From Crocinitomicaceae bacterium (GTDB lineage Bacteria > Bacteroidota > Bacteroidia > Flavobacteriales_G > Salibacteraceae), in NCBI GenBank assembly GCA_002707155.1, contig PAME01000001.1, forward strand, positions 155,601 to 219,600: a stretch of 64,000 nucleotides of DNA. The letters are read 5' to 3'. The notes below the pieces were generated by a model. That model ran no database searches. It was not told the DNA's origin and worked only from the letters and a program-made list of their open reading frames with translations. The stretch's first letter is position 1, and every line of letters begins with the position of its first letter. This document shows, piece by piece, positions 1 through 64,000 of this stretch. The translations under genes and the position numbers were made by a program.

Positions 1-2
1 GT

Positions 3-398
3 GGCATAATAAAAATGGAATTAGGTGCCAAATCAGATCATTTAATGGCCGATAAAGTGCACATTACAAACGCTATTTATAATCTTATCGACAATGCTAT
101 CAAATATACACCAACGGCACCCATAATTCATATAAAAACGATAAATGAAAAAGACAATCTTTTAGTGTCTGTATGTGATAATGGTATTGGAATTAGCAAA
201 GAAAATCACAGCAAAGTTTTTGATAAGTTGTATCGAGTTTCCACCGGAAATTTGCACAACACCAAAGGCTTTGGCCTTGGGTTAAACTATGTGAAAACAG
301 TAGTCGAAAGACACGATGGGGACGTAAAAGTTACTAGCAAACTGAATAAAGGAAGTACCTTTACATTGTCAATTCCAATGAACAATATTGAACGATAA
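3..398 (+). CDS. Sensor histidine kinase, C-terminal ATPase part (cut by window edge)
   Basis: The reading frame is open to the left edge, so this is the 3' end of a longer gene and the ATG at 15 is not its start. What remains is the HATPase_c domain that binds ATP and phosphorylates the kinase's own histidine: N box NLIDNAIKYT, G1 box DNGIGIS and G2 box GFGLGL are all present. The dimerisation/His domain and any sensor lie outside the window. The stop codon is 2 nt from the start of the next gene, an OmpR-type response regulator, so the two form a two-component pair. The signal sensed cannot be told. Confidence 0.93.
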   Translation, partial: GIIKMELGAKSDHLMADKVHITNAIYNLIDNAIKYTPTAPIIHIKTINEKDNLLVSVCDNGIGISKENHSKVFDKLYRVSTGNLHNTKGFGLGLNYVKTVVERHDGDVKVTSKLNKGSTFTLSIPMNNIER

Positions 399-400
399 TT

Positions 401-1102
401 ATGATGGAAAAAGAAGAAATAAAATTATTGGTTGCAGAGGATGATCATAATTTAGGTGACCTACTTTCTGAATACCTTTCAGCTAAAGGGTATACCGCCG
501 AACTTAGACGAAATGGAAAGGAAGCGCTGGAAGCTTTTAGAACAAATCATTATGATTTGTGCATATTCGACGTGATGATGCCTGAAAAAGATGGATTTAC
601 TCTAGCTAAGGATGTGCTTAAAATAAACCCTGAAATTCCAATTATTTTCTTGACGGCAAAATCAATGAAAGAAGATAAGGTCCAAGGGTTTAAATTGGGA
701 GCTGATGATTACTTAACTAAGCCTTTTAGCATGGAAGAGCTACTTTTGAGGATTCAAGCAATTCTTAAAAGAACTAGAAAAGAGAGAGATCATCAAAAGC
801 AGGAAAAATTTGAAGTTGGACGGTTTGCATTCAATTCCAAATTGCAAGAATTAGTTATTGATGGCGAAAAACAAAAGCTAACTTCTAAAGAAAATGATTT
901 ATTGAAATTGTTGTCTTTGAACCTTAATGAAGTTACCGATAGAAGTTACGCCTTGAATAGAATTTGGGGGGATGATTCATATTTCAACTCAAGAAGTATG
1001 GATGTTTACATCACCAAATTGAGAAAATACCTGAAAGCTGACGATAACCTTGAAATAGTTAACGTACACGGAAAAGGATTTAAACTGCTTACAAAAGACT
1101 AG
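401..1102 (+). CDS. Two-component response regulator, OmpR/PhoB family
   Basis: DNA-binding transcription factor switched by phosphorylation, almost certainly by the kinase just upstream. The N-terminal receiver (about residues 8-122) has the acidic pocket VAEDD, the phospho-acceptor Asp57 in DLCIFDVMMP, Thr85 in LTAKS and Lys107 in YLTKPF. The C-terminal half (about 135-230) is a winged-helix effector domain ending in VNVHGKGFKLL. The length, 233 residues, is normal for the family and resembles RprY-like regulators of Bacteroidota. Two ATG codons are adjacent at 401 and 404 and either may be used. Target genes are not identifiable. The stop codon lies inside a hairpin terminator. Confidence 0.95.
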   Translation: MMEKEEIKLLVAEDDHNLGDLLSEYLSAKGYTAELRRNGKEALEAFRTNHYDLCIFDVMMPEKDGFTLAKDVLKINPEIPIIFLTAKSMKEDKVQGFKLGADDYLTKPFSMEELLLRIQAILKRTRKERDHQKQEKFEVGRFAFNSKLQELVIDGEKQKLTSKENDLLKLLSLNLNEVTDRSYALNRIWGDDSYFNSRSMDVYITKLRKYLKADDNLEIVNVHGKGFKLLTKD

Positions 1103-1138
1103 AGTAACTCTAGTCTTGCAGTTTAACTGCATTTTTCT
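1096..1138 (+). terminator. Double-hairpin terminator after the response regulator
   Basis: A perfect inverted repeat AGACTAGAG-TAA-CTCTAGTCT (1096-1116) overlaps the TAG stop codon. It is followed directly by TGCAGTT-T-AACTGCA (1117-1131) and a T run. The convergent biotin-carrier gene ends at 1138, so the site probably serves both strands. Confidence 0.75.
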
Positions 1139-1635
1139 TACTCGAATGAAATAAGGACTTGGTTTTTTTCAACCGCTTGTCCATTTTTTATGTCTATAGA
1201 TTTAATAACGCCATCCGCCGGAGACTTTATATTATTCTCCATTTTCATTGCTTCCAAAACTAGGACGGAATCGCCTTTTGTAACGGTGTTGCCTTTTTCT
1301 ACCAAAATATCTAATACTAATCCCGGCATAGGAGCCTTTAGGTTGTCTGTTTTTACTTCCGTCAAACTCGACATTCCGAGTTGATCTAATAGCTCATCGA
1401 ACTTACTTTTAGCCTGTAAATTGTACTTGTTTCCATTTACGCTTACTAAATAAGACTTTGTTTGCTCATTTTTTTCTAGGATATAAACGTCATAACCTAC
1501 ATTTTCATGAATAACGTGAAATGAATTCTCAGACTCAGCCACCATATCTAATGTCACTTCTTTGCCTCCTAAACTCAGTTTAGCATCGAGATCTAATTCA
1601 ATTTCGTAGGTCTTTTCTTTTCCAATTACTTTCAT
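1138..1635 (-). CDS. Biotin carboxyl carrier protein / biotin-lipoyl attachment domain protein
   Basis: Carries the covalently bound biotin of an acyl-CoA carboxylase or decarboxylase, shuttling CO2 between catalytic subunits in the cytosol. The C-terminal domain (about residues 98-165) is a biotinyl domain with the signature EAMKMEN, so Lys131 is the expected biotinylation site. It is preceded by the usual APMPG turn. The N-terminal 80 residues are a beta-rich region seen in propionyl/acetyl-CoA carboxylase carriers of Bacteroidota. No carboxylase subunit is adjacent, so the partner enzyme cannot be assigned; the propionyl- or methylmalonyl-CoA type is more likely than AccB. ATG start at 1635. 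Confidence 0.88.
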   Translation of the reverse strand: MKVIGKEKTYEIELDLDAKLSLGGKEVTLDMVAESENSFHVIHENVGYDVYILEKNEQTKSYLVSVNGNKYNLQAKSKFDELLDQLGMSSLTEVKTDNLKAPMPGLVLDILVEKGNTVTKGDSVLVLEAMKMENNIKSPADGVIKSIDIKNGQAVEKNQVLISFE

Positions 1636-1745
1636 ATAGCTTACTTCAAATGATTTTCAAAAATAGAACATAAGCTTAAAATCCAATTCTTTAAAACTAA
1701 GTACTATCCACAATTCACTTTTTGGCTTCATTAGCGCTAGAATCC

Positions 1746-1753
1746 TAAATTTG
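1746..1753 (+). promoter_or_regulatory. TAnnTTTG -7 promoter box, 3 nt before the start codon
   Basis: TAAATTTG matches the Bacteroidota -7 consensus exactly and lies 3 nt before ATG 1757. Transcription would then begin at or next to the start codon. It also argues against the upstream TTG (1751) used by the ORF track, because that codon lies inside the box. Confidence 0.6.
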
Positions 1754-1756
1754 CTT

Positions 1757-4405
1757 ATGCGATTTTTTGTTCCATTAATATTTCTGATTTTCACTCTCGG
1801 TTGTAGCTCAACTAAAAATGCACAAGAGTCAACCTTAGCAGCTTCTGCTGCTGCGTCATTAAATGATTCTTCAAAAGCATCCTTAAACAAGTCCCAGCCA
1901 GCGTATAGAGCAACAACTGAGCTCGCTTGGGATTTAATACACACAAACCTAGTTGTATCATTTGACTTTAAAACAGAGCAAGTTTTAGGTGATGCTACAC
2001 TTAAATTATCTCCACATTTTTACGCTAAAAAAACATTATCACTTGATGCAAAGGCATTTGACATTAAATCGGTTAAAGTCCTTAATGATTCTAATAATCA
2101 AGTAAAATATACCTACTCAGGAGAAAAACTAAACCTCTCCTTTTCCAAAACCTTAACCCAGAAGGATACACTTGAATTGTACATCAAGTATATCGCTAAC
2201 CCAAATGAGGTCACCGAAAGAAGCGGTAAAGCAATTCGAGGTGGACAAGGTTTGTACTTCATAAATGCACAACATACTATTCCCGGAAAACCATTTCAAG
2301 TATGGACGCAGGGCGAAACCGATTTTTCCTCCTGCTGGTTTCCAACTTTAGACGAGCCCAATCAAAAAACAACTCAAGAAATTGTAATTACGGTTCCGGA
2401 TACACTAAAAACATTGAGTAATGGAGTATTGGAGTTTTCTACCGAAAATGGAGATGGAACACGAACTGATTATTGGGTTCAAACCCTACCGCACTCGCCC
2501 TATCTAATAATGTTAACGATTGGTGACTTTTCTGTTTTTGAAGAAGAAAAGTGGAGAGGCAAAGCTGTTACTTATTACACTGAAAAACAATACGCTAAAG
2601 ATGCTCCGTTCATTTTTGGGGAGACCCCTCGAATGTTGGAATTCTACTCTAGTAAACTCGGAGTTGAATATCCATGGGCTAAATATGCCCAGGTTGTCGT
2701 TCGAGATTTTGTTTCGGGAGCGATGGAAAATACTTCCTCTACACTCCATGGTGAATTTGTGCAGCGTCATAAACAAGAACTAATTGATTATCCGCAAGAA
2801 GGAATTATCGCACATGAACTTTTTCATCAGTGGTTTGGCGATTTGGTAAGCTGTGAAAGCTGGTCAAACCTAGCCTTAAACGAAGCATTTGCCACCTACG
2901 GCGAATATCTTTGGGTAGAAGAAAGTAAAGCTCCGTTTGAAGCTCAACTTAATTTACTCAATAAACAAAAGAGTTATTTGAGAGAGTCAAAAGTTAAAAA
3001 GGTAGATTTCGTGCGATTTCAATACACGAACAAGCTGGAAATGTTTGACGGTCACACTTACTCCAAGGGTGCTTGTATTTTACACCAACTAAGAACTGTA
3101 ATTGGAGATGACGCATTCTTTTCTGGGCTTAAAATGTACCTTACCAGACATGCACATGGTTCTGCAGAAATGCATCAGTTGCGATTGATAATGGAAGAGG
3201 TTACAGGTCGTGATTTAAATTGGTTTTTTAATCAGTGGATGTTCGATAATGGCCACCCAGAATTAACCATAGTCTATCATTTTGATACAGCGCAACAAAG
3301 GAATTTTATGGTCGTAAATCAAACTCAAAATTTAAACGAATATCCTTTGTATCAAATTCCATTGTGGATTAAGTCCTATTTGCCTTTTGGAGTTGAATTG
3401 GATACCGTTTGGGTTAAAAATGAATTGGATACTTTCTATTTAAAAGGAAGCACTAAAGCAACTTGGATTGATTATGACAGCCAAAATTATTTATTGGCTG
3501 AAGTGGAAGAACCAAATATAACTGTTGAAGCATTGTTTACTAAAATCGAAAAAGGGCAAGGGCTGCATGAGATGAAATCAGCTTTGGCTAAACTTTCATC
3601 GGATTACCCAAAAGACCCTTTGACTAAAAAAGCCATAAAAATTGCAATTAGCCATGAGTTTTATGACTTAAGGGTTCAAGGAATTGAAGCTCTTATGCCA
3701 AGCCCTTTATTTGACTCAACCTTTAAAGAAAGGCAATTACAATTAGCATTATCAAAGGATAAAAACTCCAAAGTACGGGCAAAAGCAATTGGACTATACC
3801 GTCTAAATTTTACGCCTAAAGATAAAGCACTCTATTATTCTAAGCTAATTTCTGATAGCTCATTTGTAGTGCTTCAGACGGTAATAAAAACGGGTATTCA
3901 GGCTAAAGACACCATAGAGACCCTGAGATTCTGTAAATCACATGAAAATGATAAAAATGAAGAGCTTCGAATGCAAATAGCTAAAGCCTACTCATTAATA
4001 GGTAGTTACGAGCATTTAAGTTTTTTTAAAAACAACTTATACTCGGTTGGGGCCTATAAAAAAGCGGGTTTTCTCTATCTGAATAGTCAACTGCTTATAA
4101 AAATTGGAAGAACTGACGAGCTAGTGAAAGGCTATTCCCTTTTCCAGAAAACGCTGTTAGAATCAAATTCTAGTTGGATAAAGTCGTCTGCAGCAAACAG
4201 CTTAAAAGATTTTTATAACTCCGCAAAGGAAGATGTCGGTTCACAAGAAAAATTGAATGGTGAAAACCCAACTGAGACAAATAGTAACCATCTAGAGGAT
4301 TACCAAATGAGACTGGATGCGATATCTGCAACCATCAATCAAGTAATTGTTAAAGAAAAAAGCGAGTTGGTAATTGAGCGATTATCCGATCTTAATCTAG
4401 ACTAA
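1757..4405 (+). CDS. M1-family metallo-aminopeptidase, lipoprotein
   Basis: Zinc aminopeptidase that removes N-terminal residues from peptides, probably anchored in the envelope. The start is moved to ATG 1757, giving a signal MRFFVPLIFLIFTLGC with a lipobox Cys. Family motifs are intact: GAMEN at 321-325, HELFH at 353-357 and the third zinc ligand Glu376 in NEAFATYGE, with the standard 18-residue spacing. The C-terminal third (about 600-830) is helical and looks like the HEAT-like region of M1 enzymes. A low-complexity tail follows. At 882 residues it is a usual size for Bacteroidota M1 peptidases. It appears monocistronic. Confidence 0.93.
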   Translation: MRFFVPLIFLIFTLGCSSTKNAQESTLAASAAASLNDSSKASLNKSQPAYRATTELAWDLIHTNLVVSFDFKTEQVLGDATLKLSPHFYAKKTLSLDAKAFDIKSVKVLNDSNNQVKYTYSGEKLNLSFSKTLTQKDTLELYIKYIANPNEVTERSGKAIRGGQGLYFINAQHTIPGKPFQVWTQGETDFSSCWFPTLDEPNQKTTQEIVITVPDTLKTLSNGVLEFSTENGDGTRTDYWVQTLPHSPYLIMLTIGDFSVFEEEKWRGKAVTYYTEKQYAKDAPFIFGETPRMLEFYSSKLGVEYPWAKYAQVVVRDFVSGAMENTSSTLHGEFVQRHKQELIDYPQEGIIAHELFHQWFGDLVSCESWSNLALNEAFATYGEYLWVEESKAPFEAQLNLLNKQKSYLRESKVKKVDFVRFQYTNKLEMFDGHTYSKGACILHQLRTVIGDDAFFSGLKMYLTRHAHGSAEMHQLRLIMEEVTGRDLNWFFNQWMFDNGHPELTIVYHFDTAQQRNFMVVNQTQNLNEYPLYQIPLWIKSYLPFGVELDTVWVKNELDTFYLKGSTKATWIDYDSQNYLLAEVEEPNITVEALFTKIEKGQGLHEMKSALAKLSSDYPKDPLTKKAIKIAISHEFYDLRVQGIEALMPSPLFDSTFKERQLQLALSKDKNSKVRAKAIGLYRLNFTPKDKALYYSKLISDSSFVVLQTVIKTGIQAKDTIETLRFCKSHENDKNEELRMQIAKAYSLIGSYEHLSFFKNNLYSVGAYKKAGFLYLNSQLLIKIGRTDELVKGYSLFQKTLLESNSSWIKSSAANSLKDFYNSAKEDVGSQEKLNGENPTETNSNHLEDYQMRLDAISATINQVIVKEKSELVIERLSDLNLD

Positions 4406-4419
4406 TCGCTGAAGATTAA

Positions 4420-4836
4420 CTAGTCCAAATCGAAATCAGGAGCCCTTTTGAAACCCTTTTTTTTGGGTTTTAAGTGATCGAGAAAAATTACGTTGTAAAG
4501 GTTGTCTCGCTTATCGATAATGATTTGAGAAACACCGTCCTTAACCTCAACAGGCTTTAGGTTTTTGAATCTAGGGCCTAAATTTTCATAAGACTCATCC
4601 TCCAACTCAACATAGAAATTATCTAAAACTACTTTTCCGGACTTAACAGAAACCTTACCCATAAAGCAGTTCGTAACGTCTCCTTCGCGCACAGCTATAA
4701 TTACTCCCCCATAAATGCTGTCGGTAACTTCGAAAGCACCCCGCTCTGAAAACGCTTTGCGATATTTTGTATAACAATCTTGCCCGAAAGAAGAATTCGC
4801 TAATAGGACAATTAAAAGGGTGATTATTACTCGCAT
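4420..4836 (-). CDS. Small secreted protein of unknown function
   Basis: 138 residues beginning with a clear signal peptide, MRVIITLLIVLLANSSFG, followed by QDCYTKY, so the mature protein is exported. The remainder is a compact beta-rich domain with two Cys residues (early in the mature chain and in VTNCFMG) that could form a disulfide. The C-terminus is basic then acidic (KPKKKGFKRAPDFDLD). I do not recognise the family. It lies tail-to-tail with the aminopeptidase gene with only 14 bp between. The ATG start is supported by the signal peptide. Confidence 0.75.
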   Translation of the reverse strand: MRVIITLLIVLLANSSFGQDCYTKYRKAFSERGAFEVTDSIYGGVIIAVREGDVTNCFMGKVSVKSGKVVLDNFYVELEDESYENLGPRFKNLKPVEVKDGVSQIIIDKRDNLYNVIFLDHLKPKKKGFKRAPDFDLD

Positions 4837-4981
4837 AGTTTTTATTTTTATGCAAATGTGGGTTATCTATTTTGCCTCTGCAAAGACATAATAAACTACT
4901 TATTCAATTATCAGTGTTGACGAGCATTTTATGTAATGGTCTATTATTGGCTCTTGAAGGGCAAAATACATTCTGATTCTT

Positions 4982-4989
4982 TACATTTG
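4982..4989 (+). promoter_or_regulatory. TAnnTTTG -7 promoter box of the SPOR-protein gene
   Basis: TACATTTG is an exact match to the Bacteroidota -7 element and lies 17 nt upstream of ATG 5007. This gives a short leader, in contrast to the leaderless spacing at most cytosolic genes here. Confidence 0.5.
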
Positions 4990-5006
4990 ATTAAATCAAT
5001 TTACAT

Positions 5007-6815
5007 ATGAAAAAGTATTTTTTTATTGCTGCTGTATTACTGTTAAGTGCTTTTAGTAAAGCTAATGATGCCTGCGATATGTTCGAAGCAGAATTGAGCA
5101 TTGTTCAAGATCAAGTGAAAAGTATTGTTGAGGATGTTCAAAGCTGTAAAAAGTTAACGGAGACCGCTGCAGACGAAAAAAACAAAGCAACTGACGATAA
5201 AATGTTGCGTTTAATTAAGTCTGCTCATAAACAAGCCGACATAATGAGTCATAGTATTACTCAAATATCATTGCGTAAAGAATGTGCTTGCGAAGGATTT
5301 GACTTTCAATTGGTAAATCAAAAGGTAATTGAAGTAAAATATTGGATAAAGCGCGCAAAATCAGTTGATCTAGAAAAACAAAAATCAGATCAATATGCTG
5401 CTTTAAGTGATAATGTTAACAAGCTTAATGAAATTTTAAAAGGGTTTTCCGCTTATCTTTATGACCCTTGTAATTCGTCAAAGCCACCAATAACTGAGCC
5501 TGAGAAACCTTTGGAACCAGAGTCAGATAGCTTAATCGCCCAGCATAACTCAAAAATATCAAGCGAGCAGGATACAACGGCTCCTATTGTTTCCGAACCA
5601 ATTGCAGATGAGACTCCTAAACCAATTAAAGACAGCAGTGTAATTGCAACTGGTATAGACACTGGAGTAGTGCAAGAAGCTACATCTGGGCTAAAACCAG
5701 AGGAAGCGCCTGTTGTAGTGTCGGATAGCGCAGTAAATCAAGAAATAACTGCTATTGATACAATAGAACCTAAAGGGCAAGTTCCTTCTGTTATAGACGC
5801 GTTTGTAGCACCGACGAATACATCAAAAGACACGATTGCTACCGACACAACTCCTGAAACACCAATAATAGATACGATTCGAAAGGCAGATACAGTTATT
5901 GCAGAAGAAATAGCTCCTGCAATGGATACTATAAAAACCACTGATATTTCAGTTGTGGAAACAAAAGCAATTGATACGGTAAAAACAACAACTAATTTAA
6001 TGGACACCATTAAAAAAACTGATGTATCGATTAAGGAGGAAGAAGAAATTGCAGAAAAAGAAACTGAAATAATTGAACCCCAAAATCCAGCGCCAAAAGT
6101 CGAAGCAAAACCAAAAGTGAGCGCTCCTGTTTTAAAACCGAAACCCACTCCAACTCCAGTTCCGCAAGTTAAGAATCAAGAAGCAGTTGACTTTTATTAT
6201 GCTGTTCAGGTAGCTGCTGGAGCTGATAGAATTATGCCTGGTTTTATTTCAAAGCTGAGTGAAGAGGTATACATATATGAAGAGGGTGGATTGAATAAAT
6301 TTAGAGTTGGGCATTATACCTCCTTGAATGAAGCGCTAGATTCTAAAAACACGCTATTTAAAAAAGGAATTACCGATGCATTTATTGTGGCTTATGCACA
6401 AGGCAATAAAATTGGTATTGCTGAAGCCCGAAAGATTGAAGCTGGATCACCCACAACATTAATTTTAGCAACTACTGACAGTAAATCAGTTAAAAAGAAA
6501 GCTGCTCCAAAACCTATTACCTCAAAAATTAGAAATAAAGCAGAAGTATTTTTAGCAGTGCAAGTTGGTGCCAGCATAATGGCTGCTGACCCTATTTATG
6601 AATTGGCTAAGTACGAACATCAATTGCAAATGCGGATTAAAGTAATTCAGGATGCACCAGTTAGGTATTACACTGGCGAAACAAAGGATAGAAATGAGGC
6701 GGAACAAACTTTATCCTTGGTAAAGTCAAAAGGTATTGAGGGTGCCTTTTTAATTGGTGTTTCTAACGGAGAACGAGTGGACTATCAAGCTGCTCTTGAA
6801 CATTTGGGGAAATAG
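5007..6815 (+). CDS. Exported SPOR-like repeat protein with long acidic linker
   Basis: 602 residues with a signal peptide (MKKYFFIAAVLLLSAFSKA). Residues about 20-155 are a helical N-terminal domain with several Cys. Residues about 160-395 are a low-complexity linker rich in D, T, I, P and E with many 'DTI/DTT' units and a Pro-Lys end (PKPTPTPVP). Two C-terminal modules of the same type follow, one from VDFYYAVQVAAG and one from EVFLAVQVGAS. These have the beta-alpha-beta pattern and closing 'G..dAF' turn of SPOR-like domains, which often bind peptidoglycan glycan strands. Envelope or cell-wall function is an inference. The gene stands alone. Confidence 0.75.
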   Translation: MKKYFFIAAVLLLSAFSKANDACDMFEAELSIVQDQVKSIVEDVQSCKKLTETAADEKNKATDDKMLRLIKSAHKQADIMSHSITQISLRKECACEGFDFQLVNQKVIEVKYWIKRAKSVDLEKQKSDQYAALSDNVNKLNEILKGFSAYLYDPCNSSKPPITEPEKPLEPESDSLIAQHNSKISSEQDTTAPIVSEPIADETPKPIKDSSVIATGIDTGVVQEATSGLKPEEAPVVVSDSAVNQEITAIDTIEPKGQVPSVIDAFVAPTNTSKDTIATDTTPETPIIDTIRKADTVIAEEIAPAMDTIKTTDISVVETKAIDTVKTTTNLMDTIKKTDVSIKEEEEIAEKETEIIEPQNPAPKVEAKPKVSAPVLKPKPTPTPVPQVKNQEAVDFYYAVQVAAGADRIMPGFISKLSEEVYIYEEGGLNKFRVGHYTSLNEALDSKNTLFKKGITDAFIVAYAQGNKIGIAEARKIEAGSPTTLILATTDSKSVKKKAAPKPITSKIRNKAEVFLAVQVGASIMAADPIYELAKYEHQLQMRIKVIQDAPVRYYTGETKDRNEAEQTLSLVKSKGIEGAFLIGVSNGERVDYQAALEHLGK

Positions 6816-6869
6816 CTTGTATAATTTTTGAGCATTTAATTACCCATTTTTTAATCACTCCAATTTTTT

Positions 6870-7505
6870 ATGAAAAACTTAAAAAGTAAAACCTCAAAAG
6901 ACTCTAATTATCATGATTATGTTATCAAGGATGGAGAGTTCGTTGGTGAATTTGAAAAAATGTATCGAAATATCGACGATCCTTGGATGCAATCAGTTCA
7001 GCCAAACAGGTACTCTAGAAATGCAGGCATTATTCACATCAAAAATTTTGATATCAAAAGTATTCTGGAGGTCGGTTGCGGTTTAGGCTATTATGCGAAT
7101 CGGATTTACAAAGAAACTTCAATCGTTCCAAAAAGTATTGACCTCTCGGAAACTGCGATTTCTAGAGCTAAAGAGTTATTTCCACATTTAGACTTTGAAC
7201 TTGCCGACGTTACTAAGGACATTGATTCATACAAAAACCTAGATGCCATTCTTTAAAGTGAGGTAATATGGTACATTCTACCTGATCTAAAAGCTCTTTT
7301 TAAGAATTTAAATGCATCTTTTAAAGGTAAATATTTAATCGTCAACCAAGTTTTTTACAAAGGTTCGCAGAAATACGGAACAGAGTATTTCACTGATTTA
7401 AAAGGCTTTATTGAATTTGTTCCTTTTGAACTTTTAGCTTACTCGGAATCTTCAGCAACTGAAGATAGTACAATTGAAACCTCGACAATTTTCAAGATAA
7501 ATTAG
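6870..7505 (+). pseudogene. SAM-dependent methyltransferase interrupted by an in-frame TAA
   Basis: Codons 1-128 end in KNLDAIL at a TAA (7254-7256). The same frame continues without another stop through SEVIWYILPDL...FKNLN and ends at TAG 7503-7505. The N-terminal part has motif I of Rossmann methyltransferases, LEVGCGLGYYA, and motif II-like IDLSETAI. The region after the stop supplies the expected motif IV-like 'ILxSEVIWYILPDL' and the C-terminal strands. The whole would be 211 codons, like class I methyltransferases that act on sugars or nodulation-type substrates. One substitution (for example TTA to TAA) explains the break. It is a recent pseudogene or a base error. Confidence 0.8.
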
Positions 7506-7706
7506 TTTTACGCAAAGTAAAGCCACTGCTGTTTTCAAGGTTTGTGTTAGTCCGAAAAGAAACCAATAAACGTTGCTTATTAAGACTTAAAACCTTGACA
7601 CAGCTTTTCTATTTGGATTCGATATCAAATTTAAGTGCGCGCAGGTTTTGTTGGTCAACCAGTGCTCGTTTTTTGAGTGAGTATTTGTTAAACACATCAT
7701 TGTGAA

Positions 7707-7735
7707 TTTGACAAAGCATACTAAAATTAATTTTG
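7707..7735 (+). promoter_or_regulatory. Bacteroidota-type promoter (TTTG / TAnnTTTG) of small lipoprotein
   Basis: TTTG at 7707-7710 and TAATTTTG at 7728-7735, 17 bp apart, match the -33 and -7 elements known for this phylum. The ATG at 7759 is 23 nt downstream of the box. Confidence 0.6.
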
Positions 7736-7758
7736 CATAAACTAAAAAAACAGATTTA

Positions 7759-7962
7759 ATGAAAAAATTAATAACACTATTTTCAATAGCCTTATTTGCT
7801 TCAACTTTTACTTCATGTAAAAAAGATTACACGTGCGAATGCAAGATTGATGGCGTAGTTGATAACTCACTTCCTCTTTCTAACATGAAAAAAGATGATG
7901 CTCAAGCATCTTGTGATTTTTGGCAAGAGGCTGGTGAGGTTTGTACCTTAGAAAAAAGATAA
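7759..7962 (+). CDS. Small Cys-containing lipoprotein, unknown function
   Basis: 67 residues. The signal MKKLITLFSIALFASTFTSC ends in a lipobox Cys followed by KKD, typical of Bacteroidota surface or periplasmic lipoproteins. The mature part has four more Cys (YTCECK, QASCDFW, GEVCTLEK), so a disulfide-held mini-domain is likely. It has its own promoter and a strong terminator, so it is a monocistronic unit. No family is recognised. Similar short 'TCECKIDG' lipoproteins occur in related genomes, but no role is known to me. Confidence 0.8.
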   Translation: MKKLITLFSIALFASTFTSCKKDYTCECKIDGVVDNSLPLSNMKKDDAQASCDFWQEAGEVCTLEKR

Positions 7963-7966
7963 CTCA

Positions 7967-7988
7967 AAAGCCTTCGGGCTTTTTTTTT
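7967..7988 (+). terminator. Rho-independent terminator (TTCG tetraloop)
   Basis: AAAGCC-TTCG-GGCTTT stem followed by a run of T. It sits between convergent genes and the A run on the left lets it work for the minus-strand gene too. Confidence 0.9.
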
Positions 7989-7991
7989 GCT

Positions 7992-9077
7992 CTATACATT
8001 CTTGAATTTTATTAATCGCCTTTTCATGTATACTCTTCTGATCCAGCCTGGCAAAACAATTATTCCTACAAACAAGTATGGATAATAAGTAAATAGCCTC
8101 CAAAGCAGTGCAATTACTCCAGAAAAGCCGTCAACGATATATAAGCCTAGGAATTCGCCAAACATATATTCTGCTACTCCCGTACTTCCTGGAGTAGGGC
8201 TAATAAGCATAATAACCCACATTACTAATTGGCGGGCATAAACCATCATGTGTTCGTTAAAGGCTAGTGTTCCAAAGGCAAGAATCAAGAAATTGACAAC
8301 CCAAAAACGAGCGGTCCAACTAAATAATGTCGCCCCAAAAGCTCGCCCCCAAAACGACCATGGTTTATCCCGTAATTCTTTACTAGTTGTAATAATATCG
8401 TTACCAGTTTGAATTGCATCAGCTCGCCAAAATTTTAGGAAATTCAAAAAAGTTACTTTCACTAAAACCTTCTTAGTAGCTTGCGGTGCAAAGAAAATCG
8501 CGGTCAATATCAAAGCAGTAAGCACTACAATAAATCCGTAGCCCACATAGAATATTTGTTTAGCGCCTAAGCTCATTCCAAACATCATTTTTTGCAAGTT
8601 CGGTGGAAACAAATCACTTGTTCCGACAAAAAACAACACCAAAGGCACCATCAAAATGTAAAAAAGTTCGTCTAAAAATGCAGTAACCATAACTACCGCT
8701 GTACTTCTTCCTAAGCTAATACCTTCACGGTTTACAATAAATAGCGCAATAGCAGAGCCTCCTACAACACTTGGACTAATAGCAGAGGCAAACTCCCAAA
8801 GCATAATAACATCAAAGCTATTTCGCCATTTAATTTCATTATCGGTCAAGACTCGAATTCGGTACATGTACCCAAGGTCTCGGGTAACAACCATAATCAG
8901 CGCGCAGAACAACCAAAATGCCGTTGACCAACCCCAAGTAATTTGACTAAAAGTATCGGCATTAAACTCATCCCACAAAAGCCATACTGCAACCGCTAGT
9001 CCAATAACAACGGGAATAAATATTCGTTGGGGACTTAATAGTTTTCTTACTGGGGAACTGCTCTTTCCTTTAGCCAA
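7992..9077 (-). CDS. LPG synthase transmembrane-domain / UPF0104 flippase-like membrane protein
   Basis: 361 residues with about eight hydrophobic helices. The arrangement and the late signature SPTPGSTGVAEYMFGEF are those of the lysylphosphatidylglycerol-synthase transmembrane domain family (AglD/UPF0104), whose better-known members flip or modify lipids. The soluble aminoacyl-transferase domain of MprF is absent, so lysyl transfer is not expected. The N-terminus is basic (MAKGKSSSPVRK), as for a cytosolic end. The start in the track is TTG, and no in-frame ATG lies near. Substrate unknown. Divergent from arsC with 28 bp between. Confidence 0.82.
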   Translation of the reverse strand: MAKGKSSSPVRKLLSPQRIFIPVVIGLAVAVWLLWDEFNADTFSQITWGWSTAFWLFCALIMVVTRDLGYMYRIRVLTDNEIKWRNSFDVIMLWEFASAISPSVVGGSAIALFIVNREGISLGRSTAVVMVTAFLDELFYILMVPLVLFFVGTSDLFPPNLQKMMFGMSLGAKQIFYVGYGFIVVLTALILTAIFFAPQATKKVLVKVTFLNFLKFWRADAIQTGNDIITTSKELRDKPWSFWGRAFGATLFSWTARFWVVNFLILAFGTLAFNEHMMVYARQLVMWVIMLISPTPGSTGVAEYMFGEFLGLYIVDGFSGVIALLWRLFTYYPYLFVGIIVLPGWIRRVYMKRRLIKFKNV

Positions 9078-9093
9078 AATACGCTAGTAATTT

Positions 9094-9101
9094 TATCTTT
9101 G
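9094..9101 (+). promoter_or_regulatory. TAnnTTTG -7 box 4 nt before arsC-like start
   Basis: TATCTTTG, an exact consensus match, then AATC, then ATG 9106. The predicted transcription start coincides with the start codon. Confidence 0.6.
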
Positions 9102-9105
9102 AATC

Positions 9106-9459
9106 ATGAAGAAAGTATACTATTTATCTAACTGCAGCACCTGCAAGCGAATCATTGAAGACCTTCAATTGAAATCAAAGAACTTTGAATTTCAAGATAT
9201 CAAAACTAACAAAATTACCTCCGCACAACTAGAGCAAATGCACGAATTGGCAGGTTCATACGAGTCTTTATTTTCAAGAAGATCCATGCAATTTAAAGCA
9301 AGAAATATAGGTGGGAAAACGTTATCTGAACTGGATTACAAGACCCTAATCCTAGAAGAATATACTTTTCTTAAAAGACCCGTAGTGCTTTTGGGAGAAA
9401 CGATTTTTATTGGAAACGCCAAGAAAAACTTAGAGGAGCTAAAAGCAGCACTTTCCTAA
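9106..9459 (+). CDS. ArsC/Spx-family thioredoxin-fold protein (arsenate reductase-like)
   Basis: 117 residues of thioredoxin-like fold. The redox motif is at the expected place near the N-terminus, LSNCSTCK, with Cys10 and Cys13. The typical late segment LKRPVVLLGETIFIGN is present. True ArsC enzymes of the glutaredoxin-linked class use one Cys with distant Arg residues, and Spx-type regulators use CxxC, so this CxxC member may be a reductase or an Spx-like protein. Without arsR or arsB nearby, arsenate resistance is not supported by context. It overlaps the convergent HMA gene by 4 bp at the stop codons. Confidence 0.85.
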   Translation: MKKVYYLSNCSTCKRIIEDLQLKSKNFEFQDIKTNKITSAQLEQMHELAGSYESLFSRRSMQFKARNIGGKTLSELDYKTLILEEYTFLKRPVVLLGETIFIGNAKKNLEELKAALS

Positions 9460-9800
9460 TGTTTCTCCTGGGTTTTGTACCTGCAGCATTTTGAAATTTT
9501 TTCGTAATCCTCATCAGTTGCTTTTGCATAGTCATTATCGTGCCCAGCCTTAGCCAGTGCTTCACCAATTTCTTGCGGGGTAGTTTTTCCTTCTTTGTAA
9601 ACAACTACTAAAACCTCTGTTTCTTTATTCCAAGAAGCAGATTTTATTCCTTTCGAAAAGTTTACCGTTTCCTCAATTCTATTTTTGCACATGTTGCATA
9701 TTCCCTCCACATGAAACTTAGCCTCTACTTTACCTTTTTTTTGAGAAAATCCGGCCAACGTAGTAAGGGTAATTATACTTGCAATTAATAAATTTTTCAT
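9456..9800 (-). CDS. Exported heavy-metal-associated (HMA) domain protein
   Basis: The start is set at the ATG at 9800, because a signal peptide (MKNLLIASIITLTTLAGFS) begins there; the track's upstream start adds 26 implausible residues. After cleavage the protein is an HMA fold, with the metal-binding loop GICNMCKNRIEE (CxxC), a beta strand with VLVVVYKEG, and a C-terminal pair CC near the end. Such periplasmic copper or zinc carriers are common in Bacteroidota and are often linked to copper handling. No exporter is adjacent. Stop codon shared in a 4-bp overlap with the arsC-like gene. Confidence 0.85.
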   Translation of the reverse strand: MKNLLIASIITLTTLAGFSQKKGKVEAKFHVEGICNMCKNRIEETVNFSKGIKSASWNKETEVLVVVYKEGKTTPQEIGEALAKAGHDNDYAKATDEDYEKISKCCRYKTQEKH

Positions 9801-9867
9801 GAGATTCTGTTTTAAAGTTTTACTGTCAAGAACAAAAAGCGTGCTATAAATACACAACTTCGCTTCA

Positions 9868-10752
9868 GTGAAAAACACAAATATAAAGGCACATGCTGCA
9901 CTATTTGCTGCAAACCTAATTTATGGGCTGAATTACTCTGTGGCCAAAGATGTAATGCCCGAATACATTCAACCATTTGGCTTCATTTTACTTCGAGTAT
10001 TAGGTGCTTCTCTACTATTTTGGTTTTTTCATAGTTTACTAAGCAACGAAAAAATTGACAAAAAAGATTGGCCTAGAATTGCGCTTTGTGGTTTATTCGG
10101 AGTTGCTATGAATCAGCTTTTATTCTTTGCTGGGCTAAATATTACAACCCCCATCAATGCTGCAATCATAATGACTTCCAACCCTATTTTAGTACTTATT
10201 GCAGCATCAATTATTCTTCATGAAGTCATCACAAAACAAAAAATCTTAGGGCTTTCCCTAGGCGTAATTGGGGCACTGCTCATTATAATATTCAAGGCTG
10301 ATTTTTCATTTGATTCTACAACATGGCCTGGAGATGTTATGATTCTGATGAATGCGGCATCTTATGGAGTGTATTTAGTAATTGTAAAACCCCTAATGAC
10401 CAAATATCAGCCATTAACCATTATAAAGTGGGTGTTTACTTTTGGGGTGCTCTATGTTATTCCCTTTGGATTTTATGATTTCATGGCCATAGAATGGTCC
10501 TCTTTTACTACTACTATTTGGTTGGAAACAGCCTTTGTAGTTATATGCACTACCTTTTTCGCTTATTTACTTAACATCTTCGCGCTCAAGAAACTGCAGC
10601 CCTCCACTGTTAGTACCTACATTTATACACAGCCTGTTTTAGCCTCATTTTTTGCTATCATAATGGGAAAAGATGAGTTGAGTTTAGTTAAAATCGTTGG
10701 AGCGGTCCTCATTTTTACAGGAGTATACATTGTCAGCAAACGGTTTACCTAA
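9868..10752 (+). CDS. DMT-superfamily transporter, EamA type
   Basis: 294 residues forming ten hydrophobic helices in two five-helix repeats, the standard EamA architecture of metabolite exporters. Family features include the opening AALFAANLIYGLNYSVAKD and the second-repeat segment QPVLASFFAIIMGKDELS. It starts with GTG at 9868. A weak box (CAACTTCG) lies 5 nt upstream. It is oriented with the yicC-gmk-nadD group downstream but a promoter box lies between. The substrate cannot be read from sequence. Confidence 0.88.
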   Translation: MKNTNIKAHAALFAANLIYGLNYSVAKDVMPEYIQPFGFILLRVLGASLLFWFFHSLLSNEKIDKKDWPRIALCGLFGVAMNQLLFFAGLNITTPINAAIIMTSNPILVLIAASIILHEVITKQKILGLSLGVIGALLIIIFKADFSFDSTTWPGDVMILMNAASYGVYLVIVKPLMTKYQPLTIIKWVFTFGVLYVIPFGFYDFMAIEWSSFTTTIWLETAFVVICTTFFAYLLNIFALKKLQPSTVSTYIYTQPVLASFFAIIMGKDELSLVKIVGAVLIFTGVYIVSKRFT

Positions 10753-10766
10753 GCACTCTGCTTTAT

Positions 10767-10774
10767 TACATTTG
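10767..10774 (+). promoter_or_regulatory. TAnnTTTG -7 box upstream of yicC-gmk-nadD
   Basis: TACATTTG is an exact match. The GTG start given in the ORF track (10774) overlaps the last base of the box, which supports the later ATG at 10792 as the real start. Confidence 0.5.
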
Positions 10775-10791
10775 TGGAAATTAATGATGGT

Positions 10792-11667
10792 ATGATATTA
10801 TCCATGACCGGATTCGGGAAGGCAACAAATGAGTTTAACGGAACAAAAATCACTGTTGAGGTGAAAACGCTTAACTCGAAAATGAACGATACTAAAATTC
10901 GGGTACCCAGCTCCTACAGGGAAAAAGAACTTGAAATTCGCAATCTCATCACTGAAAAACTAGATAGAGGTAAAATTGACGTTTCACTGAATTTAGAATC
11001 GACTAACAAAACTTCGGCGGTAAAAATTAACAGCGAATTAGTTGCTGAATATAATGCCCAACTACAAGGTGTTAGTGAAGAACTCGGGCTAGTACCCGCT
11101 GATGCATTGAACTTAATAATGAGAATGCCTAACGTCTTGGAATCGGAAAACCACGAATTTGATGCCCAAGAATACAATAGCATAAAACAAACCATTTTAG
11201 AGGGGCTTAACGCCTGCAATAATTTCAGAAAAGATGAAGGATTACAGCTCGAAAATGATCTTAAGAAGCGCATTGCCATTATTAGTGACCGTTTGGAAAA
11301 AGTAATGAAGCTCGCGCCTGCCCGTGTCGACAACAAACGCGAAAAATTACTTGCTCGCTTTGAGGACATGAAAAAAGACGACGATGTTTTTGACAATAAT
11401 CGATTCGAACAAGAGCTCATCTATTACTTAGAGAAACTAGATATAACTGAAGAACATGTGCGCTTAAAGTCTCACTTAGAATATTTTTCCAACACTATGG
11501 ATAGCGATCCTGGACAAGGGAAAAAATTAGGTTTTATTGGCCAAGAAATGGGCCGAGAGATTAATACCATTGGTTCAAAAGCAAACCATGCAGAAATGCA
11601 GCGACATGTGGTTGAAATGAAGGACGAACTCGAAAAAATAAAAGAGCAAGTATTAAACGTATTATAG
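10792..11667 (+). CDS. yicC: YicC-family endoribonuclease
   Basis: Conserved bacterial RNase family of about 290 residues. The start is moved to ATG 10792 so the protein opens MILSMTGFGKA, the family's usual N-terminus. The C-terminal DUF1732 part is clear, with FEQELIYYLEKLDITEEHVRLKSHL and the closing signature GFIGQEMGREINTIGSKAN. The middle third is helical. It is 4 nt upstream of gmk, and the yicC-gmk-nadD order is common in Bacteroidota, which suggests co-transcription. RNA cleavage activity is known for E. coli YicC; a role here is by homology. Confidence 0.92.
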   Translation: MILSMTGFGKATNEFNGTKITVEVKTLNSKMNDTKIRVPSSYREKELEIRNLITEKLDRGKIDVSLNLESTNKTSAVKINSELVAEYNAQLQGVSEELGLVPADALNLIMRMPNVLESENHEFDAQEYNSIKQTILEGLNACNNFRKDEGLQLENDLKKRIAIISDRLEKVMKLAPARVDNKREKLLARFEDMKKDDDVFDNNRFEQELIYYLEKLDITEEHVRLKSHLEYFSNTMDSDPGQGKKLGFIGQEMGREINTIGSKANHAEMQRHVVEMKDELEKIKEQVLNVL

Positions 11668-11671
11668 CTTC

Positions 11672-12238
11672 ATGACCAATAAAGCCGTCATATTTTCAGC
11701 ACCCTCAGGTGCTGGTAAAACAACTATTGTTCAGCAGCTATTAAAAAAAATGGATGCACTTTCTTTTTCAGTTTCAGCGACCAGCAGAGCTGCAAGAGGG
11801 GACGAGAAAAATGAAGTTGATTACTTGTTTTTGTCTCCGCAGGAGTTCAAACAAAAAATTGAAGATGACGATTTTGTTGAGTTTGAAGAAGTGTATACCG
11901 ATCAATTTTATGGTACGTTAAAATCAGAAGTAAATCGCGTTTGGAGTCAAGGCAAGACGGTTATTTTTGATGTTGATGTAGTTGGAGGGGTGCATCTAAA
12001 ATCTTTTTTTGGCGAAAATGCTTTAGCCATTTTTGTAATGCCTCCAAGTATTGAGGAACTCGAAAAGCGTCTGAGAGGAAGGCAAACCGAAAGTGAGGAG
12101 AAAATAAAAATGCGTTTGGGAAAGGCAAAAAATGAACTTGAGTTTGCTTCTAAGTTTGACGCAATTCTTGAAAACAAAATCTTAGATCAAGCTGTCTTAA
12201 CTGCTGAAACTATGATTACCGAATTTATCTCTAAATGA
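11672..12238 (+). CDS. gmk: Guanylate kinase
   Basis: Phosphorylates GMP to GDP with ATP in cytosolic purine nucleotide synthesis. The P-loop SAPSGAGKTT is near the N-terminus, followed by the GMP-binding segment SATSRAARGDE and VDYLF, then the acidic strand VIFDVDVVGG. The lid residues KRLRGRQTESEEKI follow. At 188 residues it is the usual length. It overlaps nadD by 4 bp (ATGA), so translation is probably coupled. Confidence 0.97.
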   Translation: MTNKAVIFSAPSGAGKTTIVQQLLKKMDALSFSVSATSRAARGDEKNEVDYLFLSPQEFKQKIEDDDFVEFEEVYTDQFYGTLKSEVNRVWSQGKTVIFDVDVVGGVHLKSFFGENALAIFVMPPSIEELEKRLRGRQTESEEKIKMRLGKAKNELEFASKFDAILENKILDQAVLTAETMITEFISK

Positions 12239-12840
12239 AAATAGGTCTATATTTCGGAACCTTCAATCCCATTCATGTTGGGCATTTGATTATTGCAAAT
12301 CATATGGTGAGTTACACCGATTTGGATCAAGTTTGGCTAGTCGTTTCTCCTCAAAATCCCCTGAAAAAAAAAGAAAGTTTATTGGCCGACTACCATCGCT
12401 TAGCATTGGTTAACAATGCCATTTTTGACAATTTATCTTTACGTTCCTGTGATATTGAATTTAAGCTGGAGAAGCCTTCATATACTGGAATTACTCTTGC
12501 CTATTTAAAAGACAAATACCCGCAACATGAATTTGCACTTATTATGGGTGAAGACAATTTGAGAACATTTCATAAATGGCAAAACTACCAGTCTATTATT
12601 GATGAGCATGAGCTGTTTGTTTACCCAAGAATTTTGACCGAACAAGAAATACACGACTCTAATAAATCCATCACTAAACCAGAGATTGAAAATCATCCAA
12701 ACGTAAAATTAACTGATGCTCCAATTATGAAAGTTTCGGCTAGCTTTATTCGTAAAGCTATAAAAGAGGGGAAAGATGTTCGCTACTTACTTACCGAACC
12801 CGTTTTTAAGTACATAGACGAGATGAACTTTTACAAATAA
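12235..12840 (+). CDS. nadD: Nicotinate-nucleotide adenylyltransferase
   Basis: Transfers AMP from ATP to nicotinate mononucleotide, giving deamido-NAD in NAD synthesis. The N-terminal nucleotidyl-transferase motif GTFNPIHVGH is intact. LIMGEDNLRTFHKWQ gives the substrate-binding GxDN-type strand, and VSASFIRKAI is the (I/V)SSTxIR-like C-terminal motif that contacts ATP phosphates. The 201-residue length fits NadD. Start overlaps gmk, forming the end of the yicC-gmk-nadD unit. Confidence 0.96.
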   Translation: MKIGLYFGTFNPIHVGHLIIANHMVSYTDLDQVWLVVSPQNPLKKKESLLADYHRLALVNNAIFDNLSLRSCDIEFKLEKPSYTGITLAYLKDKYPQHEFALIMGEDNLRTFHKWQNYQSIIDEHELFVYPRILTEQEIHDSNKSITKPEIENHPNVKLTDAPIMKVSASFIRKAIKEGKDVRYLLTEPVFKYIDEMNFYK

Positions 12841-12897
12841 GGTTATTCCCTTAGCAGTTTACGGTAGTTTTCGCTTTCCTAACTTTCACTAAACGAA

Positions 12898-12905
12898 TAG
12901 CTTTG
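12898..12905 (+). promoter_or_regulatory. TAnnTTTG -7 box of the frameshifted lipoprotein
   Basis: TAGCTTTG matches exactly and lies 26 nt before ATG 12932, the longer-leader spacing also seen at other lipoprotein genes in this window. Confidence 0.45.
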
Positions 12906-12931
12906 ACTAAATAATTTAAAAACCTTTAGTC

Positions 12932-13740
12932 ATGATCAAAAAATCTTTCAAAACCCTATCGTTTGCATTATTAGCATTGCTCGTCACATTTACTTCTTGT
13001 AAAAAAGATGAACCTGAAGAAGCTGTAACTACAGTCCAGCCGTAACTCCAGAACCCACCCCAACTCCTCCCACAGCCGGATCTCCGACACCTGCGCAATT
13101 TGGAAATGCAACCAGTAATTCCGATGGTGCATTAATAGCAATAAAAACAGCCAGTACAACATCTGCCGCCGGCCAATCATTTGAAACAGTTATAGGAACT
13201 GGTGTAGCCTATTTTACAAATACCGCTGGCAACTTTTCAACTTTCGTTGACGCAGGTGCAGTAAGCTTAGAAGGAACTGCCTTAGAAATTCAAGAAAACA
13301 AATCATATGTTCATGTTCCAGGAGCAACTATTCCGACGGGAATTAGTTTTTCGGGTGGTGCTGATTGGACTGTTGCTGGAGCAGGATCTATAAGTGCATT
13401 TAACGCAACGTTCAGCCGTTTTCCTGCAACTCCTGATATTACTTCAACAGCAGCAATTAAAAAGAACAGTGTTTACACCGTAACATATGATGCAGCTAGT
13501 TCTAACACGGTATTCGTTTCAATTTATTCTGGATTGGTTTCAATTACCAAAGGTATAAAAGCAAAAAGCGGATCAAATTCCGTTGAATTTACTGCCGCAG
13601 AAACTAAAGATATGACAGTTGGAGACGGAGCCGCTTTGGTTCAGGTTGCTCTAGCAAATTTCAAAACAGATTCTTTAGGATCTAAAAACTATGTCCTGAT
13701 CAACGAGACGGTTGTCACTGAGTTGATGAAAGTCGAATAA
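12932..13740 (+). pseudogene. Lipoprotein with Pro/Thr linker, split by a frameshift
   Basis: From ATG 12932 the frame encodes a lipoprotein signal, MIKKSFKTLSFALLALLVTF then TSCKKDEPEEAV, and stops at TAA 13043-13045. The rest is open in another frame, from about 13018 to TAA 13740: a Pro/Thr linker (PEPTPTPPTAGSPTP) and about 215 residues of a beta-rich domain (SAFNATFSRF, SVYTVTYDAAS). Joining the two needs a one-base loss restored (or two bases skipped) between 13018 and 13045. The ORF track shows only the last 68 residues. The A6 run at 13001 cannot be the slip site, because the second frame is closed by TGA at 13015. Pseudogene or sequence error; domain family not recognised. Confidence 0.75.
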
Positions 13741-13766
13741 AATGGTAGAAATATCATTGGATAATG

Positions 13767-13799
13767 AACCGCTTCTGCATTGTAGAGGCGGTTTTTTTG
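13767..13799 (+). terminator. Rho-independent terminator
   Basis: AACCGCTTCT ... AGAGGCGGTT stem with one G-T pair and a 7-nt loop, followed by a T run. Confidence 0.9.
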
Positions 13800-13811
13800 T
13801 TTGAAGGAGGT

Positions 13812-13921
13812 TTCTCGATACAAAGCTTCTATTGTCGCTTCACTCGAACTGATATACTTAAAAAAAGAAGTGTCAGTTCGAGTGTTTAAATGAGCATATG
13901 CTCATTTAAATATATCGAGAA
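13812..13921 (+). repeat. Nested palindromic element upstream of the SLC13 gene
   Basis: Outer arms TTCTCGATA / TATCGAGAA (13812-13820, 13913-13921) enclose inner arms CACTCGAACTGA / TCAGTTCGAGTG (13841-13852, 13873-13884). A separate 26-bp perfect palindrome (13885-13910) with half TTTAAATGAGCAT lies between. The ORF track's start for the SLC13 gene (13890) falls inside this palindrome. The vocabulary differs from the GTCAT/ATCTC repeats elsewhere in the window, so it is a second repeat type. Confidence 0.75.
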
Positions 13922-13940
13922 CAGAACGTACTTTAGCATT

Positions 13941-15377
13941 GTGAATCTCATTCAAAAAATAGCTTTCGCAGTAGGTCCCATCGCTTGGCTTTTAATGATG
14001 GTTTTTGGCAACAACTCCAGTAATCCAGAGCTTTACAAAATGCTCGGTATTGCCTTTTGGATGATGCTGTGGTGGATAACAGAAGTGGTTCCAATTTACG
14101 TTACCGCGCTGCTACCTATGGTATTATTTCCTTCCTTAGGCTTATTTTCAACAAAAGAAACTTTTGCACCATACGCCAATCCAATTATCTTCTTATTTAT
14201 GGGCGGCTTCATTATCGCATTGGCCATGGAAAAGCGAAAACTGCATCTCCGAATTGCACTCAACCTTATTAAAATAACTGGAACTAAACCTACCGGAATA
14301 ATACTCGGCTTCAGTCTAGCAACCGCTTTTTTAAGCATGTGGATATCCAACACCGCAACAACCGTCATGATGCTCCCTATCGCCATTTCAGTTTTGAACC
14401 TATTGTCGCAAAAAGACCAATCAAAAGAATACAAGAAATTCGGGTTAGCGCTTATGTTAAGCATCGCTTATTCTGCAAATATTGGCGGTACAATGACCTT
14501 AATCGGAACCCCACCAAACGTGGTTTTTACTGGTTTTATGTTGGATCGATACAACATAGAGGTAGGTTTTGGCGAATGGATGCTAATTGGAGTTCCATTC
14601 GGTATATTAATGCTGGGAGTCACTTATCTATTGCTCACCAAAGGTTTAATAAAAATTCGACTACCCAAGATTGAAGGAGCTAAACAGCTTATTGCAAACG
14701 AACTTTCCATACTGGGTGAGATGCAAAAAGCAGAAAAAATGGTACTTATAGTATTTGTTTTTACAGCAATACTATGGATGTTTAAAAGCCCTATAAACAC
14801 TATTCTTTTTAACGAGCCTATTCTAAGTAACACTTCCATAGCTATGCTCGGAGGTTTGCTTATGTTTTGCCTACCTGTTAATGTTTCTACTGGTGAGTTT
14901 TTGTTGAATTGGAAAGCAATGAAAGATTTGCCTTGGGGCATTTTACTGCTGTTTGGCGGTGGTTTAAGTTTGGCCGGAGGATTGGAGTCGGTAGGAGCAA
15001 TTGACCTCGTAGGTAGCTTTATAGCGGAAAACTTAGATACAAGTATTTGGGTATTGGTAATCGGACTTGCTACCTTGAGTTTGTTTGCCACAGAAATCAT
15101 GAGTAACGTGGCTTTAGTAACTGTGCTTTTACCTGTTGTTATGGGCATAAGTGACCAACTGGGCATTTCTCCTTATGAATTTGCCATACCCGTTACGCTC
15201 GCCGCCAGTTGCGCTTTTATGATGCCAATTTCTACTCCACCTAATGCCGTAGTTTACAGCAGTGGTAAAATCAAAGTAAAGCAAATGATGCGGGTTGGTT
15301 TTGTAATAAATATCGCCACTATACTTATTTTGAGCAGTCTTGTTTATTTACTAATCATCCAAATTTTCGCTCGATAA
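13941..15377 (+). CDS. SLC13/DASS-family sodium-coupled anion transporter
   Basis: Imports dicarboxylates, sulfate or related anions across the inner membrane with sodium. The start is set at GTG 13941 (MNLIQKIAFAVGP), because the track's ATG 13890 lies in a palindrome and a TACTTTAG box ends 4 nt before 13941. About eleven hydrophobic helices. Both DASS signature hairpins are present: SNTATTVMMLPIA with GGTMTLIGTPPNV, and MSNVALVTVLLPV with PISTPPNAVVYSSG. The length, about 478 residues, is normal. The substrate is not certain. The CPBP protease gene follows after 8 bp. Confidence 0.92.
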   Translation: MNLIQKIAFAVGPIAWLLMMVFGNNSSNPELYKMLGIAFWMMLWWITEVVPIYVTALLPMVLFPSLGLFSTKETFAPYANPIIFLFMGGFIIALAMEKRKLHLRIALNLIKITGTKPTGIILGFSLATAFLSMWISNTATTVMMLPIAISVLNLLSQKDQSKEYKKFGLALMLSIAYSANIGGTMTLIGTPPNVVFTGFMLDRYNIEVGFGEWMLIGVPFGILMLGVTYLLLTKGLIKIRLPKIEGAKQLIANELSILGEMQKAEKMVLIVFVFTAILWMFKSPINTILFNEPILSNTSIAMLGGLLMFCLPVNVSTGEFLLNWKAMKDLPWGILLLFGGGLSLAGGLESVGAIDLVGSFIAENLDTSIWVLVIGLATLSLFATEIMSNVALVTVLLPVVMGISDQLGISPYEFAIPVTLAASCAFMMPISTPPNAVVYSSGKIKVKQMMRVGFVINIATILILSSLVYLLIIQIFAR

Positions 15378-15385
15378 ACGCACAC

Positions 15386-16324
15386 GTGAAAAATACCATC
15401 TCATACTTCAAACAATTTCATAGCGATTATCTACCCATGCAGGGGTTTGTCTTAATTGGCGTTTTTTTAACTGTCGTAATTGCAACCAACTATCAACTCA
15501 ATCTTGAGGATAATTACATAGATAAAATTAAACCCGCTGCTTTGCGTGTTCCTGCCTTTTTCAGCTTAAACGCACTCGCGTATTTCGGAGTCCTCTTGAT
15601 GCTTAAAATGTACAGAAAATCAGCGCTGAAAGTCAATATTAGGGCTGTCTCCTACTCTGCATTCGGCCTTCTAATTCTGTCGGTAGACCGGTCTGTTTTC
15701 CCCTACTTAGTTAAACCTATTTTAGGGGATTTGCACCAACAAGAATTTATTTTTTGGTATAAAATCCTTTTTAATTCCTACGGCTGGATTACCATTTTTG
15801 GTGCTTTGTGCTTAACCAAACTGCTTTTAGATAAAAAGCAAGCTAACGGATTTTACGGGTTGCATTTTCAACTCACCAACTTTCGGTTTTATGCACTCCT
15901 GGTTGCTTTAATAATTCCAATTACCGCATTAACAGCCTTAAATTCCGAATTTAATAGTTTTTACCCCGTTTACAAACGCTGCGGCGGTTATGCATTTGCA
16001 GCTTTTCACCAAATTCCAGAATGGGTTTCTGTAATTACCTACGAGTTTTTCTACCTCACCGATTTCCTAAATACAGAATTACTTTTTAGAGGGTTTTTGG
16101 TAATTGGGGTTTCAAAATATTTGGGCAAAGACTCAATTCTTCCAATGGTAGCTGCTTACGCAGTTCTCCATTTTGGAAAACCACTAGGCGAAACCATAAG
16201 TTCTGTGTTTGGTGGATACCTATTGGGTGTACTCGCCTACTACTCCAAAAATATTTGGGGCGGCGTAATCCTCCATATTACCCTAGCGGGCAGTATGGAG
16301 TTCTTTGCCTTTTTATTGAATTAG
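15386..16324 (+). CDS. CPBP-family intramembrane glutamic endopeptidase
   Basis: 312-residue polytopic membrane protein whose C-terminal 110 residues form an ABI/CPBP domain. The first motif reads NTELLFRGFL, where the second Glu of the usual EExxxR is not adjacent (TE.LLFR). The second motif has AVLHFGKP, and GGVILHI gives the last His. CPBP proteases cleave membrane proteins, for example CAAX-type prenyl substrates or bacteriocin-related targets; the substrate here is unknown. GTG start at 15386, 8 bp after the SLC13 stop, so probably co-transcribed. The stop overlaps a convergent remnant by 4 bp. Confidence 0.82.
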   Translation: MKNTISYFKQFHSDYLPMQGFVLIGVFLTVVIATNYQLNLEDNYIDKIKPAALRVPAFFSLNALAYFGVLLMLKMYRKSALKVNIRAVSYSAFGLLILSVDRSVFPYLVKPILGDLHQQEFIFWYKILFNSYGWITIFGALCLTKLLLDKKQANGFYGLHFQLTNFRFYALLVALIIPITALTALNSEFNSFYPVYKRCGGYAFAAFHQIPEWVSVITYEFFYLTDFLNTELLFRGFLVIGVSKYLGKDSILPMVAAYAVLHFGKPLGETISSVFGGYLLGVLAYYSKNIWGGVILHITLAGSMEFFAFLLN

Positions 16325-16569
16325 TTTTTTACAATACGCACTACATCTGTTCCATTTGAAGTAATAACTTCAAGCAAATAGACACCTGAATTCAACGATT
16401 GGACATCAATGACTTTTTCGGTTGAAGCTGATCTTAATGGCAATAATCTATCTTTTGTGCTGTGCAATTGAATATAAGATGCTAATTCGTTTCTATATTT
16501 CCAAGCTGTCAATTGCAAAACACACCATTTTGCAAACTTCAAGATTAACTTACTAGGACATCTTCCCAT
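16321..16569 (-). pseudogene. Orphan type IX secretion C-terminal sorting domain remnant
   Basis: The last 30-40 residues (VQSLNSGVYLLEVITSNG and DVVRIVKN) match the type A T9SS sorting domain, which ends secreted proteins in Bacteroidota and normally follows a large passenger. Here there is no passenger: the upstream 45 codons have no signal or recognisable fold, and no longer frame continues on this strand. It is best read as the tail of a deleted secreted-protein gene. Its stop is shared in a 4-bp overlap with the CPBP gene. Confidence 0.65.
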
Positions 16570-16737
16570 TTAAAAAAAGAGCTTCTTAAATCCGCAATTA
16601 GATTTATCATCCAGCAAACTGAGGGCCCTAATTGTTTCTAGTTATTATTTCCTTTCTATCACAAAATGGCACTAATTTTTGAATGCATAAACTCGGTTTT
16701 ACCATAATTGGGACCTTAGTGTAAAGTGTCTGAAAAT

Positions 16738-16771
16738 AAAACCCTCACCAATTTTCATTAGCAAGGGTTTT
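16738..16771 (-). terminator. Candidate terminator of the nrdBA operon
   Basis: AAAACCCT ... AGGGTTTT stem with an 18-nt loop region that pairs partly (ttgcta / ggtgag), followed on the minus strand by ATTTTC. It lies about 120 nt beyond the nrdA stop. Confidence 0.5.
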
Positions 16772-16795
16772 AATAAAATGGATTTTAGCCGTATT

Positions 16796-16822
16796 GAGAT
16801 GCTGAAATAAATTCAGCATGAC
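16796..16822 (-). repeat. Short GTCAT/ATCTC palindromic repeat, 27 bp
   Basis: On the minus strand GTCATGCTGAA-TTTAT-TTCAGCATCTC: arms of nine pairs with asymmetric ends. It is the minimal form of the repeat family found also at 31534, 35374 and 59772. Confidence 0.75.
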
Positions 16823-16887
16823 GACTGCTATATTATTTGTGACGGTTTATCTGCTGCACATTTGGCTTCCCCGAATGAGTTCTGGCA

Positions 16888-19290
16888 TCAGCCAGAACAC
16901 ATTTCACAGTCGTCGCCCTCTTCAACTTTTTCGCGTTGTGCTCTTAACCAAGCTGCATATTCCTCAGCGTTGTCTTTTGGTGGAGCATCTGTTGGAACTG
17001 TTGCTTCTTCAGGTTTTGGCTGAGATAAAGTTGTTTTATCTACCGTAAACTGAATTGCGTCTCTTGCTGCCTTCGTTCTCAAGTAGTACATACCTGTTTT
17101 TAATCCTTTTTCCAATCCGAAGAAGTGCATAGAGGTCAACTTGGCAAAGTTGGCGTTCTCCATAAATATGTTCAACGATTGAGACTGATCGATATAAGCA
17201 CCCCTGTCAGCTGACATTTCGATAATTTCTTTCTGAGAAATTTCCCAAGCTGTACGATACAGTTCTTTTAAATTCTCTGGAATTTCATCGATATTCTGAA
17301 CAGACCCATTAGCTCCAATCAACTTGTTTTTTAAGTTATCATTCCAAATTCCTAAATCGTTTAAGTCACGCAACAAGTGTTTGTTCACTACTACAAATTC
17401 TCCAGAAAGTGTTCTTCTGGTAAACATGTTAGAGGTGTATGGCTCAAACGCTTCATTGTTTCCTAAGATTTGAGCGGTAGAAGCTGTAGGCATTGGTGCC
17501 AATAACAAAGAGTTTCTTACTCCGTGCTTTTTCACTTCTTCTTTCAATACGTCCCATTCCCAACGATCTGATGGAGTTACATTCCACATGTCAAATTGGA
17601 AAATTCCTTTAGAAACTGGAGAACCTTTAATCGTTTCATAAGGACCTTCTTTCACCGCTAAATCTTTTGAAGCTGTCATAGCTGCATAGTAAATGGTTTC
17701 GAAGATCTCCTTATTCAATTGTTTTGCTCTTGGAGAGGTAAATGGCAAACGCATTAAGATAAACGTATCAGCCAATCCTTGCACACCAATTCCAATTGGA
17801 CGGTGACGCATATTACTTCTTCGAGCTTCTTCTACTGGGTAAAAGTTTGCATCGATAATTCGATTCAAGTTTATTGTAGCTTGGTAAGTAACTTCAAATA
17901 ACTTTTCGTGATCAAATTCTCCGTTTTTCACGTACTTAGGCAATGCCATTGAAGCCAAGTTACAAACTGCTACTTCATCTGGAGCAGTGTACTCTATGAT
18001 CTCAGTGCATAAGTTCGAAGACTTTATTGTACCTAAATTTTGTTGGTTTGACTTACTGTTTGCTGCATCCTTGTACAACATGTAAGGCGTTCCTGTTTCG
18101 ATTTGAGATTCAAGAATTTTAAACCACAGGTCTTGCGCCTTAATTGTTTTTCTTCCTTTTCCTTCAGACTCATACTTGGTGTATAGCTTTTCGAATTCTT
18201 CGCTATGCACATCTGAAAGTCCTGGGCATTCGTGAGGACACATTAGCGTCCACTCGCCGTTTTCTTTAACACGCTTCATGAACAAATCTGGCGTCCACAT
18301 TGCGTAAAATAAATCTCTTGCGCGCTGTTCTTCTTTTCCGTGATTTTTCTTCAAATCCAAGAAATCGAAAATATCCGCGTGCCATGATTCCATGTATACC
18401 GCAAACGAACCTTTACGCTTTCCTCCACCTTGATCTACATAACGCGCTGTATCGTTAAATACTCTGAGCATTGGCACAATACCATTAGATTCACCATTGG
18501 TGCCTTTAATATAGGACCCTGTGGCTCTAATATCATGAATAGCAAGTCCGATTCCACCAGCAGATTGTGAAATTTGAGCACAATTTTTAAGTGTATCGTA
18601 AATTCCTGAAATACTGTCTTCTTTTGTAGTCAATAGGAAACAAGAAGACATTTGTGGTTTAGGTGTTCCAGCATTGAATAACGTGGGAGTTGCATGGGTA
18701 AACCATCGTTCACTCATCAAATCGTAAGTTTTAAGGGCGCTGTCGATATCCTCTTTGTGAATTCCTAAAGAAACACGCATCAACATTTGTTGTGGACGCT
18801 CAGCAACTTCACCCTTTAACTTCATGAGGTAAGATCGCTCTAGCGTTTTTACACCAAAAAAGTCGTAGCCAAAATCTCTATCGTAAATGATGTGAGAATC
18901 AATTCTATCTGCATTGTCCATTACGATTTTATACACGTCATCCGCCAACAACGGAGCTTTTTCACCCGTTTTAGGATCGATGTAATCGTGCAAATCCGTC
19001 ATCGTTTCTGAAAATGACTTTTTGGTTTGTTTGTGCAGGTTAGACACTACAACACGAGATGCTAACAAGGCGTAATCTGGATGCGAAACGGTCATTGAAG
19101 CCGCTTGCTCTGCAGCGAGGTTGTCTAACTCCGAAGTAGTAACTCCGTCATACAATCCTTCGATAACTTTCATCGAAATTTTAACGGGATCTACGTGTTC
19201 AGATAGACCATAGCAAAGCTTTTTAATTCTTGCGGTAATCTTATCGAACATTACAATTTCTTTCCTACCGTCTCTTTTTAATACTTCCAT
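16888..19290 (-). CDS. nrdA: Ribonucleoside-diphosphate reductase, alpha subunit (class I)
   Basis: Catalytic subunit that reduces ribonucleoside diphosphates to deoxy forms for DNA synthesis, partnered by the beta subunit encoded 23 bp upstream. An N-terminal ATP cone (residues about 1-90, [18 protein letters not shown]) implies dATP feedback control. The barrel carries the first redox Cys in MSSCFLLTT and the active-site stretch SSNLCTEI. The C-terminus ends GDDCEMCSG, the shuttle CxxC pair that thioredoxin reduces. The sequence is of the eukaryote-like type usual in Bacteroidota. Full length at 800 residues. Confidence 0.97.
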
Positions 19291-19313
19291 GTGTATATAG
19301 GGCTAAAAAATTA

Positions 19314-20378
19314 TTAAAAGTCTGCGTCCATATTGAATGCATGTGCGTCTTTATCGTTATTCGCTACTCCAGCTTTTTGGTATTCAGCAACTCTCTTTTC
19401 AAAGAAGTTAGTTTTACCCTGAAGTGAAATCATTTCCATAAAATCAAATGGATTTGAAGAGTCGTATATTTTATCGCAACCCAACTCCATTAGCAAACGA
19501 TCAGCAACAAACTCAATGTACTGTTGCATCAATTTTGCATTCATTCCAATTAAAGAAACTGGTAATGAATCGGTCACAAATTCTTTTTCTATTTCTACTG
19601 CGTCAGAAATGATTTTAGTAACTCTTGATTTTGGAAGTTTGTTTACCAAGTGATTATTATACAATAAACAGGCGAAATCACAATGCAATCCTTCGTCTCT
19701 AGAAATTAATTCGTTAGAGAAAGAAAGTCCTGGCATTAAACCTCTTTTCTTTAACCAGAATATTGAACAGAAAGACCCTGAAAAGAAAATCCCTTCAACT
19801 GCTGCAAAAGCAACCAATCGTTCGGCATAGCTTCCGTTATCAATCCAGTCTAATGCCCAGTCTGCTTTTTTCTTAACGCAGTCCATTGTTTCAATAGCAT
19901 TGAACAGTTTGTCCTTTTCGTTAGCATCTTTGATTAGCGTGTCGATTAATAACGAGTAGGTCTCCGAGTGAACGTTTTCCATAGCAATCTGGAATCCGTA
20001 GAAAAATTTAGCTTCTGTATACTGCACTTCAGAAACAAAATTCTCTGCTAAGTTTTCATTTACAATTCCATCAGATGCCGCGAAAAATGCTAAAACATTC
20101 TTGATAAAAAACTGTTCATTTTCATTGAGTTTATTTTCCCAATCGGACATGTCTTGTGCTAAGTCAATTTCTTCAGCAGTCCAAAAACTAGCCTCTGACT
20201 TCTTGTACATTTCCCAAATATCGTTGTGCTGGATTGGAAACAAAACAAATCTGCCTCCGTTTTCCTTTAAGATTGGTTCTTCCTTATCGAGTTCTTGAAC
20301 GGTTTTAACTTCGTTTACTTCGCTTGGTAAAACGCCTGTTAATGTTGAGTCAATCTCTGTTCCTTTTTTGTCTTCCAT
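19314..20378 (-). CDS. nrdB: Ribonucleoside-diphosphate reductase, beta subunit (class I)
   Basis: Supplies the tyrosyl radical to NrdA. Aligning by motif with mouse R2, the metal ligands are Asp103 ([10 protein letters not shown]), Glu134 and His137 (MENVHSE), Glu in VEGIFF, and Glu/His in RDEGLHCDF. The radical tyrosine is Tyr141 (HSETYSLLI). All are present, so this is a standard class Ia-type radical subunit rather than a Tyr-less one. The N-terminal 40 residues are a variable acidic tail, and the C-terminus (HAFNMDADF) is the peptide that docks into NrdA. Order nrdB-nrdA, one operon. Confidence 0.96.
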
Positions 20379-20701
20379 TATTTTTACTCCTAATTTTTAC
20401 TGCCTAACAGTTACTTCGACCTAAGCCGAAAAAAGTTAAACATTCTTTATTCATATGTATTGCTATTTGTGAGGATTCACGAGAGTGAAACACTATTCAC
20501 ATCCTGACTCTCCAAATTTGTCGAATAAACCGAGGCACAAAAAGCTTAAACAATTCACAATTGACGCTAGTTTTCAACATTCGCAATTAACAACTGTATG
20601 TTGATATAAGAGGTTAAAAAAGTCGAATGCCGCTCTGTAGCCCGATTTATTTTCGGCGACTCGCATTTAGCATCTTTTTTTCGGGTTTTTCTTGCGTAGT
20701 C

Positions 20702-20767
20702 TTGGGGTTTGATTATTTTGACAGCCTAAGGCTGTTAATTACTTGTCAATAACTCACCCAAACCCAA
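20702..20767. promoter_or_regulatory. Nested stem-loop group upstream of nrdBA
   Basis: Outer arms TTGGGGTTTG / CAAACCCAA (20702-20711, 20759-20767; one bulge) enclose TTGACA / TGTCAA (20718-20723, 20744-20749). Inside is a perfect ACAGCC-TAA-GGCTGT hairpin (20721-20735). The inner and middle helices share bases, so only one can form at a time. It could be a leader RNA structure or an operator. Function is inference only. Confidence 0.35.
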
Positions 20768-20892
20768 TTGCATCAAGACGCGTACAATGTTAACCAAAAG
20801 TGACGCTTAAGAATCCTACACATTACTAGAATGTTAATCTGCTGAATTACAGCAGGATGCGTAAAACGGGTAGTTGAATATATTTTTTGAAT

Positions 20893-20955
20893 GAATTGTA
20901 GATTTTGTTTTAAGGATAAATAGTATAAAAACTAAAAGCTGTTCATCTACAATTC
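20893..20955. repeat. 63-bp unit bounded by 11-bp inverted repeats
   Basis: GAATTGTAGAT (20893-20903) and ATCTACAATTC (20945-20955) are perfect inverted repeats with a 41-bp AT-rich spacer. The right arm ends 5 bp from the DUF3109 stop. It may be a long-loop terminator for that gene or a relic of a tiny mobile unit. Confidence 0.55.
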
Positions 20956-20960
20956 AAAGG

Positions 20961-21533
20961 TCAGGTCATTTTCCATTGTTTAGCTACTTCAGCCAATTCA
21001 TTATACCAGTCTTTACCAAATTTTCGAATAAGGGGTTCTTTTAAAAACTTGTATACCTCAACGTTTAGCTCCTTCCCATTAAAACATGCCGCTTCGCAAA
21101 TTTCCCATTGATGATAGTTTACAGCCACAAAGTTCTCATATTCCTTAAGTCGAATAGGATATAAATGACAGGAAATTGGTTTTTTGAAATCGGTTTTGCC
21201 ATCCAAGTGCGCTTCTTCAATACCACATTTGGTGATTCCCCTTTCATCATAGGTTACAAAAACACACTCTTTGTCATTAACTAAGCTGGTTAGCTTTTCT
21301 CCATCAGTGTCGGTATACCAAAAGCCTTCTTTGTCTATTACATCAAGTCCTTCCTTTCTCAGAAAAGGTTTGATTACCTCAAGGTCTTTTTCAATTATTT
21401 CCAGCTCTTTACTATCAACTGGTGCGCCTCCATCTCCTTCTACGCAGCATGCTCCTCGGCAAGCAGAAAGGTTGCACACAAACTCTTCTTTTAATACATC
21501 CTCAGAGATGAGGGCTTTTCCTACTTGAAACAT
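20961..21533 (-). CDS. DUF3109-family Cys-rich protein
   Basis: 190 residues that match the DUF3109 family widespread in Bacteroidota. The family has a Cys cluster probably binding a metal or Fe-S centre: LSACRGACCVEGDGG near the N-terminus, KECVF, ITKCGIE, PISCHLYP and ICEAACF. About nine Cys in all, in the YkgJ-like pattern. The protein is soluble and its role is not established. It is transcribed divergently from tilS, and both genes have -7 boxes only 4 nt before their start codons. ATG start at 21533. Confidence 0.88.
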   Translation of the reverse strand: MFQVGKALISEDVLKEEFVCNLSACRGACCVEGDGGAPVDSKELEIIEKDLEVIKPFLRKEGLDVIDKEGFWYTDTDGEKLTSLVNDKECVFVTYDERGITKCGIEEAHLDGKTDFKKPISCHLYPIRLKEYENFVAVNYHQWEICEAACFNGKELNVEVYKFLKEPLIRKFGKDWYNELAEVAKQWKMT

Positions 21534-21537
21534 GGCT

Positions 21538-21562
21538 CAAAAGTACACATTGGCTAATTTTA
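21538..21562. promoter_or_regulatory. Divergent pair of -7 boxes serving DUF3109 and tilS
   Basis: Minus strand: TACTTTTG (21538-21545) then AGCC then ATG 21533. Plus strand: TAATTTTA (21555-21562, one mismatch) then CAGA then GTG 21567. Both predict transcription starting at the start codon, and the whole divergent regulatory region is only 33 bp. Confidence 0.55.
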
Positions 21563-21566
21563 CAGA

Positions 21567-22901
21567 GTGAAAAGACAAGTAGAAAATTGGCTATCAAAAC
21601 ACATCCCCAATTGGAGCGAAAAAAAATTTCTGCTTGCGGTGAGTGGTGGGCGAGATTCGATTGCTTTGGCTCATATTTTTTCAGATTTAGCGGTCAATTT
21701 TAGCATTGCGCATTGCAACTATCAACTTAGAGGTGAGGATTCTGACGATGATGAGCGATTTGTAAAGAAGTTTGCAAAGCAGCTTCGAGTAAACTGTTAT
21801 TCAGAGCGTTTCGCAACTCAAAACATATTAGACACCGAAGGAGGAAACCTTCAAGAAACCGCTAGAAACCTTCGTTACGATTGGTTTGATAGTCTTTTAA
21901 AAAAACACGAGCTTGATTACATCGCAGTTGGCACTCATCTTAACGATTCGGTAGAGACGCTCTTTATGAATTTAATGCGGGGTTCTGGACTAAACGGTTT
22001 ACATGGAATTCTGCCTATTCGCGATACGATCATTCGACCATTTATAGAAACTTCCAGAACGGAAATCGATGAGTATATTAACTCGAAAGGAATAGGTTTT
22101 CGAGAAGATAAAAGCAATGCTTCTAATAAGTATGAGCGCAATCGTTGGCGAAACGAAATCATCCCTCAGCTTAAAGAGCAATATCCTCATTTTGATACCG
22201 CACTAAAATCCAGCATAGAACACTTGCAATTGGCAAATGAGTTGGTTCAAAAAGAAATCCACCGAACTACAAAACACTTGCTACTCTATCAGGAAAACAA
22301 ATGGTTGATTAGTAAAAACATACTTTCCAACCTGAGTCCTATGGCCTATTATCTTTATGAAACCTTAAAGCCTTTTGGTTACAATTCTGCAACGGTGAAC
22401 GACTTATGCAATAGTCATTTAAATAAACCCGGAAAGCAGTTCTTTAGCTCAACACATGTTCTAACGATTGATAGAAATTACCTAATTATTGGGGTTTTAA
22501 AAAATGAACAGAAAAGCACTCAAACCGATCGTAAAATCTTATTGAGTGATCAGTCCATTTTAGAACCAGCCCCTATAGCATTCAACTTGTTAGACGCTCC
22601 TGTTCAAATTGAAAAGAGAGCGAATTTTGCGTACTTGGACGCCGATAAGCTTAGCTTTCCATTAACTATAAGAAAATGGCAGCCTGGCGATGTTTTTCGA
22701 CCGTTTGGGATGAAGGGAATGAAAAAGCTGAGTGACTTCTTAATTGATATAAAGATGTCACTTCCTAAAAAAGCAACTCAAATGGTCCTAATTTCAGGCA
22801 ATGATATTGTGTGGGTGGTAGGACAGCGAATTGATGACCGTTATGCGGTAAAAGATTCAACCAAAAAGGTTTATTTTGCTGAATTAAAGCACTCGAATTG
22901 A
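21567..22901 (+). CDS. tilS: tRNA(Ile)-lysidine synthetase
   Basis: Modifies C34 of the CAU-anticodon tRNA-Ile to lysidine, so that it reads AUA. The N-terminal PP-loop ATPase motif is LLAVSGGRDSIALAH (SGGxDS form). The family segments IAHCNYQLRGEDSDDDERFV and GTHLNDSVETLFMNLMRGSGL follow. The C-terminal domain, with IRKWQPGDVFRPFGMKGMKKLSDFL, is the TilS substrate-binding part. At 444 residues it is the long two-domain form. GTG start at 21567, supported by the adjacent promoter box. The next gene overlaps the stop codon. Confidence 0.95.
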   Translation: MKRQVENWLSKHIPNWSEKKFLLAVSGGRDSIALAHIFSDLAVNFSIAHCNYQLRGEDSDDDERFVKKFAKQLRVNCYSERFATQNILDTEGGNLQETARNLRYDWFDSLLKKHELDYIAVGTHLNDSVETLFMNLMRGSGLNGLHGILPIRDTIIRPFIETSRTEIDEYINSKGIGFREDKSNASNKYERNRWRNEIIPQLKEQYPHFDTALKSSIEHLQLANELVQKEIHRTTKHLLLYQENKWLISKNILSNLSPMAYYLYETLKPFGYNSATVNDLCNSHLNKPGKQFFSSTHVLTIDRNYLIIGVLKNEQKSTQTDRKILLSDQSILEPAPIAFNLLDAPVQIEKRANFAYLDADKLSFPLTIRKWQPGDVFRPFGMKGMKKLSDFLIDIKMSLPKKATQMVLISGNDIVWVVGQRIDDRYAVKDSTKKVYFAELKHSN

Positions 22902-23398
22902 AAAACGGCGTTATCTATACAGAATCCCAGCATTTGGGGAGTAACAAATACTCGTTAAATCGCCGCTTGGTGTTAACCATATTTTGTTTCCTGACCTATT
23001 TTTATTCTGAACAAAACCCAGAATTGGGAATCGGAAAAGCCGCTAACTATCTTTTTATAATGGGGCTTTTTGTACTCATTTTGTCTGCTGGACTGATGTT
23101 GGTGCTGTTTCTAAAAACTGAAGTGAAAGAAGGAACCTTGACCCTTGATGGGCTTTGGACTTCTAGGAAAGTAAAATTGGACCTTAGAAACATTGTGAGT
23201 ATTGAACCTGTGCGTTACAGCAAGTTTTTCTTGAATCGCCCTGTATACAATTTGCACCGAAGAGGAACTATTCGTTTTTATTGCAGCGGTAGAAAAGCTG
23301 TTGAGCTAACCGATAAGGATGGACTCATTTATCTTATTGGGACTCAAAAACAAGACGAGTTGGTGTTGGCTTTGAGGAAGACAGTAGAGAGTAATTAA
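22898..23398 (+). CDS. Two-helix membrane protein with PH-like C-terminal part
   Basis: 166 residues starting with TTG in a 4-bp overlap with the tilS stop (TTGA), which suggests translational coupling. Two hydrophobic helices (about 24-38 and 52-72) are followed by a cytosolic beta-rich domain (EVKEGTLTLDG..SRKVKLDLRNIVSIEPV) resembling the bacterial PH-domain fold in pattern. No catalytic motif. Function unknown; the coupling to tilS may only be positional. Confidence 0.65.
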   Translation: MKNGVIYTESQHLGSNKYSLNRRLVLTIFCFLTYFYSEQNPELGIGKAANYLFIMGLFVLILSAGLMLVLFLKTEVKEGTLTLDGLWTSRKVKLDLRNIVSIEPVRYSKFFLNRPVYNLHRRGTIRFYCSGRKAVELTDKDGLIYLIGTQKQDELVLALRKTVESN

Positions 23399-23690
23399 TT
23401 ACTCCTTTTCGAAGTAATTCAATCCAAACTGCAATCGGACAATTATACCTGAGGTCGGAGTATATAGATTCCTTGTAAAAGGTCCTCCAATAACTTTGAA
23501 ATAATACTTCTCAGTAATAACAGACTTACGAAAAACTAATTGGGATAGCTCTGTATAGATTGGTATAGCCCCAAACTTAAGTAAAATTTATCACTGACAG
23601 TAAACCATAGGGTTATACCACCACTCGGAGCAGAGACTGTAAAAGGAAACCGATATTTTAAAAGGGGTACGGGGGTTGGGAGTTTAAATA
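23399..23690 (-). pseudogene. Fragment of an outer-membrane beta-barrel protein, frameshifted
   Basis: On the minus strand one frame reads RFPFTVSAPSGGITLWFTVS then DKFYLSLGLYQSIQSYPN and stops. A neighbouring frame continues with SVITEKYYFKVIGG then a terminal strand GIIVRLQFGLNYFEKE and TAA at 23399. The alternating hydrophobic strands and an aromatic-rich C-terminal strand are those of an outer-membrane barrel end. No start or signal is attached, so this is a decayed 3' fragment. It is absent from the ORF track. Confidence 0.45.
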
Positions 23691-23693
23691 GTT

Positions 23694-24059
23694 TCAATTA
23701 ATCTCCTTAGTCATCTTGGGATATCCGTTAATATATGCATTGTTTTCTGATACGTATCCAAGTTTTATCATACCTGATTCATCGTATATGTCAGTGTCAA
23801 TCATAATACCACGTTGATATTCTTTACTAGCACCAGGTATGTTCATCTTAGTTGTCGCAATCCATTTTTTTCCAGTAATTCTTAGGGTAGCAATAATTGG
23901 AATCCCATTAACATTTTGAGTGCCCGAATAAAGTCCATCAATTTCATCTATAATAATTTCAGTGTTATCGTTGATACTTGGAAAATGACAAAAGGATGTT
24001 TGTGTTGTAGATATTATAAGCAATCCAGTAACAATAATTAAAGTGATATTTTTTTTCAT
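23694..24059 (-). CDS. Small secreted protein, unknown
   Basis: 121 residues with a signal peptide (MKKNITLIIVTGLLIISTTQ). The mature part is beta-rich (IDGLYSGTQNVNGIPIIATL, KKWIATTKMN), like a small lipocalin-type or OB-like sandwich, but I cannot name a family. It lies between two gene fragments, 23399-23690 and 24117-24248, in a disturbed stretch, so it could itself be a shortened gene. Its last residues (YPKMTKEIN) show no sign of an abrupt fusion. Confidence 0.55.
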   Translation of the reverse strand: MKKNITLIIVTGLLIISTTQTSFCHFPSINDNTEIIIDEIDGLYSGTQNVNGIPIIATLRITGKKWIATTKMNIPGASKEYQRGIMIDTDIYDESGMIKLGYVSENNAYINGYPKMTKEIN

Positions 24060-24116
24060 AGAAATATTTTTGTACGGAAATACTAAAAAATAAATAGGGG
24101 TAGCAGATTACAATAG

Positions 24117-24248
24117 TTGCTCGATAAAGTCGCAGAAAAGAACCCTCAAAAGGCATTAGAACTACTCTTAAAGCTATCAGAGTTTGCTCTACCTAAACTA
24201 CGAGCTATAGAAGTCAATAATGAGTCGTTGAAAGATAGTCATAATTGA
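24117..24248 (+). pseudogene. 3' fragment resembling a phage-type small protein
   Basis: 43 codons in frame after a TAG: LLDKVAEKNPQKALELLLKL then SEFALPKLRAIEVNN and TGA 24246. The pattern 'NPxKALELLLKLSEFxLPK' is what I recall of the tail of small phage-associated proteins in Bacteroidota. There is no start and no rest of the gene, so it looks like debris of an integrated element. Weak call based on one short stretch. Confidence 0.35.
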
Positions 24249-24263
24249 ATAAAAGTGAAAATC

Positions 24264-25532
24264 CTAACTCGAACGAATAGCCTCTACCGGGTCTAAATTA
24301 CTGGCTGATTTAGCAGGCCAAATACCTGAAATAAGTCCAATTCCAACTGATATTCCTATTCCTAGCATTACATTTTCAATAGATAAGAAAATGTCAAAAT
24401 CTCCAGTTTGTTGAACTGCAAGCACAAGCAACCATAGCAGTACAATCCCAATCAAGCCCCCAATTATGCATAGAATCACCGCTTCAGAAAGGAATTGAAA
24501 AAGAATAAATGTATTTTTAGCTCCTAATGATTTTTGGATTCCAATAAGGCGAGTACGTTCTTTTACAGATACAAACATGATATTGGCAATGCCAAATCCT
24601 CCCACCAAAATAGAGAACATTCCGATAATAATTCCAGCCCAGTTGATCACCTTAAAAAGCTGAGCAAACGTGTTGATGAGCATAGAAATTTGATTAAGGG
24701 CAAAATTTTCCTCGGCCTTTGGCTTCAGCCTTCTAACACTGCGCATAATTCCAGTCAATTCATCAAGTAACTCATTATTTGTAACATTTGGTTTTGCTTT
24801 AACCATTATAGATGGGTTGTTCTGTTGGCTTCTTACATCCATAAAATTTGTTGCGGAATTTACTGGGGTAAATATTTGCAAGTCAACACTTTCTCCTAAA
24901 AAACTATCTCCTTCTCGTTGAAAAACACCAATGACCAGCATTTTAGTTCCGTTTACTTTTATGTGTCTGCCTGTAATGGACGGATTGCCAAAAAGAATTC
25001 CCGCAACATCATAACCCACCAAACAAACTGCTTTTCCGGCAGCTGCTTCACTGGCAGAAAAATAGCGCCCTGCATGTAATTCAAATTCTTTTACCCTATT
25101 GTACTCGTAAGAAATGGCACTCAAGGAAATAGACTCCAGCGAATTCTGCTTATAAGTTGCATTTATAGATGTACTTGCTTGAAAACAAACCGCTGCGGCC
25201 TTTTTACTTTTTCGTTGAATAAACTCTTTTTCTCGAACGCTCGGAATAGGTCGGTTTAAATATTTCCACCAAGGATAATCTGACCCAAAAGTCCATGGCC
25301 ATTTGGCTACAAAAACCACATTATCGCCCATAGATTCAATACTTCCTCGAATGTTTCCTTCGAGGGAGTCGACCATTGTAAATACAGAAATAATAGAGAA
25401 TATTCCAACCGTTACCCCAAGCACCGAAAGTGCTGTACGTAATTTATTCACCCTTAAAGCATGCAATGCAAAACGCAAACTTTCGTAGAGTAAAGTTATC
25501 GCCAAACGAGTTCCTTGTTTTCTTTCTGTCAC
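24264..25532 (-). CDS. MacB/FtsX-type ABC transporter permease
   Basis: 422 residues: a cytosolic N-terminus, one membrane helix (LSVLGVTVGIFSIISVF), a periplasmic MacB core domain of about 210 residues, and three C-terminal helices forming the FtsX domain with GIQKSLGAKNTFILFQFLSEA. It ends in the usual DPVEAIRSS. Such permeases work with a separate LolD/MacB-type ATPase in lipoprotein or peptide export, or envelope stress. No ATPase gene is adjacent, so it must pair with one elsewhere. GTG start at 25532, 4 nt after a consensus promoter box. Confidence 0.9.
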   Translation of the reverse strand: MTERKQGTRLAITLLYESLRFALHALRVNKLRTALSVLGVTVGIFSIISVFTMVDSLEGNIRGSIESMGDNVVFVAKWPWTFGSDYPWWKYLNRPIPSVREKEFIQRKSKKAAAVCFQASTSINATYKQNSLESISLSAISYEYNRVKEFELHAGRYFSASEAAAGKAVCLVGYDVAGILFGNPSITGRHIKVNGTKMLVIGVFQREGDSFLGESVDLQIFTPVNSATNFMDVRSQQNNPSIMVKAKPNVTNNELLDELTGIMRSVRRLKPKAEENFALNQISMLINTFAQLFKVINWAGIIIGMFSILVGGFGIANIMFVSVKERTRLIGIQKSLGAKNTFILFQFLSEAVILCIIGGLIGIVLLWLLVLAVQQTGDFDIFLSIENVMLGIGISVGIGLISGIWPAKSASNLDPVEAIRSS

Positions 25533-25536
25533 CTGT

Positions 25537-25544
25537 CAAAGGTA
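25537..25544 (-). promoter_or_regulatory. TAnnTTTG -7 box 4 nt before the ABC permease start
   Basis: Minus strand TACCTTTG, then ACAG, then GTG 25532. Exact consensus. Confidence 0.6.
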
Positions 25545-25732
25545 TTACTACTATTTCAATTTGAACCAACCCCTGTGAAGAACGGTTCAGTGATTTTTCG
25601 AAGGGTATTTCAAAAAAAATTAGATGAATTTATTGCAATTAATTTTGGTAGCCCAATCTGGCAATTTTTTGTTGAAGGCGGTTAATTTCGCGGACTTAAA
25701 AATATTTCCTTTTACCCGAAAGAATTAGAATA

Positions 25733-26104
25733 ATGATTGCAAAGATTGGTGCGAAAAGTATGAAAGGCATTTACGCTACAGATCATTACAATAACGGTGA
25801 TCTTATTTGTGAGCTAGAAGGAACTGAATTATCGGTTCCGGATAAATACACCATACAAATTGGTGATAAGCAGCATTTGAGCGTTACTGAACCTTACCGT
25901 TTTATGAATCATCATTGTTCGCCAAGTACCAAAATTGAGGGTAGATTATTAGTCGCCGCTAAGAATATTACTCCCGGGCAGGAAATTACTTTTGACTATA
26001 ACACTACTGAGGATAAACTCGCTTGTCCTTTTACCTGTGGTTGCTGCGGCAAAAAAATTGAGGGCAAATTGTTTGTTGAAGAGTCGGCCGATATTGAACA
26101 ATAA
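25733..26104 (+). CDS. SET-domain protein (putative protein-lysine methyltransferase)
   Basis: 123 residues making a minimal SET fold. Start of the domain is AKSMKGIYATDHYNNGDLI. The two core motifs are RFMNHHCSPSTK (the NHSC-type pseudoknot motif) and GQEITFDYNTTE (the catalytic Tyr loop). It ends with a Cys cluster, LACPFTCGCCGKK, in the position of a post-SET zinc site. Residues for SAM binding look retained, so activity is plausible. Bacterial SET proteins are scattered and their targets mostly unknown. It stands alone next to uvrC. Confidence 0.82.
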   Translation: MIAKIGAKSMKGIYATDHYNNGDLICELEGTELSVPDKYTIQIGDKQHLSVTEPYRFMNHHCSPSTKIEGRLLVAAKNITPGQEITFDYNTTEDKLACPFTCGCCGKKIEGKLFVEESADIEQ

Positions 26105-26122
26105 ATAGCAAATGCCTACCAA

Positions 26123-27919
26123 TTAGGTAAACTTACGAAGTGCCTGTAATTGTTTTAAGGTAAGCACCTCTTTCAACTCTTCGTCACTCGCTTCTTTAAT
26201 GCGCTTAAACGAACGGAATTTCTTAAGTAGTTTCTCTTGTGTAATAGAACCTATTCCGTCTATTTCTGTTAGGCCCGACTTTATTGTCCCTTTTGAACGC
26301 TGGTTACGGTGATGTGTAATTCCAAATCGGTGCGCCTCGTTTCTTAAATGCTGAATTAGCTTTAGGCTTTCCGACCTTTTGTCTATATAGAGTGGGTAAG
26401 GATCGCCAGGGAAAAAGATTTCCTCCAATCGTTTGGCAATACCAACAATGACCACTTTTCCCATTAAATCGAGCTTAACCAAGCTTTCTACAGCGGAGCT
26501 CAATTGCCCCTTTCCTCCATCAACTATTATTAACTGAGGGAGTGGCTGCTTCTCATCTAACAATCGTTTGTAGCGACGATAGACTACCTCTTTCATACTC
26601 GCAAAATCATCTGGGCCAACCACTGTTTTGATGTTAAAATGGCGGTAGTCTTTTTTAGCTGGTTTTGCATCTTTAAAAACAACACAAGCCGCAACAGGGA
26701 ATGCTCCTTGAATATTTGAATTGTCAAAACACTCAATATGCGTTGGCAAAACCTTCATTCGAAGGTCTTTTTGGATAGTGCCTAAAATTCGGTTTTTATG
26801 TCGGTCTGGATCTACTTTTTCTTGCTGCTGCTGGCGATCGCGCATGAAGTATTTGACGTTTCTCAAAGACATGTCAATCAATTGCTTTTTGTCTCCTCGA
26901 ATTGGGTTGTGCAATTTGATTTCAGGTATCTCTAATTCCATTGGTATAGAAGTAAAAATTTCCTTTGATGTGCTGTTAAATCGATTACGTATTTCAAAGA
27001 TTACAGAAGATAGAATGTCTTCTTCTGACTCTTCTAATTTCTTTTTTACTTCAACAGTATGCGCCTGAATTATAGCTCCATTGGCCATTTTCATGAAGTT
27101 CACATAGGCATATTTATCATCGCTTAGAATTGAAAACACATCTACATTATTAATGCTCGGATGCACAACTGTTGAGCGCATTTGATAATCTTCAAGCAAT
27201 TGAATTTGTTCTTTTGCCTCTTGAGCATCTTCAAATTTTAAAGCTTCAGCCGAGGCTTGCATAGTCAACTTTAAATCGCGAATCACATCAACAATACTCC
27301 CCTTTAAAATTTTGCGAATGTGGGCTATTCCTTTTTGGTAATCTTCCTCTGATTGGAGACCTTCACAGGGCCCCTCACAGTTCTTTATATGGTATTCAAG
27401 ACAGACTCGAAACTTCTTGGCTTCGATATTTTCCTCGCTTAAATTAAAGTTGCAGGTGCGCAGTTTGTACAACTTGTTTGCAAACTCCAATACCGTGCGC
27501 ATTGTCCTAAACGACGTATAAGGGCCATAATATTCGGACCCATCTTTAATCAACTTTCGGGTATAAAAAACTCGAGGAAATCGTTCGTTTTTAATACAGA
27601 TCCAAGGGTAGGTTTTATCATCGCGCAAAAGCACATTGTAGCGCGGCTTGTACTTTTTTATTAAGGTGTTCTCCAGTATTAGTGCGTCGTATTCCGAATC
27701 GGCTATAATGAATTTTATATCGGCAATTTTACTAACTAAAATTCTGGTTTTTGGGCTGTCTTCATGTTTATTGGAAAAGTAGCTGTTTACACGATTCCTC
27801 AGAATTTTGGCTTTCCCAACATATAAAATTACTCCTTCATTATCAAAATACTGATATATACCGGGCAGTTTAGGTAAACTACTTAGAATATGCTTTAAAT
27901 GAGGAGTAACTACTGACAC
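26123..27919 (-). CDS. uvrC: Excinuclease ABC subunit C
   Basis: Makes both incisions in nucleotide-excision repair with UvrA and UvrB. The N-terminal GIY-YIG nuclease is present (LPGIYQYFDNEGVILYVGKA). A UVR motif that binds UvrB follows (ALKFEDAQEAKEQIQLL), then the RNase H-like 5'-incision domain (IECFDNSNIQG, IIVDGGKGQL). The C-terminal helix-hairpin-helix pair (GLTEIDGIGSITQEKLLKKF) is complete. 598 residues, full length. GTG start at 27919 with a TACTTTTG box 4 nt before it. Confidence 0.97.
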   Translation of the reverse strand: MSVVTPHLKHILSSLPKLPGIYQYFDNEGVILYVGKAKILRNRVNSYFSNKHEDSPKTRILVSKIADIKFIIADSEYDALILENTLIKKYKPRYNVLLRDDKTYPWICIKNERFPRVFYTRKLIKDGSEYYGPYTSFRTMRTVLEFANKLYKLRTCNFNLSEENIEAKKFRVCLEYHIKNCEGPCEGLQSEEDYQKGIAHIRKILKGSIVDVIRDLKLTMQASAEALKFEDAQEAKEQIQLLEDYQMRSTVVHPSINNVDVFSILSDDKYAYVNFMKMANGAIIQAHTVEVKKKLEESEEDILSSVIFEIRNRFNSTSKEIFTSIPMELEIPEIKLHNPIRGDKKQLIDMSLRNVKYFMRDRQQQQEKVDPDRHKNRILGTIQKDLRMKVLPTHIECFDNSNIQGAFPVAACVVFKDAKPAKKDYRHFNIKTVVGPDDFASMKEVVYRRYKRLLDEKQPLPQLIIVDGGKGQLSSAVESLVKLDLMGKVVIVGIAKRLEEIFFPGDPYPLYIDKRSESLKLIQHLRNEAHRFGITHHRNQRSKGTIKSGLTEIDGIGSITQEKLLKKFRSFKRIKEASDEELKEVLTLKQLQALRKFT

Positions 27920-27923
27920 ACTG

Positions 27924-27931
27924 CAAAAGTA
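27924..27931 (-). promoter_or_regulatory. TAnnTTTG -7 box 4 nt before uvrC
   Basis: Minus strand TACTTTTG, then CAGT, then GTG 27919. Exact consensus. Confidence 0.6.
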
Positions 27932-27948
27932 GTGAAGCTATTGGTGAA

Positions 27949-29004
27949 TTAATTGTTCTCTTTTACTTCAGCGCCGAACAAGTTTGGAATGGTAATGATA
28001 AATTTTGTTCCTTGACCTATAATAGAAGTAAGCTCTATATTTCCTTCTAATAAGTCAACCGCTTCCTTTACAATATAAAGACCTATACCGGTTCCATTAC
28101 TGAGGTTGGTTCCTCGATAATAGATGTCAAAGATTTTGGATTGGCGATCTAAGTCAATCCCAATTCCGTTATCCTCCGCAGTCAATTTCAACTCCGATGA
28201 ATTAACATTAGCAAGAATATTTATTTTGTTTTCTTTCTTTTCTCGGTCTTGGTATTTGATGGCATTAGAAAGTAAGTTGTTGAGGATAAAACGCAACCTA
28301 GACTTATCCGAAACAAATTTTTGGTCATTATAAACCTCAAGAGTGTAGTTTATATTGGCTGAATTTTCAAAAAACTGGTGTTCATTCATAACTGTTTTAA
28401 TCAATTGGTTCAGTCTTATGTCTCTCAAATTTATGCCTGTTCTTTTATTGCGATGAAAACTCAACACATCTCTCGCGATTAGCTTCAATTTTTTAGCCGT
28501 GTGCTCTATTAAATCCACATACTCTGCTGAGTTACTATCGTCCATTCTGATTAAGGTGACTAACCCCATTATATTAGAAAGAGGACCAGTAATATCATGC
28601 GCAGTGCTAAATACCAATTTATCTAACTCCGCATACACTTTTTTCAGTTCCTCATTTCTTATCCCAAGAAGGTTCTTTGTTAGGTATATATCAAAAGCAT
28701 TTTCAATTGAATTTCTCAACACCTCTTCGTTCCATGGTTTTGGTAAAAACCGAAAAACACACCCTTTATTAATTGCGTCAACAACAGCAGGCATATCTGC
28801 ATGCCCTGTGAGCATTATCCGGACCGTAAAAGGGAAGTTCTCCTTTACCTTTTCTAAAAATAAAACGCCATTTTCTTCTGGCATTTTATAGTCTGATAGA
28901 ATTACTGGGATATCGTGTAACTCAATTAATTGATAGCCTTCTTTAGAAGTAAGTGCCTTATAAACTTCATAATCTTTACGAAAATTTGCTCGGAATGAGT
29001 GCAA
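27949..29004 (-). CDS. Hybrid response regulator-histidine kinase, 5'-truncated
   Basis: The C-terminal two thirds are a full kinase core: His box VFSTAHDITGPLSNIMGL (phospho-His), N box NLLSNAIKYQ, DNGIGI and GTGIGLYIV. In front is a receiver with the acceptor Asp in VILSDYKMP, TGHAD and FLPKPWN. The receiver begins abruptly at LHSFRANFRKDYEV from a TTG with a TAA just upstream. The first strand and the acidic DDE pocket are missing. The loss is exactly where it abuts the head-to-head regulator at 28995, which lacks the same part. Kinase activity may survive; receiver function should not. Confidence 0.8.
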   Translation of the reverse strand: MHSFRANFRKDYEVYKALTSKEGYQLIELHDIPVILSDYKMPEENGVLFLEKVKENFPFTVRIMLTGHADMPAVVDAINKGCVFRFLPKPWNEEVLRNSIENAFDIYLTKNLLGIRNEELKKVYAELDKLVFSTAHDITGPLSNIMGLVTLIRMDDSNSAEYVDLIEHTAKKLKLIARDVLSFHRNKRTGINLRDIRLNQLIKTVMNEHQFFENSANINYTLEVYNDQKFVSDKSRLRFILNNLLSNAIKYQDREKKENKINILANVNSSELKLTAEDNGIGIDLDRQSKIFDIYYRGTNLSNGTGIGLYIVKEAVDLLEGNIELTSIIGQGTKFIITIPNLFGAEVKENN

Positions 29005-29366
29005 TTAGTGCTGCAGAAGCGCGTGTATTAATGGAAACTAACGACTACGAGGTAATTATATCTGACCAACGAATGCCTGAAACAACTGGGGTAGAGTTTT
29101 TTCAAGAGATAAAGATTACAGACCCTGACCCAGTAAGAATTTTATTGACGGGCTATGCAGACATAACAGCTGTTAAAGCAGCTGTAAATCAAGGAGAAAT
29201 ATATCGTTATCTACAAAAACCGTGGAATGAAATTGAACTTAGTGCCAATATCAAAGCTGCAAGTGAATTATACAGACTAAGAGAGTCAAACGGAGTGCTT
29301 ACACATGAGCTAAAGCGCGTAAATAAGCAAATGGAGTTTTTAGTGAGGCAAAGTTTAGTTTCTTAG
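28995..29366 (+). CDS. Response regulator receiver, 5'-truncated
   Basis: About 124 residues. From ISAAEARVLMETNDYEV on, the receiver is well conserved: acceptor Asp in VIISDQRMPETTG, LLTGYAD and YRYLQKPWNE, then a short coiled tail ending RQSLVS. The first beta strand with the acidic pair and the first helix are absent. The codons before MSAIS in the ORF track are antisense to the neighbouring kinase gene. Compare the opposite gene, cut at nearly the same base. It probably is no longer phosphorylatable. The stop overlaps the convergent membrane-protein gene by 4 bp. Confidence 0.72.
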   Translation: MSAISAAEARVLMETNDYEVIISDQRMPETTGVEFFQEIKITDPDPVRILLTGYADITAVKAAVNQGEIYRYLQKPWNEIELSANIKAASELYRLRESNGVLTHELKRVNKQMEFLVRQSLVS

Positions 29367-29980
29367 CCCAATCCAGCTAATATCGAGAAGAAAATGCATG
29401 TAAAACCGAGCATGCTCCCTGCTACAATTTGACCGTTAGAATGTGCTTCTAATTTTAACCTGGCTGTGCCAATAACACCCCATACCAAAACTAATAATAC
29501 CACCCAAGGTGCCAATTGTGCTCCAAATAAAACTTGAAAGCCAACAAAAGCACCAATTAATCCTCCAATACCCGTCATATGCGCACTAATTTTATACCTC
29601 AGCGTGATAAAAAAAACGGCAAATACAGAAAGGGCCAATCCAAAAAACATATCGGATAACACTCCCGGGAGCGTTAACTTCTTTATCAATAAATAGGTGA
29701 GTAAATAAAAAAATGAAGCCACAGCCATTGGAATCACCCGTTCCTTCCTGTCTATTAATTGTAGAGAGCTAATCGCGTTTCGATAGCGCATAATGAGCAC
29801 TATAAGAGCTGGAAATAGGTAGGTGTTTAAGAAGATAATCAGGTAGAGAAAATTCTTCGTTGTTGCTCCAATCGAATATTTTAAATAGTTGTCTCCCTGA
29901 AGCAATAAAAACAAACCCAAAGTTGGCATTACCCCAGGATGAAAAGCATAAGAGAGTATTTGGGCGAGCTGCCTATTCAT
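29363..29980 (-). CDS. PAP2-like membrane protein
   Basis: 205 residues with about six hydrophobic helices. Two segments recall the PAP2 phosphatase active site: SAHMTGIGG for the PSGH loop and RLKLEAHSNGQIVAG for the SRxxxxxHxxxD loop. The first Ser is replaced and the last Asp is Gln, so catalysis is doubtful or altered. If active it would remove phosphate from a lipid such as undecaprenyl-PP. It ends 1 bp before the rpoN coding end and probably is co-transcribed with it. Confidence 0.68.
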   Translation of the reverse strand: MNRQLAQILSYAFHPGVMPTLGLFLLLQGDNYLKYSIGATTKNFLYLIIFLNTYLFPALIVLIMRYRNAISSLQLIDRKERVIPMAVASFFYLLTYLLIKKLTLPGVLSDMFFGLALSVFAVFFITLRYKISAHMTGIGGLIGAFVGFQVLFGAQLAPWVVLLVLVWGVIGTARLKLEAHSNGQIVAGSMLGFTCIFFSILAGLG

Positions 29981-31438
29981 TTATATTTCTTTTCGCAACC
30001 TAGCAACCGGAATATTAAGTTGTTCTCGGTATTTTGCAACTGTACGCCTTGCAATATTATAGCCCTTCACCTTCAATAAATCGGTTAACGCTTGATCCGT
30101 TAACGGCTTTTTCTTTTCCTCAACATCAATGGCTTCTTGCAGTATTTTCTTTACCTCTCTAGTGCTTACCTCCTCGCCTTCGGTATTGGTTAACGACTCA
30201 CTAAAAAAGGTTTTTAAGAGAAAAGTTCCGTAAGGCGTTTGAATGTATTTGCTATTCGCTACGCGACTTACTGTTGAAATATCCATTTCAATAATATCTG
30301 CAATGTCCTTCAAAATCATTGGCTTCAATTTGGTTTCGTCTCCACTCAAAAAATACTCTTTTTGAAAATCAAGAATAGTTTCCATGGTATACAATAGCGT
30401 ATTCTGACGTTGTTTGATCGCATCAATAAACCACTTGGCTCCGTCCAGCTTTTGCTTAACAAACATTAAAGCTTCTTTTTTCTTTTTGTCTGGCTTGCCT
30501 TTACTGCTCTGGTATTCCTCAATCATGTTAGCATACTGACGACTTACCTTAAGATCTGGAGCATTTCTTCCATTTAGTCGCAACTCAAACTGACCATCTT
30601 CAATTTCTAACATAAAATCGGGCAAAACAGCCTGACTTGCTTTTCCGTTTGAACTTGAATTCCCTGGTTTTGGGTTCAGCTTCTTAATCTCAACGTCCGC
30701 TTCTTTTAAAGCAAGTTCGTTAATTTCAAGACCTTCCAATATCTTTTTGTAGTGCTTTTTGGTATACGCGTCAAAATAGTCTTTAACTATAGCCTGCGCG
30801 GTTAACAACTCCACAGTGCGCTCTTTTCTTCGTCGCAATTGCAACAACAAGCACTCTTGTAAGGAGCGTGCACCTACTCCCGCCGGCTCAAAGCTTTGAA
30901 TTATCGATAGTAGACGGTTGACGACAGCAACCTCTGTAGTAATGTTTTGTGTAAATGCTAAATCATCTACAATTGCATCAACTTCTCTTCTCAAATATCC
31001 AGACTCATCCAATGATCCAATTAGATGATCGGCAATTAAATACTCGCCTTCGTCTAAGTCCTGCATATCCAGTTGGTCCTCTAATAACTCACTAAAGGTT
31101 TTTCCAAAAGAAATCGGCATTGACTTATCTTCTTCATCAGCGCCGTGATTTCTGGCAGTGTATTTATAGCTTGGTTCGTCATCGCTGTAATCTGAAAAAT
31201 CAAATTCCTTTTCTGCTTCTGATTTTTCTTTTGCTACATCGGTGTATTCGTCTTGTTCTTCGGCATATTCATCTTCATTCGCCTCTCGACCTTCTTCAAG
31301 AGCAGGATTTCTTTCCAACTCCTCCTTTATCCGTGCTTCAATCGCTACGGTAGGTACTTGCAATAATTTCATCAATTGAATCTGTTGAGGACTCAACTTC
31401 TGAAGCATTTTCAGGTTTAATGTTTGTCTTAGTGCCAT
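29981..31438 (-). CDS. rpoN: RNA polymerase sigma-54 factor
   Basis: Alternative sigma factor needing AAA+ activators. Region I is the N-terminal Gln/Leu-rich stretch (LRQTLNLKMLQKLSPQQIQL). Region II is a very acidic linker (EGREANEDEYAEEQDEY). The core-binding and helix-turn-helix part follows (DIADIIEMDISTVSRVANSK). The C-terminal RpoN box is ARRTVAKYREQLNIPVARL, which reads the -24 element. 485 residues, complete. No sigma-54 activator is in the window. Confidence 0.97.
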   Translation of the reverse strand: MALRQTLNLKMLQKLSPQQIQLMKLLQVPTVAIEARIKEELERNPALEEGREANEDEYAEEQDEYTDVAKEKSEAEKEFDFSDYSDDEPSYKYTARNHGADEEDKSMPISFGKTFSELLEDQLDMQDLDEGEYLIADHLIGSLDESGYLRREVDAIVDDLAFTQNITTEVAVVNRLLSIIQSFEPAGVGARSLQECLLLQLRRRKERTVELLTAQAIVKDYFDAYTKKHYKKILEGLEINELALKEADVEIKKLNPKPGNSSSNGKASQAVLPDFMLEIEDGQFELRLNGRNAPDLKVSRQYANMIEEYQSSKGKPDKKKKEALMFVKQKLDGAKWFIDAIKQRQNTLLYTMETILDFQKEYFLSGDETKLKPMILKDIADIIEMDISTVSRVANSKYIQTPYGTFLLKTFFSESLTNTEGEEVSTREVKKILQEAIDVEEKKKPLTDQALTDLLKVKGYNIARRTVAKYREQLNIPVARLRKEI

Positions 31439-31533
31439 AGCTTTTGAATATTACAAGATAAAAAAAACAGTAAGTCAATTAACGTGCCATGGCATTTTTT
31501 TTCTTTATTTATCAGGGGTTACGAACGACCATT

Positions 31534-31560
31534 GAGATTCTGAAGTAAGTCCAGATTGAT
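31534..31560 (-). repeat. Degenerate GTCAT/ATCTC palindromic repeat
   Basis: GAGATTCTGAA-GTAAG-TCCAGATTGAT matches the 27-bp minimal repeat of 35374-35400 at about 22 of 27 positions. It sits between the rpoN start and the end of the prolyl oligopeptidase gene. Confidence 0.45.
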
Positions 31561-31578
31561 CACCTAAACAGTCAATAA

Positions 31579-33747
31579 TTATTCAGCTGTTTTTTCATTC
31601 GCATACAAGTCTTTGTAACCCATATTCCAAAACATAAACGCCCATCTATCTGCTTGTTCTTCAATTACTTTAGCAGTTGGCTTACCTGCACCATGACCCG
31701 CTTTTTCTTCAATACGAATCACTACAGGGTTAGCTCCGGTATGTTTAGATTGTAATTCTGCAGCAAATTTAAAACTGTGCGCGGGTACCACTCTGTCATC
31801 ATGATCGGCAGTAAACACCATCGTCGCCGGATATTCTGTCCCTTCCTTCAAGGTATGAAGCGGTGAATATCCTTTCAAATACTCAAACATTTCTTTGCTG
31901 TCTTCGCTACTTCCGTATTCCGGCGTCCAACCATAGCCTACTGTAAATTTATGGTAGCGCAGCATATCCATAACACCAACGTGTGGTAAAGCTACAGCAT
32001 ACAAATCTGGTCGCTGAGCCATACAAGCACCCACTAAAAGACCACCATTTGATCCGCCTTCAAGAGCCAGTTTTTCTTTAGAAGTATAACCTTCTTTTAT
32101 CAAAAATTCAGCACCAGCAATGAAGTCATCAAATACGTTTTGTTTCTTCATTTTCATTCCCGCTTTGTGCCAATCTTCTCCAAACTCACCACCACCTCTT
32201 AGATTCACCATGGCATAAACACCTCCATTCTCTAGTAGAACTATGTTTGAAGTACTGAACGAAGGTGACAAACTGATATTGAATCCACCATATCCATAAA
32301 TTAATGTTGGGTTTGTTCCATCTAGTTTCAATCCTTTTTTATGGACTATAAACATGGGTACATCTGTACCATCTTTACTTTTAAAGAAAACTTGTTTTGC
32401 TTCGTAAGCAGAAGGGTCAAAAGCCAACTCTGGTTGATAGAAAACTTCAGATTTTCCAGTTGCAATATCGTACCTGAAAATAGTGGAAGGATAAGTAAAC
32501 GAAGTGAACGAGTAGAACAATTCAGTTGCTTCCCGTTTACCGTAAAATCCTCCAGCAGAGCCTGGAGCAGGTAATTCAATTTCTCTTTTATTGTTAGCAT
32601 CGTAGTCCATTTCAAAAATTCGGTTGGTTGCGCTCATAAGATAAGTTGCATACATTTTACCTCCGCCTGTACTCACCGATTCCAGCAAATTGTCAGACTC
32701 TGCAATAATGTCTGTCCAATTCTCCTTCGCAACATTATTAGGGTCAATAGCTACTAAGCGATAATTAGGAGCATCAACATTGGTTCTCACTAAAAACTTA
32801 CCGTCTATAAAATCAACAACTCCACTTTTATTTTCATATCCCGGAATTAGGGTTTTAAAGTCTGCCTCACTATCCGCTTTTCGAAACCTCAATTCACTTC
32901 CCTCTGTTCCGTTTTGTTTGTAAAGAATCGAATACTCATCGTCTTCAGTATTCGACATGTAATGATACATTTTTGGGTTCTCGGGATCCGCATAAATTAA
33001 CTTATCGTTTTTTTGAGGTTCGCCAATTTTATGATAATAAATCTGGTGGTTCTCATTCGCAGCAGAGTATTTTGTTGCCTCATCTGAAATGGGATACCTA
33101 CTATAGAAAAACCCGTCATTAAACCAGTTTACACCTGAAAATTTTACCCATTGAATCACATCAGTCATTTCTTTGTTTGTGGCAACTTCTCGTACATGAA
33201 TCTCTGACCAATCAGAACCTGCCTCGGATTTGATGTAAGAAATGTATTTATCATCGTCAGAAGCTCCCGAAATACCAATGGCAATCGTACCGTCTTTACT
33301 TAATTTATTTGGATCAATAAAAACTTGCTGCTCGCCGTCCATGCCTTTTTTATAATAAATCACTGCTTGATTTTGTAGCCCGTCATTTTTATAGAAAAAG
33401 TAGTAGTCGCCTACTTTTCTTGGAGAAGAAAGCTTTGGATAATTCATCAACTCTTCGTACCGATTAGCGATTTTTTCTCGGTAAGGAATTTGAGCTAGGT
33501 AGCCATTTGTTACCTCATTTTGAGCTTTTACCCATAATCCAGTTTCTTCTGATGTATCGTTTTCCAACCATCGGTAGGGATCGGGAACCTGTGTTCCAAA
33601 ATAGTCATCCACCACGGTGGCATCTCGTCGAGTATCTGGATACGTCAATCCTTTTTTCATTTCTTTTTTCTCTGGTGTTTCGCAACTTAGCAACCCAACA
33701 ATTAAAAGGGCCGAAAGCGAAAAATAAGTGTGCTTCTTTATCTTCAT
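31579..33747 (-). CDS. Prolyl oligopeptidase family serine peptidase, lipoprotein (S9A)
   Basis: Cleaves after proline in short peptides. The signal MKIKKHTYFSLSALLIVGLL ends with SCETPEK, a lipobox, so the enzyme is membrane-anchored in the envelope. The first 400 residues are the beta-propeller gate, starting YPDTRRDATVVDDYFG and DPYRWLEN, typical of S9A. The catalytic domain has the nucleophile Ser566 in EGGSNGGLLVG, the Asp in TADHDDRVVPAHS and the His in EKAGHGAGKP. 722 residues, full length. A TAATTTTG box lies 13 nt before the ATG. Confidence 0.95.
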   Translation of the reverse strand: MKIKKHTYFSLSALLIVGLLSCETPEKKEMKKGLTYPDTRRDATVVDDYFGTQVPDPYRWLENDTSEETGLWVKAQNEVTNGYLAQIPYREKIANRYEELMNYPKLSSPRKVGDYYFFYKNDGLQNQAVIYYKKGMDGEQQVFIDPNKLSKDGTIAIGISGASDDDKYISYIKSEAGSDWSEIHVREVATNKEMTDVIQWVKFSGVNWFNDGFFYSRYPISDEATKYSAANENHQIYYHKIGEPQKNDKLIYADPENPKMYHYMSNTEDDEYSILYKQNGTEGSELRFRKADSEADFKTLIPGYENKSGVVDFIDGKFLVRTNVDAPNYRLVAIDPNNVAKENWTDIIAESDNLLESVSTGGGKMYATYLMSATNRIFEMDYDANNKREIELPAPGSAGGFYGKREATELFYSFTSFTYPSTIFRYDIATGKSEVFYQPELAFDPSAYEAKQVFFKSKDGTDVPMFIVHKKGLKLDGTNPTLIYGYGGFNISLSPSFSTSNIVLLENGGVYAMVNLRGGGEFGEDWHKAGMKMKKQNVFDDFIAGAEFLIKEGYTSKEKLALEGGSNGGLLVGACMAQRPDLYAVALPHVGVMDMLRYHKFTVGYGWTPEYGSSEDSKEMFEYLKGYSPLHTLKEGTEYPATMVFTADHDDRVVPAHSFKFAAELQSKHTGANPVVIRIEEKAGHGAGKPTAKVIEEQADRWAFMFWNMGYKDLYANEKTAE

Positions 33748-33831
33748 TAAATTAAGATAACAAAATTAAGTTGAGTTCAAAAATTGTAGGACAGAAATGG
33801 TATGGGTGGTTTACAACCAATGAATAATTCC

Positions 33832-35265
33832 CTAAAACTCTGCATTCTTTGGAGTCCTTGGAAAAGGTATTACATCCCTAACATTGGTCATGCCCGTAAT
33901 GAATAAAACCAATCGCTCAAAGCCCAAACCGAAACCTGCATGTTTGCACGTACCAAACTTTCGAGTGTCTAAATACCACCACATCTCCTCTTCAGGAATG
34001 TTGAATTCCTTCATTTTTTGTTGCAGGTTTTCTAAACGTTCTTCACGTTGCGAGCCACCTACAATTTCACCAATTCCAGGGAACAGTATATCCATTGCGG
34101 CAACCGTTTTTCCATCGTCGTTCATGCGCATGTAGAATGCCTTTATGTTTGCGGGGTAATCGTATAAGATTACCGGCTTCCCGAAGTGCTTTTCTACCAA
34201 ATAACGTTCGTGCTCACTTTGCAAATCGGCTCCCCATTCGTCTAATAAGTAATCGAATTTTTTCTTTTTGTTGGGTTTACTGTTTCTTAGAATGTTGAAT
34301 GCGTCTGTATAGGACACGCGTTCAAAATCTTGCTCGGCAACCATCTTTAGCTTTTCACGCAATGGGAAAGGCTGGCGCAATTCGGCTTTCATGTTTTTTT
34401 CTTCCTCCAAAATTCTGCTTTCCAAGAATTCTAGGTCATCTGCGCACTTTTCAGAAACGTAATTAATTACGTATTTCAAAAAATCCTCAGCCAAGTCCAT
34501 GTTGTCGAACAAATCGTTGAACGCAACCTCTGGCTCTATCATCCAGAATTCCGCTAAATGACGAGAAGTATTTGAATTTTCGGCTCTAAATGTTGGGCCA
34601 AAGGTGTACACTTTTGAAAGTGCCATTGCCGCCAACTCTGCTTCCAACTGACCCGATACCGTTAGATTAGTTTCTTTTCCAAAAAAGTCTTCTTTGTAAT
34701 TTACTTCACCCGCATCATTTAGCGGAGGATTCTTTAAATCTAAAGCCGTTACGCGAAACATTTCTCCAGCACCCTCAGCATCAGAACCCGTAATTATTGG
34801 AGAATGAAGGTTATAAAACCCGTGATCGTTAAAATACTGGTGTATGGCAAAAGAAACCGCATGCCGAATTCTAAACACAGCACTAAAGGTGCTCGTTCTA
34901 AAACGCAAATGCGCATTTTCTCTTAGAAATTCTAAGCTATGCTTTTTTGGTTGAATTGGAAATTCGTCTGGGTTAGAGTCTCCTAACACCTCCAACCCCG
35001 AAACATTCATTTCTATGGATTGACCTCTACCTTGAGAGGCAACTATTTCTCCTGTCAAGCTCAAACAAGCGCCTGTGGAAATGCGTTTAATTTCTGCTTC
35101 AGAAAATTGCTCAAAATCAATTACACATTGCAAATTTTTGATGGTAGAACCGTCATTTAAAGCTACAAAACGATTACTTCTAAAGGTTCTAACCCAGCCT
35201 TTAACGGTGGTTTCAATTCCTATTTTTTCGTCTGCTATTAAGGTTGCAATGGAAACTTGACTCAT
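33832..35265 (-). CDS. asnS: Asparaginyl-tRNA synthetase
   Basis: Charges tRNA-Asn with asparagine. N-terminal OB-fold anticodon-binding domain (VKGWVRTFRSNRFVALNDGS). The class II catalytic core has motif 2 in FGPTFRAENSNTSRHLAEFW and motif 3 in GFGLGFERLVLFITG. The N-type residues and the ending IPFPRTPKNAEF identify AsnRS rather than AspRS. 477 residues, full length. A TATTTTTG box lies 31 nt upstream of the ATG at 35265. Confidence 0.97.
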   Translation of the reverse strand: MSQVSIATLIADEKIGIETTVKGWVRTFRSNRFVALNDGSTIKNLQCVIDFEQFSEAEIKRISTGACLSLTGEIVASQGRGQSIEMNVSGLEVLGDSNPDEFPIQPKKHSLEFLRENAHLRFRTSTFSAVFRIRHAVSFAIHQYFNDHGFYNLHSPIITGSDAEGAGEMFRVTALDLKNPPLNDAGEVNYKEDFFGKETNLTVSGQLEAELAAMALSKVYTFGPTFRAENSNTSRHLAEFWMIEPEVAFNDLFDNMDLAEDFLKYVINYVSEKCADDLEFLESRILEEEKNMKAELRQPFPLREKLKMVAEQDFERVSYTDAFNILRNSKPNKKKKFDYLLDEWGADLQSEHERYLVEKHFGKPVILYDYPANIKAFYMRMNDDGKTVAAMDILFPGIGEIVGGSQREERLENLQQKMKEFNIPEEEMWWYLDTRKFGTCKHAGFGLGFERLVLFITGMTNVRDVIPFPRTPKNAEF

Positions 35266-35373
35266 GATAATTGTGTTTCAATAAATTTTGAGGCTGCAAA
35301 AATAACAAGCTGGCTTCGTGTTTAGTGATCGTTCTGAATTTATTTCACTTGCTTTTAATTGCATTTTGGACCA

Positions 35374-35400
35374 GAGATTCTTAAATAAATTCAGAATGAC
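35374..35400 (-). repeat. Short GTCAT/ATCTC palindromic repeat, 27 bp
   Basis: On the minus strand GTCATTCTGAA-TTTAT-TTAAGAATCTC, the minimal family form. A partial copy (GTTCTGAATTTATTTCA) follows about 40 bp to the left. Confidence 0.7.
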
Positions 35401-35456
35401 TGGTTTTAAGAATAGCACCCGAAATTCTATTCGCTTCTTTCTCTCCAATGCCTGAT

Positions 35457-35524
35457 GTTATTCCGCAGGATTTGTTAAACAGATTTAGGAACTAAATCGT
35501 TGAGAAACTTCTATGTGGTATCTC
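35457..35524 (+). repeat. Long GTCAT/ATCTC repeat with hairpin core
   Basis: Begins GTTATTCCGCA, ends TGTGGTATCTC; the arms CCGCA / TGTGG pair with one G-U. The core is a perfect hairpin GATTTAG-GAA-CTAAATC. About 68 bp. Confidence 0.65.
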
Positions 35525-35555
35525 ACTACTAATTAGAATAGTCTATGTTAATAGA

Positions 35556-35624
35556 GAGATTCCGTATAGCTAATTCACACTAACCGCCAATGGCGATTAG
35601 GTTCATTTACGCATACGGAATGAC
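35556..35624 (-). repeat. Long GTCAT/ATCTC repeat with hairpin core
   Basis: On the minus strand it begins GTCATTCCGTAT and ends ATACGGAATCTC, with perfect six-base arms CCGTAT / ATACGG. The core is TAATCGCC-ATT-GGCGGTTA. Inverted with respect to the copy at 35457. Confidence 0.75.
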
Positions 35625-35693
35625 GCGGTGCTTAAGACTGGGTGGCACGGGAATAATGCCATTTGTATAAAGCTTTTCTGTTAAAAAAACAAA

Positions 35694-35738
35694 GAAACTA
35701 CGGAAACAAAGGAAACTATTTAAGCAAAAAACGTTTCC
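35694..35738. promoter_or_regulatory. Candidate TetR operator: GAAAC repeats at 9-bp period
   Basis: GAAAC occurs at 35694, 35703 and 35712, exactly 9 bp apart, and the inverted form GTTTC at 35733-35737. The last direct copy and the inverted one make GGAAAC ... GTTTCC. The site lies about 30-75 bp before the GTG of the TetR gene, ahead of its TACATTCG box (35756-35763). Confidence 0.4.
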
Positions 35739-35767
35739 ACTGTATTTTTTCCATATACATTCGCGCC

Positions 35768-36391
35768 GTGGAAAAAATAGACGACAAATTTCAACAGATT
35801 TTAATGGGAGCACTCGACGTATTTATGAAATACGGAATACGCAGTGTTACTATGGATGATTTAGCGCGTCACTTAGGTGTTTCTAAAAAAACAATTTACA
35901 AATACGTAAGTGATAAAAAAGAATTAGTCCATAAAGGAATGGAGTACCATCATCAATTGGAAGTTTGTGCAATTGATAGATGCGTGCAACAAAAATTAAA
36001 TGCGATCGACGAGAACTTTGAGATTTCTAAAGTGATTGTTGACCAGCTTAAAAACGTTCATCCTTCGGTAATGTATGACCTTCAAAAGTACTATCCAGAG
36101 GCAATGTCAAGCTTTCAGAAGTACAAAATGACTGTAGTAAAAGACTGGGTTTCTTCAAATATGCAACGAGGTATTGAACAGGGGCTGTATCGTAATGACT
36201 TAAACATTCCTATTCTAACGTCTGTTTATATAGCTCGAATGGACGATTTCTTTAACCGTGATTTGTTTCCTGAAGAAATTCCGTCCTCAGAAATATATAT
36301 GGAAGTCTTCCGCTATCACATAAGAGGACTGGCCTCAGAGAAGGGCATTACCTATTTAAAAGAAAAAGTAAAAAACACTCAAACTAGATAA
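35768..36391 (+). CDS. TetR/AcrR-family regulator of the efflux operon
   Basis: The start is set at GTG 35768, because homology begins with MEKIDDKFQQILMGALDVFM. A near-consensus -7 box, TACATTCG, lies 4 nt before it. The N-terminal helix-turn-helix is RSVTMDDLARHLGVSKKTIYKYV. The C-terminal 150 residues are the helical ligand/dimer domain, not conserved in sequence. Seven bases separate it from the TolC gene, so it is first in a tetR-tolC-MFP-RND operon and very likely represses it until a toxic ligand binds. 208 residues. Confidence 0.9.
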   Translation: MEKIDDKFQQILMGALDVFMKYGIRSVTMDDLARHLGVSKKTIYKYVSDKKELVHKGMEYHHQLEVCAIDRCVQQKLNAIDENFEISKVIVDQLKNVHPSVMYDLQKYYPEAMSSFQKYKMTVVKDWVSSNMQRGIEQGLYRNDLNIPILTSVYIARMDDFFNRDLFPEEIPSSEIYMEVFRYHIRGLASEKGITYLKEKVKNTQTR

Positions 36392-36398
36392 TAAACTG

Positions 36399-37751
36399 AT
36401 GAAAACACCCACAACACTTTTTATCTCGCTCTTCATTTGCACTGTGCTATTTGGACAGGCTGAGGATAAAAAGACCTCGTTTAGTCTCAAAGAGGCCAAA
36501 ACTTATGCAGCAGAACATTCCTATTTTTCAAGAAGCGCAATGATGGATGTGAAAAAAGCTGAACAGCGCATTAAGGAAGTAACCGGAATGGGACTTCCAC
36601 AGATTAACGCAAGCGCAGGTTACAACTATTTCCTAGAAATACCAGTGCAATTAGCACCTGCGAGTTCATTTAATCCAATGGCTCCAGCGGATGAATTTAT
36701 TGAATTCCAGCTGGGTGTCGCGAGTAATATGAAAGCTGGAATATCAGTAAGTCAATTGCTATTTGATGGTTCTTACATAGTGGGATTAAAAGCTTCTAAA
36801 ACCTACAGAGAATTGGTTTATGCTCAAAAGGCCAAAACAGATGCTGAAATTGCCCGAGATGTAACCAAATCTTACGGAATGGTGCTCGCCTCTGACGAAA
36901 ACTTAAAGTTGATAATTGAAAACGAAAAACAATTACAAAAAATGGTGGACGAAGCCGATGCTATGTATGAAGCTGGTTTTATGGAAGAAAAGGATGTTGA
37001 TCAGTTGAGACTGCTACTCCTAAATACTCAAAACCTTAAAATTCAAACCGAAAACCAGCAGAAAGTAGCAACCGACATGCTAAAGTTTACCATGGGAATG
37101 CCCATCAAAAATGAAATTGATTTAACCGAAAAACTAGACGATATAAAAAACCCATTCTCGAACAAAGACCAAAACCTGAACTCAAAACTGGTTGTAGAAA
37201 ACCACGTTGAATATCAAGCCGCAACCGTTAGTCTAAGAGCTCAGGAGCTTACCTTAAGCAACGAAAAAATGGGCAATTACCCTAAACTTTACGGAAGTTT
37301 TGCATACGAGGGCAACTCGTTTGGGAATGATTTTAATCATTTTTCGAGCGGCGGAAGCTGGTTTCCAACAAGTGTAATTGGGGTGCAGCTAAACGTGCCA
37401 ATTTTCGCAGGTGGAATGCGACACAACAAAATACAACAAGCAAAAGTCAGCGTTGAGCAAGCCAATCTCCGATTGGACCAAACCGAACAAGGATTATTCT
37501 TGGACATGGCAAGCAAAAAAAGCGCTTATAAAACCGCCATTAATAAACTAGACAATTCGTCTAAGAACATTGAGCTTGCAGGTAAAATCAAAAAACAAAC
37601 TCAAATCAAATATTCAGAAGGTATGTCAAGCAGTGTTGAACTTACTCAAACCGAAAATCAGTACCTCCAATCTCAAATGAATTATATAATGGCAGTAATT
37701 GAAGTTATTCAGGCGAAAGCTGATTTGGATTACGCTATAGGAACTAAATAA
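36399..37751 (+). CDS. TolC-family outer-membrane efflux channel
   Basis: 450 residues. Signal peptide MKTPTTLFISLFICTVLFGQ, then two OEP repeats made of long amphipathic helices with short strands. The family's repeat starts are FSLKEAKTYAAEHS and EYQAATVSLRAQELTLSNEK. SQLLFDGSYIVGLKASKTY and NVPIFAGGMRHNKIQQAK are the usual beta-strand-to-helix turns. It forms the outer-membrane exit duct for the RND pump encoded downstream. Second in the operon, followed after 2 bp by the adaptor gene. Confidence 0.93.
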   Translation: MKTPTTLFISLFICTVLFGQAEDKKTSFSLKEAKTYAAEHSYFSRSAMMDVKKAEQRIKEVTGMGLPQINASAGYNYFLEIPVQLAPASSFNPMAPADEFIEFQLGVASNMKAGISVSQLLFDGSYIVGLKASKTYRELVYAQKAKTDAEIARDVTKSYGMVLASDENLKLIIENEKQLQKMVDEADAMYEAGFMEEKDVDQLRLLLLNTQNLKIQTENQQKVATDMLKFTMGMPIKNEIDLTEKLDDIKNPFSNKDQNLNSKLVVENHVEYQAATVSLRAQELTLSNEKMGNYPKLYGSFAYEGNSFGNDFNHFSSGGSWFPTSVIGVQLNVPIFAGGMRHNKIQQAKVSVEQANLRLDQTEQGLFLDMASKKSAYKTAINKLDNSSKNIELAGKIKKQTQIKYSEGMSSSVELTQTENQYLQSQMNYIMAVIEVIQAKADLDYAIGTK

Positions 37752-37753
37752 TC

Positions 37754-38920
37754 ATGAAAAACAATTACATCCAAATACATATTACAATGAAACAGATAAC
37801 TGTATTTCTACTTGCAACCTTATTTATGGTTTCTTGTACTGAAAAACCCGGAACTGATGAACTTTCGTTAATTAAAGTTGAGAAAGATTCTCTTAAAGAA
37901 GTCAAGGCTACAATTAGTGAAAGATTAGCTGAAATTGAATTAAGGATAGCTGAATTGGATACAACCAAATCTCTTGCATTAATTTCTACAGCTGCAGCAA
38001 ATATCGAGTCCTTCAATCACTATTTTCAAGTTTATGGGTCGCTGGCTTCTGATCAAAACGCTCAGATTTACCCTGAAATAGGGGCTACAATTACTACTAT
38101 CAAAGTAAAAGAAGGACAGGAAGTCAGTAAAGGGCAAACAATAGTAACACTAGATATCCAATCTATACGAGAGCAAGAGGCTGAATTGAAAACTAGAATG
38201 GTTTTGGCGGAAACTACTTTTCAAAAACAAAAGAAATTGTGGGATCAAAAAATCGGTTCTGAAATGCAGTTTCTTCAAGCTCAGAATAACAGAGACGCTC
38301 TTCAAAATAGCTTAAAAGGATTGCAGGCAAACATTGCAAAAGGAAACATAACTGCACCCTTTTCAGGGGTTGTAGACGAGATTTTCCCGAAAGAAGGTGA
38401 AATGGCTATGCCTGGTATGCCCGTAGTGCGTTTATTAAATTTATCAAAAATGTACATTGAGGCTGATATCTCTGAAAATTACGTGGGAAAGGTAAAGGCT
38501 GGAGACCAAGTTATTGTGAGCTTCCCTGCGCTTGGAATTGAAAAGCCATCTACAATTGAACGTTTGGGTCAATTTATAAATCCAAATAACAGAACGTTTA
38601 AAATAAGAGTGAACGTTGATAACAGCGATAATGTATTGAAACCAAACATGGTTGCATTAATCAACATCAATGACTTTAAACAAGATACTGCAGTAGTTGT
38701 TGCTTCTTCATTAATAATGGAAGGGGCTAGCAACAAGCGCTATGTTTTTGTGGTAAACCAAACAAAGGGTGCTCACATGGTTAAAAAACAAGAAGTTGAA
38801 GTGGCAATGACTTACGAAGGAAGATCTTTAGTTAAATCGGGGCTTTCTGGTAAAGAAAAGCTAGTTGACAAAGGAGCACGGAGTATTCGTGACGGAGAAC
38901 TGGTTGAAATTCAAAAGTAA
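37754..38920 (+). CDS. RND efflux periplasmic adaptor (MFP/HlyD family), lipoprotein
   Basis: Bridges the inner-membrane pump and the TolC-type channel. ATG 37754 is the track start; ATG 37787 gives a tidier lipoprotein signal (MKQITVFLLATLFMVSC) and is a good alternative. A short coiled coil follows (EVKATISERLAEIELRIAEL). The barrel-sandwich domain is split around the hairpin, with YPEIGATITTIKVKEGQEVS and GNITAPFSGVVDEIFPKEGE. The beta-barrel and membrane-proximal domains close the protein. Third gene of the operon. Confidence 0.93.
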   Translation: MKNNYIQIHITMKQITVFLLATLFMVSCTEKPGTDELSLIKVEKDSLKEVKATISERLAEIELRIAELDTTKSLALISTAAANIESFNHYFQVYGSLASDQNAQIYPEIGATITTIKVKEGQEVSKGQTIVTLDIQSIREQEAELKTRMVLAETTFQKQKKLWDQKIGSEMQFLQAQNNRDALQNSLKGLQANIAKGNITAPFSGVVDEIFPKEGEMAMPGMPVVRLLNLSKMYIEADISENYVGKVKAGDQVIVSFPALGIEKPSTIERLGQFINPNNRTFKIRVNVDNSDNVLKPNMVALININDFKQDTAVVVASSLIMEGASNKRYVFVVNQTKGAHMVKKQEVEVAMTYEGRSLVKSGLSGKEKLVDKGARSIRDGELVEIQK

Positions 38921-38950
38921 TTCGAAACCTAAACGTTAATCCAAAACAAA

Positions 38951-41900
38951 ATGGGAAAAGAAAAAATAAAGGGAATAATGAAGGAGTTCAGTCTTTCTTC
39001 AGCTTCCATAAAAAACCGTATGACGGTATATGTTATAACCGGGATTATTCTAATCGCAGGTGTAAGCGCATATATCAACATGCCAAGAGAAAGTTTTCCA
39101 GAGGTAGTAATTCCGCAGATTTATGTGGGAACTCCATATCCTGGAAACTCTGCAGCTGATATTGAAAAGCTGATTACTCGACCGCTAGAAAAAGAAATAA
39201 AATCTATTTCTGGAATTGATAAAATGACTTCTACATCAGTACAGGGTTATTCTACCATATTCATTGAATTTGACTTTAGTATTTCGCCCGAAGAGGCACT
39301 CAGAAAGGTAAAAGACAAAGTTGATATTGCAAAGGGAAATCCTGATTTTCCAAATGATTTGCCTGCAGACCCGAATGTTTTTGAAATGAACATGTCAGAA
39401 ATGATGCCGATTCTGAACATTAACCTTTCTGGAGATTATTCTGTAGATCAACTAAAAGAATACGCAGAATACTTAGAAGATAAAATTGAAATGCTCCCTG
39501 AAATCACTGAAGTTGATGTTCGCGGTGTCACTGAAAAAGAAATGAAGGTAAATGTTGACCTTGCAAAAATGGAAGCTATGCAAATTAGCTTCAATGATAT
39601 TGCTGGAGCTATTCAACAAGAAAACATTACCATTTCTGGTGGTGACATTTTGAACGATGACCTTAGAAGAACAGTAAGAGTTGTGGGGGATTTTAAAAAT
39701 GCCTCAGAATTAGAAGATGTAACTGTTAAGCAAGAGAAATTCGATATTGTTTACCTGAGAGACATAGCAGAAGTTGTGTTTGAAGAAGCCGAAAAAACAA
39801 GTTATGCCCGTGAATACAAGAAGCCTGTGGTAATGGTGGATGTTAAAAAACGAGCAGGAGAAAACTTGATAAACGCTTCAGAGAGCATCAATAAAATTAT
39901 CGAAGAAGCTAAAGAAAATGTGATTCCGGATGACGTCACGATTACCGCTACCAATGACCAAAGTGATGTGACACGCAGAATGGTTTCGGAATTAGAAAAC
40001 AGTATCATTTTTGGAATGTTGTTGGTTATACTTGTGCTCCTTTTCTTCCTTGGCTTAAGAAATGCTTTATTTGTAGGGGTAGCCATTCCTTTGAGTATGT
40101 TCCTTTCTATGTTCATTTTAGGAGCAGTTGGAGTAACACTTAACATGATGGTACTTTTCTCATTGATTCTAGCACTCGGAATGCTGGTGGATAACGGAAT
40201 TGTGGTAGTCGAGAATATTTATCGACTCATGGACAAAGAAGGCATGAACCCAATCGACGCTGCTAAGTATGGTGTTGGTGAAGTTGCATGGCCAATTATA
40301 GCATCAACTGCTACAACTCTAGCGGCATTTTTACCCTTGGCAGTATGGCCGGGAATTATGGGTGAGTTCATGTTCTGGCTACCAATTACCTTAATGACCG
40401 TATTAGGCTCCTCTTTATTCGTAGCCTTAGTTATTAACCCAGTACTGACTTCTGTGTTAATGAAAGTAGAAGAGAAAAAAACCAGTGCGAAAAGATTAGC
40501 AATAATTGGAATTTCGTTAATCATTATGGGATTCATATTGAGAGCTATTGATTCAAAGTCATTAGGTAGTTTGTTGATTGTTGGCGGAATTTTAGGGTTT
40601 TTGAATTTCTATTTTCTTTCTCCTGCTACCAAGTGGTTTCAGGGAAAAATACTACCCAATTTAGAAGATCGTTACAATAACTTCTTGGGTTATACATTTA
40701 GAAAAAAGAATCCTCTTTGGTTCTTCTTTGGAACGATATTCTTTTTGTTCTTCTCTTTTATTATGTTGGGTGTTTTACCACCAAAAGTGATTTTCTTTCC
40801 ATTAGGACAACCTCAATACGTCAATATATTTATTGAGGCGCCCATTGGAACTGATATTGAGCAAACCAATGAAATTACCAAGGAATTAGAGATTCGAATA
40901 AACGACTATATCACCAAATTTGACGATGCTTCTGGAAACGATATTCATGGAACTGAAAACAATTTCCTAGTAAAATCGGTAATTGCTCAAGTTGGAGAAG
41001 GTACTTCTGACCCTAGTCAGGGCCCATCAATGGCAAATACACCGCACAAAGCAAGAATTACAGTAAGTTTTGTAGAGTTTCAGTATCGTCGTGGAGTAAT
41101 GACCTCTGATGTTATGGAAGAAATTCGAAAAATTGTAAAAGGCATACCTGGAATTCAGGTTACAGTTGATAAAAATAATGACGGTCCTCCAGTTGGCAAG
41201 CCAATAAACATTGAAATTACTGGCGACGATTACGATGAATTAATCGCACAGGCCGAAAACATTAAAGGCTTCATTAATGGAAAAAATATTGGTGGTATAG
41301 AAGAACTGAAACTGGATGTGGAGGTTGGTAAACCTGAGTATTTGATTGAGGTAGACCGTAAAAAAGCACGAAGATTTAATGTTTCGACTTACCAAGTAGG
41401 TTCTACATTAAGAACCGCTCTATTTGGCCAAGAGGTATCGACTTTTAAAGACGGTGAAGACGATTACGATATCGTAGTTCGACTAAAAGACGAGTATAGA
41501 TACGATGCTGACAAGCTGATGAATCAGAGGATTACCTTCCGTGATCAAACAAATGGTCAAATTCGTCAGATTCCAATTTCTTCTATTGCTACAGCAAAGA
41601 AAACGAGTACGTATTCTTCGGTAAAACGTAAGAATATGAATCGAATGATTACCATTACCTCTAACGTGTTAGATGGTTATAACCCGAACGAAGTAGTGGC
41701 TGAGATTAAGGAGTCTATGGACGATTACAACCTTCCAGAAGGCAATGCTATTAGCTTTACTGGTGAGCAAGAGGAACAAGCAAAAGAAATGGCTTTCTTG
41801 GGCAACGCCCTAATGATAGCAGTATTCCTTATCTTTTTAATCATCGTATCGCAATTCAACTCAATGAGTACACCAATTATCATTGTAGGTTCGGTGGTAT

Positions 41901-42403
41901 TCTCTCTTATTGGAGTGTTTATGGGCTTGGTTATCTTCCGAATGGACTTCGTGGTTATTATGACTATGATTGGTATTATTTCGCTCGCCGGTATTGTGGT
42001 AAACAACGCCATAGTGCTCATTGACTATACCAATTTGGTAATGGAACGACGCCGTGAAGAGTTGGGTATGGTAGAGAAAGAAAAACTACCCGTTGCAGAG
42101 GTTATTCGATGCTTAATGGAAGGTGGAAAAACACGTTTGCGACCGGTTTTGCTTACGGCAATTACCACTATTTTGGGTCTGTTGCCGTTAGCGACGGGCA
42201 TGAACATTGACTTCTTTAAATTATTAGCCGATTGGAACCCTGATATTTATTTCGGAGGTGACAATGTAATGTTTTGGGGGCCTATGAGTTGGACAGTAAT
42301 CTTCGGATTGTCTTTCGCTACCTTCCTTACTTTGGTTATCGTTCCAGTAATGTACTATTTATTGATAAGGTTTAAATATAAGTTGGCTGGATTTAAAGGC
42401 TAG
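38951..42403 (+). CDS. RND-superfamily efflux permease (AcrB/HAE1 type)
   Basis: Proton-driven exporter of 1150 residues with the 12-helix RND core and two large periplasmic loops. The relay region in TM4 reads LVDNGIVVVENIYR: the first Asp of the AcrB pair is kept, the second is Asn, as in many Bacteroidota RND pumps. The symmetric TM10 segment is GIVVNNAIVLIDYTN, with a nearby GGKTRLRPVLLTA. A hydrophobic insertion at about residues 515-560 adds two likely helices relative to AcrB. With TolC and MFP genes upstream it forms a tripartite pump, probably for drugs or detergents. Confidence 0.95.
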   Translation: MGKEKIKGIMKEFSLSSASIKNRMTVYVITGIILIAGVSAYINMPRESFPEVVIPQIYVGTPYPGNSAADIEKLITRPLEKEIKSISGIDKMTSTSVQGYSTIFIEFDFSISPEEALRKVKDKVDIAKGNPDFPNDLPADPNVFEMNMSEMMPILNINLSGDYSVDQLKEYAEYLEDKIEMLPEITEVDVRGVTEKEMKVNVDLAKMEAMQISFNDIAGAIQQENITISGGDILNDDLRRTVRVVGDFKNASELEDVTVKQEKFDIVYLRDIAEVVFEEAEKTSYAREYKKPVVMVDVKKRAGENLINASESINKIIEEAKENVIPDDVTITATNDQSDVTRRMVSELENSIIFGMLLVILVLLFFLGLRNALFVGVAIPLSMFLSMFILGAVGVTLNMMVLFSLILALGMLVDNGIVVVENIYRLMDKEGMNPIDAAKYGVGEVAWPIIASTATTLAAFLPLAVWPGIMGEFMFWLPITLMTVLGSSLFVALVINPVLTSVLMKVEEKKTSAKRLAIIGISLIIMGFILRAIDSKSLGSLLIVGGILGFLNFYFLSPATKWFQGKILPNLEDRYNNFLGYTFRKKNPLWFFFGTIFFLFFSFIMLGVLPPKVIFFPLGQPQYVNIFIEAPIGTDIEQTNEITKELEIRINDYITKFDDASGNDIHGTENNFLVKSVIAQVGEGTSDPSQGPSMANTPHKARITVSFVEFQYRRGVMTSDVMEEIRKIVKGIPGIQVTVDKNNDGPPVGKPINIEITGDDYDELIAQAENIKGFINGKNIGGIEELKLDVEVGKPEYLIEVDRKKARRFNVSTYQVGSTLRTALFGQEVSTFKDGEDDYDIVVRLKDEYRYDADKLMNQRITFRDQTNGQIRQIPISSIATAKKTSTYSSVKRKNMNRMITITSNVLDGYNPNEVVAEIKESMDDYNLPEGNAISFTGEQEEQAKEMAFLGNALMIAVFLIFLIIVSQFNSMSTPIIIVGSVVFSLIGVFMGLVIFRMDFVVIMTMIGIISLAGIVVNNAIVLIDYTNLVMERRREELGMVEKEKLPVAEVIRCLMEGGKTRLRPVLLTAITTILGLLPLATGMNIDFFKLLADWNPDIYFGGDNVMFWGPMSWTVIFGLSFATFLTLVIVPVMYYLLIRFKYKLAGFKG

Positions 42404-42429
42404 GTTGATTAGATTGGTTGGATTGGTTA

Positions 42430-42502
42430 GTCATGCTGAAAGCTTAATTGAACACACGAATGCGTTTGTCGTTCGTGTAGTGAAATAGCTGTTCAGTATC
42501 TC
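42430..42502 (+). repeat. Long GTCAT/ATCTC repeat with hairpin core
   Basis: Begins GTCATGCTGAA, ends TTCAGTATCTC; five-base arms CTGAA / TTCAG. The core is ACACGAA...TTCGTGT, a seven-base perfect stem. It shares AGCTTAATTGAAC and GTGAAATAGCTGTTCAG with the copy at 59819-59886. It lies before the RND operon terminator, so it is part of that mRNA. Confidence 0.8.
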
Positions 42503-42516
42503 ACAAAAAACAGTAA

Positions 42517-42550
42517 CCCCCGAATCGCAAAACTGATTCGAGGTTTTTTG
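42517..42550 (+). terminator. Terminator of the tetR-tolC-MFP-RND operon
   Basis: CCCCGAATC ... GATTCGAGG stem (one mismatch) with an 8-nt loop, then a T run. Confidence 0.85.
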
Positions 42551-42738
42551 TATTGTTAGAAATTATCAGATTGATAAAACCGCTTTATCTCTTTATACCG
42601 TGTGCTATTTATTTGAGTAGCCTAACATTTAGCACTTCATCGTTTACTTTCCAACAGGAAAGCACATACGCATTAGCTTAGGAGCAGTAATTGAAAAATC
42701 TGAATACATTTTCAACCAATTAATTCTTCTGTCTAGCT

Positions 42739-42746
42739 TACTTTTG
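42739..42746 (+). promoter_or_regulatory. TAnnTTTG -7 box 5 nt before the PH-domain gene
   Basis: TACTTTTG, then AAAAC, then ATG 42752. Exact consensus. Confidence 0.55.
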
Positions 42747-42751
42747 AAAAC

Positions 42752-43285
42752 ATGGAAAACTCAACTCTAATTGTCAAAACCGAATTCAACCCAAAAATCA
42801 AAACCTACTTTTTTGTTATTGGGGTGCTCATTGGGTTAATTCCTTTTCTCGGGTGGCCGTTCCTAATTTTATGGGTGTTTGGGCTTGGTCAATATTGGAC
42901 AAAAAAACAATACAACGCCCTTGATTGCCAATTAAATGAGGAAACTTTGCAGTTTAAAAAAGGAGTATTATTTACGGTTGAAAAGACCATTCCTTTAGAA
43001 AACATTCAAGATTTAACCTTTAAAGAAGGGCCAATTCTGCGCCTCTTCGGCCTGTCAATACTAGAAATTGAAACGGCTGGGGGGCAAGGCAATCGGACAG
43101 GAGGCGATCTTACTCTAATAGGAATAATTGAGGCAAAAGCATTTAGAGAAAAAGTGCTTGCGCAGCGGAAATTGCTAAAACAAAGTTCTGCAAATGAATC
43201 GATCACGCCAAAAGGAGATACTGCGATTTTAGAGGAGATTTCTCAGACATTAAAAAATATTGAGAAGAATTTGAAGAATTCGTAA
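42752..43285 (+). CDS. PH-domain (bPH2/DUF304-like) membrane protein
   Basis: 177 residues. Two adjacent hydrophobic helices near the N-terminus (TYFFVIGVLIGLIPFLGWPF and following) precede a bacterial PH-2 domain: NALDCQLNEETLQFKKGVLF, then EKTIPLENIQDLTFKEGPIL and LEIETAGG. The C-terminal 35 residues are a predicted helix (LEEISQTLKNIEKNLKN). Proteins of this kind are anchored at the inner membrane and have no known enzymatic activity. Role unknown. Monocistronic. Confidence 0.82.
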   Translation: MENSTLIVKTEFNPKIKTYFFVIGVLIGLIPFLGWPFLILWVFGLGQYWTKKQYNALDCQLNEETLQFKKGVLFTVEKTIPLENIQDLTFKEGPILRLFGLSILEIETAGGQGNRTGGDLTLIGIIEAKAFREKVLAQRKLLKQSSANESITPKGDTAILEEISQTLKNIEKNLKNS

Positions 43286-43527
43286 TTTATTACTCCAGAA
43301 GAAACTTGTGCCTAGAAATGAGTCAAGGTTTGCTAGATTCAAAACAAAGCCAATCCTAATTCTTAATTAATAGAACCCACGTCACTATTTCAGAACTCCT
43401 CTTAAGAGCGAATTAAAAACTCTGCGAACCTTTTTTGTGAACGCGAATTGCTATGTGTTATATATCACCCCGTAGGCGACCTCATTCCCATAATTTTGAA
43501 ATTATTAATCCCTTATCTTTCAATATT

Positions 43528-43737
43528 ATGAACGTAAATAATTCCATCAAACTCATTGCAGGAAGCTTTATACTTATTTCAGTTTTACTGGGCCATTTCA
43601 TAAGCGAATACTGGTTCTTATTTACCTTGTTTGTGTCAGTAAACCTCATTCAGTCTAGCTTTACAAAATGGTGTTTAATGGAAAATATCCTAAAAAAAGC
43701 GGGAGTTAAAGAAGGAGGAGATAGCTGCTCTATCTAA
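43528..43737 (+). CDS. Small two-helix membrane protein, DUF2892 family
   Basis: The start is set at ATG 43528, since the 25 residues before it in the track are not protein-like. The resulting 69 residues fit DUF2892: two membrane helices and the family's NLIQSSFTKWCLMENILKK tail, with the conserved Cys in the 'FT.WC..E' position. DUF2892 domains also occur fused to rhodanese in YgaP. Role unknown. A TAATTTTG box lies 29 nt upstream. Confidence 0.82.
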   Translation: MNVNNSIKLIAGSFILISVLLGHFISEYWFLFTLFVSVNLIQSSFTKWCLMENILKKAGVKEGGDSCSI

Positions 43738-43789
43738 CTTTACAGACTAAGATCTGCTGGATACAATAAGTTCGAAAACGTTAAAAGCA

Positions 43790-44617
43790 TTAATCCTTGT
43801 TCAGTACATTTAGCAAAACACCGCTCAGCACCAATGCAATACCCACAAACATTCCCCATTGATATTCTACACCAAAAATGAAAAAGTCAAAAGCCAAGGC
43901 ATAAAAAATACCCGTGTATTTCATACTTGTGATAATGGTGGCTTTATCAGCATGCAGAGCTTTAGTCATGTATACTTGACCAATTTGAGTAAATATGCCC
44001 ATTAAAACTATCGTGAGCCAATCTATTCCTTCAGGCCAAACCCAACTGTTAAAAGACAGCAGCAACATAATTGGAATTGCCACTAGCGGAAAATAAAAGA
44101 CAATAACTACTGGTTTATCGGTCTCTCTCAAAATCCGAATACAATTATAGGCTAATCCAGCAAAAATGGCTGACCCAAGTCCTGCGATTAGGTACTTCGA
44201 CTCCAACTCCGGATTGAACCCTTTTACTACTACAATACCTAAAATAGACAAGCCAAAGTATAGCCACCGTCTTGCCTTCATGGGCTCATTCAGCATTTTA
44301 ATGGCGAATATTGAAGTAAAAATGGGCGACAAATACTGCAAAATAGCGGCTGTAGAAATGGGTAAATTCTGAATAGTAAAAAAGTAGAGCGTGAGCGCAA
44401 TGGTTCCAAAAAAACCCCTTAAAATCAGAAACTTTTTATTGACTCCAAATGGCGAAATACCTGCTTTCAGAATTACCACCAAGCTCAAAATCAACGAAAC
44501 CATAGACCTAAACAGTACGATTTCGGTAGGTGGTAAGTGCACTAAATATTTGACACAAATTTGCATGAGTGAAAAGCCCAAAACCGAAACCAACATGTAT
44601 TTTATGCCTTTTGACAT
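43790..44617 (-). CDS. DMT-superfamily transporter, EamA type
   Basis: Ten-helix exporter made of two EamA repeats. The start is moved to ATG 44617 (MSKGIKYMLVSVLGFSLMQI), about 17 residues after the track start. A CACCTTTG box (one mismatch) lies 5 nt before it, and a proper first helix begins there. The RSMVSLILSL and SAIFAGLAYNCIRILR segments are typical. The paralogue at 9868 is of the same superfamily but clearly different in sequence. Substrate unknown. Confidence 0.86.
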   Translation of the reverse strand: MSKGIKYMLVSVLGFSLMQICVKYLVHLPPTEIVLFRSMVSLILSLVVILKAGISPFGVNKKFLILRGFFGTIALTLYFFTIQNLPISTAAILQYLSPIFTSIFAIKMLNEPMKARRWLYFGLSILGIVVVKGFNPELESKYLIAGLGSAIFAGLAYNCIRILRETDKPVVIVFYFPLVAIPIMLLLSFNSWVWPEGIDWLTIVLMGIFTQIGQVYMTKALHADKATIITSMKYTGIFYALAFDFFIFGVEYQWGMFVGIALVLSGVLLNVLNKD

Positions 44618-44749
44618 GGCCACAAAGGTGTATAATTCATTATGATCAGGAATTATTCGACTAAGCACTCCTCCGGTCTTCCGATGGCTCTAACAGTTCG
44701 ATGTTAATTAATACATCTGTATTTACTTGCTTAACGAATGTTAAGAAAG

Positions 44750-44757
44750 TAATTTTG
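44750..44757 (+). promoter_or_regulatory. TAnnTTTG -7 box of the lipoprotein/outer-membrane pair
   Basis: TAATTTTG, exact match, 26 nt before ATG 44784, with a TTG about 20 bp further upstream in the -33 position. Confidence 0.5.
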
Positions 44758-44783
44758 TTTTTTAAACTTGTAAATAAATAATC

Positions 44784-45299
44784 ATGAAAAGAAAATTAAT
44801 GTTTGCAACACTAAGCTTAGCTGCATTAGCTACAGCATTTGTGTCTTGTACTAAAGATGAAGAAAAAGCAGAGCCAGTGGCTCCAGTAACTGTAAAATCT
44901 ACCATTAAGGGTAAGATTATGGTTAACACTAATTTACGCAATGATACTGCAGGTATCAGTAAAGCAGCAGAAACGTTCGACACTCCTGCATCTGGTCTTG
45001 CGGTTACTGCGCAAATTGATACTCGAGACTGGGTTTACAATGCAGTACCTAATGGTGGAACGAATGGTTTTGAATACGAAAAGAAAACGTATACAGCTAC
45101 AACTAGTGCAACTGGCGAATTCTCAATCGATGTTGATGTAATTGACAAAGGTGGTAACGTTGAGCTTTACTTTTCAGATTACTCAGCTTTACAGTTAACT
45201 GCTGATTCAGTTAATACTACAAAAGTATTCTCTGAGCCTATGAAGAGTGTTACTGCACTTCCAGGGCAAACTAAGTTTTATAACATTGAATTAAACTAA
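44784..45299 (+). CDS. Lipoprotein of unknown function
   Basis: 171 residues with a lipoprotein signal (MKRKLMFATLSLAALATAFV then SCTKDEE). After an acidic linker comes a beta-sandwich-like domain (TVKSTIKGKIMVNTNL, TATTSATGEFSIDVDVID) that resembles carboxypeptidase-regulatory-like (CarboxypepD_reg) repeats in pattern: a 'GxI.v...' start and 'TdatGeFsi.v' loop. It probably sits on the outer membrane. It is 20 bp upstream of an outer-membrane protein gene and shares its promoter and terminator, so the two may act together. Confidence 0.75.
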   Translation: MKRKLMFATLSLAALATAFVSCTKDEEKAEPVAPVTVKSTIKGKIMVNTNLRNDTAGISKAAETFDTPASGLAVTAQIDTRDWVYNAVPNGGTNGFEYEKKTYTATTSATGEFSIDVDVIDKGGNVELYFSDYSALQLTADSVNTTKVFSEPMKSVTALPGQTKFYNIELN

Positions 45300-45319
45300 A
45301 TTTTAGAAAGCAATAAATT

Positions 45320-46210
45320 ATGAAAAAGCAATTATTAATTGTGATGCTTTCTGGTTTAGTTGTTTCCGCATTTGGACAAGACACTGAAACGGCTCCTGCC
45401 GCTAAAAAGTCTTCTTCAAGTTCAGAACCAATGGTCAACAAGAAAGGTCACGTCATTCTGCCCGAGGCAGGTGATATAGGATTAGGTATGGATGCGATTC
45501 CATTTTTCCGTTATGCTGGAAACTTGATGAACGCAAATACTAACAATAGCCCAAATACTGGTTTTGCAAGAGTTCAAGAGTCTACAATTCAAAACACACT
45601 TTATGGCAAATATTACTTGAAAGATAATATGGCTATTAGAGCACGTTTGAGAATCGGATACACTACTAATACTACTAATGCTCAAGTGCGAGAAGATGGA
45701 ATCGGATTTAACGTACCGGATGCATTTGTTAGTGACGAGAGAACTCAGAAAATAAACCAAAATGCAGTTGGTGCAGGTGTTGAGTTTAGAAGAGGACACA
45801 ATCGTTTACAAGGATACTATGGTGGTGAAGCTATCGTAAGTTGGGGAAATACAAAAGACAGTATTTCTTATGGAAATGATTTGAGTCAGTCTAATGCAAC
45901 TCCTACAAGTACTAATTTTTTAGGATTGAACAACAATGCTAGAAGAGTACTTTCACGTGAAAGCAATCAAATATTTGGTTGGGGCGTCCGTGCTTTTGGA
46001 GGTGTTGAGTATTTCATTGCTCCAAAAATTTCTATCGGAGCTGAGTTCGGGTGGGGTCTTCAGGTTACAAACCGAAAAAACAACAAGACTACTTATGAAC
46101 GTTATACTTTAGAATATGAAGTGTACACTATTGAAGATGGTAACACAAGTACAATAAACTTGGATACCGATAACTTTGATGGTTCTATAAATGTATTTTT
46201 CCACTTCTAG
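45320..46210 (+). CDS. Outer-membrane beta-barrel protein, unknown role
   Basis: 296 residues. Signal peptide MKKQLLIVMLSGLVVSAFGQ, then a Ser/Ala/Lys-rich linker. The rest is alternating strands typical of a small barrel (TLYGKYYLKDNMAIRARLRI, NQIFGWGVRAFGGVEYF, KISIGAEFGWGLQV), ending with a terminal aromatic residue in GSINVFFHF. The closing Phe is the usual BAM recognition residue. Second gene of a two-gene unit with the lipoprotein. Family not recognised beyond outer-membrane barrel. Confidence 0.82.
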   Translation: MKKQLLIVMLSGLVVSAFGQDTETAPAAKKSSSSSEPMVNKKGHVILPEAGDIGLGMDAIPFFRYAGNLMNANTNNSPNTGFARVQESTIQNTLYGKYYLKDNMAIRARLRIGYTTNTTNAQVREDGIGFNVPDAFVSDERTQKINQNAVGAGVEFRRGHNRLQGYYGGEAIVSWGNTKDSISYGNDLSQSNATPTSTNFLGLNNNARRVLSRESNQIFGWGVRAFGGVEYFIAPKISIGAEFGWGLQVTNRKNNKTTYERYTLEYEVYTIEDGNTSTINLDTDNFDGSINVFFHF

Positions 46211-46232
46211 GAAGTAGAAAATAATTTTATTT

Positions 46233-46281
46233 AAAACCCCTTTTCGTTCTGATGCAAATCGGTATGGAAAGGGGTTTTTTT
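46233..46281 (+). terminator. Rho-independent terminator
   Basis: AAAACCCCTTTTC ... GAAAGGGGTTTT stem with a 19-nt loop, then T run. It can also serve the convergent gene ending at 46280. Confidence 0.85.
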
Positions 46282-47335
46282 ATCGCTTCTCTCTATTAAA
46301 ATATACCTTGTAGAAGTACATATCCTTTTCGGCATCATAACCTCTTTCCAAAAATTTATCTCCTGAATGGGCATCGTTAAAGTTCATTTTGATTTGAATA
46401 TTCGTATCCAACTCTATAATGTTCTTAATCTTCCTTTTTTCCTTTTTTAAAGTGTCTTCTGCCACTTCAAAGCCATCAATAGTGTCAATTTGCCTAGACT
46501 CTTTGTAAACTTGCTGATAGTCCTCAAAACGATCTTTCATCTCCACCGGAGCATCACGAAACAACTCTTCTTTAAAGTCATCCATCGAAAATTGCTCTTG
46601 ATGCGAAATAGCATCAACCGATTTTGCCATAAACATGGCCTGATCTTTTGGGTTTCCCTCAGCTCGAACCACTTCTTTCGAAAAGTCTTTACACAAATTG
46701 ATTACATTTTTGGTCAGGTAAACATCGTTTTTGTCCTCCTCTAAGCCGAGAAAATCATCTTTCCAATATTGCGTATCATAGTTATTCTGATCCACCGTCA
46801 TAACTCGATAACCTGACTCTTTTTCCGTATTAAAAATCAGACACCCTTTGTCCAGCTTCTTAACATCAATCCCTTTTTCTAAATCTAACATTACAAAGTT
46901 TCCTTTATCTCTTGCTTTGATAAAGGTGTCTTTGTTTTCCGATTTAAAAACACCAATTACCTCAACCAATTCTCCTTCTAAAACAACGTCAGTGAACTTA
47001 GCAATATATACTTCACCAGACTTTATATGCGGATGCTCCGACTGATTATACAAATGCTTAAGCATGTTTACCGAATACAAATGAAACTTATCAGGATCTT
47101 CAAATATGGTCTTTGCATAGCTGAACATTTCGTTCATATTCAAGTCTACTTCATGCTTGAACTTGAATAAATCCTCCGATTTAAATGGCTTTAGAAAGTA
47201 TCGAAACAATACCTCCTCTAGTTCATCGTCTAAGTCATACACTCCCATTGATGGAGTGCAGCCTTCTTCTTTTGATTTGTTCCCTACTGCATGCACAGAA
47301 AGCATTTCTAGCTTCGCTTCTGATATTTCAATCAT
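46280..47335 (-). CDS. Nucleoid-associated protein, NdpA/YejK (NA37) family
   Basis: 351 residues matching the 37-kDa nucleoid-associated family known from E. coli YejK. The N-terminal segment LSVHAVGNKSKEEG and the LYNQSEHPHIKSGEVYIAKF region are typical, as is the later DFLGLEEDKNDVYLTKN followed by the C-terminal basic part. These proteins bind the chromosome and their exact role is unclear. The gene starts 7 bp after the end of the FAD-protein gene on the same strand, so the two are probably one transcript. Confidence 0.87.
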   Translation of the reverse strand: MIEISEAKLEMLSVHAVGNKSKEEGCTPSMGVYDLDDELEEVLFRYFLKPFKSEDLFKFKHEVDLNMNEMFSYAKTIFEDPDKFHLYSVNMLKHLYNQSEHPHIKSGEVYIAKFTDVVLEGELVEVIGVFKSENKDTFIKARDKGNFVMLDLEKGIDVKKLDKGCLIFNTEKESGYRVMTVDQNNYDTQYWKDDFLGLEEDKNDVYLTKNVINLCKDFSKEVVRAEGNPKDQAMFMAKSVDAISHQEQFSMDDFKEELFRDAPVEMKDRFEDYQQVYKESRQIDTIDGFEVAEDTLKKEKRKIKNIIELDTNIQIKMNFNDAHSGDKFLERGYDAEKDMYFYKVYFNREKR

Positions 47336-47342
47336 TCTTTTT

Positions 47343-48902
47343 TTACTTTAAATTTTTTGCAATGGCCTCAGCCACTTTTTCTCCATCTATTGCCGCCGAA
47401 ACTATTCCACCAGCATAACCTCCGCCTTCGCCACTTGGGTATAACCCTTCACACTGTGGGTGTTGCAAAGTGTTATCATCTCTAGGGATTTTTACCGGTG
47501 ATGATGTCCTAGATTCTACGCCCAAAATTTGAGCTTCATTGGTGTAATACCCCTTCATTTTTTGATCAAATGCTTTGAATACTTTCCTCAATCGTTTGCC
47601 AATATGCTTTGGCAGCCATTCGTGCATTGGCGAGGATTGTAAACCCGGAATGTAAGAGCAATCATTGAGTTCTGGCGAAAGTTTTCCTTCTGTAAAATCA
47701 ACAATACGCTGCGCAGGTGCGGTTTGTGTTTTCCCACCTGCCATCCATGCAGCTTTTTCCAAGTATTTCTGAAACTCTAACCCAGCAAGAACTCCATGCT
47801 TTTCATATGCTTTTAAATCTTGTAATCCAATCTCTACCACAACTCCGGAATTTGCATAACGCGAATCCCGAGTAGAAGTACTCATTCCGTTTACAACCAA
47901 TTCTTGTTGGGCTGTTGCGGCAGGAACAATAAACCCACCTGGACACATGCAAAATGAATATACTCCGCGACCATTTATCTGTTCTACTGCCGAATAAGGT
48001 GCTGCGGGTAAATTTTTATCCCGTGGTCCATCGCAATGGTATTGAAGGTTGTCAATAATGGGCTGTGGATGCTCTACCCGAACGCCCATAGCAAAAGGTT
48101 TTGCTTCTAATTCAAGTCCTTTTGATTGCAATAAGTAAAAAATATCTCGTGCCGAATGACCGGTTGCTAAAACAACTGAAACCGCCTCAATATTGTTTCC
48201 GTTTTGATCAACTACACCGACTGCCTTACCTGACTTAATAATGATATCCTCTGCTCGTGTATCAAACCTTACTTCACCTCCAGACTCCAAAATAGTCCTT
48301 CGCATATTGGCGATAATCTTGGGTAACTTATTTGTTCCTATGTGTGGGTGGGCATCAATTTTTATGTCACCTTGGGCTCCATGTTCAATTAATATATCAA
48401 GCACCCTTTTCAGGTCTCCCCTCTTTTTACTTCTAGTATAGAGTTTTCCGTCAGAATAGGTCCCTGCTCCACCTTCTCCAAAACAATAATTGGAATCTGG
48501 ATTTACCAAGTGTTTTTTGTGCAATATGCCTAAGTCTTTTCTGCGGTTGGACACGTCCTTGCCGCGTTCAATTACTATTGGCTTAAAGCCCAATTCTATC
48601 AAGCGCAAAGCAGCGAATAAGCCTGCTGGACCACTACCAACTATTAATATTCGAGGCTTATCATTAACATTTTGATAGTTTCTTTTTTCTACAGTTTCAA
48701 CTACCGGTTCTTCATTTATAAAAACTCTACATTTCAAGCGGTACTTCACCTGTTTAGAGCGCGCATCAATTGACCTTCTAAGAATTTGAACATCCTGTAC
48801 TGCATCATTGGAAATTCCCAATTCTAAAGCACAATCCTCAATCAGTAAATCCTTATGTTGGGCCACTCGAGGTGGCACCGCTATTTCAATTTCTTTCTGC
48901 AA
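47343..48902 (-). CDS. NAD(P)/FAD-dependent oxidoreductase, COG2509-like
   Basis: 519 residues. An N-terminal domain of about 80 residues (IEIAVPPRVAQHKD, ILRRSIDARSKQVKYRLKC) precedes a Rossmann FAD-binding motif (ILIVGSGPAGLFAALRLIE). FGEGGAGTYSDGKLYTRSKK is the hallmark of this uncharacterised dehydrogenase group. A C-terminal nucleotide-binding loop (LYPSGEGGGYAGGIVSAA) closes the FAD site. The substrate is unknown. The track start is TTG at 48902; it begins just before the conserved domain, so it is plausible. A TAATTTTG box lies 16 nt upstream. Confidence 0.88.
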   Translation of the reverse strand: MQKEIEIAVPPRVAQHKDLLIEDCALELGISNDAVQDVQILRRSIDARSKQVKYRLKCRVFINEEPVVETVEKRNYQNVNDKPRILIVGSGPAGLFAALRLIELGFKPIVIERGKDVSNRRKDLGILHKKHLVNPDSNYCFGEGGAGTYSDGKLYTRSKKRGDLKRVLDILIEHGAQGDIKIDAHPHIGTNKLPKIIANMRRTILESGGEVRFDTRAEDIIIKSGKAVGVVDQNGNNIEAVSVVLATGHSARDIFYLLQSKGLELEAKPFAMGVRVEHPQPIIDNLQYHCDGPRDKNLPAAPYSAVEQINGRGVYSFCMCPGGFIVPAATAQQELVVNGMSTSTRDSRYANSGVVVEIGLQDLKAYEKHGVLAGLEFQKYLEKAAWMAGGKTQTAPAQRIVDFTEGKLSPELNDCSYIPGLQSSPMHEWLPKHIGKRLRKVFKAFDQKMKGYYTNEAQILGVESRTSSPVKIPRDDNTLQHPQCEGLYPSGEGGGYAGGIVSAAIDGEKVAEAIAKNLK

Positions 48903-49087
48903 TACTTGGGGCTTTTAACAAAATTATATGGCTCTCGAAAATACATATTTACAACCTCAATTAGGTTAAACACACTGCTGTTTACAAGTCTATCGTCGAA
49001 ATAACCTTTTCCTAAAAAAGTGCGTTTAACTTAGTTGAATTAAGGTTGGTTATAATTGCGCATTAGTAAACAATCAAACTGAAAATT

Positions 49088-49351
49088 ATGGATGCAAATC
49101 AAAACAGCTCCTCTAACGTAAAGCTTAGGATTGTTTTCGGACTTTTTATTGGTTTAATAGCTGGTCTAATTGTCTATGAAGTAAGACAACACATTATAGC
49201 AATGGATCAACGAGAAAATTATGAAGCAGTTCGGAAAAAGCAATCTGAAGATCTAAAAGAAGTTTACCAAGAGAATTTAGAGCAAAAAAAGCCAAAGACC
49301 AAGAAGAAGTTAAAAAAGACACCACCAATAGCGATTCGCTATAACTATTAA
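49088..49351 (+). CDS. Small membrane-anchored basic protein, unknown
   Basis: 87 residues: a short polar start, one membrane helix (RIVFGLFIGLIAGLIVYEV), then a charged helical stretch (MDQRENYEAVRKKQSEDLKE) and a very basic Lys-rich tail (KKPKTKKKLKKTPP). This is a type of bitopic protein with a cytosolic or periplasmic charged tail. No family recognised. The stop overlaps the convergent CDF gene by 4 bp. A TATAATTG box (one mismatch) lies upstream. Confidence 0.65.
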   Translation: MDANQNSSSNVKLRIVFGLFIGLIAGLIVYEVRQHIIAMDQRENYEAVRKKQSEDLKEVYQENLEQKKPKTKKKLKKTPPIAIRYNY

Positions 49352-50304
49352 TGAAAAGAGCTATTTAAGGCCCCTTGTTTGTTTCCGGGCGCTTCCAACT
49401 CTAGCGTTACGTGCTCGATTCCTTTTTCCTCAAACAATTTTCGGATTTCAGTTTTTAGCCATTCACTTTTTTCCAAATCAAATTCTTGACTATAAAAAAC
49501 GTGCATACTGGCTATATTGAACTCTCCGTCTAAAGACCAAACGTGCAAATCATTTACTTCTTCTACTCCTTCTATTTTTAAAGCTGCACTCTGAATCTGC
49601 TGTACATCCACATCATTAGGAATTGCCTGTAAGAAGATGTGCATAATAGACTTTAAATTTTTTAACGCATTGAACAAAATGTAAGCGGCAATAAGCATTG
49701 AAAGTATTGGATCCAAAATATACCAATTGGTGAAGTAAATTACAATCGAAGCAACTAAAACAGCTCCCCAACCCATTACATCTTCCAGCAAATGCAACAT
49801 TACCGTGCGTTGATTCAAGGATTTAGACTTACTTTTTAATCGCAACACTGCCAAGCCATTCATTATTACGCCCAAAATTGCAAAGCCAATCATTCCCATG
49901 CCATTCACCTCTTGAGGAGCTAAAAGCCGTGGAATCGTTTGAGTTATAATAACCACAGAACCCGCAGTAAGTATTACCACATTCAACAATGCTGCTAGCG
50001 TAGACAACCGACGATAGCCATAACTAAATTGGTTGTCTCTTTTTTTATCCGATAATTTCTCAAAATAGTAAGCAGTGCCAATTGCTAAGGTATCTCCTAA
50101 GTCATGAATTGCATCCGACAAAATCGCAATGGAATTGGTCATTAAACCTCCAATCAATTCAATAATGGTAAACCCTAAATTTAGAAAAAAAGCAACTTTT
50201 AGGTTTTTAGTAATGGGATGTACATGCATTCCAGCATGATGGTGGAGGTCATGCTCGTGTTCTTGAGTGCAAGCTTCAGTCTGCTTATGAGAATGTTCTG
50301 CCAT
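49348..50304 (-). CDS. Cation diffusion facilitator (zinc/cobalt exporter, CzcD-like)
   Basis: Exports divalent metal from the cytosol with proton exchange. The start is set at ATG 50304 (MAEHSHKQTEACTQEHEHDL), where a TACCTTTG box lies 6 nt upstream. The N-terminal tail is His-rich (HEHDLHHHAGMHVHP), as usual for zinc carriers. Helices II and V carry the metal site, with SDAIHDLGDTLA (the HxxxD/DxxxD pair) and LHLLEDVMGWG. A C-terminal cytosolic domain (VEEVNDLHVWSLDGEFNIAS) binds metal for dimer regulation. About 318 residues. Confidence 0.95.
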   Translation of the reverse strand: MAEHSHKQTEACTQEHEHDLHHHAGMHVHPITKNLKVAFFLNLGFTIIELIGGLMTNSIAILSDAIHDLGDTLAIGTAYYFEKLSDKKRDNQFSYGYRRLSTLAALLNVVILTAGSVVIITQTIPRLLAPQEVNGMGMIGFAILGVIMNGLAVLRLKSKSKSLNQRTVMLHLLEDVMGWGAVLVASIVIYFTNWYILDPILSMLIAAYILFNALKNLKSIMHIFLQAIPNDVDVQQIQSAALKIEGVEEVNDLHVWSLDGEFNIASMHVFYSQEFDLEKSEWLKTEIRKLFEEKGIEHVTLELEAPGNKQGALNSSFH

Positions 50305-50414
50305 TAAAGGCAAAGGTAGTTCGATTATTGCGTGAGATATCAAACTGTTTAACCCCAGTTAACAGTTTTGTAATATCAGAATTGTACTTTTAAAGTTTAG
50401 GAGTGTATCTGCTC

Positions 50415-51002
50415 ATGATTACGACAAAAAACACCTTGGAAGTTTCAACTCAAAACGACGAACAACTTATGCTCTCCATTACAAATGGAAATAAAAGGGC
50501 ATTTGATGTATTGTATGCTCGCTATGAAAAAAGAATGTTTTATTTCTTTTTTCGAAAGCTGAACAATAATCAAGAAAAAGCAGAAGATTTCTGACACGAT
50601 TTATTCTTGAAGATTATTGAGAAACCAGAAGCATTTGATACCTCAAAATCTTTTTCACCTTGGTTTTACAGTGTTGCACACAATATGGTGAAAAACGAAT
50701 ACAAGAAAATGGAGGTTCGCAAGATTATGGATACTGAAACGGACACCGCACATGTCGTAAACCATGAAATTGATCCCCTGCATATTACGGAGGAGCAATT
50801 ATTTAAACAGCGTTTATTTGAAGAATTGGGAAAAATAAATCAAGATTCAAGTACAGCGTTTATCATGAAATACCATGAAGGTTACAGCATTGAAGAAATT
50901 GCTGAAACGCTCAACATTAAGGAGGGAACTGTAAAGTCAAAATTGTTTTATGCAAAGCAGGTCCTTTTGGAAAAACTAGGGATGTTTAATCCAAAAAATT
51001 AA
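50415..51002 (+). pseudogene. ECF sigma factor interrupted by an in-frame TGA
   Basis: Two ORFs in the track are in the same frame: 50415-50594 (MITTKNTLEVSTQ to NNQEKAEDF) and 50607-51002. Between them the frame reads AEDF-TGA-HDLFLKIIEKPEAFD, which in family members is a continuous AEDxLHDLFLKI. The whole is a normal ECF sigma-70: region 2 (FDVLYARYEKRMFYFF) and region 4 (YHEGYSIEEIAETLNIKEGT, KSKLFYAKQVLLEKL). One change (TTG to TGA) would restore it. The next gene is a likely anti-sigma. Pseudogene, error, or read-through. Confidence 0.8.
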
Positions 51003-51006
51003 AGCA

Positions 51007-51459
51007 ATGGATAAGAATTTGGATCGATATTTTGAATTGGAAGAAAAGGTAATATCCAATACTATAAATAGTATTGAATTGGAAGAGTGGAAGACTTTAA
51101 ATAAGGGAATGATGAGTAACAGTAGAATTGAAGATACACTAAGAAACGATGACGTAAATGCGAGCCGCTTGCATGTAAAAATGAAATTAGATGCTGCTTT
51201 TGAGGAAAAATTTGGAAGCGACAATCAGTATAAAGACGTTCACCAAAACAACGTTATTCCCTTTCCTAACAAAATCGGCCAGTTATGGGCTCCTCCTGTA
51301 AATTGGGCCGCACTAGCTTCTGTTGCAGCTGTATTTGTGGTCTTCTTTATGCTTCGTCCAGGACCAAGTTTTGAAGGAAATACTGTTCTTCTTGCAGACT
51401 CTTCGCTGCATTACGGAACCGACACCACTATATTCAAGCCCGATTCCATTCTGTACTAG
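51007..51459 (+). CDS. Single-pass membrane protein, probable anti-sigma partner
   Basis: 150 residues starting 4 bp after the ECF sigma gene. N-terminal half is acidic and helical (DRYFELEEKVISNTINSIEL), the middle is basic, and one membrane helix lies at about residues 99-116 (WAALASVAAVFVVFFML). A short periplasmic tail follows. Position after an ECF sigma gene and this topology fit a transmembrane anti-sigma factor, although no standard ASD motif is obvious. If the sigma gene is dead, this gene may be a leftover. Confidence 0.65.
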   Translation: MDKNLDRYFELEEKVISNTINSIELEEWKTLNKGMMSNSRIEDTLRNDDVNASRLHVKMKLDAAFEEKFGSDNQYKDVHQNNVIPFPNKIGQLWAPPVNWAALASVAAVFVVFFMLRPGPSFEGNTVLLADSSLHYGTDTTIFKPDSILY

Positions 51460-51473
51460 GCAATATCACAAAC

Positions 51474-51504
51474 AAAAAAGGCTTCGAAATTCGAAGCCTT
51501 TTTT
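51474..51504 (+). terminator. Bidirectional rho-independent terminator
   Basis: A perfect inverted repeat AAAAAAGGCTTCGAA / TTCGAAGCCTTTTTT with a very short loop and U tracts for both directions. It separates the anti-sigma gene from the convergent brxA-like gene. Confidence 0.92.
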
Positions 51505-51525
51505 ATGTCTATTAACTTTAAAACC

Positions 51526-51939
51526 CTAGCAATACTCGTTGAATGCTGCAGTCAAATTTTCAGCAATCATTTCTGCTGGCCTGCCTTCAATGTGATGTCT
51601 TTCAATAAAATGAACCAACTTTCCATCTTTAAACAACGCCATACTTGGCGAACTTGCAGGATAAGGAAGCATATATTTTCTTGCTTGATTAGTAGCATCA
51701 GCATCAACACCAGCAAATACTGTTGTCAATTTACCGGGCTTCTTATCATTTTGAATTGCCATTTTTGCGGCTGGACGAGCGTTAGCCGCAGCACAACCAC
51801 AAACTGAATTTACCACTACTAAAACGGTTCCTTCATTACTATTTAAAACAGCATCAACATCGCTTGCAGCGGTTAATTGCTCGAACCCAACACTTGTTAG
51901 GTCTTCTTTCATTGGTGCTACTAATTCTGGAGGATACAT
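51526..51939 (-). CDS. Bacilliredoxin BrxA/BrxB family protein
   Basis: 137-residue thioredoxin-fold protein of the YphP/YqiW family. The defining CGC motif is in NSVCGCAAANARP (Cys47 and Cys49). The N-terminal MYPPELVAPM and late SSPSMALFKDGKLVHFIERH are typical. In Firmicutes it removes bacillithiol from S-thiolated proteins; Bacteroidota homologues are common, though which thiol they serve here is not known from the sequence. TAGTTTTG box 22 nt upstream of the ATG at 51939. Confidence 0.92.
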   Translation of the reverse strand: MYPPELVAPMKEDLTSVGFEQLTAASDVDAVLNSNEGTVLVVVNSVCGCAAANARPAAKMAIQNDKKPGKLTTVFAGVDADATNQARKYMLPYPASSPSMALFKDGKLVHFIERHHIEGRPAEMIAENLTAAFNEYC

Positions 51940-52007
51940 ATTCTTTCTTTTTTAATTTCCACAAAACTAGTCCATATAACTATGGACAAATCGTTAAAGT
52001 TTCTTGT

Positions 52008-53429
52008 CTATTTAATGTAGGAAATACGTAACATATTTGACATCCCTTTTCGAGCAATTGGCATGCTTGCGATATGTATAATGTAGTCACCAACTTTTGT
52101 GTACTTGTAATCTCTAAGGAAAATCTTTATTTCGTCAATCGTGTGATCAGTGCTAACGAACTCATTGTAATAGAATGACTTAACACCCCAAACTAAACTT
52201 AACATATCTAAGATCTTTCGATTCGCAGTAAACACAAATATGAATCCATTAGGACGGTAACTTGCTGTTTTGAAGGCTGTATAACCCGAAAAGGTCATCG
52301 TCACAATTCCAGTTGCATGTGCCGTTTTAGCCAATTGCGCTGCGCTATTGCAAATGGAATCTGTAATAAATCGTTTGGGCACATCCTCAGGAAATATTTC
52401 TGTGTTATAAATCTGATCCGATTCCTCTATGCGCATTACAATTTTCATCATGGTACTCACTACTTCTACAGGATATTTTCCCACTGAAGTTTCACCACTT
52501 AACATTACAGCATCCGCACCATCCAATACTGCATTAGCAACATCATTTACCTCTGCCCTACTGGGTGCAAAACTGTCAATCATTGACTCCATCATCTGAG
52601 TTGCGATGATTACAGGTTTGGCTTTATTGCGACACAGCTTTACTATGCTTTTTTGAATCAAAGGCACCTCTTGAAGTGGGATTTCAACACCTAAGTCACC
52701 ACGGGCTACCATAAGTGCGTCGGCTTCATCAATAATTGCATCCAAATTGTGAACTGCCTCTGGTTTTTCAATTTTTGCTACAACTAAACTTGTTTTACCC
52801 GCTTTTGCAATTCTAGATTTTAGTTCCAGTACATCCTCTGCACTTCGCACGAAGGATAAGCCTATCCAAGGAACATCGTATTTTAAAACGAATTCTAAAT
52901 CAACTAAATCTTTCTCCGTCAAGCAAGGCATTGAAATTTTTGTGTCGGGAAGGTTAACTCCTTTTCGGGATTTCAATAGGCCGCCAAAAATTACTTTAGC
53001 TTCTACGTTTTCTTTACCGTCAGTCGAAACAATTTCAAACTTCAATTTTCCATCATCCAGCAAAATACTTTCTCCCGGTTGAACATCACGAGGAAATTCT
53101 TTATAGTTGATCCAAATCGCGTTATGATTATCCTTATTGGTGGTAATTTGCAGAAGGTCGTCCACAACAACTTCTTTACCCTCAACCATATCGCCAATTC
53201 GGATTTTTGGTCCTTGTAAATCAGCTAATATCCCCGTGTGGATTTCAAGTTCTTCATCAATACTTCGAATGCGCTCTAGCACTTCTAGATGATCTGCATG
53301 AGTTCCATGCGAAAAATTTAGACGACATACGTTAACTCCTGTCTCAATTATCTTTTTCAGCATTTCTCTAGAACTCGTTGCTGGTCCTATAGTAGCTATT
53401 ATCTTCGTTTTATTCTCTAAATATTTCAT
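52008..53429 (-). CDS. pyk: Pyruvate kinase
   Basis: Final step of glycolysis, transferring phosphate from phosphoenolpyruvate to ADP. The barrel starts KTKIIATIGPATSS. The active-site stretch includes KIEKPEAVHNLDAIIDEADA and the signature MVARGDLGVEIP, followed by ATQMMESMI and NAVLDGADAVMLSGETSVG. The C-terminal allosteric domain is complete. 473 residues, normal length. It shares one base with the upstream IPExxxVDY gene (TAATG), so the two are co-translated. Confidence 0.97.
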   Translation of the reverse strand: MKYLENKTKIIATIGPATSSREMLKKIIETGVNVCRLNFSHGTHADHLEVLERIRSIDEELEIHTGILADLQGPKIRIGDMVEGKEVVVDDLLQITTNKDNHNAIWINYKEFPRDVQPGESILLDDGKLKFEIVSTDGKENVEAKVIFGGLLKSRKGVNLPDTKISMPCLTEKDLVDLEFVLKYDVPWIGLSFVRSAEDVLELKSRIAKAGKTSLVVAKIEKPEAVHNLDAIIDEADALMVARGDLGVEIPLQEVPLIQKSIVKLCRNKAKPVIIATQMMESMIDSFAPSRAEVNDVANAVLDGADAVMLSGETSVGKYPVEVVSTMMKIVMRIEESDQIYNTEIFPEDVPKRFITDSICNSAAQLAKTAHATGIVTMTFSGYTAFKTASYRPNGFIFVFTANRKILDMLSLVWGVKSFYYNEFVSTDHTIDEIKIFLRDYKYTKVGDYIIHIASMPIARKGMSNMLRISYIK

Positions 53430-53839
53430 TATTCCATCAATAAGTTTTGTTTTGAGCGTAGCTCTTTTGGGTTTACTTCAACAGCAGATAGCACTTCATT
53501 TAGCGTGCTCAACTGAGTAATAAACTCCTTCTTTTTCGAACGTTCATACAGTCCATCAATTATTATAAAATAGTCGATGTCCTTTCGCTCTGGAATCAAT
53601 AAACCATGTTCACTTCTATTCGCAAGCAAGTAATAGTACAACTCTTGGTGTTCAATCGAAAACGTGTAGTAAGAAAACTCTTGAATTTCCTCCTCATTTG
53701 TAATCGTATATGGGTCTTGTTTTACGAAGTCAAACTCAAACCTCTTGTTTAACGCCCATGCTAACCTATAGTCTTTAAAATGGCAATACAGTCCGATAAG
53801 CTGAAAGTCATAATCGTATTCAAAACTTAGTGTTGCCAT
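53429..53839 (-). CDS. IPExxxVDY-family protein
   Basis: 136 residues; the family is restricted to Bacteroidota and named after a motif that appears here as LIPERKDIDYFI. The rest is a soluble alpha/beta protein rich in aromatic residues (FSYYTFSIEHQELYYYLLAN). The function is not established, but the gene next to pyk is a very common arrangement. A TAATATTG box (one mismatch) lies 4 nt before the ATG at 53839. Likely promoter for both genes. Confidence 0.9.
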   Translation of the reverse strand: MATLSFEYDYDFQLIGLYCHFKDYRLAWALNKRFEFDFVKQDPYTITNEEEIQEFSYYTFSIEHQELYYYLLANRSEHGLLIPERKDIDYFIIIDGLYERSKKKEFITQLSTLNEVLSAVEVNPKELRSKQNLLME

Positions 53840-53906
53840 AATGCAATATTATGGTATTTGTAAATTCTAACAACAAAGTATGTTGTTCGCTTCAAACTAT
53901 TAACGT

Positions 53907-54623
53907 TTACGAAATACTTAAAGACTCCACTGCCTGTTTACTAGCTTTTTGGCTCGCTTCTTTTTTGTTTTTTCCAATCGCCTTGGAAATGCTTTCACCA
54001 CCAATAACTACTTCTGCTTCAAATAGTTTTTTTTCCGATTCAAAAATTTCAGAAATAACAAACTCTATTTGCTTTTTTTCTTGCTGAGACCATTCTAAAA
54101 GCCTGCTTTTAAAATTGGTTGTATTTGAGATTAAATCTTCAGCATCAATATGTCCAAGTATTACCTTCTGAATCACTTCTGATGCCTTTTTTAGGTTGAC
54201 ATCCAAATACACTGCGCCAATTACTGCTTCTAGACAGTTTCCGGGTATAGAGGTGTTTCTGAGTTTTATTTTGCCATCCGTTTTTATGAGTTTGTCTAAA
54301 CCCATTTTGATAGAACAGTCATTGAGGTTTTTTCGGTTTACAATTTTCGCTCTTAATTGTGTGAGCACTCCTTCTGGTTCGTTCTTAAACTGCTCCATTA
54401 ACCATTCTGCTACCACTAGGTCAATAACGCTGTCACCTAGAAATTCAAGTCGCTCATTATTGCTCAATTCTTTTCTGTTTCTAATTACAGAGCGATGCAC
54501 CAAAGCATCTTTATAGAGATCCTCGTTAGTAGGATAGAAACCTAATACATGAAAGATTGAAGTTGCAAATGAAGAATGTTCGGGAGGCTTTTCCTTTTTA
54601 GAAAAAAAACCAAAAAAAGCCAC
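53907..54623 (-). CDS. rnc: Ribonuclease III
   Basis: Cleaves double-stranded RNA in rRNA and mRNA processing. RNase III signature NNERLEFLGDSVIDLVVAE, with Glu58 and Asp64 in the catalytic region and a late acidic motif NCLEAVIGAVYLD. The C-terminal double-stranded-RNA-binding domain runs from FKSRLLEWSQQEKKQIEFV to ASQKASKQAVESL. 238 residues. The coding region starts right after fabF's stop, so fabF and rnc are one operon, with acpP upstream. This acpP-fabF-rnc order is standard. Confidence 0.96.
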   Translation of the reverse strand: MAFFGFFSKKEKPPEHSSFATSIFHVLGFYPTNEDLYKDALVHRSVIRNRKELSNNERLEFLGDSVIDLVVAEWLMEQFKNEPEGVLTQLRAKIVNRKNLNDCSIKMGLDKLIKTDGKIKLRNTSIPGNCLEAVIGAVYLDVNLKKASEVIQKVILGHIDAEDLISNTTNFKSRLLEWSQQEKKQIEFVISEIFESEKKLFEAEVVIGGESISKAIGKNKKEASQKASKQAVESLSIS

Positions 54624-55877
54624 TTAGCCTACGTACTTTTTCACCAATATGGAAGCATTGTGGCCTCCAAAACCAAAAGTGTTACTTAATGCAGTATTCA
54701 CCACTCGTTCTTGAGCTTCATTAAAAGTAAAGTTCAATTTTGAGTCTAATTCTGGGTCATCAGTAAAATGGTTGATTGTCGGTGGAACAACATTATGAAA
54801 AACAGAAAAAATTGAAGCTATCGCCTCAATAGCTCCCGCTGCTCCTAACAAGTGTCCTGTCATTGATTTAGTTGAAGAAATATTCAAATTATAAGCATGG
54901 TCTTTAAAAACAGCCTGAATTGCCTTAGTTTCTGCTATATCTCCAAGTGGTGTAGAAGTTCCATGTACATTGATATAGTCTACATCTTCTGGATTCAGAT
55001 AGGCATCAGCTAATGTGCTTCTCATAACATTTAAAGCACCTAAACCTTCAGGATGTGGGGCGGTAATGTGGTGCGCATCGGCAGACATTCCTCCACCAGC
55101 GACCTCAGCATAAATCTTTGCGCCTCTAGCTTTTGCGTGTTCTAATTCTTCTAGAATAAGACCACCTGCTCCCTCACCTAATACAAAACCTTCTCTATCT
55201 CTATCAAAAGGACGAGAGGCCGTTTCAGGAGAATCATTACGCGTTGACAGCGCTTTGAGCGCGTTAAAGCCGCCAATTCCCGCTTCAATTACTGCAGCTT
55301 CAGAACCTCCGGTAACAAAGGCATCTGCCTTTCCTAACCTGATATAATTGAATGCATCAATAATTGCATTTGTAGAAGAAGCACAAGCCGAAACCGTTGA
55401 ATAATTTGGCCCTCTAAACCCATGTTTCATCGAAATATGACCACTAGCAATATCAGCAATCATTTTTGGAATAAAAAACGGATTAAAACGTGGAGTTCCA
55501 TCACCTTCAACAAAGTTTTGAACTTCATCTTGAAAAGTTTGAATACCTCCAATTCCTGAAGCCCAAATGACCCCGATACGATCGGGGTCTTGGTTTTCTA
55601 TACTTAAACCGGCGTCCTTTATAGCTTCATCAGCTGCCACCATAGCATACTGAGTAAATGGATCCATTTTCCTTTGAGTTTTTCGATCAATAAAATCTCC
55701 AACATCAAAGTTTTTCAACTCACAAGCAAATTGTGTTTTGAAAGAAGATGCATCAAACCGTGTAATAGGAGCAGCGCCACTGACGCCATTCACCAATCCA
55801 TTCCAATACTCATCGGCATTGTTACCAATTGCCGTAAGAGCACCTATGCCTGTCACTACTACACGCTTTAATTCCAT
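54624..55877 (-). CDS. fabF: 3-oxoacyl-[acyl-carrier-protein] synthase II
   Basis: Condenses malonyl-ACP with the growing acyl-ACP in fatty-acid elongation. Nucleophile Cys165 in TVSACASSTNAI; His in NVHGTSTPLGD; second His in STKSMTGHLLGAAGA. FGFGGHNASILVKK closes the thiolase fold. 417 residues, full length. The gene is flanked by acpP (47 bp upstream) and rnc (adjacent), so the three are probably transcribed together. Confidence 0.97.
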   Translation of the reverse strand: MELKRVVVTGIGALTAIGNNADEYWNGLVNGVSGAAPITRFDASSFKTQFACELKNFDVGDFIDRKTQRKMDPFTQYAMVAADEAIKDAGLSIENQDPDRIGVIWASGIGGIQTFQDEVQNFVEGDGTPRFNPFFIPKMIADIASGHISMKHGFRGPNYSTVSACASSTNAIIDAFNYIRLGKADAFVTGGSEAAVIEAGIGGFNALKALSTRNDSPETASRPFDRDREGFVLGEGAGGLILEELEHAKARGAKIYAEVAGGGMSADAHHITAPHPEGLGALNVMRSTLADAYLNPEDVDYINVHGTSTPLGDIAETKAIQAVFKDHAYNLNISSTKSMTGHLLGAAGAIEAIASIFSVFHNVVPPTINHFTDDPELDSKLNFTFNEAQERVVNTALSNTFGFGGHNASILVKKYVG

Positions 55878-55924
55878 ACACTAATAAACGATTCGATTAT
55901 AAATTCAATAAAAAAAGGGGGTGA

Positions 55925-56161
55925 TTACTTTACGTTCTCACTGATATACTTTACAGCATCACCTACGGTACCGATATTCTCAGCATGATCATCTGGAATA
56001 GCAATGTTAAATTCTTTTTCGAACTCCATAATGAGTTCTACGGTATCAAGAGAATCAGCTCCTAAATCATTTGTGAAGCTCGCTTCTTGCGTTACTTCTG
56101 ATTCTTCAACTCCTAATTTATCTACAATAATTGCGATCACTTTGTTTGAAACGTCTGACAT
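55925..56161 (-). CDS. acpP: Acyl carrier protein
   Basis: 78 residues carrying the growing fatty acid as a thioester. Ser37 in [16 protein letters not shown] is the 4'-phosphopantetheine site. Charge is strongly acidic with the four-helix pattern. First gene of acpP-fabF-rnc. ATG at 56161. Confidence 0.97.
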
Positions 56162-56261
56162 TTTAATCCAGTTTTAAATTTTAAAAATTATATGCAAAGA
56201 AAAATATTTATTTAAATATAGTCAATGTTTTTTTTGTTACCTGATAACCAAATAATTAAGC

Positions 56262-57293
56262 TCAAAAAGCGCTTTTAAATTGCCTTAAGAAGCGGATATC
56301 GTTCTCAAAAAACATTCGAATATCGTCGATACCGTATCGATTCATGGCAATTCTTTCAATTCCCATTCCGAAGGCATACCCCGAATATTCATTTGGGTCT
56401 ATTCCACAATTTGTAAGAACATTTGGGTCAACCATTCCGCAACCCATTATTTCCAACCAACCGGTACCTTTTGTTATTTTATAGTCCGATTCGCTTTCCA
56501 ATCCCCACCATACGTCAACTTCTGCACTGGGCTCCGTAAACGGAAAGTAGGAGGGCCGCATTCTAATTTTAGCGTTAGGCCCAAAAAATTCACTCGCAAA
56601 ATACTGTAAAGTCTGCATTAAATCGGCAAAACTTACAGCTTTATCTATATAAAGTCCTTCAATTTGATGAAAAATGCAGTGAGAACGGGCTGATATGGCT
56701 TCATTTCTAAATACTTTTCCCGGAGAAATCGTTCGAATGGGAGGCTTTCCTCCTTCCATGATTCGTACCTGCACTGAACTGGTATGCGTCCGCAACACCA
56801 AATCTTCATCTCCGCTCTTATTTTCAACAAAGAAAGTATCCTGCATATCTCTTGCCGGATGCTCTTCTGGAAAATTAAGCGCTGTAAAGTTGTGCCAGTC
56901 GTCTTCTACTTCTGGGCCTTCTGAAATTGAAAAGCCAATTCCAGCAAAAATATCTATGATTTCTTGGCGAACCAATGAAATAGGGTGTCGTGACCCTAAT
57001 TCTTTAAAGTTTCCTGGAAGCGTTAAATCCTCTGCTGCTCCATGAGCATCTTCTATAGTTGAAGTTGAAGTCTTTAACTGATTAATTTTTTCTTGGGCTA
57101 AGTTTTTAAGTTCATTTAGCTGTTTGCCAAACTCCTTCTTGTGCTCGTTTGGAACCGTCTTAAAAACACCAAAAAGTTCCTTTAAAACCCCTTTTTGACC
57201 CAAAAATCTAACTCGAAGTAGTTCTATTTCTTCTGAGGTTTTGGCTGACGCCTTTTCTAGTTCCTCTTTATATTGATGTAGTTTTTCGATCAT
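56262..57293 (-). CDS. pheS: Phenylalanyl-tRNA synthetase, alpha subunit
   Basis: Catalytic subunit of the (alpha-beta)2 enzyme that charges tRNA-Phe. The N-terminal helical tRNA-binding coil (LHQYKEELEKASAKTSEEIE) precedes the class II core: HNFTALNFPEEHPARDMQDT, FRNEAISARSHCIFHQIEG (motif 2) and GYAFGMGIERIAMNRYGI (motif 3). 343 residues, full length. pheT is not in this window, which is common when the two genes are unlinked in Bacteroidota. A TATTTTTG box lies 13 nt upstream of the ATG. Confidence 0.96.
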   Translation of the reverse strand: MIEKLHQYKEELEKASAKTSEEIELLRVRFLGQKGVLKELFGVFKTVPNEHKKEFGKQLNELKNLAQEKINQLKTSTSTIEDAHGAAEDLTLPGNFKELGSRHPISLVRQEIIDIFAGIGFSISEGPEVEDDWHNFTALNFPEEHPARDMQDTFFVENKSGDEDLVLRTHTSSVQVRIMEGGKPPIRTISPGKVFRNEAISARSHCIFHQIEGLYIDKAVSFADLMQTLQYFASEFFGPNAKIRMRPSYFPFTEPSAEVDVWWGLESESDYKITKGTGWLEIMGCGMVDPNVLTNCGIDPNEYSGYAFGMGIERIAMNRYGIDDIRMFFENDIRFLRQFKSAF

Positions 57294-57342
57294 AACTGAG
57301 CAGCGGCAAAAATAATAATTTCATTCTGCCAGCATTAGCGCC

Positions 57343-58581
57343 TTATGCAGTTTCTAATGTTATTAAAGTTATCTCGGGCATTATTCCTACCCTTCCCGGA
57401 AAACCAATAAAACCAAAGCCTCTATTCACATAAAGGTACTCTTTACCTTCTTGATAAAGCCCTGCCCATCTTGGGTATCGATATTTTACTGGGCTCCACT
57501 TTACTAGACCGGGAATTTCTACTCCGAATTGCATTCCATGCGTGTGCCCACTTAACGTAAGATCAACGTTTCTTTTATTTGGACGAACCTTTTCATCCCA
57601 ATGACTTGGGTCATGGGAAAGTAAAACTCTAAAAGGAGCGTCTACATTTCCCACAGCTTTATCCAAATCTCCAACTTGAGGAAATGGCAGTAAGCCCCAA
57701 TTTTCGACACCAACTAGTTGAATTTCTTCATTTTCTTTTTTAATAATAGCATGCTCGTTTTTTAGCAATTTGAAACCCATTTGAGCGTGAACATCATCCA
57801 TTAGCTGCTGATCAGCAACAAAATCGTCGTTATTTTCCCAAGGTCTGTAAATACCATAGTCGTGATTCCCTTTTGTTGAGTACACTCCATGTTTTGCCTT
57901 TAACTTAGAAAAGACATCTATAAACGGTAAAACTTCTTTAGTTCTATTATTTACCAAGTCTCCAGTAAACGCTATTAAATCGGGATTCAATTCATTCACC
58001 ATCTGAACCCCACGCTTTACTTCCTCAATGTTATCAAAGCTACCCGAATGAATATCCGATAATTGAGCAATAGTAAAGCCATTAAACGACGTTGGAAGAT
58101 TTGGAAACTTAAGCGTAATTCTTCGAACTTGATAAGCGTATTTTCCGAATGTAATGCCGTTAATCATGGAAATAAATGGTATTCCAGCAATTACAAGACT
58201 GGCATTTTTCACAAACTTCCTTCGAGTAGGGTTATAGGATAAATCCTTTTTTTGAATGGCCTTTACGCCCAAAAATGGCAATCCAATTATACTATCAATA
58301 AGTATAACTATTCCAAAGATTAGCTTACCTACTAACATTGAAAATGAAGCGCCCATAAACCAGTTTTGAGGAGCACTGGGAAAATCTAGCGGATGCTGAA
58401 AACGGTAAAAAACAAAAGCAATTCCTGCAAACACAAACAGCTCAGAAAAAAGGGCAGCAAATTGAATTTTAGCCCAGTATGGCCTATTCTTATACCATTG
58501 CCTAAGTCTCAAGTAGCTAATTACATTTAAAAAAATGTAAATCGCTAAAAACACAAAAAAGCCGATTAACCTTCCATTCAT
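57343..58581 (-). CDS. Membrane-anchored metallophosphoesterase (YaeI/YkuE-like)
   Basis: 412 residues. Four N-terminal hydrophobic helices, then a calcineurin-like phosphoesterase domain from about residue 150. Metal ligands: AQLSDIHSGSFDN (DxH), FTGDLVNNR (GDxxN-type), TKGNHDYG (GNHD) and LSGHTHGMQFG (GHTH). The soluble domain lies next to a twin-arginine-like or membrane segment (RRKFVKNASLVIAGIPF), so it probably faces the periplasm. Substrate may be a phosphodiester such as UDP-sugar or lipid; unknown. It is divergent from moaA with 108 bp between. Confidence 0.9.
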   Translation of the reverse strand: MNGRLIGFFVFLAIYIFLNVISYLRLRQWYKNRPYWAKIQFAALFSELFVFAGIAFVFYRFQHPLDFPSAPQNWFMGASFSMLVGKLIFGIVILIDSIIGLPFLGVKAIQKKDLSYNPTRRKFVKNASLVIAGIPFISMINGITFGKYAYQVRRITLKFPNLPTSFNGFTIAQLSDIHSGSFDNIEEVKRGVQMVNELNPDLIAFTGDLVNNRTKEVLPFIDVFSKLKAKHGVYSTKGNHDYGIYRPWENNDDFVADQQLMDDVHAQMGFKLLKNEHAIIKKENEEIQLVGVENWGLLPFPQVGDLDKAVGNVDAPFRVLLSHDPSHWDEKVRPNKRNVDLTLSGHTHGMQFGVEIPGLVKWSPVKYRYPRWAGLYQEGKEYLYVNRGFGFIGFPGRVGIMPEITLITLETA

Positions 58582-58677
58582 AATTGCTTACAAAAGTGTG
58601 TCGAATCATCTAGATCAATTGTTAGAAATACATAAATACAGCTTGATTTTACTCGTTTATTTCCTCTCTACTGCCCT

Positions 58678-58685
58678 TATATTTG
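58678..58685 (+). promoter_or_regulatory. TAnnTTTG -7 box 4 nt before moaA
   Basis: TATATTTG, then CGCT, then ATG 58690. Exact consensus. Confidence 0.6.
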
Positions 58686-58689
58686 CGCT

Positions 58690-59730
58690 ATGCCGAATGA
58701 GCTCGAAACGATTTCAACTGTTGAAAGTAAATCAGTGAATAACCTTACTGACTCTTTTAATCGTGAACACAGTTATTTGCGAATTTCATTGATAGAGAAA
58801 TGCAACCTTCGTTGTACATACTGCATGCCAGCAGAGGGTGTTACATTATCTCCACCCGACTCCATAATGAGTGCAACTGAGGTGCTGGAAATTGCAAAAA
58901 CATTTGTAGCATCAGGAGTTACTAAAATTCGTCTAACTGGCGGAGAACCTTTACTAAGGAAAGATTTTGAGACAATCTATAATGGGTTGACAAAGCTTCC
59001 AGCAGAAATAGGAATAACAACCAACGCGGTTCTTTTAGACAAATACCTGCCTTTGTTTAAAGAAAAAGAAATGAAGAGTATCAATATCAGCTTAGATACC
59101 TTGAGTAAGAAAAAGTTTCATGAAATTACTCGCCGTGATCAATTTGACCGGGTAATGAACAACATCTATGCGACTTTAAACGCTGGCATCCAGCCGAGGA
59201 TTAATGTGGTTTTACTGCGTGATTTCAATGAAAATGAAATCAATGATTTCATTGAATTGACTAAAGATATGCCGCTCATAATTCGATTTATTGAATTTAT
59301 GCCTTTTGAAGGAAATGAATGGAAAACTGAAAAGCTAGTTTCCTTAGCTTCCATATTACAAAATGTTGGCGAACACTTTGGTGGAGCTAATATTGAGCGT
59401 ATTCAAGACAAGCCAAACGACACCTCAAAAAATTATCGAATTAAAGGATTTAACGGGTCTTTCTCAGTAATTAGCACAGTTACAAATCCATTTTGCGATT
59501 CATGCAATCGCATTCGGTTAACGGCTAACGGCACGATTAAAAACTGTTTGTTTTCTGATGGTGAAGTCAATATCCTAGAACCTTTCAGAAAAAACGAAGC
59601 CATAATGCCCATTGTCAAAATGGCCCTTGGAGAAAAACACAAAATGCGCGGCGGTATGGATACGCTCGAGCAATTTTCTGATCCAAAAAAGAATCAAGCT
59701 AATCGCAGTATGATATTAATTGGTGGGTAG
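58690..59730 (+). CDS. moaA: GTP 3',8-cyclase (molybdenum cofactor biosynthesis)
   Basis: Radical-SAM enzyme for the first step of molybdopterin synthesis. N-terminal [4Fe-4S] site CNLRCTYCMPAEG (Cys38, Cys42, Cys45), then the SAM-binding strand IRLTGGEPLLRKD. The C-terminal Fe-S site is NPFCDSCNRIRLTANGTIKN with a later Cys in LF-containing NCLF. The C-terminal Gly-Gly (ILIGG) needed for maturation is present. No other moa, mog or moe gene is within the window, so the rest of the pathway is encoded elsewhere or has been lost. Full length at 346 residues. Confidence 0.95.
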   Translation: MPNELETISTVESKSVNNLTDSFNREHSYLRISLIEKCNLRCTYCMPAEGVTLSPPDSIMSATEVLEIAKTFVASGVTKIRLTGGEPLLRKDFETIYNGLTKLPAEIGITTNAVLLDKYLPLFKEKEMKSINISLDTLSKKKFHEITRRDQFDRVMNNIYATLNAGIQPRINVVLLRDFNENEINDFIELTKDMPLIIRFIEFMPFEGNEWKTEKLVSLASILQNVGEHFGGANIERIQDKPNDTSKNYRIKGFNGSFSVISTVTNPFCDSCNRIRLTANGTIKNCLFSDGEVNILEPFRKNEAIMPIVKMALGEKHKMRGGMDTLEQFSDPKKNQANRSMILIGG

Positions 59731-59771
59731 CTTGCAGTTGGCAAAAAAATTTGTTTTCGCAAATTCTTTAA

Positions 59772-59798
59772 GTCATGCTGAATTTAGTTAAGCATCTC
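59772..59798 (+). repeat. Short GTCAT/ATCTC palindromic repeat, 27 bp
   Basis: GTCATGCTGAA-TTTAG-TTAAGCATCTC. It differs from the 16796 copy by two bases. Confidence 0.75.
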
Positions 59799-59818
59799 TG
59801 CCATTTCCAAATAAGTAG

Positions 59819-59886
59819 GAGATGCTGAACAGCTATTTCACAGCTCAAGCTTTGCTTTTCGGGTTCAATTAAGCTTCCAGAATGAC
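59819..59886 (-). repeat. Long GTCAT/ATCTC repeat
   Basis: On the minus strand it begins GTCATTCTGGAAGC and ends GCTGTTCAGCATCTC. Long shared segments with the copy at 42430: AGCTTAATTGAAC and GTGAAATAGCTGTTCAG. The core differs and is AAGC-AAA-GCTT based. Confidence 0.75.
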
Positions 59887-60055
59887 ACTCGGTAATGCTT
59901 CGGTAATTTTTAGAATCTGCGTTTTCCACAAGACTCACAGGCAACATTTCTTTACAAGACGCTGCGTTATAACTACTCACTGTTTATAAAATCCGAAACT
60001 TCTAAAAAGTAGCCTTAAGGCTTTCAGCATCTTTGTTTGTCACAAACAATTCACT

Positions 60056-61162
60056 ATGTCTAGATTTATGAAGATTTTTATTGCTGTTGGCTTATCTGTA
60101 GCATTATTAGGAAGTTGTGTACCTCAAAAAAAATACGCCGAGCTTCAGAAGAACTACGAAAAAAGTGAAGCTGAACGTGGCTACCTATCCGGCGCTGTAA
60201 AAGATCTAGAAACTGAGCGAAATGAATTAAAAGCTCAAGTAGAAAAACTTACAAAAGACTTCGATAATCTTTCTAGAAATTACAACGATACCAAACAAGA
60301 TCATGATCTGCTGAAAGGCAAATACCAGAAGTTAGATGAGTTTAAACAGCAGTTACTTGCCAATCAAGAAAAATCAAGCGCTGTAAATCAAAAAGAAAAT
60401 CAAAAACTGCTCAAAGAAATGATTCGAGCGCAAGAGGATCTTCAGAAAAAAGAGGATGAATTAAACCGCAAAGAAGCTGAATTAAATAAAGTGGCAGCCC
60501 AGCTGGATGGATATAAATCTGACCTCCAAAAATTAGAAAAGGATCTAGATTCCAGAAGCAAACGCATCAATGAGTTAGAGCAAATGATTGCAGATAAAGA
60601 CGCTGCGGTCAGAGCATTAAAGGATAAGGTTTCTGATGCACTTTTAAATTTTAAAGACAAAGGACTTACGGTTACTCAGAAAAATGGAAGAATTTACGTT
60701 TCTATGGAAGCTAAATTACTTTTCCCGAGTGGTAGTACAGTTGTAAACGCAGAAGGAAAAAATGCCTTGGTAGAATTATCTAAAGTGTTAGAAAAACAAT
60801 CTGACATTACCATTTTGGTTGAAGGTCATACCGACATTGACCCAATGAGTGGAGCGGGTTGTATTAAAGACAACTGGGATTTATCGGTTATGCGATCCAC
60901 TTCGGTTGTGAAGTTAATGTTGAACAATTCTAAAATTGATGCTTCTATCTTAACCGCAGCGGGAAGAGGACAATTTGTTCCTGTTGATCCAGCAAAAACA
61001 GCAGCTGCAAAAGCAAAAAACAGAAGAATAGAAATTATTCTAACTCCAAACTTAGATCAGCTATTTAAGATTTTGGATGAAGAAGCACAGAAGCTTGACC
61101 CAACAAAAGATGACGAGCCAGATTTGAAAGAATCGGATGACGATTTTAATAAGCCCGAGTAG
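60056..61162 (+). CDS. OmpA-family lipoprotein with coiled-coil domain
   Basis: 368 residues. Lipoprotein signal (KIFIAVGLSVALLGSC). Residues about 25-200 are a long coiled coil with heptads (KNYEKSEAERGYLSGAVKDL onward). The C-terminal OmpA domain, TILVEGHTDIDP...NWDLSVMRSTSVVKLML and RRIEIIL, binds peptidoglycan via the Asp and Arg of the motif. It tethers outer membrane to cell wall. ATG 60056 lies 6 bp after a 17-bp palindrome. A related coiled-coil/OmpA architecture is common in Bacteroidota. Monocistronic or followed by recJ after 19 bp. Confidence 0.9.
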   Translation: MSRFMKIFIAVGLSVALLGSCVPQKKYAELQKNYEKSEAERGYLSGAVKDLETERNELKAQVEKLTKDFDNLSRNYNDTKQDHDLLKGKYQKLDEFKQQLLANQEKSSAVNQKENQKLLKEMIRAQEDLQKKEDELNRKEAELNKVAAQLDGYKSDLQKLEKDLDSRSKRINELEQMIADKDAAVRALKDKVSDALLNFKDKGLTVTQKNGRIYVSMEAKLLFPSGSTVVNAEGKNALVELSKVLEKQSDITILVEGHTDIDPMSGAGCIKDNWDLSVMRSTSVVKLMLNNSKIDASILTAAGRGQFVPVDPAKTAAAKAKNRRIEIILTPNLDQLFKILDEEAQKLDPTKDDEPDLKESDDDFNKPE

Positions 61163-61169
61163 TTTTTCT

Positions 61170-61177
61170 TAACTTCG
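61170..61177 (+). promoter_or_regulatory. Near-consensus -7 box 4 nt before recJ
   Basis: TAACTTCG (one mismatch to TAnnTTTG), then AGCT, then ATG 61182. It lies just past the OmpA gene stop, so recJ may have its own start of transcription. Confidence 0.45.
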
Positions 61178-61181
61178 AGCT

Positions 61182-62894
61182 ATGGAATACCGCTGGGAAC
61201 TAGCTCAAAAACCCGATAATACCCCCCTAGAATTACTCAGGTCCTCACTTGGAGTTAGTGAGTTCATTGCTCGTCTATTAATTCAGCGAGGGGTGACCAC
61301 ATTTGATCAAGCAAAAGAATTCTTTAGGCCTTCACTAGGTGATTTGCACGATCCCTTTTTAATGAAGGATATGGATAAGGCTGTTGGGCGCATACAAACG
61401 GCTTTAGAGGAAGGGCAAAAAATTCTTATTTACGGAGATTACGATGTCGATGGAACTACTTCCGTGGCATTAATGGTTACTTTTTTCAATCATTTTTACA
61501 CCGAAAACATCGACTACTATATTCCCGATCGATATACTGAAGGCTACGGTGTATCCTTCCAAGGAGTAGATTACGCCAAAGAAAATGACTGTGCTTTAAT
61601 TATTGCATTGGACTGTGGTATAAGAGCACACGAAAAAGTAGATTACGCCACCAAAAAAGGAATTGATTTTATCATTTGCGATCACCATTTACCACATGGC
61701 AGTATTCCAAAAGCAGTTGCCGTATTGAATCACAAACGACCCAATTGTGAATATCCCTACAAAGAACTTTCGGGCTGCGGAATTGGCTTTAAATTGTGTC
61801 AAGCATTGGCGCAAGAGCTCAATTTGGAAGATCATACTTGGCAAGACTTATTGGATTTAGTCGCTATTTCTAGTGCATGCGATATTGTGCCACTCACTGG
61901 AGAAAACCGTGTTTTGGTGCATTTGGGAATGGAGCAATTAAATGCAAATCCTAGAGGAGGAATCGAAAGTATGATTGAACTATCTGGTAAAAAAGGAATG
62001 TTCAGTGTAACCGATGTTGTATTTGTAATTGGCCCTAGAATAAATGCAGCTGGAAGAATAGAGCATGCAAAAAAGGCTGTAGAGCTTCTATTATCTGAAA
62101 GTGGAGAATTGGCCGAAAAGGCCAGTAAAATACTCGAAGAACGAAATTTGGAACGTCGAGAACTCGATAAACACATTACCGAAGAAGCGCTCTCGGCCAT
62201 TACTGAAAACAATTTTGAAGATAAAAAATCAACCGTAGTTTACGATAAAAACTGGCACAAAGGAGTTGTTGGTATTGTAGCTTCCAGATTAACCGAACAT
62301 TATTACCGACCGACAATTGTGCTTACCGAATCGAACGGAAAAGCCGTTGGTTCTGCTCGATCAGTAAAAGGTTATGACATTCATGAGGCACTAACGCAGT
62401 GTTCTGATGTTTTGGAACAGTTTGGTGGACACCAGTTTGCTGCTGGAATGACGTTGGAAATTGACAATGTGCCAAAACTACAAACAAAGTTTGAAGAAGT
62501 TGTTTCCAGCACTATCGACCCAGAATTGCTCGTTCCTAAACTAGAAATTGATTTGGAAATCGAACTAAGCGCTATTGATGAGAAATTTTGGCGAATAATA
62601 AAACAGTTCGCCCCTTTTGGACCCGATAATATGAAGCCTGTTTTTGTAACTAGAAACTGTGTAGATGGAGGTTGGAGTAAAGCAGTCGGTGGTGATAAAA
62701 CGCACTTAAAATTAGATGTGGTTCAACAAGATAATCCTGGAGTTAAGATTAGCGGAATTGCCTTCAAAATGGGGCATTTGGAAAAGGAAATCAAATCCAA
62801 AAAACCTTTCGATGTGGTCTATACTATTGAAGAAAACGAATGGCAAGGCAATGTAACCTTGCAACTGATGGTTAAAGACCTGCGGTTCTCATGA
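61182..62894 (+). CDS. recJ: Single-stranded-DNA-specific exonuclease RecJ
   Basis: 5'-3' exonuclease in recombination and mismatch repair. DHH phosphoesterase motifs: ILIYGDYDVDGTTSVALM, IALDCGIRAHE and FIICDHHLPHG. The DHHA1 domain is at GVVGIVASRLTEHYYRPTIV and the region FGGHQFAAGMTL gives the GGH motif. An OB-fold closes the protein. 570 residues, near the usual length. Confidence 0.96.
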   Translation: MEYRWELAQKPDNTPLELLRSSLGVSEFIARLLIQRGVTTFDQAKEFFRPSLGDLHDPFLMKDMDKAVGRIQTALEEGQKILIYGDYDVDGTTSVALMVTFFNHFYTENIDYYIPDRYTEGYGVSFQGVDYAKENDCALIIALDCGIRAHEKVDYATKKGIDFIICDHHLPHGSIPKAVAVLNHKRPNCEYPYKELSGCGIGFKLCQALAQELNLEDHTWQDLLDLVAISSACDIVPLTGENRVLVHLGMEQLNANPRGGIESMIELSGKKGMFSVTDVVFVIGPRINAAGRIEHAKKAVELLLSESGELAEKASKILEERNLERRELDKHITEEALSAITENNFEDKKSTVVYDKNWHKGVVGIVASRLTEHYYRPTIVLTESNGKAVGSARSVKGYDIHEALTQCSDVLEQFGGHQFAAGMTLEIDNVPKLQTKFEEVVSSTIDPELLVPKLEIDLEIELSAIDEKFWRIIKQFAPFGPDNMKPVFVTRNCVDGGWSKAVGGDKTHLKLDVVQQDNPGVKISGIAFKMGHLEKEIKSKKPFDVVYTIEENEWQGNVTLQLMVKDLRFS

Positions 62895-62988
62895 TTTAAT
62901 TGATAATGAAGGACTTCTAAAATTCTTTTTTAACAATTTCGTCCTCAGTCATTTTTTTACTGTTACTTTTTACCAAGAAATCAAAGTT

Positions 62989-63315
62989 GTGAAAAGAAAT
63001 ATCTTTCGTTTACTGCTTGTGTCTCTCCTAACCATAGGAGTTACAGATTACTTATGGCTCGAAATTTTTTAAGATCAGCAAATTGTTGCCGACCTTGAAA
63101 AAGAAAAAGAGAAGGAAGAAAGTGTTGAAGAGTTTCGATTTCAAGAATCTAAACACGACTCAAGTTTAACCACCTCCTATTCAAGCGCTTTCTCCAACTT
63201 TTTAGACCACAGCAAATTTTCAGGTTTTGTAAAGCATGGGGCCGGTTTTTTTCCGCTAAAGCTTCATAAGTACAAAATCTTCCTGCTGCTGCACCAGCTC
63301 CGAATTCACTGCTAA
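62989..63315 (+). pseudogene. Short coding region interrupted by an in-frame TAA, unknown family
   Basis: From GTG 62989 the frame codes for KRNIFRLLLVSLLTIGVTDY then LWLEIF, a hydrophobic start, and meets TAA at 63070-63072. It stays open after the stop with DQQIVADLEKEKEKEESVEE, FRFQESKHDSSLTT and so on to TAA 63315, 108 codons in all. A GAA to TAA change would give a single continuous gene (LEIFEDQQ). It precedes the RND adaptor by 167 bp. Not in the ORF track. The family is not recognised. Confidence 0.5.
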
Positions 63316-63323
63316 TTTTTTTC

Positions 63324-63343
63324 AACTGCCCATTGCGGCAGTT
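63324..63343 (+). other. Hairpin between the interrupted gene and the RND adaptor
   Basis: AACTGCC-CATTGC-GGCAGTT, a perfect 7-bp stem without a following T run. A second weaker hairpin GGTGTT ... AACACC follows. Likely mRNA structure; not a standard terminator. Confidence 0.4.
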
Positions 63344-63482
63344 TAGGTGTTAGGTTCTATTCTAAACACCCGCATCCATGTACGCCTTTATTTAGGCCGC
63401 AGATATGGATAAACCTTGCGAACAACGTGCTGCATATATATCAGCATCTTTCGCGCTTTTTCAAGAATTAAATAAAAAATTT

Positions 63483-64000
63483 ATGAAACGCATATTACTA
63501 ATTGCAGCATTACCTGCAATCTTAATTATGGTTGGATGTGGTGGTCAAAACGAACATCATTCAGAAGTAGCTACTTTTCGTGCTACAAGTCCATTAAAAA
63601 AAGACACTACTATTACTAGTAAATACGTATGTCAAATACACTCCACGCAACATATAGAATTAAGAGCCTTAGAAAAAGGTTATTTGGAAAAAATCTATGT
63701 AGACGAAGGTCAATTTGTAAAAAAGGGCCAACTGATGTTTCAAATTATGCCTCGATTGTATCAAGCAGAACTTGAACGAGCACAAGCAGAAACAAATTAT
63801 GCCGAAATAGAATATCAAAATACGCTTAAACTAGCGAACAACAACATCGTCGCGCCAAACGAATTGGCACTTGCTAAAGCTAATTTAGATAAGGTTAAAG
63901 CTCAATTATCACTCGCTCAAGTGCACCTTGACTTTACCTTGGTTCGTGCTCCATTTGATGGAATAATGGATCATTTTTATGCCCGACATGGTAGTCTAGT
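63483..64000 (+). CDS. RND efflux periplasmic adaptor (MFP), cut by the window end
   Basis: Open from ATG 63483 to the end of the window and therefore missing from the ORF track. Lipoprotein signal MKRILLIAALPAILIMVGCG. Then the biotinyl-lipoyl half YVCQIHSTQHIELRALEKGY with LEKIYVDEGQFVKKGQLMFQ, then an alpha-hairpin (ELERAQAETNYAEIEYQNTL) and the return strand LVRAPFDGIMDHFYARHGSL. This is the AcrA/MexA-like adaptor type and differs from the one at 37754. The RND pump and outer-membrane channel genes should follow outside the window. Confidence 0.9.
   Translation, partial: MKRILLIAALPAILIMVGCGGQNEHHSEVATFRATSPLKKDTTITSKYVCQIHSTQHIELRALEKGYLEKIYVDEGQFVKKGQLMFQIMPRLYQAELERAQAETNYAEIEYQNTLKLANNNIVAPNELALAKANLDKVKAQLSLAQVHLDFTLVRAPFDGIMDHFYARHGSL

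Follow-up and report, generated by a model that had tools for sequence, protein, structure and literature searches.

Head-to-head truncation of two receiver genes in a marine Bacteroidota genome as the probable scar of a deletion that removed a sensory module

Two truncated receiver genes at a single junction

The window analyzed here is a 64,000-nucleotide stretch of DNA from a Crocinitomicaceae bacterium (G000:C7:155601-219600), taken from a 3.04 Mb genome in 26 contigs with an estimated completeness of 99.93% and an estimated contamination of 6.58%, which looks like a metagenome-assembled genome. No N occurs in the window. Between uvrC and a gene for a PAP2-like membrane protein, beyond which lies rpoN, two receiver-domain genes of opposite orientation meet at their 5' ends (Table 1). 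The original prediction, made from the sequence alone, described them as two regulators truncated at one junction near 29000, both lacking the first strand and acidic pocket of the receiver; open reading frames, Pfam profiles and orthologue alignments bear this description out.

The minus-strand gene encodes a receiver-histidine kinase (HK) in which a receiver is followed by HisKA and HATPase_c domains, both of which are kept, within an open frame of 351 codons. The Response_reg match begins at profile position 21, and approximately the first 22 residues of the receiver, including strand 1 and the Asp-Asp pocket, are missing. As had also been predicted, the frame starts at a TTG (29004-29002) with an in-frame TAA directly before it, and the alignments identify this TTG as the ancestral internal Leu codon of an NNL motif. 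The plus-strand gene is a stand-alone receiver whose Response_reg match begins at profile position 28 and which lacks approximately its first 38 residues, among them again strand 1 and the Asp-Asp pocket, while retaining the SDQRMP phospho-acceptor, LTGYAD, KPW and a conserved EFLxRQ tail. Its frame is open back to a GTG at 28953, the homologous part begins at approximately 29001, and the ATG at 28995 (MSAISAAEAR) is antisense of the kinase gene and present only by chance. Among the PF00072 residues, the Asp pair is absent from both remnants and the phospho-acceptor Asp, Thr/Ser and Lys are kept in both. Homologues with equally short N-termini were looked for; the aligned orthologues of the kinase (n=15) and of the receiver (n=17) are all full-length and keep the Asp-Asp N-terminus, which is missing only in the window copies.

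Table 1. Features at the junction in the window and at the related loci compared with it
Feature	Position	Strand	Remarks
uvrC, left flank	26123..27919	-	adjoins the kinase also in G001, G002, G003, G005, G008 and G014
Receiver-histidine kinase remnant	27949..29004	-	ORF, Pfam domains, orthologue alignment
Stand-alone receiver remnant	28995..29366	+	ORF, Pfam, orthologue alignment
Proposed deletion junction, TGCAA	29000..29004	.	free of N, without a longer repeat
PAP2-like membrane protein, right flank	29363..29980	-	convergent with the receiver remnant
rpoN (sigma-54), right flank	29981..31438	-	collinear in same-genus relatives
Chimeric 369-aa ORF of G023	L105:3171-4280 (G023:C22)		read as an internal module deletion
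Conserved Bacteroidia module	L051:2321-8805 (G001), L052, L053, L054, L057-L061, L111-L113; L120-L144 in other families

An interval present in relatives and absent from the window genome

Full-length orthologues of both genes occur in genomes of the same genus and of the same family. In G001 and G003 (same genus) and in G005, G008 and G014 (family), these orthologues are divergent, with 4-5 kb separating them, and are flanked by uvrC and the PAP2-like gene as in the window. The order and orientation of the flanks are kept in the window, which is collinear with G001 on both sides save for small differences in gene content, and even the 4-bp overlap between the ends of the PAP2-like gene and the receiver remnant is as in G001-G003. 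In the sister genome G002, contigs break inside the same interval. Read from the kinase side, the interval of G001 encodes a 7TMR-DISM HK of 683 aa, then a degenerate second copy of the acyltransferase, and after it a ThiF-like protein of 353 aa and an acyltransferase-like protein of 236 aa. Relative to G001 the window has lost approximately 5.06 kb, including 22 kinase codons and 38 receiver codons, and relative to G003 approximately 4.2 kb.

The missing genes were sought throughout the window genome. The ThiF-like and acyltransferase-like proteins match nothing in it at E<=10; as a positive control, these queries were run on 35 family genomes and match 16 and 17 of them, respectively. The DISM kinase has no orthologue there, its best match reaching 29% identity over the kinase part, and the missing N-terminus of the receiver was found nowhere else in the genome by a search that had its own positive control. 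With the whole interval as a DNA query, only the kinase remnant (77 bp) matches in the window genome, and G002 and G003 match broadly.

The sequence across the junction is TGAGTGCAATTAG. There is one junction only, as both missing 5' ends belong to the same absent interval and not to two nearby cuts. The bases common to both ancestral flanks are TGCAA, with a true overlap of 1-5 bp, according to which ancestral codon is assumed at one site; the flanks were reconstructed from relatives. A shared run of at least five bases is expected in 0.6% of random joins of this composition, and microhomology at the join is suggested, not proven, by these bases. A repeat-driven join was considered and rejected, the self-similarity of the junction region within the genome being only at chance level. 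The breakpoints fall at non-corresponding receiver positions, Leu23 of the kinase and Ala39 of the receiver (G001 numbering), and thus homology between the two genes did not guide the event.

Origin of the junction and state of the remnants

We read the junction as the scar of one deletion of approximately 4.2-5.1 kb in this lineage, with a probability of roughly 0.8. The deletion would have taken the divergent promoter region and the 5' ends of both receiver genes, together with the intervening 7TMR-DISM HK, a FeeM/AHL-synthase-like acyltransferase and a ThiF-like adenylating enzyme, and end-joining or microhomology (up to 5 bp), rather than recombination between repeats, would have reunited the ends. 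As the intervening genes and the receiver 5' end are absent from the genome, an inversion is excluded within the assembly, and the simplest reading is a deletion. The earlier statement that no shared promoter region is left agrees with this comparison, in which the divergent promoter region lies within the missing interval. With its single join, several kilobases lost, few shared bases at most and collinear flanks, the locus resembles microhomology-mediated or illegitimate deletions of bacterial chromosomes. It differs from ordinary illegitimate deletions in that both ends fall in homologous, oppositely oriented receiver genes, which is why it looks like a head-to-head truncation. The scar itself would be ordinary and would show that one marine Bacteroidota lineage has lost a sensory module; its interest is that it points to a conserved cluster in which a probable acyl-amino-acid or oxazolone-type biosynthesis pair adjoins a membrane sensor kinase.

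The alternative that survives best, at well under half the likelihood of a deletion, is an assembly artefact in which the assembler merged reads derived from mixed strains or from a chimeric library fragment, the real population carrying the full module. The probable metagenomic origin of the assembly, its level of contamination and the contig breaks of G002 within the same interval all speak for such a join, as does the absence of decay in the remnants, whose intact frames and near-normal conservation would be expected of it as well. However, the junction is free of N and of any repeat of a length that an assembler could bridge, and none of the other contigs of this nearly complete genome carries the missing genes. 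Enrichment of contig breaks inside the module was considered as a sign of strain variation and set aside, since breaks in the interval were observed in 6 of 19 relatives against approximately 5.6 predicted from contig density (hand estimate). We infer that the deletion was present in living cells and was not made by assembly.

The state of the remnants bears on the age of the proposed deletion. Neither remnant has internal stops or frameshifts, and synonymous sites between the window genome and its relatives are near saturation, which together indicate either a deletion that is recent relative to species divergence or an assembly join. In rate tests of the kinase remnant, changes unique to the window genome and changes unique to the relative stood at 21:13 and 25:12 (chi2 1.9 and 4.6), a marginal amino-acid rate excess on the side of the window genome. 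For the receiver remnant the corresponding counts were 6:12 and 5:12, with no significant excess, and the genes neighboring the remnants show no rate excess on the window-genome side. The acidic pocket of a receiver binds metal. With this pocket and the promoter region lost, phosphotransfer through the remnants is unlikely, and both are probably inactive relics.

It is improbable that the short genes are functional as they stand, whether as natural short receivers or as regulators re-purposed after the deletion. Their frames are open, their remaining parts are well conserved and an ATG lies by chance ahead of the receiver remnant, but the Asp-Asp pocket is kept in every orthologue aligned, the promoter region is gone and the conservation is explained by recency. 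Promoter and terminator scans near the join found sites no more numerous than in shuffled sequences (consensus promoter matches), and no claim is therefore made on rewired uvrC transcription. The truncated kinase is closely followed by uvrC on its strand (window 26123-29004), and if uvrC was once co-transcribed with the lost operon, the deletion may have altered its expression in this lineage. The least credible alternative is the inversion that had been proposed beside a deletion, with a junction of reverse polarity elsewhere, for although the two genes are homologous and oppositely oriented, their 5' halves and all intervening genes were searched for and are absent from the genome, no segment is reversed, the flanks keep their order and orientation, and the breakpoints do not correspond; of that earlier pair of proposals only the deletion stands, the 4-5 kb interval of the relatives being absent here.

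Makeup, spread and candidate function of the missing module

The interval missing from the window corresponds to a conserved Bacteroidia module composed of the divergent receiver, a ThiF protein (or a ThiF-nitroreductase fusion, or a methyltransferase), an acyltransferase of FeeM/AHL-synthase fold, a 7TMR-DISM HK and the receiver-kinase. The acyltransferase profile matches 53 of 295 genomes of the class Bacteroidia, spread over 35 of 155 genera, the class name being deduced from named relatives. In 26 acyltransferase loci surveyed, almost all of them outside the family of the window genome, a DISM kinase was found within approximately 1.5 kb in 22, ThiF in 18, a receiver in 11 and a methyltransferase in three. 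ThiF continues into a further C-terminal region in ten of these loci, and the six extended proteins that were scanned all match the Rv1355c profile to positions 700-718 of 722, five of them also matching the PF00881 nitroreductase domain. The ThiF-like protein of G001 matches NF005901 (Rv1355c family) with 387 bits (E 1e-115), below the cut-off of 476 and through the ThiF half only (36-339 of 722), and domain scans of this protein found no flavin-dependent oxidase/nitroreductase domain.

No Pfam or NCBIfam family matches the acyltransferase-like protein, and its profile has no meaningful sequence match among PDB entries. The top Foldseek matches of its AlphaFold model (pLDDT 82, built on six sequences) include FeeM, MesI and BjaI, with E-values of 5e-7 to 1e-6 and TM-scores of 0.5-0.6, general GNAT enzymes scoring nearly as well. 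The predicted fold resembles that of FeeM/LuxI-type synthases (FeeM 2g0b, MesI 6wns, BjaI 5w8g, LasI 1ro5); in contrast to the LuxI type, the module acyltransferase adjoins a 7TMR-DISM kinase and not LuxR.

The pairing of a predicted GNAT-fold acyltransferase-like protein with a putative Rv1355c-family ThiF is shared with the N-acyl oxazolone clusters OxzAB (Pseudoalteromonas rubra), TyzACB and TrzAS (Rv1356c-Rv1355c) (PMC10404671, PMC12856293). Enzymes of the Rv1355c/TrzS kind make N-acyl oxazolones (PMC10404671, PMC12856293), the physiological role of which in bacteria is stated as unresolved (PMC12856293). The likeness to TrzS extends, in other Bacteroidia, to the fusion of ThiF with a nitroreductase/flavin oxidase-like domain. 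In contrast to these clusters, the ThiF proteins seen in the window's family have approximately 340-390 aa, which leaves no room for the flavin oxidase half, or else a methyltransferase occurs with no ThiF seen, and the module has a 7TMR-DISM kinase, a receiver-kinase and a receiver of its own. Family membership, fold and gene neighborhood together suggest an N-acyl amino acid or an oxazolone-type molecule as the most likely product of the lost operon, made beside a membrane sensor kinase.

A broader and more tentative proposal is that these genes form a widespread, undescribed Bacteroidia signaling system. Here the acyltransferase and ThiF (or ThiF-flavin oxidase or methyltransferase) would make the N-acyl amino acid or oxazolone, the DISM HK would sense it and relay to the receiver-kinase and the divergent receiver, and internal deletions would deprive some strains of the system, possibly making them non-signaling variants. 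A search of open-licence papers found no description of the module. If the proposal is true, a dedicated receptor neighboring an oxazolone-type synthesis pair would make a signaling role testable.

A second loss was found in G023, a genome of the same family and another genus. One ORF of 369 aa there starts with the N-terminal portion of the ThiF-like protein and continues in frame into the C-terminal kinase portion of the receiver-kinase. Nothing is left of the acyltransferase, the DISM kinase or the receiver of the receiver-kinase, and the divergent receiver is intact. This is an independent internal loss within the same module. Other genomes of that genus that were searched also lack the acyltransferase and ThiF genes. 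With two independent deletions the module appears dispensable, and natural comparisons between genomes with and without it would therefore be possible.

Two further features of the module loci concern the synthesis genes themselves. In G001 the degenerate second acyltransferase copy (L051:5644-6081, 145 aa) adjoins the DISM kinase, and the two paralogues stand on either side of the ThiF gene. Some genomes in which ThiF is not seen have a SAM methyltransferase beside the acyltransferase (L053:4847-5614, L054:4467-5237, L060:5275-6042, L137, L140 and L142), which suggests an alternative tailoring of the same product.

Follow-up and report, generated by a model that had tools for sequence, protein, structure and literature searches.

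The palindromes of the window (the whole stretch of 64,000 nucleotides that was analysed) belong to a genome-wide intergenic family of long hairpins with covarying arms and a CGTC-type tag, which are often joined into dimers. Some copies have been inherited vertically, others are present in one species and missing in its sister, and at one fixed site the interior of a hairpin has been replaced. We consider it probable that this is a REP-like, non-autonomous family moved in trans, and that its complete unit is a dimer, asymmetric and about 150–200 bp long. A RAYT is probably not the enzyme that spreads it.

The hairpins of the window are listed in Table 1, with scores of a covariance model (R1) built from the four long copies. 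The four palindromes of the preliminary description (starting at 35457, 35556, 42430 and 59819) are all present and, when oriented alike, share the frame described for them, with GTCAT or GTTAT at the start and ATCTC at the end. Each has an orientation: 35457 and 42430 read on the plus strand, and 35556 and 59819 on the minus strand. The arm sequences were as quoted, CTGGA/TTCAG containing one G-T wobble. The motifs TTGAAC and GTGAAATAGCT, given as common to all four, are exact only in 42430 and 59819; 35556 carries the variants ATGAAC/GTGAATTAGCT and 35457 the variants TTAAAC/GAGAAACTTCT. The cores had been called exchanged and unrelated: the exchange stands (see below), but simple unrelatedness does not, as the hairpins across the genus are mainly of two types (I and II). 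Compared with shuffles, and folded as either DNA or RNA, two window copies were far better, 35457 was weakly better and 59819 was no better.

Table 1. Hairpins of the family, and a neighboring terminator-like hairpin, in the window.
Feature	Position	Strand	Score or remark
Long hairpin, type II, single	42428..42504	+	R1 81 bits
Long hairpin, type I, left half of tail-to-tail dimer	35455..35526	+	R1 73 bits; type by motif
Long hairpin, type II, right half of 35455/35554 dimer	35554..35626	-	R1 76.7 bits
Long hairpin, type II, partly decayed	59817..59888	-	R1 69.7 bits
Short CGTC-type hairpin	59770..59800	+	R1 15.3 bits, arms only; frame GTCATGCTGAA...ATCTC shared
Short CGTC-type hairpin, same intergenic gap as 35455/35554 dimer	35372..35402	-	R1 13.9 bits
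Short CGTC-type hairpin CGTCATGCTGAATTTATTTCAGCATCTC	16796..16824	-	DNA fold z = -6.6
Terminator-like hairpin with T run, just past 42428 copy	42518..42550	+	

Read from the outside inward, a long hairpin (68–78 nt) opens with an unpaired (C)GTC head and the bases AT. Six pairs of variable sequence come next, and beyond a 1-nt bulge there is a second helix, three to four pairs long. A 2-nt bulge separates this helix from three more pairs, after which GA stands opposite GA in tandem. Inside GA/GA lie two pairs and a variable core, usually itself a hairpin, and the stem is followed by a CTC or CTA tail. The head is CGTC or TGTC in most copies, with AGTC/GGTC and GTTAT variants also occurring, and the outer stem has the consensus AT-N-CYGNA, its first two positions being complementary (A-U in 23 of 25 copies and U-A in 24 of 24). 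The covarying stem is longer than first described, with the second helix AGCTTAATT/AAATAGCT extending it up to the tandem GA/GA mismatch, and covarying pairs stand on both sides of that mismatch. When the 17-pair stem was written from the four-copy alignment, 91% of its cells paired versus 29–54% with the partner slid by 1–3 columns. Changes on both sides were seen at six stem pairs among the four window copies. In 25 copies of the same genome, aligned by fitting to the covariance model (alignment A3), there were 60 double-changed cells, spread over 12 of the 17 pairs, versus 23 in shuffles and 4–13 in slid controls; for 44 distinct copies taken from retrieved stretches, the figures were 123 versus 46 and 9–35, respectively. 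The arms covary strongly, changing so that the hairpin is kept, and the proposed selection on the folded form is supported.

The tandem G·A/A·G mismatch, absent from the preliminary description, is nearly invariant (21 of 25 own copies and 36 of 45 others). Since sheared G·A pairs are possible on one strand only, the element would have a sense strand. Two known structures were considered and rejected by reasoning. A k-turn requires a 3-nt bulge adjoining the G·A pairs, and here helices flank GA/GA on both sides with no such bulge adjacent; integron attC sites carry GTTRRRY/RYYYAAC core sites, and the ends of this repeat have none.

The host genome (G000; 3.04 Mb in 26 contigs) contains many more copies. 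Apart from the four on which it was built, R1 recovered at least 20 further places at E < 0.01, at least 19 of the new places falling below 1e-3 and the best reaching E = 1.2e-11. With R2, a second model made from alignment A3, at least 26 copies were found at E < 1e-3, plus weak ones at the positions expected for dimer partners. In these searches 150 candidates were scored, so the counts are lower bounds. Of the relatives, G001 has 9 copies, G002 19, G003 24 and G005 22. The copies are not few and their arms do not change independently, and both outcomes favor a family of the kind that the preliminary description had proposed. The expected intergenic bias was also observed, all 26 own copies checked lying outside credible genes (11 between convergent, 10 between tandem and 5 between divergent genes). 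Moreover, exact short CGTC hairpins occur 26 times in the genome, one of them at 16796..16824, as opposed to none for a reversed-pattern control. They share head, foot and tail with the long hairpins, and the long 59817 copy faces the short hairpin 59770 tail to tail with 16 bp between them as a short-long dimer, so the short and long forms appear to be one system.

The frequent unit of the family is a heterodimer in which two different hairpin types are joined tail to tail, with the CGTC heads outward. The inner arm is ...GAAACTTCT in type I and ...GTGAAATAGCT in type II. In the window, 35455 (I) and 35554 (II) are the halves of one such dimer, 27 bp apart, and in G005, which belongs to another genus of the same family, most copies are paired 8–10 bp apart with tails inward. 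Among 22 pairs from G000, G002, G003 and G005, typed by short motifs and with related pairs not independent, 16 were I/II, three ambiguous, two II/II (two near-identical pairs of G003) and one I/I.

Comparison of orthologous places indicates both inheritance and turnover. The 59817 copy has aligned orthologues in G001 and G002. The 35455/35554 dimer, which has a class II tRNA synthetase gene on one side and a TetR gene on the other, is missing at the orthologous gap of both genomes (about 90 bp in G001), which is the presence/absence difference between sister species anticipated earlier. The genus has therefore seen gain or loss of some copies, and others predate the split of some of its species. 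Elsewhere, dimers of G070 and G063 have no counterpart at the corresponding sites in G063/G061 and in G067, respectively. No base-precise empty site was found for a bare dimer, including in the comparisons of G000 copies with relatives, because the intergenic DNA has diverged. Most copies in G000 look old and inactive, and the spread looks more recent in relatives. Insertion into pre-existing palindromes, suggested by two empty sites, was rejected as a general rule by a flank test: complementarity of the flanks of 61 dimers averaged 7.5, compared to 7.4 between unrelated flanks.

Outside the genus, a pattern scan of 84,980 genomes (at least 118 stretches), together with model R2, recovered this dimer frame from rumen Bacteroidales and, in a divergent form, from Moraniibacteriota and others. 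Another 296 genomes of the phylum gave no match under strict filters with 16 candidates per genome scored, a result that implies rarity of the exact type rather than its absence. One unit of 162 bp is found repeatedly in rumen genomes with up to 97% identity, and the 97%-identical dimers at different sites could reflect conversion. The rumen relatives also bear out the exchange of cores, as the interior of the hairpin, stem and core together, has been replaced at a fixed site. At an orthologous site, the right hairpin of locus L214 differs from that of L160/L219 in its inner stem and core; head, foot and GA/GA are unchanged, as are the flanks and most of the left hairpin. At L186 and L205, with orthologous flanks, the left hairpin is of a different type, and between L286/L182 and L288/L109 the foot has undergone a compensatory change from CCGC/GCGG to CCGT/ACGG at an orthologous site. 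Small inserts were seen as well. Those of 21–25 bp (GGCTACGCCGAGCTAAAGGTA, TTACTTCGTGAGGTTGCAAGCAACG) lie inside the foot of one hairpin (L109 around 6255; L173, L184, L160), are found in one species and are missing from the orthologue or relative. Two similar inserts of about 72 bp share one position within the left hairpin but belong to different loci (L134 3155–3226; L219 about 480–555).

The following mechanism is suggested by these patterns. The arms would covary because recognition by a trans-acting enzyme requires the DNA, single-stranded or extruded, to fold into the hairpin. Copies may convert one another, which would account for cores and inner stems changing as a block, and the homology for such conversion would be supplied by the shared head, foot and tail. 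A bolder proposal, put forward only tentatively, is that an undescribed and widespread mobility system, neither RAYT nor DDE, uses the heterodimers as its two-ended substrate. It would extend from Bacteroidota to the tiny genomes of Patescibacteria and take head (CGTC), foot and tandem G·A as its signals, and its substrates would diversify by interior swaps.

The mobilizer might instead be a Y1 (HUH) transposase, as the preliminary description had suggested by analogy with REP/TnpA-REP. The copies would then be REP/REPIN elements moved in trans by a RAYT whose gene has since been lost from this genome. As head-tagged, oriented, dimeric intergenic hairpins, they do resemble REPs, the family carriers G002, G003 and G005 have Y1 genes, and subclass 2.6 TnpA-Y1/RAYTs of Bacteroidetes are reported to adjoin 'atypical secondary structures' (PMC6006769). 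However, no PF01797 gene was detected in G000 by a search that was positive in control genomes, and none of the Y1 genes examined in genomes carrying the family was convincingly flanked by copies. None of 24 Y1 loci of the bacterial family had a copy nearby, and 30 loci of other carriers gave only three weak matches, the best of 30.9 bits and about 1 kb off. On either side of the RAYTs inspected in G005, G003, G006 and G009 are GC-rich inverted repeats, for example CCACGCGATGCAATCGCGCGGGAGCGG, that are unrelated to these hairpins, and the tag of the present family is CGTC, not GTAG. With no Y1 gene in G000, none of those examined elsewhere convincingly flanked and at least some of the relatives' RAYTs accompanied by other REPs, a RAYT is an unlikely mobilizer. 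RAYT loci with the GC-rich REPs CCACGCGATGCAATCGCGCGGGAGCGG or similar are L083 1233–2018, L084 1240–2027, L088 1365–2025 and L090 1120–1886. A search of the retrieved stretches for any gene family recurring beside the copies turned up nothing but host genes of ordinary kinds and spurious ORFs that span the repeats themselves.

Several rumen dimers lie within two MITE frames (L141 4243–4489; L164, L105, L126, L195, L200, L282–L284), the inverted ends of the two MITE families being CTATATACAAGTTGAC and TATTGTTGTCCGCTAAA, and two dimers of G005 have AGAATAATGTG and CACATTATTCT-like sequences at their sides. The only sharp empty site is that of a larger MITE carrying a dimer: a sister genome lacks it, and about eight T-rich, low-complexity bases are duplicated at the ends of the MITE. 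This site was read off the printed sequences, as automatic alignment placed the gap poorly. The dimer might accordingly be a passenger, or the palindromic inside, of MITEs of a DDE transposon with terminal inverted repeats and target duplications. As a general explanation this is quite unlikely: most dimers have no frame and the complementarity of their flanks is that of unrelated ones, the frames vary by lineage while the dimer stays constant, and the window copies show no visible frame.

The position of the 42428 copy would suit a function in RNA. It starts 25 bp past the stop codon of an RND efflux gene (ACR_tran) and is followed by the terminator-like hairpin, so that it would sit in the 3' UTR of the RND operon mRNA, in agreement with the placement first proposed for it. 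It is inherited and common to another species: the G003 orthologue is at the same place with about five differences in 73 nt, all within the core region, giving an identity of about 93% versus 82% for the neighboring pump gene. Moreover, G-U pairs exceed A-C mismatches in the own copies (20 versus 8). That the hairpins at large are kept as cis-acting 3' UTR stabilizers or regulators, their covariation stemming from RNA function, is nevertheless very unlikely, since copies between tandem genes are oriented both along transcription (six) and against it (four), one half of a dimer is antisense on any transcript, the 35455/35554 copies are missing at the same genes in sister species, 45 other copies have 17 G-U pairs versus 13 A-C mismatches, and no Rfam match was obtained. 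As to the surroundings of this copy, the terminator-like hairpin is kept in G003 with the stem letters changed matchingly on both arms. The RND and bPH genes, close neighbors in the window, are separated in G003 by about 4.3 kb (L059 2340–6660), in which a Fic-domain-like gene and one for a possible T9SS-sorted protein are accompanied by two near-identical dimers.

For the REP-like, trans-mobilized family favored here, the closest known system is the CGTC-tagged REP superfamily (Di Nocera et al., 2013; PMC3733652), whose repeats span many phyla. Because its internal motif is defined, its two ends are distinct and its gains and losses can be dated, the long form provides a concrete substrate for an enzyme search; it also documents how entire hairpin interiors are swapped in nature with pairing preserved.

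MITEs are likewise short and non-autonomous, and the dimer has inverted ends (CGTCATTCCG...CGGAATGACG), but its long internal hairpins covary and there is no clear target duplication at the dimer ends. The 'atypical' structures of TnpA-Y1 subclass 2.6 are reported to be non-canonical hairpins of Bacteroidetes as well, with copies throughout the genome (PMC6006769), whereas the inspected RAYT genes of the present bacterial family carry GC-rich REPs that do not resemble these hairpins; this comparison is by description only. REP/REPIN elements with RAYTs, as in E. coli and Pseudomonas, share the oriented hairpins, the inverted dimers and the presumed action in trans on single-stranded hairpins. 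In contrast, the head here is (C)GTC and not a GTAG/GTGG guide at the 5' foot, and the Y1 gene is missing from G000 and elsewhere not convincingly flanked by copies. Members of the CGTC superfamily are intergenic, commonly dimeric and reported in Bacteroidetes; they have an unpaired head of CGTC, or TGTC or CCTC, at one end, stems of 8–9 bp, loops of 4–5 nt, a tail that is mostly CCA with others allowed, and no known associated transposase (PMC3733652). The present hairpins have the same unpaired CGTC/TGTC head, AT stem start, short tail, intergenic setting, dimers and lack of a transposase. They differ in the length of the long form (68–78 nt), its inner helix, tandem GA/GA and variable core, in the CTC/CTA tail and in dimers that usually join two hairpin types. 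The 26 short copies fall within the stem and loop sizes of the superfamily, and the 17-pair bulged long form lies outside them, so the latter is called a long, two-ended variant and not an ordinary CGTC member. Overall, by its head, AT start, dimer habit and absence of a transposase, the family belongs with the CGTC superfamily, and it behaves like a REP family.
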